21,602 bases of DNA from a virus: IMG/VR virus record IMGVR_UViG_3300033999_000169, positions 1-21,602 of that record; one strand, written 5' to 3'. The notes beneath the pieces were generated by a model that was not told where the DNA came from, ran no database searches, and worked only from the letters and a program-made list of their open reading frames with translations. Positions 1-21,602 of this stretch are shown here, in pieces. Each line of letters opens with the position of its first letter. Positions within the stretch are counted from its first letter, which is position 1. A program made the translations under genes and the position numbers.

Positions 1-1872
1 GATGCCGTCCGACACATGCCCGGCAAACGATTTGACGCCATCGCCGGCATACATCGCCTTTATGCGCATGGTATCGAATCCGTCTTTTATGCCCTTAATC
101 CCTTTGCCGAAAGTTTTTATGCCGCCTTTAGAGCTTATAAGATAACCCATAAGCTTGCTTATCCCTTTGCCTACGCCGCCAACGGCGGTAACGCCATAAC
201 CGCCTATCATAATAAAGCCCGATATGATCGCCATAATAGGTGACAAAACCTTTAATGCTGCCATCCCTATGGCCAAAAACGACACGGCGGTTGACACAAG
301 ATCCGGGTGAGCGGAGGCAAACTCCACTATTTTCCCAATTAATTCCCCTATAAACGGCAACGCTTTCTGTATATTATCGCTGAGCGTCACGATAATGTTG
401 GCTATCTGGTCTACGATCGGATAATCCTCAGTCATGCCGGCAAGATCGGATATGAACTTTACGACGCTGTCACTCAAATTGCTTAAAGACGGCGATATCT
501 TCTCGAATAACTCGCCAAGTTTTTCGGCCGCTGGATACTGCATCGCCATATCGGCTATCCTGCCTACGATATCGAACAGTTTATCCGCTACGGCGCCGAG
601 GTATGGCATCATGGCCTCGATTATACCGGATATTTTTTCGCCTATCTTGTATTTCGCCGATAATTCGCTTACCTTACCCAGTACTTTTTCTATAGGATCA
701 GCCAGTTTTTCGAATACCGGTATGAGCTGTTCTCCGACGCTGACTTTTATGGCGTCAAAGCGGTTTTTGAGTATCTGGAGCCTGGCCGATACGGTTTGTT
801 CCATCTTTTTCTGCGCTTCAGCCGTAGCGCCCGATGCTTTCTGCACGTCTTCCAGAGCCTTTGTCATGTCGCCAGTCTTATTTTGCAGCAGTACCAGCGC
901 TCTGAGGCCTTCATCACCGAATGCCTGCTGGAACTTCATCTTAACCTTATCGCTTGCTTTTGATAGATCGCCGTATTTCTTTGTTATATTCTCTACGGTC
1001 TTGATAAAATCCACACCGCCGTCGGCCGTCTTGGCCACTTTAAACCCGAGATCAGCCGATGCCTTGGTCATCTGCCTCATGGTGGCCGCAAAGGCTGTGC
1101 CTGCCATGGACCCTTGCAACCCCGCATTGTTGAGCTGGCCAATCACGACAGAGAGTTGCTCAAGCGACATCCTCGCCTGCAAAGCGGCCGGCATGGCATA
1201 TTGCAGCGATTCAGTCAATACGTTCAAATTCGCGAATTGGAAATATTGCTGCGTTCTCGTCAGTGTATCACCCAATCGCGTCATTTCCTGTTGAACGTCT
1301 TTCGTCTTGTCCCCCATGTTGTTATATACAGTAGCAAGCAGGTTTGCCGCTTCGGTTGCATCGCCCATGGTTGCCGTGGCTACAGCCAGAGCCGTTTTAG
1401 TGCCCTCTATGGACTGTATGTCATTTAAGCCGGCTGATGCCATCATGTACTGAGTGCGTATAAACTCATCCGCCGCTTGAGTATGCGCTTTGGACCACTC
1501 TAAGGCCGCCTGCCGTGACGCCTGCATTGACTTTTCCACACTACCCATAGTGGAAGTTATAACAGTAGAAAGAGGCGCCATGGCATCCTGGAGTTGCAGT
1601 GTCGGGCGCATAATGTCCTGTATGGCGCCTACAGCCGTACGCGCCATGCCGGCCATGGACCCGCCGATTCGCTTTGCGGCATTAAACACCGAGTTAGCCG
1701 ACTCGTTAACAAAAGCGGCGGCTATGGTCATACGTTGACCAAACTCTGCCATGCCGCGGCCGGCCCGCATGGTTTTGTCAAAACCGCCGACAGCTTTATT
1801 CATCTTATTTATCGGGCCTGACAGCTTATCCACGACCGATACGACCATGCTCATCTTAAAAAGCGTTTCCAT
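1..1872 (-). CDS. Tail tape measure protein (Mu gp42-like), partial at left edge
   Basis: The reading frame from the ATG at 1872 stays open for 624 codons to position 1, so the C-terminus is outside the window. An AAGGAAGGAG ribosome site lies 6 bases before the ATG. The first half carries the TP901-type tape measure core: a conserved start (METLFKMSMVVSVVDKLSGP) and a Met/Ala/Gln-rich helical body with NVLTESLQYAMPAA near residue 220. After about residue 500 come hydrophobic stretches (AIGMAALKVLSPIMAIISG) and a Gly/Lys-rich part. In the virion the protein sets tail length and is thought to fill the tube. It follows the tail tube and chaperone genes, as in Mu and other contractile-tailed phages, but a plus-strand gene (1958-2143) separates it from them. 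I am confident of the family; the total length is unknown. Confidence 0.93.
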   Translation of the reverse strand, partial: METLFKMSMVVSVVDKLSGPINKMNKAVGGFDKTMRAGRGMAEFGQRMTIAAAFVNESANSVFNAAKRIGGSMAGMARTAVGAIQDIMRPTLQLQDAMAPLSTVITSTMGSVEKSMQASRQAALEWSKAHTQAADEFIRTQYMMASAGLNDIQSIEGTKTALAVATATMGDATEAANLLATVYNNMGDKTKDVQQEMTRLGDTLTRTQQYFQFANLNVLTESLQYAMPAALQARMSLEQLSVVIGQLNNAGLQGSMAGTAFAATMRQMTKASADLGFKVAKTADGGVDFIKTVENITKKYGDLSKASDKVKMKFQQAFGDEGLRALVLLQNKTGDMTKALEDVQKASGATAEAQKKMEQTVSARLQILKNRFDAIKVSVGEQLIPVFEKLADPIEKVLGKVSELSAKYKIGEKISGIIEAMMPYLGAVADKLFDIVGRIADMAMQYPAAEKLGELFEKISPSLSNLSDSVVKFISDLAGMTEDYPIVDQIANIIVTLSDNIQKALPFIGELIGKIVEFASAHPDLVSTAVSFLAIGMAALKVLSPIMAIISGFIMIGGYGVTAVGGVGKGISKLMGYLISSKGGIKTFGKGIKGIKDGFDTMRIKAMYAGDGVKSFAGHVSDGI

Positions 1873-1888
1873 TAGCGTCTCCTTCCTT

Positions 1889-1939
1889 AAAAAATTTTTT
1901 GCGTTCGAAGCTTTAAAACGGTTAAAATAATGCTATAAT
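1889..1939 (+). promoter_or_regulatory. Strong sigma-A-like promoter with A/T tract for the plus-strand moron
   Basis: On the plus strand a perfect TATAAT (1934-1939) sits 16 bases after TTTAAA (1912-1917, 4 of 6 matches to TTGACA). An A6T6 tract (1889-1900) lies where an UP element would contact the alpha subunit. Transcription would begin near 1946, just ahead of the GGAGGT ribosome site at 1946-1951, giving a very short leader. This is the clearest consensus promoter in the window and points against the late operon. The A/T tract ends about 17 bases upstream of the tape measure ATG on the other strand. Confidence 0.7.
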
Positions 1940-1957
1940 ATAGCTGGAGGTGATCTT

Positions 1958-2143
1958 ATGATCGGGTTCTTTTTCTTTCTCGGGATCGGCATGATCCTCG
2001 GGCTTATCTTCGTGGCAATATACTTCGTTATAACCATAGTTCCTTTGATTATACGCGGCATATCTCAAATCGGCCGTGCATGGGCGGAGGCCTGGAGAGA
2101 AGGCGAAGAGGAATACATGAGAGACCGTTTTAAGAAGCATTGA
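1958..2143 (+). CDS. Small membrane protein, likely phage moron
   Basis: A 61-residue protein and the only convincing gene on the plus strand. Residues 2-34 are almost wholly hydrophobic (MIGFFFFLGIGMILGLIFVA then IYFVITIVPLII), giving one long or two short membrane spans. A cytoplasmic-type tail of about 27 charged residues follows, with Trp40 and Trp45, and ends in basic residues. GGAGGT is placed 6 bases before the ATG, and a near-consensus promoter lies directly upstream. It diverges from the tape measure gene and converges on the tail chaperone frame, overlapping that gene's 3' end by 14 bases. An independently promoted gene of opposite orientation inside a structural operon is the usual form of a moron, often expressed from the prophage and changing host surface or phage entry. 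I do not recognise the family, and any exclusion role is inference. Confidence 0.75.
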   Translation: MIGFFFFLGIGMILGLIFVAIYFVITIVPLIIRGISQIGRAWAEAWREGEEEYMRDRFKKH

Positions 2144-2369
2144 TGTTTTGCGCTATCTCATCCAGCGCCATAAGTATGCCGTTTTTTATCTTTTCTATAT
2201 CATGTTCTATAAGCGCCGTAGTCTGAGCGGCTTTATCTATATATTCCTCATCCGGCAGCCTGTCTATTTCAGCCTGCGATAAGCCGATATATTTCCGTAT
2301 CAGGATGTCCATCTCCAAAAGCCCGGATCTATATTCCTCTGCTTTGCGTTTTAAAGCTTCTTGGTCGTA
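2130..2369 (-). CDS. Frameshift extension of tail assembly chaperone (T part of G-T fusion)
   Basis: This frame has no good start of its own: the first candidates are TTG at 2318 and ATG at 2312, with no convincing ribosome site. It is open upstream without a stop through the last codons of the preceding gene. If ribosomes slip back one base on A AAT TTT (2369-2375), the first 100 residues of the upstream protein are joined to 79 residues starting YDQEALKRKAEEYRSG, giving a 179-residue fusion. The extension is helical and charged and ends at TAA 2130-2132. Tail chaperone G and G-T products made this way load the tape measure protein during tail assembly; in Mu the pair is gp41 and its extension. 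A separately started protein of about 60-62 residues is the alternative. Confidence 0.75.
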   Translation of the reverse strand, partial: YDQEALKRKAEEYRSGLLEMDILIRKYIGLSQAEIDRLPDEEYIDKAAQTTALIEHDIEKIKNGILMALDEIAQNINAS

Positions 2370-2668
2370 AAATTTTGATTAGTACCTATTATCTTCTGCA
2401 ATTCGCCGCCTATGGCTATCACCAGCCCGGGTTTTTCCTCGAACATGCTATTCACAGCTTCGATGTCCGGATATATGACGCACTCGCTTATAAGGTTATA
2501 CATGGCTTTATAAGCATCGTTCATGATATCTTTTGCGAACTTCGCTATATGCTGCCGTTTAGGTTTCTTGAAGTAAAACGTCACGATTTTTTCGTCGTCT
2601 TCCTGATCCGGCGTTACGGCGTATACCTCGCCGTACTGTTGCTTCCACTGTTCTATTCTCTCGTCCAT
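2351..2668 (-). CDS. Tail assembly chaperone (gp41-like, G part)
   Basis: A 105-residue protein beginning MDERIEQWKQQYGEVYAV, with a short beta region (KIVTFYFKKPKRQHIAKF, about residues 27-44) and a helical second half. This layout is common in tail chaperones of contractile and siphophages. A GGAGGG ribosome site precedes the ATG. It lies directly after the tail tube gene and before the tape measure, the standard position. Its final codons contain a canonical -1 slippery heptamer; non-slipping ribosomes stop at TAA 2351-2353 and release this shorter form. The excess of short form over fused form is normally important for tail assembly. Family assignment rests on position, size and the slip site, not on a catalytic motif. 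Confidence 0.8.
   Translation of the reverse strand: MDERIEQWKQQYGEVYAVTPDQEDDEKIVTFYFKKPKRQHIAKFAKDIMNDAYKAMYNLISECVIYPDIEAVNSMFEEKPGLVIAIGGELQKIIGTNQNFTTKKL
2369..2375 (-). promoter_or_regulatory. Programmed -1 frameshift slippery site A AAT TTT
   Basis: In the zero frame of the chaperone gene the codons read CAA AAT TTT ACG, giving the heptamer A AAT TTT of the X XXY YYZ type. After slipping, both tRNAs can re-pair (AAA and TTT) and the next codon is TAC in the frame that stays open to 2130. The zero frame ends five codons later (stop at 2351-2353). This matches the conserved frameshift of phage tail genes (known for lambda G/T and reported for Mu). I did not identify a strong stimulatory hairpin downstream. 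Confidence 0.8.
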
Positions 2669-2683
2669 GATCTTTTACCCTCC

Positions 2684-3115
2684 TTAATTGGCATCCATGC
2701 CATTCCAGTTTATGCCGCCCAGAATCAACATGCTCAGCTCGACTTTCACGCTTTTATCGCCCTGAGCAGCTGACAGTGACTGCTCGGTGAACTTGCACTG
2801 CTTAAGCGTGTCGGTCGTAACCGGCTCGTCTTCGTTGGAATATGATACCACTGCGGTGAATGGTGCCAGGTTATACGTGCCTTTTTTATTTTTCTTGGCA
2901 TACGCTATCAGCTTGTTGAACTCTTCCCTAAGCATCGTTATCTTACCCTCTGCGCTGTAATTACCCGCTCCATATCCCACAGGATTGCTGCCTTTTCCGT
3001 ATATGGCTTCATATTCCTTTTTGTCGCTGTATTCTATGCTGTCAACGTCTATGAGCGGGGCATACGGCAGCCGTATAGTGATATCTTCCCATGCATATCT
3101 CTTGCCGTTAATCAT
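2684..3115 (-). CDS. Tail tube protein (Mu gpM / HI1512-like)
   Basis: A 143-residue, largely beta protein starting MINGKRYAWEDITIRLPYAP, placed right after the sheath gene as in all contractile-tail clusters. Residues 30-50 hold KKEYEAIYGKGSNPVGYGAG, and a TMLREEFNKLIAYAKK helix follows near residue 60. This is the typical shape of a tube monomer, a beta sandwich with one helix. The tube forms the inner hollow cylinder of the tail through which DNA passes. A GAGGTG-type ribosome site precedes the ATG, and the gap from the sheath stop is only 13 bases, so translation is probably coupled. Confidence comes mainly from context and size. Confidence 0.85.
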   Translation of the reverse strand: MINGKRYAWEDITIRLPYAPLIDVDSIEYSDKKEYEAIYGKGSNPVGYGAGNYSAEGKITMLREEFNKLIAYAKKNKKGTYNLAPFTAVVSYSNEDEPVTTDTLKQCKFTEQSLSAAQGDKSVKVELSMLILGGINWNGMDAN

Positions 3116-3128
3116 CGTTTATCACCTC

Positions 3129-4523
3129 TCATTCCAAAATAGCCAGGCCCATATCGATCTCGATGAACCTTATAGTACCGGTAGGCTGTACGCGTATCTT
3201 TCCTGCTAATTTCGATGTGGACGTTATATTCTGGTCTCTCGGTATAATCACCTGACCAGCCGCTATCTCGTCGCCCATACCGGTCAGAAGTTCCTGCGTC
3301 AGTTGGCTCTCTATGGCTGCTATGCCTTCCTCGCCGCTTTCGTCTATCTCAGCATGCTCGTACCTGAGCGCGGCGTTCCGTACTATGCGGCATGCCTTAT
3401 CCATCGTGCGCCTGAGCTCGACATATTGATAATCCGATACGGGATCGGCCATTATACGACCGTTCGTGACATACACGCCACTCATGCCTATATAACGCCT
3501 GAACGTAATGTATCCGGCCTCGTCCAGCGCCGTTATATGACCGTCATTTATTCCGGCAGGCCCTATTTCGTTTATGCCCGGCAGAGGCCCATCCGCCACT
3601 TTGCCCGGCGATATATTGCTTTTTATGGACGATACCCTACCGGCATATATCCCTGCCAGATTTCTTTCCACCTGCGACACCGCTGGGGCAATGCCTCTTG
3701 CCGCGCATACAGATACGCGGGTGGAAGCGAAGCTTTCTGACGATGCCTGCAAAGCCGCCACCCAATCATCCACTGTTTGGCCTGATGCCGGTCCTTCTGC
3801 TTCGGCTAAAAAGTGTATATACCTGTAGCTGTTAAATGCCAGGTTGGCTTTGGCATCCAGCGCTGCCCACACGGCTTCATCGCTGCCGCCTACCACATGA
3901 ATGAATTCATATTCATACGCGGAATTAAGCAGAGCGTCTATAGCAGCATTCACGCTGTTTACGCTGGCCTCCGGAGCCGTTGTGACAAAGGCATACGCAT
4001 CGCCGGCCTTGAAACTGTTCAGCGCATCTTCCGTGCTCTCGGTGAAATTCAGCGTTATACCGGTGCCCGGTATGACATATTTGCCATCGGTAGGCACCGT
4101 GATTTTCTGTACCCACGTTGTGCCACCGTCCAGGCTGTACTTAAATGTCGCCGTGTTAAACCTGCCGGTATCCACTATCTGAACATTGACCGCATACGCA
4201 TCCAGCGGGTTGCCGATTGCCGTCATATCGCCTGTACCGGTTTTAGCGGCCGTTATTGTGCCAATTGTACCAGCTATATCGCCGGCAGCTCTTACGGCAT
4301 ATATGATCTTGCTGCCGGATAAAAGGCTGTCAAGTATGGCGTTCACCAGCGGACCTGTGCCAAACAGCGAAGGAAGATTGTCCATCGCATCAGTCGAAAC
4401 GGATACTATTTCGTTTACCGTGCCAAGCGAACACACGCCCACTTTTGCATGTATGCCACCGCTTCCGGGTTCAACCAGCCCCAGCCCTCCGTCTGTTATA
4501 GAGAGCCTTACATCAGGTAACAT
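3129..4523 (-). CDS. Tail sheath protein (gpL / DUF2586-like)
   Basis: A 464-residue sheath subunit. The start (MLPDVRLSITDGGLGLVEPG) and the C-terminal half resemble DUF2586 sheaths: YVTNGRIMADPVSDYQYVEL near residue 350, RRTMDKACRIVRNAALRYEH, and a final IRVQPTGTIRFIEIDMGLA strand that packs against neighbouring subunits. The protein polymerises around the tube and contracts at infection. Residues about 85-182 look like a separate Thr/Gly-rich beta domain, including SLDGGTTW near residue 130, inserted between the N-terminal part and the helical core; sheaths often carry such surface insertions. AAGGAG lies 7 bases before the ATG. It follows the DUF2635 gene by 1 base and precedes the tube gene. 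Confidence 0.9.
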   Translation of the reverse strand: MLPDVRLSITDGGLGLVEPGSGGIHAKVGVCSLGTVNEIVSVSTDAMDNLPSLFGTGPLVNAILDSLLSGSKIIYAVRAAGDIAGTIGTITAAKTGTGDMTAIGNPLDAYAVNVQIVDTGRFNTATFKYSLDGGTTWVQKITVPTDGKYVIPGTGITLNFTESTEDALNSFKAGDAYAFVTTAPEASVNSVNAAIDALLNSAYEYEFIHVVGGSDEAVWAALDAKANLAFNSYRYIHFLAEAEGPASGQTVDDWVAALQASSESFASTRVSVCAARGIAPAVSQVERNLAGIYAGRVSSIKSNISPGKVADGPLPGINEIGPAGINDGHITALDEAGYITFRRYIGMSGVYVTNGRIMADPVSDYQYVELRRTMDKACRIVRNAALRYEHAEIDESGEEGIAAIESQLTQELLTGMGDEIAAGQVIIPRDQNITSTSKLAGKIRVQPTGTIRFIEIDMGLAILE

Positions 4524-4524
4524 G

Positions 4525-4722
4525 TTACTTCACTCCTTTCATAGATCCGTTTAAGAAACCGTCTACCGCAGCTTTGAACTCTTTTTCCGTCATAGCTTTG
4601 CCCGATCCCCATTTATGGCGCGTTTTTACCCCGACCATAAGCCATGCCGGGAGATTTTTGCCAAGCTCTTCAACGGGAATTAAACGCTCGTTTAATACCT
4701 CTTCATCCTTCTTTGACGCCAT
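4525..4722 (-). CDS. DUF2635-family protein (Mu gp38-like)
   Basis: A 65-residue protein starting MASKKDEEVLNERLIPVEEL, then GKNLPAWLMVGVKTRHKWGS and a short helical tail. DUF2635 members are small proteins encoded immediately before the sheath gene in Mu-like phages, and this one occupies that slot. Their job in the tail is unknown to me. The start is supported by an AGGAG-type site next to the stop of the preceding gene (4724); its own stop lies 1 base before the sheath ATG. The family call is from position, size and general sequence look. Confidence 0.7.
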   Translation of the reverse strand: MASKKDEEVLNERLIPVEELGKNLPAWLMVGVKTRHKWGSGKAMTEKEFKAAVDGFLNGSMKGVK

Positions 4723-4723
4723 G

Positions 4724-5224
4724 TTATATCACTCCTTGTTCGGTTTGTATTTCCATATCGGCCAGATTGACCGACACATAGCCCTTATCCTTGTATATAC
4801 CTCCGCTAAACAACAGCGTCAGTTCCACGCCGGCCTCATGCTTAAGCAAGCTGCCCGGGTCTATGGGCATCATACCAGACACATCGACGGATACCGTGTT
4901 GCCATGGCTGTCGTATATATGTGTACCAAGCTTTTCGATCGTATTCAGGCATATATCCTCCGCCGCATTTATGTCCCTGGCTACCACATCGACATAGAAC
5001 GTAACCGTTCTGTCATACATTTTAATGCGTATTGCGGTCTGCCCATCTGCCGTTTCAATGGCTACTTTGGAGCCATTATATGTGATCTTCTCTTCGACTT
5101 CCTGGAATATGACGGCCCACGGCATCGCGTGGTACTTTATCTTATCGACATCTCCTATACCAGCAGTGCTGACGCCCGACGCCTCCAGAGCCGCCTTTAT
5201 GGCGCCTATGCATTCAGCTATCAT
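4724..5224 (-). CDS. DUF1834 / Mu gp37-like tail protein
   Basis: A 166-residue protein starting MIAECIGAIKAALEASGVST. It has a helix, a beta-rich middle (KVAIETADGQTAIRIKMYDR) and a C-terminal strand region (AGVELTLLFSGGIYKDKGYV), the pattern of Gp37/DUF1834 and of tail-terminator-like folds. In Mu the corresponding gene lies between gp36 and the sheath, as here. The start codon overlaps the stop of the G-like gene (5221-5224), consistent with translational coupling. A tail completion or tail-terminator role is plausible by fold and position but not proven by any motif. Confidence 0.75.
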   Translation of the reverse strand: MIAECIGAIKAALEASGVSTAGIGDVDKIKYHAMPWAVIFQEVEEKITYNGSKVAIETADGQTAIRIKMYDRTVTFYVDVVARDINAAEDICLNTIEKLGTHIYDSHGNTVSVDVSGMMPIDPGSLLKHEAGVELTLLFSGGIYKDKGYVSVNLADMEIQTEQGVI

Positions 5225-5709
5225 TTCAGCGCCTCCTTTATAGCTTCGTTCAGTATGCGTTTCAACTCTTCAATGTTTTCATCGTTTATGCCTAAAAATG
5301 GCCTGGCGGGTACGGTAACTTCTTTTTTCTGATACCATCTGTCGCCGACTTTGAACCGCAAATACTTTTTTCTCTTAGCCTTTATGGTGTCGCCTTCCTG
5401 ATGCACGGCAGCATATTTAACGTTTGTGCCTATCTCGACACCGCGGCGTTTTGCACGATAGGTGATAGAGTTTTGCAGCCGTTTTGTGTCGCGCAGCGTC
5501 TGCCCACCCTGAATTTTTGCCCTGTACGATTTCGGCCACTTGGCGCCGTCCGGCCCTTCGCCATGCTTAAACCGCATCTGCACCTCTTTCAGCATGTATT
5601 TGCCCATCTGTTTGTGTATCTTCTCAAAATTGATGTTGCCGGCCTTTTGCAGTGCATCGTTGAACTTGTCCCAGTCTCCGTCTATGCTCATCTTTATACC
5701 GCTTGCCAT
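5221..5709 (-). CDS. Virion morphogenesis protein (Mu gpG-like)
   Basis: A 162-residue basic protein with the signature of the phage virion morphogenesis family: QMRFKHGEGPDGAKWPKSYR-like text near residue 45, then GGQTLRDTKRLQNSITYRAK, VEIGTNVKYAAVHQEG, and PARPFLGINDENIEELKRIL near the C-terminus. Members help complete head or tail joining. In Mu, gene G lies directly after F and before the protease gene. Here it has moved to between gp36 and gp37, an arrangement seen in some other Mu-like phages. It overlaps the DUF1320 stop (TGATG) and the next gene's start, so it sits in a tightly coupled run. Confidence 0.87.
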   Translation of the reverse strand: MASGIKMSIDGDWDKFNDALQKAGNINFEKIHKQMGKYMLKEVQMRFKHGEGPDGAKWPKSYRAKIQGGQTLRDTKRLQNSITYRAKRRGVEIGTNVKYAAVHQEGDTIKAKRKKYLRFKVGDRWYQKKEVTVPARPFLGINDENIEELKRILNEAIKEALK

Positions 5710-6143
5710 CAGAATCCCTCCATTTTGTCACGCGAAAACACACGTATTGACGATGTGATCTGCGCTCCGGACGAGGGCGGAGGAGGCTCCGATGTACCCA
5801 GGCCGACAGCTCCCTTGGCTATGCTGGACAGAAGTTTTATAGCGCCGTCATATTTTCTGACGATGACGTTGTCCGCGCTGTTTTCGCCCGAATCAAATCC
5901 ACGCCGCGCAAACAGGTTATACAGCGCTATGTCTGCGGTAAGCTTCTTAACTATCCCAGGAACATGGGACAGGGGAAGTGGATACCTTGTGCCTATATAG
6001 GTATCCGCCTCATCCTGAGCAGCCTGTATCGCTTGGTCCACTACGGCCTGGTTTATCGCGCCTGTGCCTTCATCATCTGTCAGGCTTATCAGCACGGCCT
6101 CCGGCACTTGCTTTAGCAGGTCGTCCAGCGTGCAGTACATCAT
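5709..6143 (-). CDS. DUF1320 protein (Mu gp36-like)
   Basis: A 144-residue protein typical of DUF1320: MMYCTLDDLLKQVPEAVLIS at the start, an AIQAAQDEADTYIGTRYPLP stretch near residue 40, and LTADIALYNLFARRGFD near residue 70. These are hallmarks of gp36-type head-tail connector proteins that sit under the portal. The start overlaps the stop of the upstream HI1506-like gene (6140-6143). The last about 30 residues, with a run of prolines (SEPPPPSSGAQ), are variable and probably flexible. The role in the connector is inferred from the family and from its place after the major capsid gene. Confidence 0.87.
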   Translation of the reverse strand: MMYCTLDDLLKQVPEAVLISLTDDEGTGAINQAVVDQAIQAAQDEADTYIGTRYPLPLSHVPGIVKKLTADIALYNLFARRGFDSGENSADNVIVRKYDGAIKLLSSIAKGAVGLGTSEPPPPSSGAQITSSIRVFSRDKMEGF

Positions 6144-6331
6144 TCAGCCTTCTTTCCGTTTTCTTTCTTTCTTGGCTCGGCTATAACCTCCACAATAAGC
6201 ATGGGCTCGGCTTTGAGACGCGCCAGCTCTTCATCCGTAAACCTGCCGTCGGGATATACTGCCGGTTGCGCCGGGTGCTCTATGCCGCAGCGCCTGAAAC
6301 CGTCCCTTTTAGACGTTATCCGTACAGGCAT
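6140..6331 (-). CDS. HI1506-like small protein (Mu gp35-like)
   Basis: A 63-residue protein: MPVRITSKRDGFRRCGIEHP, then a helix FTDEELARLKAEP and a strand LIVEVI with a Lys-rich tail. The FRRCG..H and DEELARL...P motifs fit the HI1506/gp35 family found just after the major capsid gene in Mu-like phages. I prefer the ATG at 6331, because GAGGTGG lies 7 bases upstream and the capsid stop is directly before it. Longer starts (up to 6400) would lie inside the capsid gene. Function is unknown. The stop overlaps the DUF1320 start by 4 bases. Confidence 0.78.
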   Translation of the reverse strand: MPVRITSKRDGFRRCGIEHPAQPAVYPDGRFTDEELARLKAEPMLIVEVIAEPRKKENGKKAE

Positions 6332-6333
6332 CT

Positions 6334-7224
6334 TTATGCCACCTCGCCGGTGGACCCGTAAGCAAGCTGCCATAAACCGTATCCTGCATTGTCGCGGCAA
6401 TCCACGCCGTAGATGTATTCTTTGCGCATGAACACATTTTGGTCGTCGGGATTAGTCAGCATCGTGAACTCTGGCGGTTTGCGCTTCTGGAATATGATCG
6501 GCTTGATGGCCTTAGACGTATCCATCAGGAACCATGCGTTCGGATTTTTGGCCAGCCTGGGCGCCACAAGCAGCTGTGCGCTATTGCGGTATATGTTAGT
6601 CGTCCCATTGATCGTTTCGGCAGTCAGTATCGATTTAGCCGCAGCTTCAAGCTGGGGCGGCACCACCAGAAGGCTTGGCATGATGTCTAAAGGGTTGCCC
6701 TTGTCGTCCAGAATGCTCATCATGGCCGCCCTCGCTGCTCCATAGTTATCGGCTGACAGCTTTTTATTGCTCACGTTGCTCTGTATCGGTCCGTCCCCGT
6801 CTTTATGATCGCCGTCGAAGAAATATTGCCCGTCATAGCACAGCGTATTGAATCCGGCCAGCAGCAGATCAAATACTATCTCGTCAGGGTGCATAGCCGC
6901 CGATTGGCCTATCATCTGCACCAGCGGGTTGTATATCCCTATCGTGTCGTCCTCGATATCGTTTCTGTCTACCGCTACTGTCAGCTCCCAGTCCTTATTC
7001 TTTATTTCGTAACTGTATGCAGAGAGGTTCTGCACAACGCGTTCGCCTACCCATTCGCGCATGCGCGGTACCTTACCCAGCCATTTGTAGTCCTCTTCGC
7101 GGGTGGAAGAGGGAACTACGGTAGCCACCTGGTCATAGTTTGGCTTGGCGTTTGTAAACGCCTGGTTGAATATGACCTTGAAACTCCTGTAAATGCCCTG
7201 TAATGTCGCCTGGTTTATAATCAT
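6334..7224 (-). CDS. Major capsid (head) protein, Mu gpT-like
   Basis: A 296-residue protein of the Mu-like major head subunit family. Typical text includes MIINQATLQGIYRSFKVIFN at the start, WLGKVPRMREWVGERVVQNL near residue 50, YDGQYFFDGDHKDGDG near residue 130, and PSLLVVPPQLEAAAKSIL near residue 185. An IYGVDCRDNAGYGLWQLAYG end places a Cys near the C-terminus. It forms the icosahedral shell by the HK97 fold. AAGGAGG precedes the ATG. Unlike in Mu, an amidase gene stands between the decoration protein and this gene (3 bases apart), so the amidase is transcribed with a highly expressed structural gene. Confidence 0.95.
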   Translation of the reverse strand: MIINQATLQGIYRSFKVIFNQAFTNAKPNYDQVATVVPSSTREEDYKWLGKVPRMREWVGERVVQNLSAYSYEIKNKDWELTVAVDRNDIEDDTIGIYNPLVQMIGQSAAMHPDEIVFDLLLAGFNTLCYDGQYFFDGDHKDGDGPIQSNVSNKKLSADNYGAARAAMMSILDDKGNPLDIMPSLLVVPPQLEAAAKSILTAETINGTTNIYRNSAQLLVAPRLAKNPNAWFLMDTSKAIKPIIFQKRKPPEFTMLTNPDDQNVFMRKEYIYGVDCRDNAGYGLWQLAYGSTGEVA

Positions 7225-7880
7225 TTCTTATCCTCCTTAACTATGAATGGATTGTATCCTTTTGATTTAAGCTCTTGCATGAGCTTGTCGGCGTTGGCTT
7301 TTACAGCAAACGCCCCGACCTGTACTTTGTACAGCACGTCGGCCGCCGGCGCAGCCGCAAGCGGCTTATATGCCACGCTGAAATAATCGCATATGCCGTG
7401 GAGAATCGCCTCGGCTATTGCGTTTTCGTTTTCCACTATCCATTTAGCGTCGTCAGCGTCGTCGTGAAACGAAACCTCGATTATGACGGCCGGTGCCGTC
7501 GTGTATTTGGTTTCGTATAACCCTGGATTTTCCCTCACGCCTCTGTCCGGCGCCGGCGTTATAGGTGCCAGGTATTTATATATGCACGTCGCCAGTTTTT
7601 CGGCGTTAAATCCTTTCTTGTATACCCATACCTCTGCGCCGCGCCCGCCGCCTGCGTTCGAATGTATCGCCACGTGGGCGTCCGGTTTCCACGCGTTGCT
7701 GTCGGCTACCGCTTTTTGCAGCGTCCATGACGGATTATTGCGCCGCACGTCGAAGCCATGCGCCTTCAGGCGCGGTACCAAAATATCCGCTATTTCGTTC
7801 ATCCGCCGTTCTTCTGTGCCGTAGTTGCCGGCTCCGGTGTTGCGCTCCTGTGTGGAAGGTGAAACATATACCTTCGGCAT
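7221..7880 (-). CDS. N-acetylmuramoyl-L-alanine amidase with SPOR domain (endolysin)
   Basis: A 219-residue two-domain lysin. Residues 1-168 are an Amidase_3-type zinc amidase: MPKVYVSPSTQERNTGAGNY, Glu23/Glu24, His73 in AIHSNAGG, and catalytic Glu135 in VIIEVSFHDD. The first zinc ligand of the usual GHGG motif is replaced by the SPSTQ version, which I recall from other Gram-positive phage endolysins. Residues about 183-216 (LYKVQVGAFAVKANADKLMQ) form half or all of a SPOR-like peptidoglycan-binding domain. There is no signal peptide, so release would need a holin; a holin-like gene starts the late operon about 6.5 kb away. The stop overlaps the capsid ATG (7221-7224), and GAGGTGG precedes its start. 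The place inside the head cluster is unusual. Confidence 0.93.
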   Translation of the reverse strand: MPKVYVSPSTQERNTGAGNYGTEERRMNEIADILVPRLKAHGFDVRRNNPSWTLQKAVADSNAWKPDAHVAIHSNAGGGRGAEVWVYKKGFNAEKLATCIYKYLAPITPAPDRGVRENPGLYETKYTTAPAVIIEVSFHDDADDAKWIVENENAIAEAILHGICDYFSVAYKPLAAAPAADVLYKVQVGAFAVKANADKLMQELKSKGYNPFIVKEDKK

Positions 7881-7881
7881 C

Positions 7882-8289
7882 TTATACCACCTCGACCCAC
7901 ACGCCGTCGCTGTCCACGGCTATGACCCTGCCAGCCTTGGACCTGGTGTTGGTACCATTAGTTTTTGCTACCGTCTCATCATCGACTATATAGCAGTCGG
8001 TCAGCACTTCAGCCTGGGTTACGGCATCGTCGGACTTATTCTTGTACTTGAATACGCCGCGCCTTACGCGCACGCTTACCGCTCCTGCTGCGCCGTTCGT
8101 ATTGTCAACGCTTTCCTCGGCGCGTCCCGCCGCTATCAAACCGGTGGCTGTGGACGCCGGCTCGGCATATCCGGCGTTTACAGCCACCAACGCGCCGGCA
8201 TATATCTTTTTGCCGGCTCCGGCCGGCAATACCAAAACTTTAGCGCCTTCCGCCATCATGGGAGTGTTTCTGTCCTTCGTAAGTGCCAT
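7882..8289 (-). CDS. Head decoration protein (DUF2190-like)
   Basis: A 135-residue beta-rich protein: MALTKDRNTPMMAEGAKVLV, VLPAGAGKKIYAGALVAVNA near residue 20, and alternating short strands to a VIAVDSDGVWVEVV end. This resembles small capsid-stabilising proteins (DUF2190, lambda D-like, Mu gp33-like) encoded between the protease/scaffold and the major capsid gene. It has almost no helix and is Ala/Gly/Val rich. Its ATG overlaps the protease stop by 1 base (8289), which suggests coupling, and the amidase follows directly. The exact family is less certain than the role. Confidence 0.75.
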   Translation of the reverse strand: MALTKDRNTPMMAEGAKVLVLPAGAGKKIYAGALVAVNAGYAEPASTATGLIAAGRAEESVDNTNGAAGAVSVRVRRGVFKYKNKSDDAVTQAEVLTDCYIVDDETVAKTNGTNTRSKAGRVIAVDSDGVWVEVV

Positions 8290-8798
8290 TATTTATCGCC
8301 TCCGTATATCTTTTTGAACTCAGCATCGCTTATGCCCAGCATCTTGTTTATGGATACCTGCACATCGTCCAGGTCAACATACTCCTTTTCGACCTCTTTC
8401 CTGCCGGCTATCTGGTCCAGAGGGACCACCACCGGCGCCTTCTCGATAAACAGCTTAAACCCCTCAGGGTCTTTTGCCGCATAGCCCTCCGCCCATTCTT
8501 TCTGAGCCGGCGCAACCTTGCCGGTTTTAAGCGCCATATCCACCAACTCCGCGGTTTCCTTCTCTTTGAGCTTTTTCTTCAGTTCGTTGAAATCCTGTAT
8601 CGATACGTAACCCGACGGATTCTTAAGCGATATGACCTTGGCCTTGATCTCGTCGGCCTTTGCATCATCTTTCAGATCCAGCGACATCAGAAGGTCCTTG
8701 CGTTCTTTGACCATCCTCTCTATGGCTCCCACGATATCATCGTCCTTGGCCTCGTCGGCCAGCCCCAGCTTGTTTTTGATTTCCTTCACTATCTCCAT
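8289..8798 (-). CDS. Nested internal start: scaffold protein (Mu gpZ-like)
   Basis: Inside the protease frame, codon 253 is an ATG (8796-8798) preceded at 8807-8812 by a perfect AGGAGG, with 8 bases between. Initiation here gives a 169-residue protein beginning MEIVKEIKNKLGLADEAK, rich in Lys/Glu helices, with the same stop as the protease. This mirrors Mu, where scaffold gene Z is an in-frame start within protease gene I. A perfect ribosome site at the exact domain junction, right after the conserved HSAALTNTP protease end, makes chance unlikely. It would let the phage make excess scaffold over protease. Confidence 0.75.
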   Translation of the reverse strand: MEIVKEIKNKLGLADEAKDDDIVGAIERMVKERKDLLMSLDLKDDAKADEIKAKVISLKNPSGYVSIQDFNELKKKLKEKETAELVDMALKTGKVAPAQKEWAEGYAAKDPEGFKLFIEKAPVVVPLDQIAGRKEVEKEYVDLDDVQVSINKMLGISDAEFKKIYGGDK

Positions 8799-9554
8799 GG
8801 CTTTATCCTCCTCAAAAGATTGTTTGGCTGCTATAGGTATCATGCCGTCTATGGCCGGCGTGTTTGTCAGTGCCGCCGAATGTATGGCCACCGCTCTTTT
8901 ATCGCTGTTGCGCACCATTATCACGGGCGACAGATACCTGTATTCCCTGTTTTTGATGTACTCCGACGCCTTAGGCGTCCATTCGACCCTTGCCCATAAC
9001 CCGTCCTCGCCTTTGTTTATCAGCTCCTTTATCCAGCCCGATGCCGGAGCCTCCACATCTTTGAGCGTCTGGTGCTCATAATCGATCACCGCGTCGTTTT
9101 TCTTGTTGCCGAAATATGCCATTATCTCCTGTATCGCCTGCTGATCCACCAAAAAATTGCCTTTGGCCGAATTGACCCAGCCGTAAGGGAGAATCTGTAT
9201 CTCAGACGGTGCACCGTCTGATTCAAGTGCTATCACATATGCCTTGTTTGCCTCTGTTCTGTATTCGCCTACCTTGTATTTCTTTTTAAAATTCTCCAGC
9301 CGCTGCTCTATAATCCTCCTTTCCTCATCAGTATATTGCCGCTGATTCTCAGCCTGCGCCCAGTACCGGGCGGCCACAGCGGTTTGTTCTGCGTTCGGGC
9401 ACGGGTACCTGTAGTTGACTGGATCTAAAAAGTCGTCATCGGTTATATCGGGCCACCGGCGTTTGAATTCGCTCGGCATGGTAACGTTGCCCCCTTCCTT
9501 TATGCCGATTCCGTACTTTTTGCTCCTTTCCATCTGCATCTCTTTATCCGTCAT
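8289..9554 (-). CDS. Mu gpI-like prohead protease with N-terminal extension and C-terminal scaffold
   Basis: A 421-residue, three-part protein. Residues about 27-97 (DFLDPVNYRYPCPNAEQTAV, then a Glu/Lys helix) resemble a small domain often attached to phage proteases (DUF6582-like) and are absent from Mu gpI as I know it. Residues about 104-245 match the Mu I protease: LPYGWVNSAKGNFLVD, VIDYEHQTL (Asp158 to His161), REYRYLSPVIMV, and HSAALTNTPAIDGM. Residues 253-421 are charged, helical scaffold with LKKKLKEKETAELVDMALKT. The protein shapes the prohead and then cleaves it. GGAG lies before the ATG at 9554; an internal start at 8798 would make scaffold alone. It follows an unusual 115-base gap. 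Confidence 0.9.
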   Translation of the reverse strand: MTDKEMQMERSKKYGIGIKEGGNVTMPSEFKRRWPDITDDDFLDPVNYRYPCPNAEQTAVAARYWAQAENQRQYTDEERRIIEQRLENFKKKYKVGEYRTEANKAYVIALESDGAPSEIQILPYGWVNSAKGNFLVDQQAIQEIMAYFGNKKNDAVIDYEHQTLKDVEAPASGWIKELINKGEDGLWARVEWTPKASEYIKNREYRYLSPVIMVRNSDKRAVAIHSAALTNTPAIDGMIPIAAKQSFEEDKAMEIVKEIKNKLGLADEAKDDDIVGAIERMVKERKDLLMSLDLKDDAKADEIKAKVISLKNPSGYVSIQDFNELKKKLKEKETAELVDMALKTGKVAPAQKEWAEGYAAKDPEGFKLFIEKAPVVVPLDQIAGRKEVEKEYVDLDDVQVSINKMLGISDAEFKKIYGGDK

Positions 9555-9576
9555 ATAATCACTCCTTCACAACCCC

Positions 9577-9607
9577 GTTTAAAAACGTTTAAAGGCCATT
9601 TAAAAAC
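9577..9607. repeat. Direct repeat pair (G/A)TTTAAAAAC, 21-base period, in the 9555-9669 gap
   Basis: The plus strand reads GTTTAAAAAC at 9577-9586 and ATTTAAAAAC at 9598-9607, exactly 21 bases apart (two helical turns). A third related GTTTAAAG lies between, at 9587-9594. The AT-rich repeats stand out from GC-balanced genes on both sides. The gap (9555-9669) separates the F-like gene from the protease gene and is one of only three gaps in the late and early blocks. It also holds a 26-codon minus-strand frame from 9669 to 9589 with no visible ribosome site. I cannot assign a function. Confidence 0.6.
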
Positions 9608-9669
9608 TTTCGAACCCCTATGGGTAATATGTTTATACCTCCGAGGATTTCAAACGCGTTACAGGGCAT

Positions 9670-10383
9670 TTAAGCGCGTCCGGAAATTCTCTGGTAAGCC
9701 TCTATCAAATCCGGCGGGTATTTGGACAGATCCGGTTGATAGGTTGCCTTACCCGGATTGGCTTCGAACCCCTTGTCGGGCAACAGCGGCCGCTCTTTGA
9801 ACTTCGGCATATCCGTTTCCACTTCCAGCCCCATCCGCCGCACCTCTTCTTGTGTCAATGCTATTACGCTGCACCGGCAGCGGTACCCGTTGGGCGGATA
9901 CCACTCGTCCCATACAGGGTGGTTCATCGGGTATACCTTGCCATCCATCGCCAGATGTGTCGGCCTTACCCTCGAATCGTTTATGGCATCATACATCCAG
10001 TACCGCCTCACCGAGGCCACATCCGGATCGGTCATCTGTTTATACCTGCCCACCATATACGCCGTCTGTATATTGGTCCTGAACACGTTATCGGCTCTGT
10101 ATGGTACCGGTCCTATCCAGCCGTGCTTTGCCAGAACATCTTTTGCGTTTTTTTCAAATTCGGCCAGCGTGGACCCTTCCTCAATAGCTTTTACGATCTC
10201 TTTTTTAATGCCATCGAGCATATCCAGCGAAGCTATGTGCGATACGGTGAAGGCAAGCGCTTTTGCATCGTCTTCCAGCTTATAGTATTCGTCCGCCCTC
10301 ATGGGCACCTTTTCTTTGAAATACTCCATAGCCTCTTCGAATGTCATGGGCTCCAGCTTTATGTCCGCTCTGTAATCAGCCAA
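9670..10383 (-). CDS. Mu F / SPP1 gp7-like head morphogenesis protein
   Basis: A 237-residue minor head protein of the Mu F family. The diagnostic block lies at residues about 105-175: RTNIQTAYMVGRYKQMTD, then WMYDAINDSRVRPTHLAMDG, HPVWDEWYPPNGYRCRCSVI with two Cys. The protein is packaged with the portal in the prohead. It is much shorter than Mu F (over 400 residues) and ends soon after the core at YPPDLIEAYQRISGRA, so the C-terminal part is missing or lost. The start codon overlaps the portal gene's end (10376-10383). It is followed by a 115-base gap with repeats. Confidence 0.9.
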   Translation of the reverse strand: MADYRADIKLEPMTFEEAMEYFKEKVPMRADEYYKLEDDAKALAFTVSHIASLDMLDGIKKEIVKAIEEGSTLAEFEKNAKDVLAKHGWIGPVPYRADNVFRTNIQTAYMVGRYKQMTDPDVASVRRYWMYDAINDSRVRPTHLAMDGKVYPMNHPVWDEWYPPNGYRCRCSVIALTQEEVRRMGLEVETDMPKFKERPLLPDKGFEANPGKATYQPDLSKYPPDLIEAYQRISGRA

Positions 10384-11869
10384 TTATCGTCAACCTCCCG
10401 TACAGATCCGCCACATACAGCGCCCGCGCTATCAAATCCTCCAGCTCAGACGTGTCCATATCGGCGTATACGCTCGCCAGCTTGTCGCGTACCTCTTCCA
10501 GCGACGACGATTCGCGTATCAACCGCATTATTGGCTCGGCCAACCGCTCGAACAGCTCCTGCGAATTTGCGACAACCGCGCTTGCCAAATTATCTATATT
10601 GTTCTGATTGCTGATACCGGCCGTTTCAGTATTCTTATTGGCTATTTGCATCATTCCGGGCGGCGTTACCACAGCTTCGCTGCCTTCGGGTTTCGGTATG
10701 CCGAACTTCTCGTATATATGCTCGGCAGGTATTTTAAGCCCCACGTCTTTGACCAACACGGCGTAGGTGTCGGCCTCAGCCTTTAAATCCTCCGGCGGCT
10801 CATAGTGGAACTTTATCCACGGCAGCCTGCTCGTATCGCCGAAGTTATACTGTATTAAAGGTTTTATAATATATCGCCTAAGCGTCTCCGATAAAGCCTT
10901 GCAGTCGGCTTCCAGAAGATCCTGGCGCACCTGCTGATGAGTGTTCGATGCCGCATAACTCCCGCTGGTTCCGATCTCGGTTGTAAGGGTTTGCCCAAGT
11001 ATGGCTTTGCTCATCTCGGCGTTGCAGAAATTAACCAGCGTTTCGTACACATTGGCGCTGCCTTTGATTGCCTCCACAAATTCTATCTCGGTCGACTTAG
11101 ATATGATGCCCGCGGCGTCCGAGCCGAGCTGCGCCACAGCCTGTAAAAGCGCATTTTTGTCTTCCTCGGTCGAAGACGTATCGTATTTGCCCAGCCTCAG
11201 AGGCATGCCATATACCTCCGCAAAGGTGACCCAGTCCTTAATCGTGTAATTCTTGAACAGATACATCCAGGCTGCCACGCGCAATACGCCGGCTCTGGAC
11301 GGATAACCCGACCGCGCTTTATACTTGTGCACCGTGAACTTGCCCGGCGGCAATTCTATACCGTATATTGGCTCCGAATCGGTTATGAGACGCAAATTGT
11401 CGTTCTCATCAAATATGAAACGTTTCTGATGCACCCATTCCAGGCTGTCTATATACACGTGCCCGTCTTTTATGCGGTACACATTCTCGCACACGGCAAA
11501 GCCTTTGCCGATTGCGTCCAGGAGGTCAAGCATAGCGTCTTCCAGCCCTTCAAACTCAAAGCACTGGCGTATAAAATCAGCCGTCCGCACATCGGCCGCA
11601 CCATCAGAATAGGGCATAATCTCCCAGTCAAGGCCCAGCACGCCGTTCTTGCGCGTCTGCAACGTTGAAAACAAATGCGGATCCTTTTCCTCCATCTCTT
11701 CGAACAGTTCCATCTGCCTATATATATCGCCGGCATCGGCTTCTTTGAATATCCTCGCCAGCTTATCCGGTGTCAGGCCGCTTGACGGGTATGACGAATA
11801 TTTATCTCTTATACTCGCAACGGCTACTTTGTCGGTAACCGGCCTTTTATTTAGATCATCAGCCATCAA
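10376..11869 (-). CDS. Portal protein (Mu gp29-like, DUF935)
   Basis: A 497-residue DUF935 portal. Typical features are SSYPSSGLTPDKLARIFKEA near residue 25, QMELFEEMEEKDPHLFSTLQ, RKNGVLGLDWEIMPYS near residue 75, and LRLGKYDTSSTEEDKNALLQ near residue 230. A QTLTTEIGTSGSYAASNTHQ block follows near residue 295, leading into the region that contacts the channel. The protein forms the dodecameric ring through which DNA enters and leaves. The start overlaps the terminase stop by 4 bases (11866-11869) and the end overlaps the F-like start. Length and motifs are normal for the family. Confidence 0.95.
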   Translation of the reverse strand: MMADDLNKRPVTDKVAVASIRDKYSSYPSSGLTPDKLARIFKEADAGDIYRQMELFEEMEEKDPHLFSTLQTRKNGVLGLDWEIMPYSDGAADVRTADFIRQCFEFEGLEDAMLDLLDAIGKGFAVCENVYRIKDGHVYIDSLEWVHQKRFIFDENDNLRLITDSEPIYGIELPPGKFTVHKYKARSGYPSRAGVLRVAAWMYLFKNYTIKDWVTFAEVYGMPLRLGKYDTSSTEEDKNALLQAVAQLGSDAAGIISKSTEIEFVEAIKGSANVYETLVNFCNAEMSKAILGQTLTTEIGTSGSYAASNTHQQVRQDLLEADCKALSETLRRYIIKPLIQYNFGDTSRLPWIKFHYEPPEDLKAEADTYAVLVKDVGLKIPAEHIYEKFGIPKPEGSEAVVTPPGMMQIANKNTETAGISNQNNIDNLASAVVANSQELFERLAEPIMRLIRESSSLEEVRDKLASVYADMDTSELEDLIARALYVADLYGRLTIIG

Positions 11870-13167
11870 TAGGCCCCCTTTCCACGCGCCAAGCGCCTTT
11901 TGAGCGCAGTCTTGTATTCCGGTTTTTGGTATGGCACATCAGATGCATGAATAGCCAATGCGCAGGCCCAGAACCTGTCCGCGTGCCCTATATCCGACCT
12001 CTCGGCATCATATCTTATGTTGCCTGCCGCGGTCGTATATTTTTTTATCGAATGCAGATCGTCCCTTATGATCCTGTCTGCCGGTATGCGTATCAGCTTG
12101 TCGTCGAATTTGCGCTTTTGCGTCAGAGCCAATTCTTCTTTAACCTTGTTTGTGAATTGTATCTCTTCGACCACATAGCCGAATCTTTCCTTTGCCTCTT
12201 CGGCAAGCTGCGCACCTATGCCGGTGGCGTCGATGCATGCGCGTCTCATCTTCGGCAGGCTTAAAACCCAGTAAAGCTCCTGCCTCTGTACCCTGAACGG
12301 CGCTTTCTCGAGCGTCTTGACCATTCTCGTCCACAGCACATCCCCTATGAGCTCGTCCAGCCACATAACCGTCAAATCTTTTTTTCTGCCTATATCGACG
12401 CCGAGATACAGATCGCCTTCGGGTTCATAATCGTCCGGCAATTGTATTAAGGCATCGTCGCTTTCGGCTGCGGTTATGAGCTCATATGTCAAAAGCGCGT
12501 CGGCCTCGTCTATGAACGTGCAGCAGAACTCCTGCAACCACGTGTCCTCGTCCTCGCATCCGGCATGCAGCTCTTCTATGTCGGCGGGCAGGCCCTGTTC
12601 CACAGCTTCGTATATGTCGGTCTTATGCTTGCTCCACCTGCCTGATGTATCGGTCCACAGCTCGTAAAACTTGCCGCTTTTGCCGTTGGGCGTCGATATA
12701 ACCCGTATCTTATAGCCGCGCGTCACGGTAGGGTAGAGGGCTGTCCATATCTTGCGGCTGTCAGCATGGAAGGCGAACTCGTCTAAAACCACATTGCCGG
12801 AAAAGCCCCTCGCCGTATCCGGGTTGGCCGGCAGACCTATAATTTTCGAGCCGTTCGGGAACCGTATCTCCAGCTGCTTTATGTCCCGATCGTCCATATG
12901 GAACCACTCTTCTATCTCCTCGGCTGCTATGCCGAGCGCTTTGGCGTGCATGATGGCTTTTTCCATCAACTCTTTGGACTGCCTTTCGCCTTTTGACAGA
13001 AACACCCACGTCGTCTTATGCTCCGCGCAATCCAGGACGGCCTCCAGCGCCACCACAAAGCTAAATCCCGTTTGGCGGGCTTTTAAAGCTATTTTAAACC
13101 GGCTTTTATCGCTAAGCCATGCTTTCTGGTATTCATACAGCGGTATCGCGGCGTCAGACAATGCCAT
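11866..13167 (-). CDS. Terminase large subunit (Mu gp28-like)
   Basis: A 433-residue packaging motor. Residues 29-37 (KARQTGFSF) are a deviant Walker A: the lysine usually after Gly is replaced by Phe35, and the basic residues sit before it (Lys29, Arg31), as in the KSRQ-type motif I recall for Mu-like terminases. Walker B is VVLDEFA (126-132), with VISTPNG (157-162) as the coupling motif. The C-terminal nuclease part shows LGVDIGRKKDLTVMWLDE near residue 265, CIDATGIG, and SDIGHADRFWACALAI near residue 400, giving the acidic metal-binding residues. It cuts and pumps DNA into the prohead. It overlaps the DUF3486 gene by 14 bases. Confidence 0.95.
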   Translation of the reverse strand: MALSDAAIPLYEYQKAWLSDKSRFKIALKARQTGFSFVVALEAVLDCAEHKTTWVFLSKGERQSKELMEKAIMHAKALGIAAEEIEEWFHMDDRDIKQLEIRFPNGSKIIGLPANPDTARGFSGNVVLDEFAFHADSRKIWTALYPTVTRGYKIRVISTPNGKSGKFYELWTDTSGRWSKHKTDIYEAVEQGLPADIEELHAGCEDEDTWLQEFCCTFIDEADALLTYELITAAESDDALIQLPDDYEPEGDLYLGVDIGRKKDLTVMWLDELIGDVLWTRMVKTLEKAPFRVQRQELYWVLSLPKMRRACIDATGIGAQLAEEAKERFGYVVEEIQFTNKVKEELALTQKRKFDDKLIRIPADRIIRDDLHSIKKYTTAAGNIRYDAERSDIGHADRFWACALAIHASDVPYQKPEYKTALKRRLARGKGAY

Positions 13168-13675
13168 ACACCTGTTCCTTTATAATCTGGAGAGTTTCAG
13201 GGTCCAGCCCTTTCTTTTTACCGACTTCTTCAATCCGGTTTACCGCCTTGTCGATCTTCTGTTTGTAATCCAGCTTGAGCCTTTCTCTCTGTACACCCGA
13301 GCTTTCTAATTTTGCCAGGGCGTTGAATATCTTGTTTATGTCGTCCGTGCTGACCTCATCTACTTTCATAAGCGTCTCGGTAATCAGCTGCATCGCAAGC
13401 TGATTGGCCGCTTCAGCCATCTCGGTAGCCGGCCTGTCCCCGCTTTCCTCGACTATGGCGCGGGCCTGATCCTTTATTACTCGCAGCCTTTCCAACCGTG
13501 ATAGGAAGTCCTTACCGTAACGCGCTACCGACGATTTCCCGATCGAGTGACCCATCTCGTTCAGCCAGTCCGTAACCTGCTGGTAAGTGTACCCTTCGAC
13601 CAGTTTCTGATTTACCGCTTCCACCAGCTCGTCGGGCAGCTTTTCGATTTTATGGTGTTTCCTTCGTTCAGCCAT
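13154..13675 (-). CDS. DUF3486 protein (Mu gp27-like, probable small terminase)
   Basis: A 173-residue, mainly helical DNA-binding type protein directly before the large terminase gene. Residues about 12-45 (LPDELVEAVNQKLVEGYTYQ, then VTDWLNEMGHSIGKSSVARY) form a helix-turn-helix, followed by long helices and a basic C-terminus. This is the DUF3486 pattern. Such proteins are taken to be the small terminase that recognises phage DNA. I use the ATG at 13675 with GGTGGGAG just upstream; a GTG at 13684 in the same frame would add three residues. The overlap with the terminase start suggests coupling. Confidence 0.87.
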   Translation of the reverse strand: MAERRKHHKIEKLPDELVEAVNQKLVEGYTYQQVTDWLNEMGHSIGKSSVARYGKDFLSRLERLRVIKDQARAIVEESGDRPATEMAEAANQLAMQLITETLMKVDEVSTDDINKIFNALAKLESSGVQRERLKLDYKQKIDKAVNRIEEVGKKKGLDPETLQIIKEQVYGIV

Positions 13676-13687
13676 CGCTCCCACCGC

Positions 13688-13987
13688 CTATACGGCTATT
13701 CCCGGATCGGGCGGTATGTTGCCCTCCAGCAGGTCTTTGCCTTTGGCCGTCAGCTTGGCCACGTTCATGGATATGTCCAGCTCGTCGGATTCCAACCGCC
13801 GACATTCCACATACCCTTTGTCAGTCAGATAATTCAGGTACCCCTGGAGAATGGCCGGGTTGACGTTGTAGCTTATATCGCCCAATGTCAGCGATATTAT
13901 CCTGTCGCTGATCTCATTTGGGTAATCGACGTCCAATATCTTTAATATACGTCCGCGAATCTCCCGGGCTTCGGATCTGTTTATCAT
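13688..13987 (-). CDS. Mu gp26-like winged-helix protein (VpaChn25_0724-like)
   Basis: A 99-residue protein: REIRGRILKILDVDYPNEIS near the start, then NVNPAILQGYLNYLTDKGYV (residues about 42-61) and LTAKGKDLLEGNIPPDPGIA at the end. The helix/helix/wing pattern with a K-GYVE turn is a winged helix, and the closing PDPGI fits the VpaChn25_0724 family found between gp25 and DUF3486 in Mu-like phages. The role is unknown; DNA binding or packaging support is possible. It overlaps the upstream gene by 4 bases and lies 12 bases before the DUF3486 start. Confidence 0.7.
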   Translation of the reverse strand: MINRSEAREIRGRILKILDVDYPNEISDRIISLTLGDISYNVNPAILQGYLNYLTDKGYVECRRLESDELDISMNVAKLTAKGKDLLEGNIPPDPGIAV

Positions 13988-14304
13988 TTTGCACCCCCCA
14001 CAAGCTTGGCTATTGCCTCTTTAATCTCTGACGTGTCGTTAGCCATCTTATCCAGTTTGGCTTCCAGCGTTGCTGTTGTGCGGATAAAGTCGTCGCGCAG
14101 CACATACTGCCTCGGCAGCGTCGCCTTGAAATCGGCCATATCGTTTTTTATACATTCGATCTTCTGGTCCTGATCCTTTTGTTGATCTTTCAGATCGGAC
14201 CGAATATCCTTCAACAGGTATGCTATAATGCCCCCGGCCACCGACATTATTGCGGCAAGGGCAAAGAATAGTACTTTATATGCTTCAAGCGGCAAATCGT
14301 TCAT
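13984..14304 (-). CDS. Membrane-anchored coiled-coil protein (Mu gp25 / DUF2730-like)
   Basis: A 106-residue protein with one N-terminal membrane span (residues about 9-29, LEAYKVLFFALAAIMSVAGG into IIAYLL) and then a charged coiled coil (DLKDQQKDQDQKIECIKNDM). A LPRQYVLRDDF block near residue 63 and a last helix TLEAKLDKMANDT complete it. This layout fits DUF2730 / XhlA-like small phage proteins, which sit next to holin genes and may assist lysis. It overlaps the holin-like gene (14301-14304) and the gp26-like gene, so the three are probably co-translated. A lysis accessory or spanin-like role is inferred. Confidence 0.7.
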   Translation of the reverse strand: MNDLPLEAYKVLFFALAAIMSVAGGIIAYLLKDIRSDLKDQQKDQDQKIECIKNDMADFKATLPRQYVLRDDFIRTTATLEAKLDKMANDTSEIKEAIAKLVGGAK

Positions 14305-14732
14305 ATCTGCTGCTCCTTAATGCGCCTGACCATAGCCTCCACGGTATCCTCGATGTATTTTTTTACATCGGATATCTCGGCACTGGCTGCCGCTTTCATG
14401 TCGTCCGACAATTGATCCCATACCTCTTGATATGCTTTCCGACCAATGGCCAGCAGCTCGTTCCTGTCGGCTTTCCCATCCTTCACGGCCTGACGCAGCT
14501 CACCTGCTATCGTCTGCTCAAACCTTTCGACGGTTTTTAAAGCCAGGTCGTTTATACGGTCTATTGCCGTATCAGCTAACGCAAGTTGCTGCTCTTCCTT
14601 AATCTTCTGTGTATCGGCTTTCAACCTCGCTGATAGCTTATAGATGTAATAGCTCGCATATGAAGTGGCCAGCGCCAGAAGCGCCGTCAGCACGTCGACG
14701 AGAAATGTTTGTATAACCCCCTGCATAATCAA
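14301..14732 (-). CDS. Holin-like protein (LLH-type), first late gene
   Basis: A 143-residue protein with an N-terminal membrane segment (residues about 5-29, GVIQTFLVDVLTALLALATS then YASYYIYK) followed by a long charged helix. In that helix ARLKADTQKIKEEQQLALAD and DGKADRNELLAIGRKAYQEV match the pattern of phage holins of the LLH type (N-out anchor, long cytoplasmic coil with a KDGKxDRxEL motif). It would open the membrane for the amidase at 7221-7880. It opens the late operon, starting 17 bases after the terminator hairpin, with AAGAAGG upstream. The family call is from topology and motif resemblance. Confidence 0.75.
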   Translation of the reverse strand: MIMQGVIQTFLVDVLTALLALATSYASYYIYKLSARLKADTQKIKEEQQLALADTAIDRINDLALKTVERFEQTIAGELRQAVKDGKADRNELLAIGRKAYQEVWDQLSDDMKAAASAEISDVKKYIEDTVEAMVRRIKEQQI

Positions 14733-14744
14733 CCTTCTTCCTAA

Positions 14745-14775
14745 TAAAAAAATCCGGTATTCTATACCGGATTTT
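14745..14775 (-). terminator. Rho-independent terminator closing the early operon
   Basis: On the minus strand AAAATCCGGTAT (14775-14764) pairs perfectly with ATACCGGATTTT (14760-14749) around the 3-base loop AGA, and the T run continues to 14746. This 12-base-pair stem sits 52 bases after the activator gene's stop and 17 bases before the holin-like ATG, so it should stop early transcription before the late genes. The plus-strand version has only a short T run and would be weaker. Confidence 0.8.
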
Positions 14776-14776
14776 A
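14764..14776 (-). promoter_or_regulatory. Candidate late promoter, predicted start inside the terminator stem
   Basis: TGATG-TAAAAT on the minus strand gives an extended -10 (TAAAAT, 14776-14771) with a TG element, but the -35 region 17 bases upstream (ATGAAA) is poor. Weak -35 sequence plus a dyad (14806-14824) upstream is what Mor/C-activated promoters look like. Transcription would start near 14764, the last base of the terminator's first arm, so the hairpin could not form in this transcript. This is a prediction from sequence. Confidence 0.45.
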
Positions 14777-14805
14777 CATCAGCAGTACTATTATTTCATC
14801 TCAAA

Positions 14806-14833
14806 TAATTGATTTAATCAATTAATTTAATCA
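14806..14833. promoter_or_regulatory. Candidate Mor/C operator: 19-base dyad with overlapping direct repeats
   Basis: TAATTGATT-T-AATCAATTA (14806-14824) is a perfect 9-base inverted repeat around one base. ATTTAATCA occurs twice on the plus strand, at 14812-14820 and 14825-14833, a 13-base period, so part of the dyad is repeated up to and across the activator stop codon. The dyad centre lies about 51 bases upstream of the predicted late start. Mor and C bind dyads upstream of weak promoters in Mu. The activator encoded next door is the obvious candidate to bind. Confidence 0.55.
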
Positions 14834-15114
14834 GTTTGTCTTTTTTGATTGACTATGTTTCTTATCCATGACTCGGTCAGCCCGTATTTGGCCGCCAGCT
14901 CTTTGTAATTGCAGCCGTTGAATTCCTTGCCGATCCTCTCGTCTCTCGACTGCCGCAATATGCTGTCCAGCTTTGGGAAATACACGTTTAGGCCGCCGAG
15001 TATCTCGGCCAGCTTCAACGCGTTCTCCAGCCCCATTTCATCCGCTATGCTTTTGTAAGGCTCGGGCAGCGATTCGGCGTCCAGCCATTCGGGGCTTCTT
15101 TTTTCATTGTTCAT
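14827..15114 (-). CDS. Mor/C-family transcription activator
   Basis: A 95-residue protein, full length for the Mor/C family (Mu Mor is about 130 and C about 140, and shorter members exist). Residues about 33-50 (ALKLAEILGGLNVYFPK) are the conserved dimer region with the GG-x-VYFPK strand, and residues about 68-88 (NYKELAAKYGLTESWIRNIV) are the helix-turn-helix. In Mu, Mor switches on middle transcription and C late transcription; here one protein appears to serve, ending the early operon and facing a late promoter. I choose the ATG at 15114 because GGGAGGT sits 8 bases upstream; an in-frame ATG at 15120 has almost no spacing. Its own stop overlaps repeats that look like its operator. Confidence 0.92.
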   Translation of the reverse strand: MNNEKRSPEWLDAESLPEPYKSIADEMGLENALKLAEILGGLNVYFPKLDSILRQSRDERIGKEFNGCNYKELAAKYGLTESWIRNIVNQKRQTD

Positions 15115-15508
15115 CGGCATTACCTCCCGCCTGCCGGCGCAGCATGGCTTTGAGCGCCTCTATGATTTTGTTGGCGTCGCTTCTTGTCTGAGGCCACGCA
15201 TAGCCGGTCATCCTTTTGTTAAATCCGATTTGGCGGCGACTGTCGTACCAGCCCATGTCCTGGTACATGTGCGTTATCAGCTTAAACTGCTGCTTTGTGA
15301 TCAGTTCGTCCGGCATATGCCTCTCGTGCCTGATCCTGAACCCGGCCTGGCGCAGACGTCTCATCACTTTATCGTAACCGGCCGGCGTAAGCTCGGTGCT
15401 GCTACTCGCACCTGCCTCCTGACGCAGTATCTCGCGGTAGAGGTCATCGTCCAGACCCAGCTCCTGCTTTGCCACATGCAGCAGCGCTTTTTGCTTATTC
15501 GTTATCAT
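15104..15508 (-). CDS. GemA-like regulator (Mu gp16, DUF1018)
   Basis: A 134-residue protein of the GemA/DUF1018 family: KQKALLHVAKQELGLDDDLY at the start (helix with ELGL-DDDLYR), SSTELTPAGYDKVMRRLRQA near residue 36, and LITKQQFKLITHMYQDMGWY-like text in the second half. In Mu the corresponding gene is reported to affect host gene expression and DNA supercoiling. It lies between the four-cysteine protein and the Mor-like gene, matching the Mu order (gemA next to mor). The start overlaps the previous gene's end by 14 bases, and its end runs into the Mor-like ribosome site and start. Confidence 0.88.
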   Translation of the reverse strand: MITNKQKALLHVAKQELGLDDDLYREILRQEAGASSSTELTPAGYDKVMRRLRQAGFRIRHERHMPDELITKQQFKLITHMYQDMGWYDSRRQIGFNKRMTGYAWPQTRSDANKIIEALKAMLRRQAGGNADEQ

Positions 15509-15689
15509 CGTCCAGCATCCCTTTCCGCAAACTCTCTTCCAGATTCTCCATCTCTTCTTTTACGTTCCTGTCTACCTCGGCAACCAGATAATTTTCCGCC
15601 TTTGCCAGCACTGCCATTGCGCATTCCTTCTCTACCCACCACGCGCATTTTTCGTTCATGCATTCCATTCTCCATATAGGGCATGTCAT
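15495..15689 (-). CDS. Small four-cysteine protein, function unknown
   Basis: A 64-residue protein with cysteines at 3, 10, 15 and 23 in MTCPIWRMECMNEKCAWWVE and following residues (C-x6-C-x4-C-x7-C), which suits a zinc or iron-sulfur site. A charged helix ends the protein (NVKEEMENLEESLRKG). I recall similar CP...EC...CAWWV small proteins in Gram-positive phage genomes but know no function. GGAGGT lies 8 bases before the ATG, and the start overlaps the previous stop (ATGA, 15686-15689). I chose this frame over an overlapping 70-codon frame (15505-15717), which lacks such support. Confidence 0.78.
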   Translation of the reverse strand: MTCPIWRMECMNEKCAWWVEKECAMAVLAKAENYLVAEVDRNVKEEMENLEESLRKGMLDDDNE

Positions 15690-16081
15690 AGTTTATCACC
15701 TCCGGTCTTTTCTTCATCTTCCAGCCTGAGGCTTATCTGGCCCATCATCTCCTGCACCCATCCGGCCCGGTCGTATACCCGTGCTCTGCCCAGTATGGAC
15801 AGCGCGCGGTGTATGAGCGAATACTTCGTTGAATTAAGCTCTTTTTTATCCGTTATGATGTAGTACCCGGGCGGCTTGCTTGTGGCGCTGCCTATCGGCC
15901 AGTAGTGCATCTCGACCAGGTGTTTTATGAGCTGCCTCGTTTCAAAGTCTTCCATGCCCAGCTCGTGCGCCAGCTCCGGAACGGATATGGCGTTCTGGCG
16001 CCCTATGTGTTGCAGCAATATCTTCTGCACTTTTATCTCCAGCGGTGTAGCCGGCGCCACGACTTTATACATCAGATCCAA
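15686..16081 (-). CDS. Winged-helix DNA-binding-type protein of the replication cluster
   Basis: A protein of about 131 residues. VQKILLQHIGRQNAISVPEL, then AHELGMEDFETRQLIKHLVE, is a helix-turn-helix. MHYWPIGSATSKPPGYYIIT is the wing, with a PIGS-xxxKPPGYY turn I associate with phage proteins encoded beside helicase loaders. A second helical part follows (KYSLIHRALSILGRARVYDR). I favour TTG 16081, because GAGGGGG lies 8 bases upstream; GTG 16090 gives three more residues but has no spacing, and ATG 16072 is also possible. It overlaps or touches the helicase loader stop (16087). A role in replication control is inferred from neighbours. Confidence 0.75.
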   Translation of the reverse strand: MDLMYKVVAPATPLEIKVQKILLQHIGRQNAISVPELAHELGMEDFETRQLIKHLVEMHYWPIGSATSKPPGYYIITDKKELNSTKYSLIHRALSILGRARVYDRAGWVQEMMGQISLRLEDEEKTGGDKL

Positions 16082-16086
16082 CGCGT

Positions 16087-16893
16087 TCACCCCCTCAAGG
16101 CTTTCAGCCGCTCAAAAGCTATCCTTTCGCGGTAGCTCGCGGCTTTGTCTTCCACTATGACGCACATTTCCAGCAGCCTGTCCATGGTCCTCTTGCCTAT
16201 ATTTTTGGCCAATGCATCAGGCGCCAGATTTGACGTCGCTATTATAGGCCGTTTCCAGTAGTACCGGTCGTTTATGACCATATAGAGGACCTCTTCCCTC
16301 CACTCGCTCCACATCTGGCTGCCTATATCGTCTAAAACCAACAGATCGCATTCCTTCAGCGCGTTGTATATCGCGGCTTCGGTCTCCTGCCCGCCGTCGA
16401 ATGTCTTGCGTATCCGCGACAGCAGGGCGGGCACGTTCTGGAATATGCATGTATATCCGCTGTCTATGAGCTCGTTCACCACGGCGGCTGCCAGATGGCT
16501 TTTGCCATTGCCCGGCGGGCCGTATATCAGTACGCCGTCGCCTTTGTTATCCTTGAAACCCTCAACATACGCCTTGCACAGCTCATACGCTTTTTCGCTT
16601 CCGGCGGCCGGCGACCAGTTGGCGAACGTGCATTCCTTAAACCTCGGCCCGAGCTGCGATATTGAAAATGTGCGCTCCAGCTTCTGCCGCTTCTCCCAGT
16701 ACTGCGCCAGGCGCTCCTCTTCCTGACGCTTCATTTTCTCGCATTCGCACTGTTTCGGGATCTCGAAATGCTTGCCCAAAAGGTCGAACTCGACTGTCTC
16801 GAGCTTTTTGCCGCATACGGGGCAGTATTTAGATTGCGAAGCGGCCGTATCCGGCTGCATCATCTGAACGTTTTCCTTTTTGATTACTCCCAT
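16087..16893 (-). CDS. DnaC/DnaI-type helicase loader ATPase
   Basis: A 268-residue AAA+ ATPase. The N-terminus has a probable zinc site (Cys24, Cys27, Cys49, Cys51; CPVCGKKLE and QCECEK). The AAA+ core has Walker A GPPGNGKS (125-132), Walker B LLVLDDIG (184-191), sensor-1 ATSN (219-222) and Arg235/Arg239 as likely arginine-finger or sensor residues (KRTMDRLLE). This is the DnaC/IstB/DnaI layout. Loading a DnaB-type helicase onto the fork left by transposition is the likely job. Mu itself lacks such a loader and uses the host's. It overlaps the DnaD-like gene by 65 bases; a start at 16863 or 16860 (MMQPDT) is also possible. Confidence 0.92.
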   Translation of the reverse strand: MGVIKKENVQMMQPDTAASQSKYCPVCGKKLETVEFDLLGKHFEIPKQCECEKMKRQEEERLAQYWEKRQKLERTFSISQLGPRFKECTFANWSPAAGSEKAYELCKAYVEGFKDNKGDGVLIYGPPGNGKSHLAAAVVNELIDSGYTCIFQNVPALLSRIRKTFDGGQETEAAIYNALKECDLLVLDDIGSQMWSEWREEVLYMVINDRYYWKRPIIATSNLAPDALAKNIGKRTMDRLLEMCVIVEDKAASYRERIAFERLKALRG

Positions 16894-17263
16894 CCGCGCT
16901 CATCTCCTCGTTCACGCGCCGCATTATGCCGCGCGTATAATCCTCTTTTTTGCCCCGGTATCTGGCTATATGTATCGCTATCGCTTTCATAACCACATTT
17001 ACCGGGAACCTCGACCAGTACTCGAGCTCTTTTTGTATGACCGAATCGGCCACGTTGCCCGTCTTGCGCGTATCTTTTATTACCAGCCAATAGGCGTCTA
17101 TTATGTCGCGCTGTTCTCTTGAATACCGTTTTAACAACCGTTCAATATCATCGTTATGCACGTTTAATTCAACTTCGCGCCCTACGTTCTCCTTCAAAAA
17201 TTCCAGCGCATCTATGTTGCCTATGAGCACACGCCCGCCAGAAATGGTTACCACGCCTTTCAT
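16829..17263 (-). CDS. DnaD-like replication protein
   Basis: A 144-residue protein just upstream of the helicase loader. Residues 85-118 (RFPVNVVMKAIAIHIARYRG, then KKEDYTRGIMRRVNEEM) resemble the DnaD/DnaB_2 C-terminal motif, in which V..A....A and a Y-x-x-x-I-x-x sequence end the last helix. Residues about 48-82 (SREQRDIIDAYWLVIKDTRK) are helical. DnaD-type proteins bind DNA and help load helicase together with DnaI-type ATPases in Gram-positive bacteria, so the pairing with the next gene supports the call. The last about 22 residues are encoded in the overlap and look unstructured. GGAGGG precedes the ATG; a hairpin lies upstream. The assignment is tentative. Confidence 0.6.
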   Translation of the reverse strand: MKGVVTISGGRVLIGNIDALEFLKENVGREVELNVHNDDIERLLKRYSREQRDIIDAYWLVIKDTRKTGNVADSVIQKELEYWSRFPVNVVMKAIAIHIARYRGKKEDYTRGIMRRVNEEMSADGSNQKGKRSDDAAGYGRFAI

Positions 17264-17280
17264 GAGACACCCTCCATTCT

Positions 17281-17309
17281 AAAAGAGATAGGGGAGAGGC
17301 CCCTATCTC
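17281..17309 (-). terminator. Hairpin with T4 tail between Gam-like and DnaD-like genes (attenuator)
   Basis: GAGATAGGGG (17309-17300) pairs perfectly with CCCCTATCTC (17294-17285) around CCTCT, then TTTTAG follows on the minus strand. The first arm contains the stop codon of the Gam-like gene (TAG at 17303-17305), so a ribosome finishing that gene would cover the arm. A 10-base-pair GC-rich stem with a short T run suits a partial terminator that lowers expression of the replication genes compared with the transposition genes. Confidence 0.6.
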
Positions 17310-17782
17310 GGTATGAAACGTATATACTCGCTGTTTTTTATGCTGACGGCCTGGCGTATGCCGTCGGCATCCGGCCTGTCGGCGTCGGCTATGGCCGCGC
17401 GCAGCTTTTTATCCGGCTTATATATCGTCTCGATTTTTACGAACTGCTCGAACTTATCGCCGAGCACGGCCTTTAACGCGTCGGCATCTTCGATTTTGAG
17501 GTCCTCTTTCAGGCTGACCTCGCACACGCCGGCTATGCCTATTATCTTGACCGATTTGTTGCCGCTTTGGTTTATGCGTTCCATGGCGTATGGCAGTATC
17601 GTAGCTTTGATATCGTTCATCTCGGCCGAGAGCTCGTCCATGAATTGCTTTATCTCGCACCCGCGCTTTATGAGCTCTTCGAGATCATGCTTTTTGGCAT
17701 CCACCACATGCTCCACACCGTCATATGTGATCTTCGCCACATCATCTTTGCCTCTTACGGCTACCGTTTCATTCTTAACCAT
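17303..17782 (-). CDS. Probable Gam-like (host-nuclease inhibitor) protein
   Basis: A 159-residue protein with a helix-rich first part (LEELIKRGCEIKQFMDELSA, residues about 36-55) and a second part with short strands and a helix: VCEVSLKEDLKIEDADALKA, then KFEQFVKIETIYKPDKKLRA, and a closing EYIRFIPR. The order (coiled helices, beta strand, helix ending in FVK, basic strand, final IP strand) looks like Mu Gam, which binds DNA ends and blocks host nucleases. Size (about 160-175) and position between MuB and the replication genes agree. This is a judgement from shape, with low identity to Mu Gam. The ribosome site is AGGGAGAG. Confidence 0.5.
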   Translation of the reverse strand: MVKNETVAVRGKDDVAKITYDGVEHVVDAKKHDLEELIKRGCEIKQFMDELSAEMNDIKATILPYAMERINQSGNKSVKIIGIAGVCEVSLKEDLKIEDADALKAVLGDKFEQFVKIETIYKPDKKLRAAIADADRPDADGIRQAVSIKNSEYIRFIPR

Positions 17783-17798
17783 AGTTTTTGCTCTCCCT

Positions 17799-17939
17799 TC
17801 AATCCGTTGTTTTGCTTATGCTTACGCTGTCGACCTCGGCAGCGTTGACAAATACAGCTGCTATGTCGTCTGTGCTGATATTCTCAAGCTCGGCTTCTTT
17901 GATTCTGCCATCTTTGAAACATATCACTATCCGGTACAT
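17799..17939 (-). CDS. Small hypothetical protein
   Basis: A 46-residue frame: MYRIVICFKDGRIKEAELEN, then ISTDDIAAVFVNAAEVDSVS and a short tail. GGAGGTGG sits 7 bases before the ATG, and it fits exactly into the gap between its neighbours (stop 15 bases before the Gam-like ribosome site and gene). The strand-turn-strand-helix-strand shape suggests a tiny alpha/beta fold. I know no family. Being short and placed in the kil/early slot of Mu, it could act on a host process, but nothing in the sequence shows that. Confidence 0.6.
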   Translation of the reverse strand: MYRIVICFKDGRIKEAELENISTDDIAAVFVNAAEVDSVSISKTTD

Positions 17940-17953
17940 TGAGACCACCTCCG

Positions 17954-18160
17954 TCATATCGACCGCTTGCCGCCGGGTATTATGCCGTGGTTTATGACTA
18001 TCGTCAGAGCATCGTCGTCGCTGAATCCCTCGTCTACCAGCGCCATGTAGTAGTGGTGCATAAACCGCGCCGCCATATGGCAGTGGTCTATGTACGCCGG
18101 CTCAGTATCCATAACCTCTTTAATCATCTGTTCAATCTTGAAGCTTTCCATCGGATCCAT
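17954..18160 (-). CDS. Small helical hypothetical protein
   Basis: A 68-residue protein starting MDPMESFKIEQMIKEVMDTE, then PAYIDHCHMAARFMHHYYMA, rich in His and Tyr, and a GFSDDDALTIVINHGIIPGG end. The GFS-DxxA helix-turn resembles ubiquitin-associated-like or similar small bundles, but I cannot name a family. GGAGGT lies 6 bases before the ATG at 18160, which settles the start against a longer frame from 18181 that overlaps MuB. It lies 13 bases after MuB, in the early operon. Confidence 0.65.
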   Translation of the reverse strand: MDPMESFKIEQMIKEVMDTEPAYIDHCHMAARFMHHYYMALVDEGFSDDDALTIVINHGIIPGGKRSI

Positions 18161-18173
18161 TGTCTCACCTCCT

Positions 18174-19130
18174 TCACGCATCGCCCATAAGCGTCTTTTT
18201 GGCTTCCGCTATATAGTCCATGTCCAGCGGCTTGTTCTGCGCCCGTGCCAGCGTCATGGCCAGCATGTAAAGCTTAATCATGTAGCGTATGCCGCCTTTC
18301 ATGTTAGCCACCTTGAGCAGGTATTCTCTTACTTCGCGGCTTATATGCCGGCCGTCGAATATCATGTCCATGTCCTCTTCGGTTACAACCGGTTGAAGAC
18401 ACCTCCTGATGCCGATCCTTGAGAAGAACTGTGCGAACGCCGCTTCACCGCGCCCGTACATCCTGTCATGAATGGCTTGGTTGCCGCAGAACACCATGCC
18501 GATACCCTCTGCTTTGTCGTATATCGCGCGCATGACCTCCAATGCCCTCAGCGTCAGGTGCTGCGCCTCGTCTATTATGAGCAGTCGGCCGGTGCCTTTC
18601 AGTGCGCTTATGATCAGATTCTTTTCCTGCCTCAACGTACCGTACTGGTGCTTGCCTATGGCGTCCAGTATCTCTTCAACAATGGCTTTCGGCGTGGCTA
18701 CCGTCGGATCAGCGGATATGTATATCGCATCTGTATGCGTCCGCATGTAGTATTGTATGGCCATTGTCTTGCCCAGCCCGGCATCGCCGTATATCAGCGC
18801 CATGTCTTTGTTTATGTGCGCGTATGATATGGCCGATATAACCGACTTGGCTATCGACGTCATTGCAAATTCCGGTTTTTCGACCGCATCCGCGCGTTGG
18901 TACTCCACGGCTAAAAAGCTCGCTATCTTTTGCGTTATGCCAGTCACGTTGCCTGGATATGTGCCTTTTAGAAACTGTGTCAGAGCCGCCGGCGACATGC
19001 CGATCGCTTTGGCTATGTCGTTCTGGCTCTTGCCTGTGGAATTGATGTACTGCTTTAAAAGCTCCGCAGTCCGTGCCGCCGCCACCTCTTCATCCGTGAA
19101 CTGCCTTTCTTCGGATAATGCCTCTCCCAT
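18174..19130 (-). CDS. MuB-like transposition target-selection ATPase
   Basis: A 318-residue AAA+ protein. Residues about 22-75 (SQNDIAKAIGMSPAALTQFL) form a lambda-repressor-like helix-turn-helix, as in MuB's N-terminal domain. Walker A is GDAGLGKT (115-122), Walker B LLIIDEAQ (183-190), sensor-1 FCGNQ (214-218), and an FSRIG motif (236-240) supplies a likely arginine finger. MuB coats target DNA, delivers target sites to MuA and stimulates strand transfer; target immunity depends on it. The size and order after MuA match Mu (312 residues). GGGAGG precedes the ATG. There is no sign of truncation. Confidence 0.95.
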   Translation of the reverse strand: MGEALSEERQFTDEEVAAARTAELLKQYINSTGKSQNDIAKAIGMSPAALTQFLKGTYPGNVTGITQKIASFLAVEYQRADAVEKPEFAMTSIAKSVISAISYAHINKDMALIYGDAGLGKTMAIQYYMRTHTDAIYISADPTVATPKAIVEEILDAIGKHQYGTLRQEKNLIISALKGTGRLLIIDEAQHLTLRALEVMRAIYDKAEGIGMVFCGNQAIHDRMYGRGEAAFAQFFSRIGIRRCLQPVVTEEDMDMIFDGRHISREVREYLLKVANMKGGIRYMIKLYMLAMTLARAQNKPLDMDYIAEAKKTLMGDA

Positions 19131-19145
19131 ATCGTTTATCCTCCC

Positions 19146-19361
19146 TTACTCGATGATGGTATCCGCCATGTATGTATATACATCGCTCGCCAGCTCGTCT
19201 ATCTGCTCGCTGTCTTCTCCTGCCAGCATAGGCCTTTCGGCCAGCCATTTCCTGAGCTGCCGTACCGATACCGTCTCGGGCACCTCGCCGCGCATAGCCG
19301 CCGCCCAATATGCCAGCGTCATAACGCGTATTATCTTGGGACGTATATTTTTATCGGACAT
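19146..19361 (-). CDS. Small hypothetical protein between MuA and MuB
   Basis: A 71-residue protein: MSDKNIRPKIIRVMTLAYWA, then a VRQLRKWLAERP helix and an acidic end (EQIDELASDVYTYMADTIIE). I choose the ATG at 19361 because GGGGTG lies about 9 bases upstream; a GTG at 19382 overlapping the MuA stop would add seven residues. Genes between MuA and MuB are seen in other Mu-like phages but I know no function for this one. It is helical, with a possible DNA-contact helix near residue 40. Confidence 0.65.
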   Translation of the reverse strand: MSDKNIRPKIIRVMTLAYWAAAMRGEVPETVSVRQLRKWLAERPMLAGEDSEQIDELASDVYTYMADTIIE

Positions 19362-19378
19362 CTTCTTTATCACCCCTT

Positions 19379-21373
19379 TCACTTGTTCTGCATGGCTCTG
19401 CGCTGGTATGCGATAGCTATCTCCAGCGTGTCGTTTATATCCTGCATCGTGGTCTTTTTAGTCTTGGCCTGCTGCATCTCTGCGTACTCGATCAGCCAGT
19501 CGTCCGTTGTCTTCTGTCTGGTCTGTCCGCTCTCGGCAGCCTCCGTCACGCGTTTCATGTCGCCGGCGGCTTTTTCCATCTCAGGGTTGCGTACCAGCTC
19601 GACCACGTTGGTCGCCGGTGCGGATTCTTCTTTCGCCTCCTGCCGTGCTTCTATGACGCGCCGCAGGGGATCGGGCTGCATGACCTCTTTTGCCACGGCA
19701 TCTTTGTATGCTTTGGCGCGCTGCCGCGTCTGCTTTTTTTCTTTCATGGCCTGGCGTATGTCGTCGGCCGTGGCGCCCCACGCCAGCGCTTCGCGGTTGG
19801 CCGCCGTGCACAGGAACCTGTCTTCTGTGTCGAACACGTACACCGTGCCGACCTGCTGCAATTCGTATCTGACGTATACCATGTGCTCCTGATGCGGCGC
19901 CAGCTCAGGCGAATAGTACCAGCGCCCGAACAGCCATATGCCGTTGCGCTGCACCTTGAGCGGCTTTGATGTGCGCATCATGAACAGCCTTAGCACGTCA
20001 TCGGGCGCCGTGCGCTTGACCGGCAGCAGTTTGTCGAATACCTCGCGCGGGCTTTTGCCGTTCATGCCGTCGCCGGTATGAGGGTTTTCGTTGTATACGC
20101 TGTCCACCCAATCGCCGAACAGCTTGTCTATTTCGGCTATGGCGGGTATGTTTTCAGGCTTTTTCATGACATCGTTCAGCCTCTCGGGCCTCTCCTGCAC
20201 GTTGCCGCCGCGGTAGGTCAGAAACCACTTGGAGAATTGTTCTTTGACTGTCTCAAAGAAACGTTCCACGGGTTTGGCTTTTGCATTTTCCGGCAGCGCG
20301 AAATGCGGCACTATGCCAAGATGCCGGACCAGCGGCGCAATGCGTTCCTCATCGATATCGGCTGTCACGCGGTGCCCGCGGCCGGCGAAGTCATACGCGG
20401 TGTAATCGCGGCCGTTGTCCATGTATATCTCCAGCGGTATGCCGTATCTGCGTATGGCGCGGCCAAACGAATCGAGTATGATGTCTGTGTTCGGCCCTTC
20501 CGATATGCGGTATCCCACTATGCGGCGTGAGCGCATGTCCATCCACACGGTAATCCACGGGAATATGGGCCTCTTACGGCTGCCCATGCATGCGACGTCG
20601 AGCTGGTGATGATCGGATACCCAGCACTGGTTCGGGACCAGAGCGGTGTAATCGCGCTGGATGTACGGCACGCATTTGTCGTCAAAAGCTTTGGGCCCTT
20701 CGCGGTAGTAGGTGAGTATCTGGTAGTCCATCTCTTTTTTTATTCTGCGTTTGAATGCAGATATCGACGGGATCGGCTCGCCGCGTTTTTGTGCTTCCAG
20801 TTCGATCACGGTGTAGCATGCCGATATCGAGCGCTTGTTTTCGTCCAGATACAGGCTCTTGAACATATCCCACGCCCAATCGGGTATGGTGCTCTGCCAC
20901 TCGCGGCTCATGTATCCGGGTACCAGGCCGGCTATGCCGGCTTCTCTGTAATCGTTCATCCAGCGGTAAAGGGTCGCTATCGATACGTGCTCATCTGGAT
21001 ATGCGATGTTATACTTGTCGGCGAACTCCTGCATAGCGTCTTTTTTGTTTCTGCCGGCTTTTTCTGCCGCCCAGATGTAATGCGTCATGGCCTCCAGCGC
21101 CTTGAGCTTCTTTAAAGCTATCGCTCGGTACTTTTCCGGCACGTCGTCGAGCGGCGTCACGTGAAGCGGCGCGTCCATCTGCTGCATCACGTATTTTATC
21201 TGCGCATCTATGGGCAGCCCGGTTATGGAAATTTGAATAACCTTACCGGCATGTCCGCGTCCGTCTATATACTTCACATCACCATATATGCCGTTTTTTG
21301 CATTGCGCTGTACAGTGCGCTCATCCACATCCAGCAGTTTGGCCGCGGTTGATGTGTCGATATATTCCTGCAC
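19379..21373 (-). CDS. MuA-type DDE transposase
   Basis: A 664-residue transposase. Residues about 3-50 (IDTSTAAKLLDVDERTVQRN) are the first winged-helix DNA-binding domain, and 129-150 (HVSIATLYRWMNDYREAGIA) another helix-turn-helix that contacts the phage ends. The catalytic triad is Asp254 (WVSDHHQLD), Asp319 (IYMDNGRD) and Glu370 (KPVERFFETV). The spacings of 65 and 51 are close to Mu's D269, D336 and E392. The C-terminal Arg/Lys-rich helix (KEKKQTRQRAKAYKDA, about 545-560) and final domain correspond to the MuB/ClpX-interacting part. It cuts and joins phage ends during integration and replicative transposition. The start is GTG (21373), 2 bases after the upstream stop. All catalytic residues are intact. 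Confidence 0.97.
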   Translation of the reverse strand: MQEYIDTSTAAKLLDVDERTVQRNAKNGIYGDVKYIDGRGHAGKVIQISITGLPIDAQIKYVMQQMDAPLHVTPLDDVPEKYRAIALKKLKALEAMTHYIWAAEKAGRNKKDAMQEFADKYNIAYPDEHVSIATLYRWMNDYREAGIAGLVPGYMSREWQSTIPDWAWDMFKSLYLDENKRSISACYTVIELEAQKRGEPIPSISAFKRRIKKEMDYQILTYYREGPKAFDDKCVPYIQRDYTALVPNQCWVSDHHQLDVACMGSRKRPIFPWITVWMDMRSRRIVGYRISEGPNTDIILDSFGRAIRRYGIPLEIYMDNGRDYTAYDFAGRGHRVTADIDEERIAPLVRHLGIVPHFALPENAKAKPVERFFETVKEQFSKWFLTYRGGNVQERPERLNDVMKKPENIPAIAEIDKLFGDWVDSVYNENPHTGDGMNGKSPREVFDKLLPVKRTAPDDVLRLFMMRTSKPLKVQRNGIWLFGRWYYSPELAPHQEHMVYVRYELQQVGTVYVFDTEDRFLCTAANREALAWGATADDIRQAMKEKKQTRQRAKAYKDAVAKEVMQPDPLRRVIEARQEAKEESAPATNVVELVRNPEMEKAAGDMKRVTEAAESGQTRQKTTDDWLIEYAEMQQAKTKKTTMQDINDTLEIAIAYQRRAMQNK

Positions 21374-21375
21374 AG

Positions 21376-21480
21376 TTATCGCCTGCCTTGCTTGTCCGCG
21401 TCGTCGGCTCTGCCGGCCGCCGCGCAGCAGGCCCAGTCTAAAAAGCCTATTGCCAGTAATCCGATTAGTACGTATATCAT
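21376..21480 (-). CDS. 34-residue membrane peptide before the transposase
   Basis: The minus-strand ATG at 21480 opens 34 codons, MIYVLIGLLAIGFLDWACCA then AAGRADDADKQGRR, ending in TAA at 21376-21378. GGGGGG lies 7 bases before the ATG. The first about 20 residues form one membrane span; the AGRADDAD tail is charged. I recall small proteins of this shape (short span, then AGRADE-type tail) in Gram-positive phage early regions but no function. The stop lies 2 bases before the MuA GTG, so translation is probably coupled. It could help regulate MuA translation or have a role at the membrane. Confidence 0.6.
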   Translation of the reverse strand: MIYVLIGLLAIGFLDWACCAAAGRADDADKQGRR

Positions 21481-21517
21481 ATTAAGACCCCCCATTAGGT
21501 TCGTGTTATCTATGTAG

Positions 21518-21577
21518 TGCGGTATGCCGGAGTTGAACCGGATTATGTTTATTGCACGTCCGCGTGCCGTTACCGCA
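21518..21577 (-). ncRNA. tRNA-like structured element in the early leader
   Basis: Read on the minus strand, TGCGGTA (21577-21571) pairs perfectly with TACCGCA (21524-21518) as a 7-base-pair acceptor-like stem. Inside are a hairpin GCACG-CGGA-CGTGC (21567-21554), an A-rich linker AATAAACATAAT, and an arm CCGG-TTCAACT-CCGG (21541-21527). That arm carries GGTTCAACTCC, a perfect match to the tRNA T-arm consensus (GGTTCRANNCC). The whole is 60 bases, too short for a normal tRNA. It has no anticodon arm and no CCA (ACTA follows), so it is not a functional tRNA as written. It lies about 37 bases before the small membrane-protein ATG, in the presumed leader of the transposase operon. Confidence 0.55.
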
Positions 21578-21602
21578 TGTTAACTGTTTTAATGGGATAC
21601 CG

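Follow-up and report, generated by a model that had tools for sequence, protein, structure and literature searches.

The window analysed here is a 21.6-kb IMG/VR fragment of a Mu-like phage, and all of its recognised genes lie on the minus strand. They encode MuA, MuB, GemA, a terminase, the Mu portal protein, Mu F and a DUF2586 sheath-like protein. Directly before MuA lies a small ORF, and in the short gap upstream of both, in sense orientation and 37 bases before the ATG of the small ORF, a tRNA-like element was found (Table 1). The initial annotation had placed such a fold ahead of the transposase genes, and this position was borne out. Only 25 bases of contig remain upstream of the element, which leaves the promoter and the upstream gene out of view. 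A scan of the sense strand for promoters and terminators gave nothing beyond chance, and no phage-end repeats were found. Outside the one close relative described below, no homologue of the small ORF was detected by protein search or by patterns combining T arm and small ORF; pattern matches were true tRNAs or chance, and a weak match of the small ORF to phrog_12200 was judged to be chance. A common gut-phage cassette of element and small membrane ORF had been expected and was not borne out by the searches. Long-range pairing of the motifs CCCATTA and ACAGTTA, 5' of the element, with the Shine-Dalgarno sequence of the small ORF and the MuA start was no better than for shuffled segments, and weaker in the relative.

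Table 1. Features of the tRNA-like element and the neighbouring transposition genes.
Feature	Position	Strand	Sequence	Basis or remark
tRNA-like element, 60 nt	21518..21577	(-)	21577 to 21518: TGCGGTA-ACG-GCACG-CGGA-CGTGC-AATAAACATAAT-CCGG-TTCAACT-CCGG-CA-TACCGCA	Fold and chance rate
Acceptor-like stem, 5' strand	21571..21577	(-)	TGCGGTA	Perfect inverted repeat
Acceptor-like stem, 3' strand	21518..21524	(-)	TACCGCA	Perfect inverted repeat; last base G in L002
Single 5-bp hairpin in place of D and anticodon arms	21554..21567	(-)	GCACG-CGGA-CGTGC	Pair probabilities 0.95-1.0
A-rich linker, 12 nt	21542..21553	(-)	AATAAACATAAT	Unpaired in MFE
T-arm-like hairpin	21527..21541	(-)	CCGG-TTCAACT-CCGG	Fold, pair probabilities; loop matches TTCRANN
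Likely Shine-Dalgarno of small ORF	21488..21493	(-)	GGGGGG	Sequence
34-codon ORF, putative one-pass membrane peptide, directly before MuA	21376..21480	(-)	MIYVLIGLLAIGFLDWACCAAAGRADDADKQGRR	Sequence; 35 codons in L002
MuA-type transposase, GTG start directly after small ORF	19379..21373	(-)		Mu-transpos_C, rve, HTH_Tnp_Mu_2; phrog_310
MuB-type ATPase	18174..19130	(-)		Phage-MuB_C; phrog_296

The predicted fold of the element is both the MFE and the centroid structure (-20.0 kcal/mol, z = -2.0; 11 of 200 shuffles equally stable). Its inner pairs have probabilities of 0.94-1.0 when the element is folded alone and of 0.65-0.99 in a 302-nt context. The acceptor-like stem has the 7 bp of a tRNA acceptor, and its arms are exact complements, as had been claimed. 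The T arm had been described as consensus. This stood for the loop, UUCAACU, which matches at every position; the stem has 4 bp instead of the 5 bp of a tRNA, and two unpaired bases (CA) before the 3' acceptor strand interrupt the direct stacking of T stem on acceptor. In place of a D arm and a 7-nt anticodon loop there is one tight 5-bp hairpin with the 4-nt loop CGGA, followed by the A-rich linker, in agreement with the annotation. No CCA follows the acceptor. Neither ARAGORN nor Rfam RF00005 calls a tRNA at the element, which matches no known Rfam family at gathering score, and no hidden ribozyme was detected in the window up to E 3.

Folding energy alone is ordinary, the element ranking 119th among 2155 intervals of 60 nt on the same strand. 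Its rarity rests on the combination of stem and T arm and not on energy. A 7-bp acceptor stem closing on a T arm at the right offset is expected 0.033 times per 21.6 kb, both strands included (Markov shuffles), a value that serves as a guide and not as a p-value since the scoring was set after the element had been seen. When the window was searched for T arms that fit the consensus and are closed by a stem of 7 bp, only this element reached its score. In this sense the tRNA-like architecture proposed at the outset is indeed rarer than chance. The unremarkable energy rank would fit an ordinary structured 5' leader, in which stem-loops protect the mRNA or tune the access of ribosomes and the likeness to a T arm is accidental. 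T-loop motifs are present in many RNAs, and in the nearest independent relative, L073, a structured leader of another kind lies about equally far upstream of MuA (L073:3770-3866, z -2.6). The rarity of a 7-bp stem closing on a consensus T arm speaks against this explanation, as does the recurrence of tRNA-like folds at this place on the sense strand, and we regard it as possible but rather unlikely.

Relatives were sought with MuA (single query and alignments), with MuB, and with the element both as a DNA pattern and as a covariance model. The sole close relative in the collections searched is IMGVR_UViG_3300034684_000110 (L002/G001), which is 98% identical to the window over 20 kb. Between these otherwise near-identical phages a mosaic exchange is apparent in 20083-21520 (window versus L155), where identity falls to about 80%. 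This block takes in the small ORF and, of MuA, the N-terminal half, which binds DNA; identity returns to 100% at 21519-21602, and one breakpoint coincides with the 3' end of the element (21518/21519). The only change within the element in L002 is the last base, A to G, which turns a T-A pair into T-G and keeps the pairing. The near-identity of the element in L002/G001 follows from the shared 98% backbone and is not proof of purifying selection. Greater conservation of the element than of its flanks was likewise discarded as evidence, the flank being a diverged recombinant block and the element lying on the 98% backbone. The next MuA relatives are L073 (63%, a Tepidanaerobacteraceae MAG) and others at 40% or less. 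The closest independent ones (L073, L011, L012, L049 and BalMu-1) lack both this fold and a hammerhead upstream of MuA.

The breakpoint at exactly the 3' end of the element would fit a region that acts as DNA, either as inverted repeats bound by a repressor or MuA near the left end of the phage or as a short linker for module recombination. Four copies of CGGTA/TACCG lie within 130 bp, and a scan of the window found this density at 8 of 2152 positions. However, the acceptor arms themselves are among these four sites, the two phages differ in the DNA-binding half of MuA and not in the repeats, and the rest of the relative's contig holds no copies resembling this region. A role at the DNA level is quite improbable. 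The same comparison bears on protein coding. On the minus strand one reading frame stays open across the element in each of the two phages, with 44 codons in L002, and of three substitutions there two are synonymous, as might be seen at the 3' end of an upstream gene. A longer coding frame conserved in relatives had been named in the initial annotation as evidence against the fold; the frame exists, but no family match or credible homologue was obtained for it, chance often leaves some frame open for 44 codons, and its start, if any, lies off the contig. We consider coding very improbable.

For about 148 loci, acceptor plus T-arm folds were scored in the 2.5 kb that precede MuA. On the sense strand five tRNA-like folds or tRNA genes from four lineages were found (window, L002, L013, L029 and L041) against 0.35 expected, and on the antisense strand one against 0.38 expected. 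This enrichment supports a real RNA element in the window. In the early operon of a high-GC Mu-like phage, L013:1965-2035 is a true tRNA-Pro gene that scores 46.6 bits in Rfam and precedes MuA; the folds of L029, of its homologue in L006 and of L041 are not called tRNAs. The L041 fold starts directly after a stop codon, between early genes, and a hammerhead follows 24 nt downstream. In L029 and L006 hammerheads flank the fold on both sides, and the middle hairpins have a changed pair in common (A-T to G-C). The arrangement at L006:241-968, L029:672-2504 and L041:2201-2983, with type-II hammerheads around or after the tRNA-like fold in the early operon, suggests excised RNAs with a tRNA-like 3' part.

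The covariance-model search proposed at the outset was run with the fold. Among 146 loci the best non-self match was the L041 fold, at a weak E of 0.056, and 398 Bacillota-phylum genomes, searched with the element as DNA and as model, gave two matches, one without a T loop and one that is degraded and tRNA-like. The latter is a chromosomal, intergenic locus in a Bacillota genome (G340:C32:34439-34500; L292:1501-1562). It lies near microcompartment-type genes, has no ARAGORN call and combines an acceptor with one long hairpin, a T arm and what looks like a CCA. This locus, together with the tRNA-Pro gene upstream of MuA in L013 and the missing tRNA calls at the element, would agree with a functionless relic of a tRNA gene, from phage or host, whose D and anticodon arms have been lost. 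Yet every acceptor pair is intact and the T loop is on consensus throughout, an intact ancestor was not found, and G001 is too near to date any decay. We judge such a relic unlikely.

A separate tRNA-like RNA of 72 nt lies about 2.7 kb downstream of MuA in Mu-like prophages of Fibrobacter (L145:8608-8679, L148:8607-8678, L151:8636-8707 and L137:8369-8440). It is not called a tRNA and has a weak, sub-threshold likeness to mascRNA; all 17 of its 17 pairs are kept across three distinct sequences, with six double changes.

A motif search for type-II hammerheads within 2.5 kb upstream of MuA gave 80 on the sense strand versus one on the antisense strand. They lie at most 600 nt from the MuA start in 65 of 144 loci and at most 60 nt in 37 of 144, and in the 16 loci checked in Rfam they were confirmed at gathering score. 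Many Mu-like prophages of Ruminococcus, Oscillospiraceae and Lachnospiraceae carry them 20-60 nt, or about 280-500 nt, before the MuA start (for example L084:3584-3648, L091:3065-3131, L101:3245-3309, L105:3591-3655, L121:3587-3651, L109:3907-3973 and L142:3917-3986). Downstream of MuA, related loci have matches to Twister-P1 (two below gathering score) and one to RAGATH-28 (L029:6070-6128, L041:6755-6806, L140:5471-5531 and L121:6757-6841). The window has neither a match to the type-II hammerhead model RF02276 nor the conserved core (CUGAUGA, GAAA, GUC). Since hammerheads are absent from the window and from its nearest MuA relatives, the element is an analogue in the same slot and not a shown replacement, and the hammerhead analogy is drawn from more distant MuA lineages.

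Everything about the element beyond its fold, rarity, strand and place we infer. The reading that we favour, tentatively and at less than even probability, is that in this Mu-like phage of Bacillota-type affinity the element serves as a processing or protection signal of the RNase P/Z type in the early transcript. The element would be transcribed together with MuA in the early message. Its acceptor stem and T arm would stack to mimic the part of a tRNA that is recognised by RNase P and by 3'-end tRNA nucleases, and RNase P/Z or a similar host enzyme would act on it. The small ORF and MuA would thus lie just downstream of the point where the message is cut or its end protected, a cut parting the leader from the transposition genes. 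This processing signal is favoured by the fold and its rarity, the sense position before MuA, the T-A to T-G change that keeps the pair in L002, the sense-strand enrichment of tRNA-like folds, the L041 model match, the hammerheads in the same slot and the RNase P precedents. The short T stem, the two-base break in the stack, the missing CCA, the ordinary folding energy and the weakness of the L041 match argue against it, as does the lack of this fold and of hammerheads in the closest independent MuA relatives. Bacterial RNase P accepts heavily truncated tRNA structures, and its phage and mRNA substrates include the M3 and C4 RNAs and polycistronic mRNAs (PMC4919922, PMC11143913). Recognition by tRNA-processing enzymes, as the initial annotation had proposed, is plausible by analogy with this tolerance and with the tRNA-like folds and ribozymes in the same slot; in the sole relative the element has one change.

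A broader reading, which we hold to be speculative and rather improbable, is that RNA cutters are interchangeable in transposable phages of Bacillota and punctuate their early transcript ahead of MuA. Some lineages would use hammerheads, others tRNA mimics that recruit host RNase P/Z (window, L041), and some would have both together. If the processing signal is real, the phage would rely on host tRNA-maturation enzymes for cutting or capping its transposition message, at the slot that self-cleaving ribozymes occupy in other MuA lineages, and the question of why phage operons hold so many self-cleaving RNAs would become testable by cutter swaps in a laboratory phage system.

Among known systems, C4 is an early regulatory RNA that shares a transcript with the gene under its control, lies upstream of that gene and is matured by RNase P. 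The element has no Rfam match to C4, and a C4-type antisense match to downstream ribosome-binding or start sites was not beyond shuffles (137 of 500 as good), so that an antisense role was not supported. The C4 antisense RNA of P1/P7 and phage M3 RNA are early regulatory RNAs of phages and substrates of RNase P (PMC11143913). The Tymovirus tRNA-like 3' end (RF00233) matches the element weakly, on the right strand and in the right place (12.1 bits versus a gathering score of 40); in contrast to the element it is a viral 3' end with a pseudoknot acceptor and is aminoacylated. Theta (HDV-like) ribozymes beside phage tRNAs have been proposed to process 3' trailers (PMC10879173). There a phage tRNA is paired with a cutter, whereas the window has no HDV-like ribozyme and its element is not a tRNA. 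Like the element, mascRNA and menRNA (MALAT1, MEN-beta; RF01684) have about 60 nt, an acceptor stem, a T arm and a reduced middle, and their tRNA-like fold directs RNase P and RNase Z to cut within a long transcript (PMC4919922). They differ as animal nuclear RNAs with a fuller cloverleaf and proven processing, the window element being a predicted fold with no Rfam match. Type-II hammerheads of phage operons occupy the same slot upstream of MuA in many related loci and, unlike the element, are self-cleaving; it has been proposed that their cleavage yields shorter mRNAs from phage transcripts (PMC3088659).
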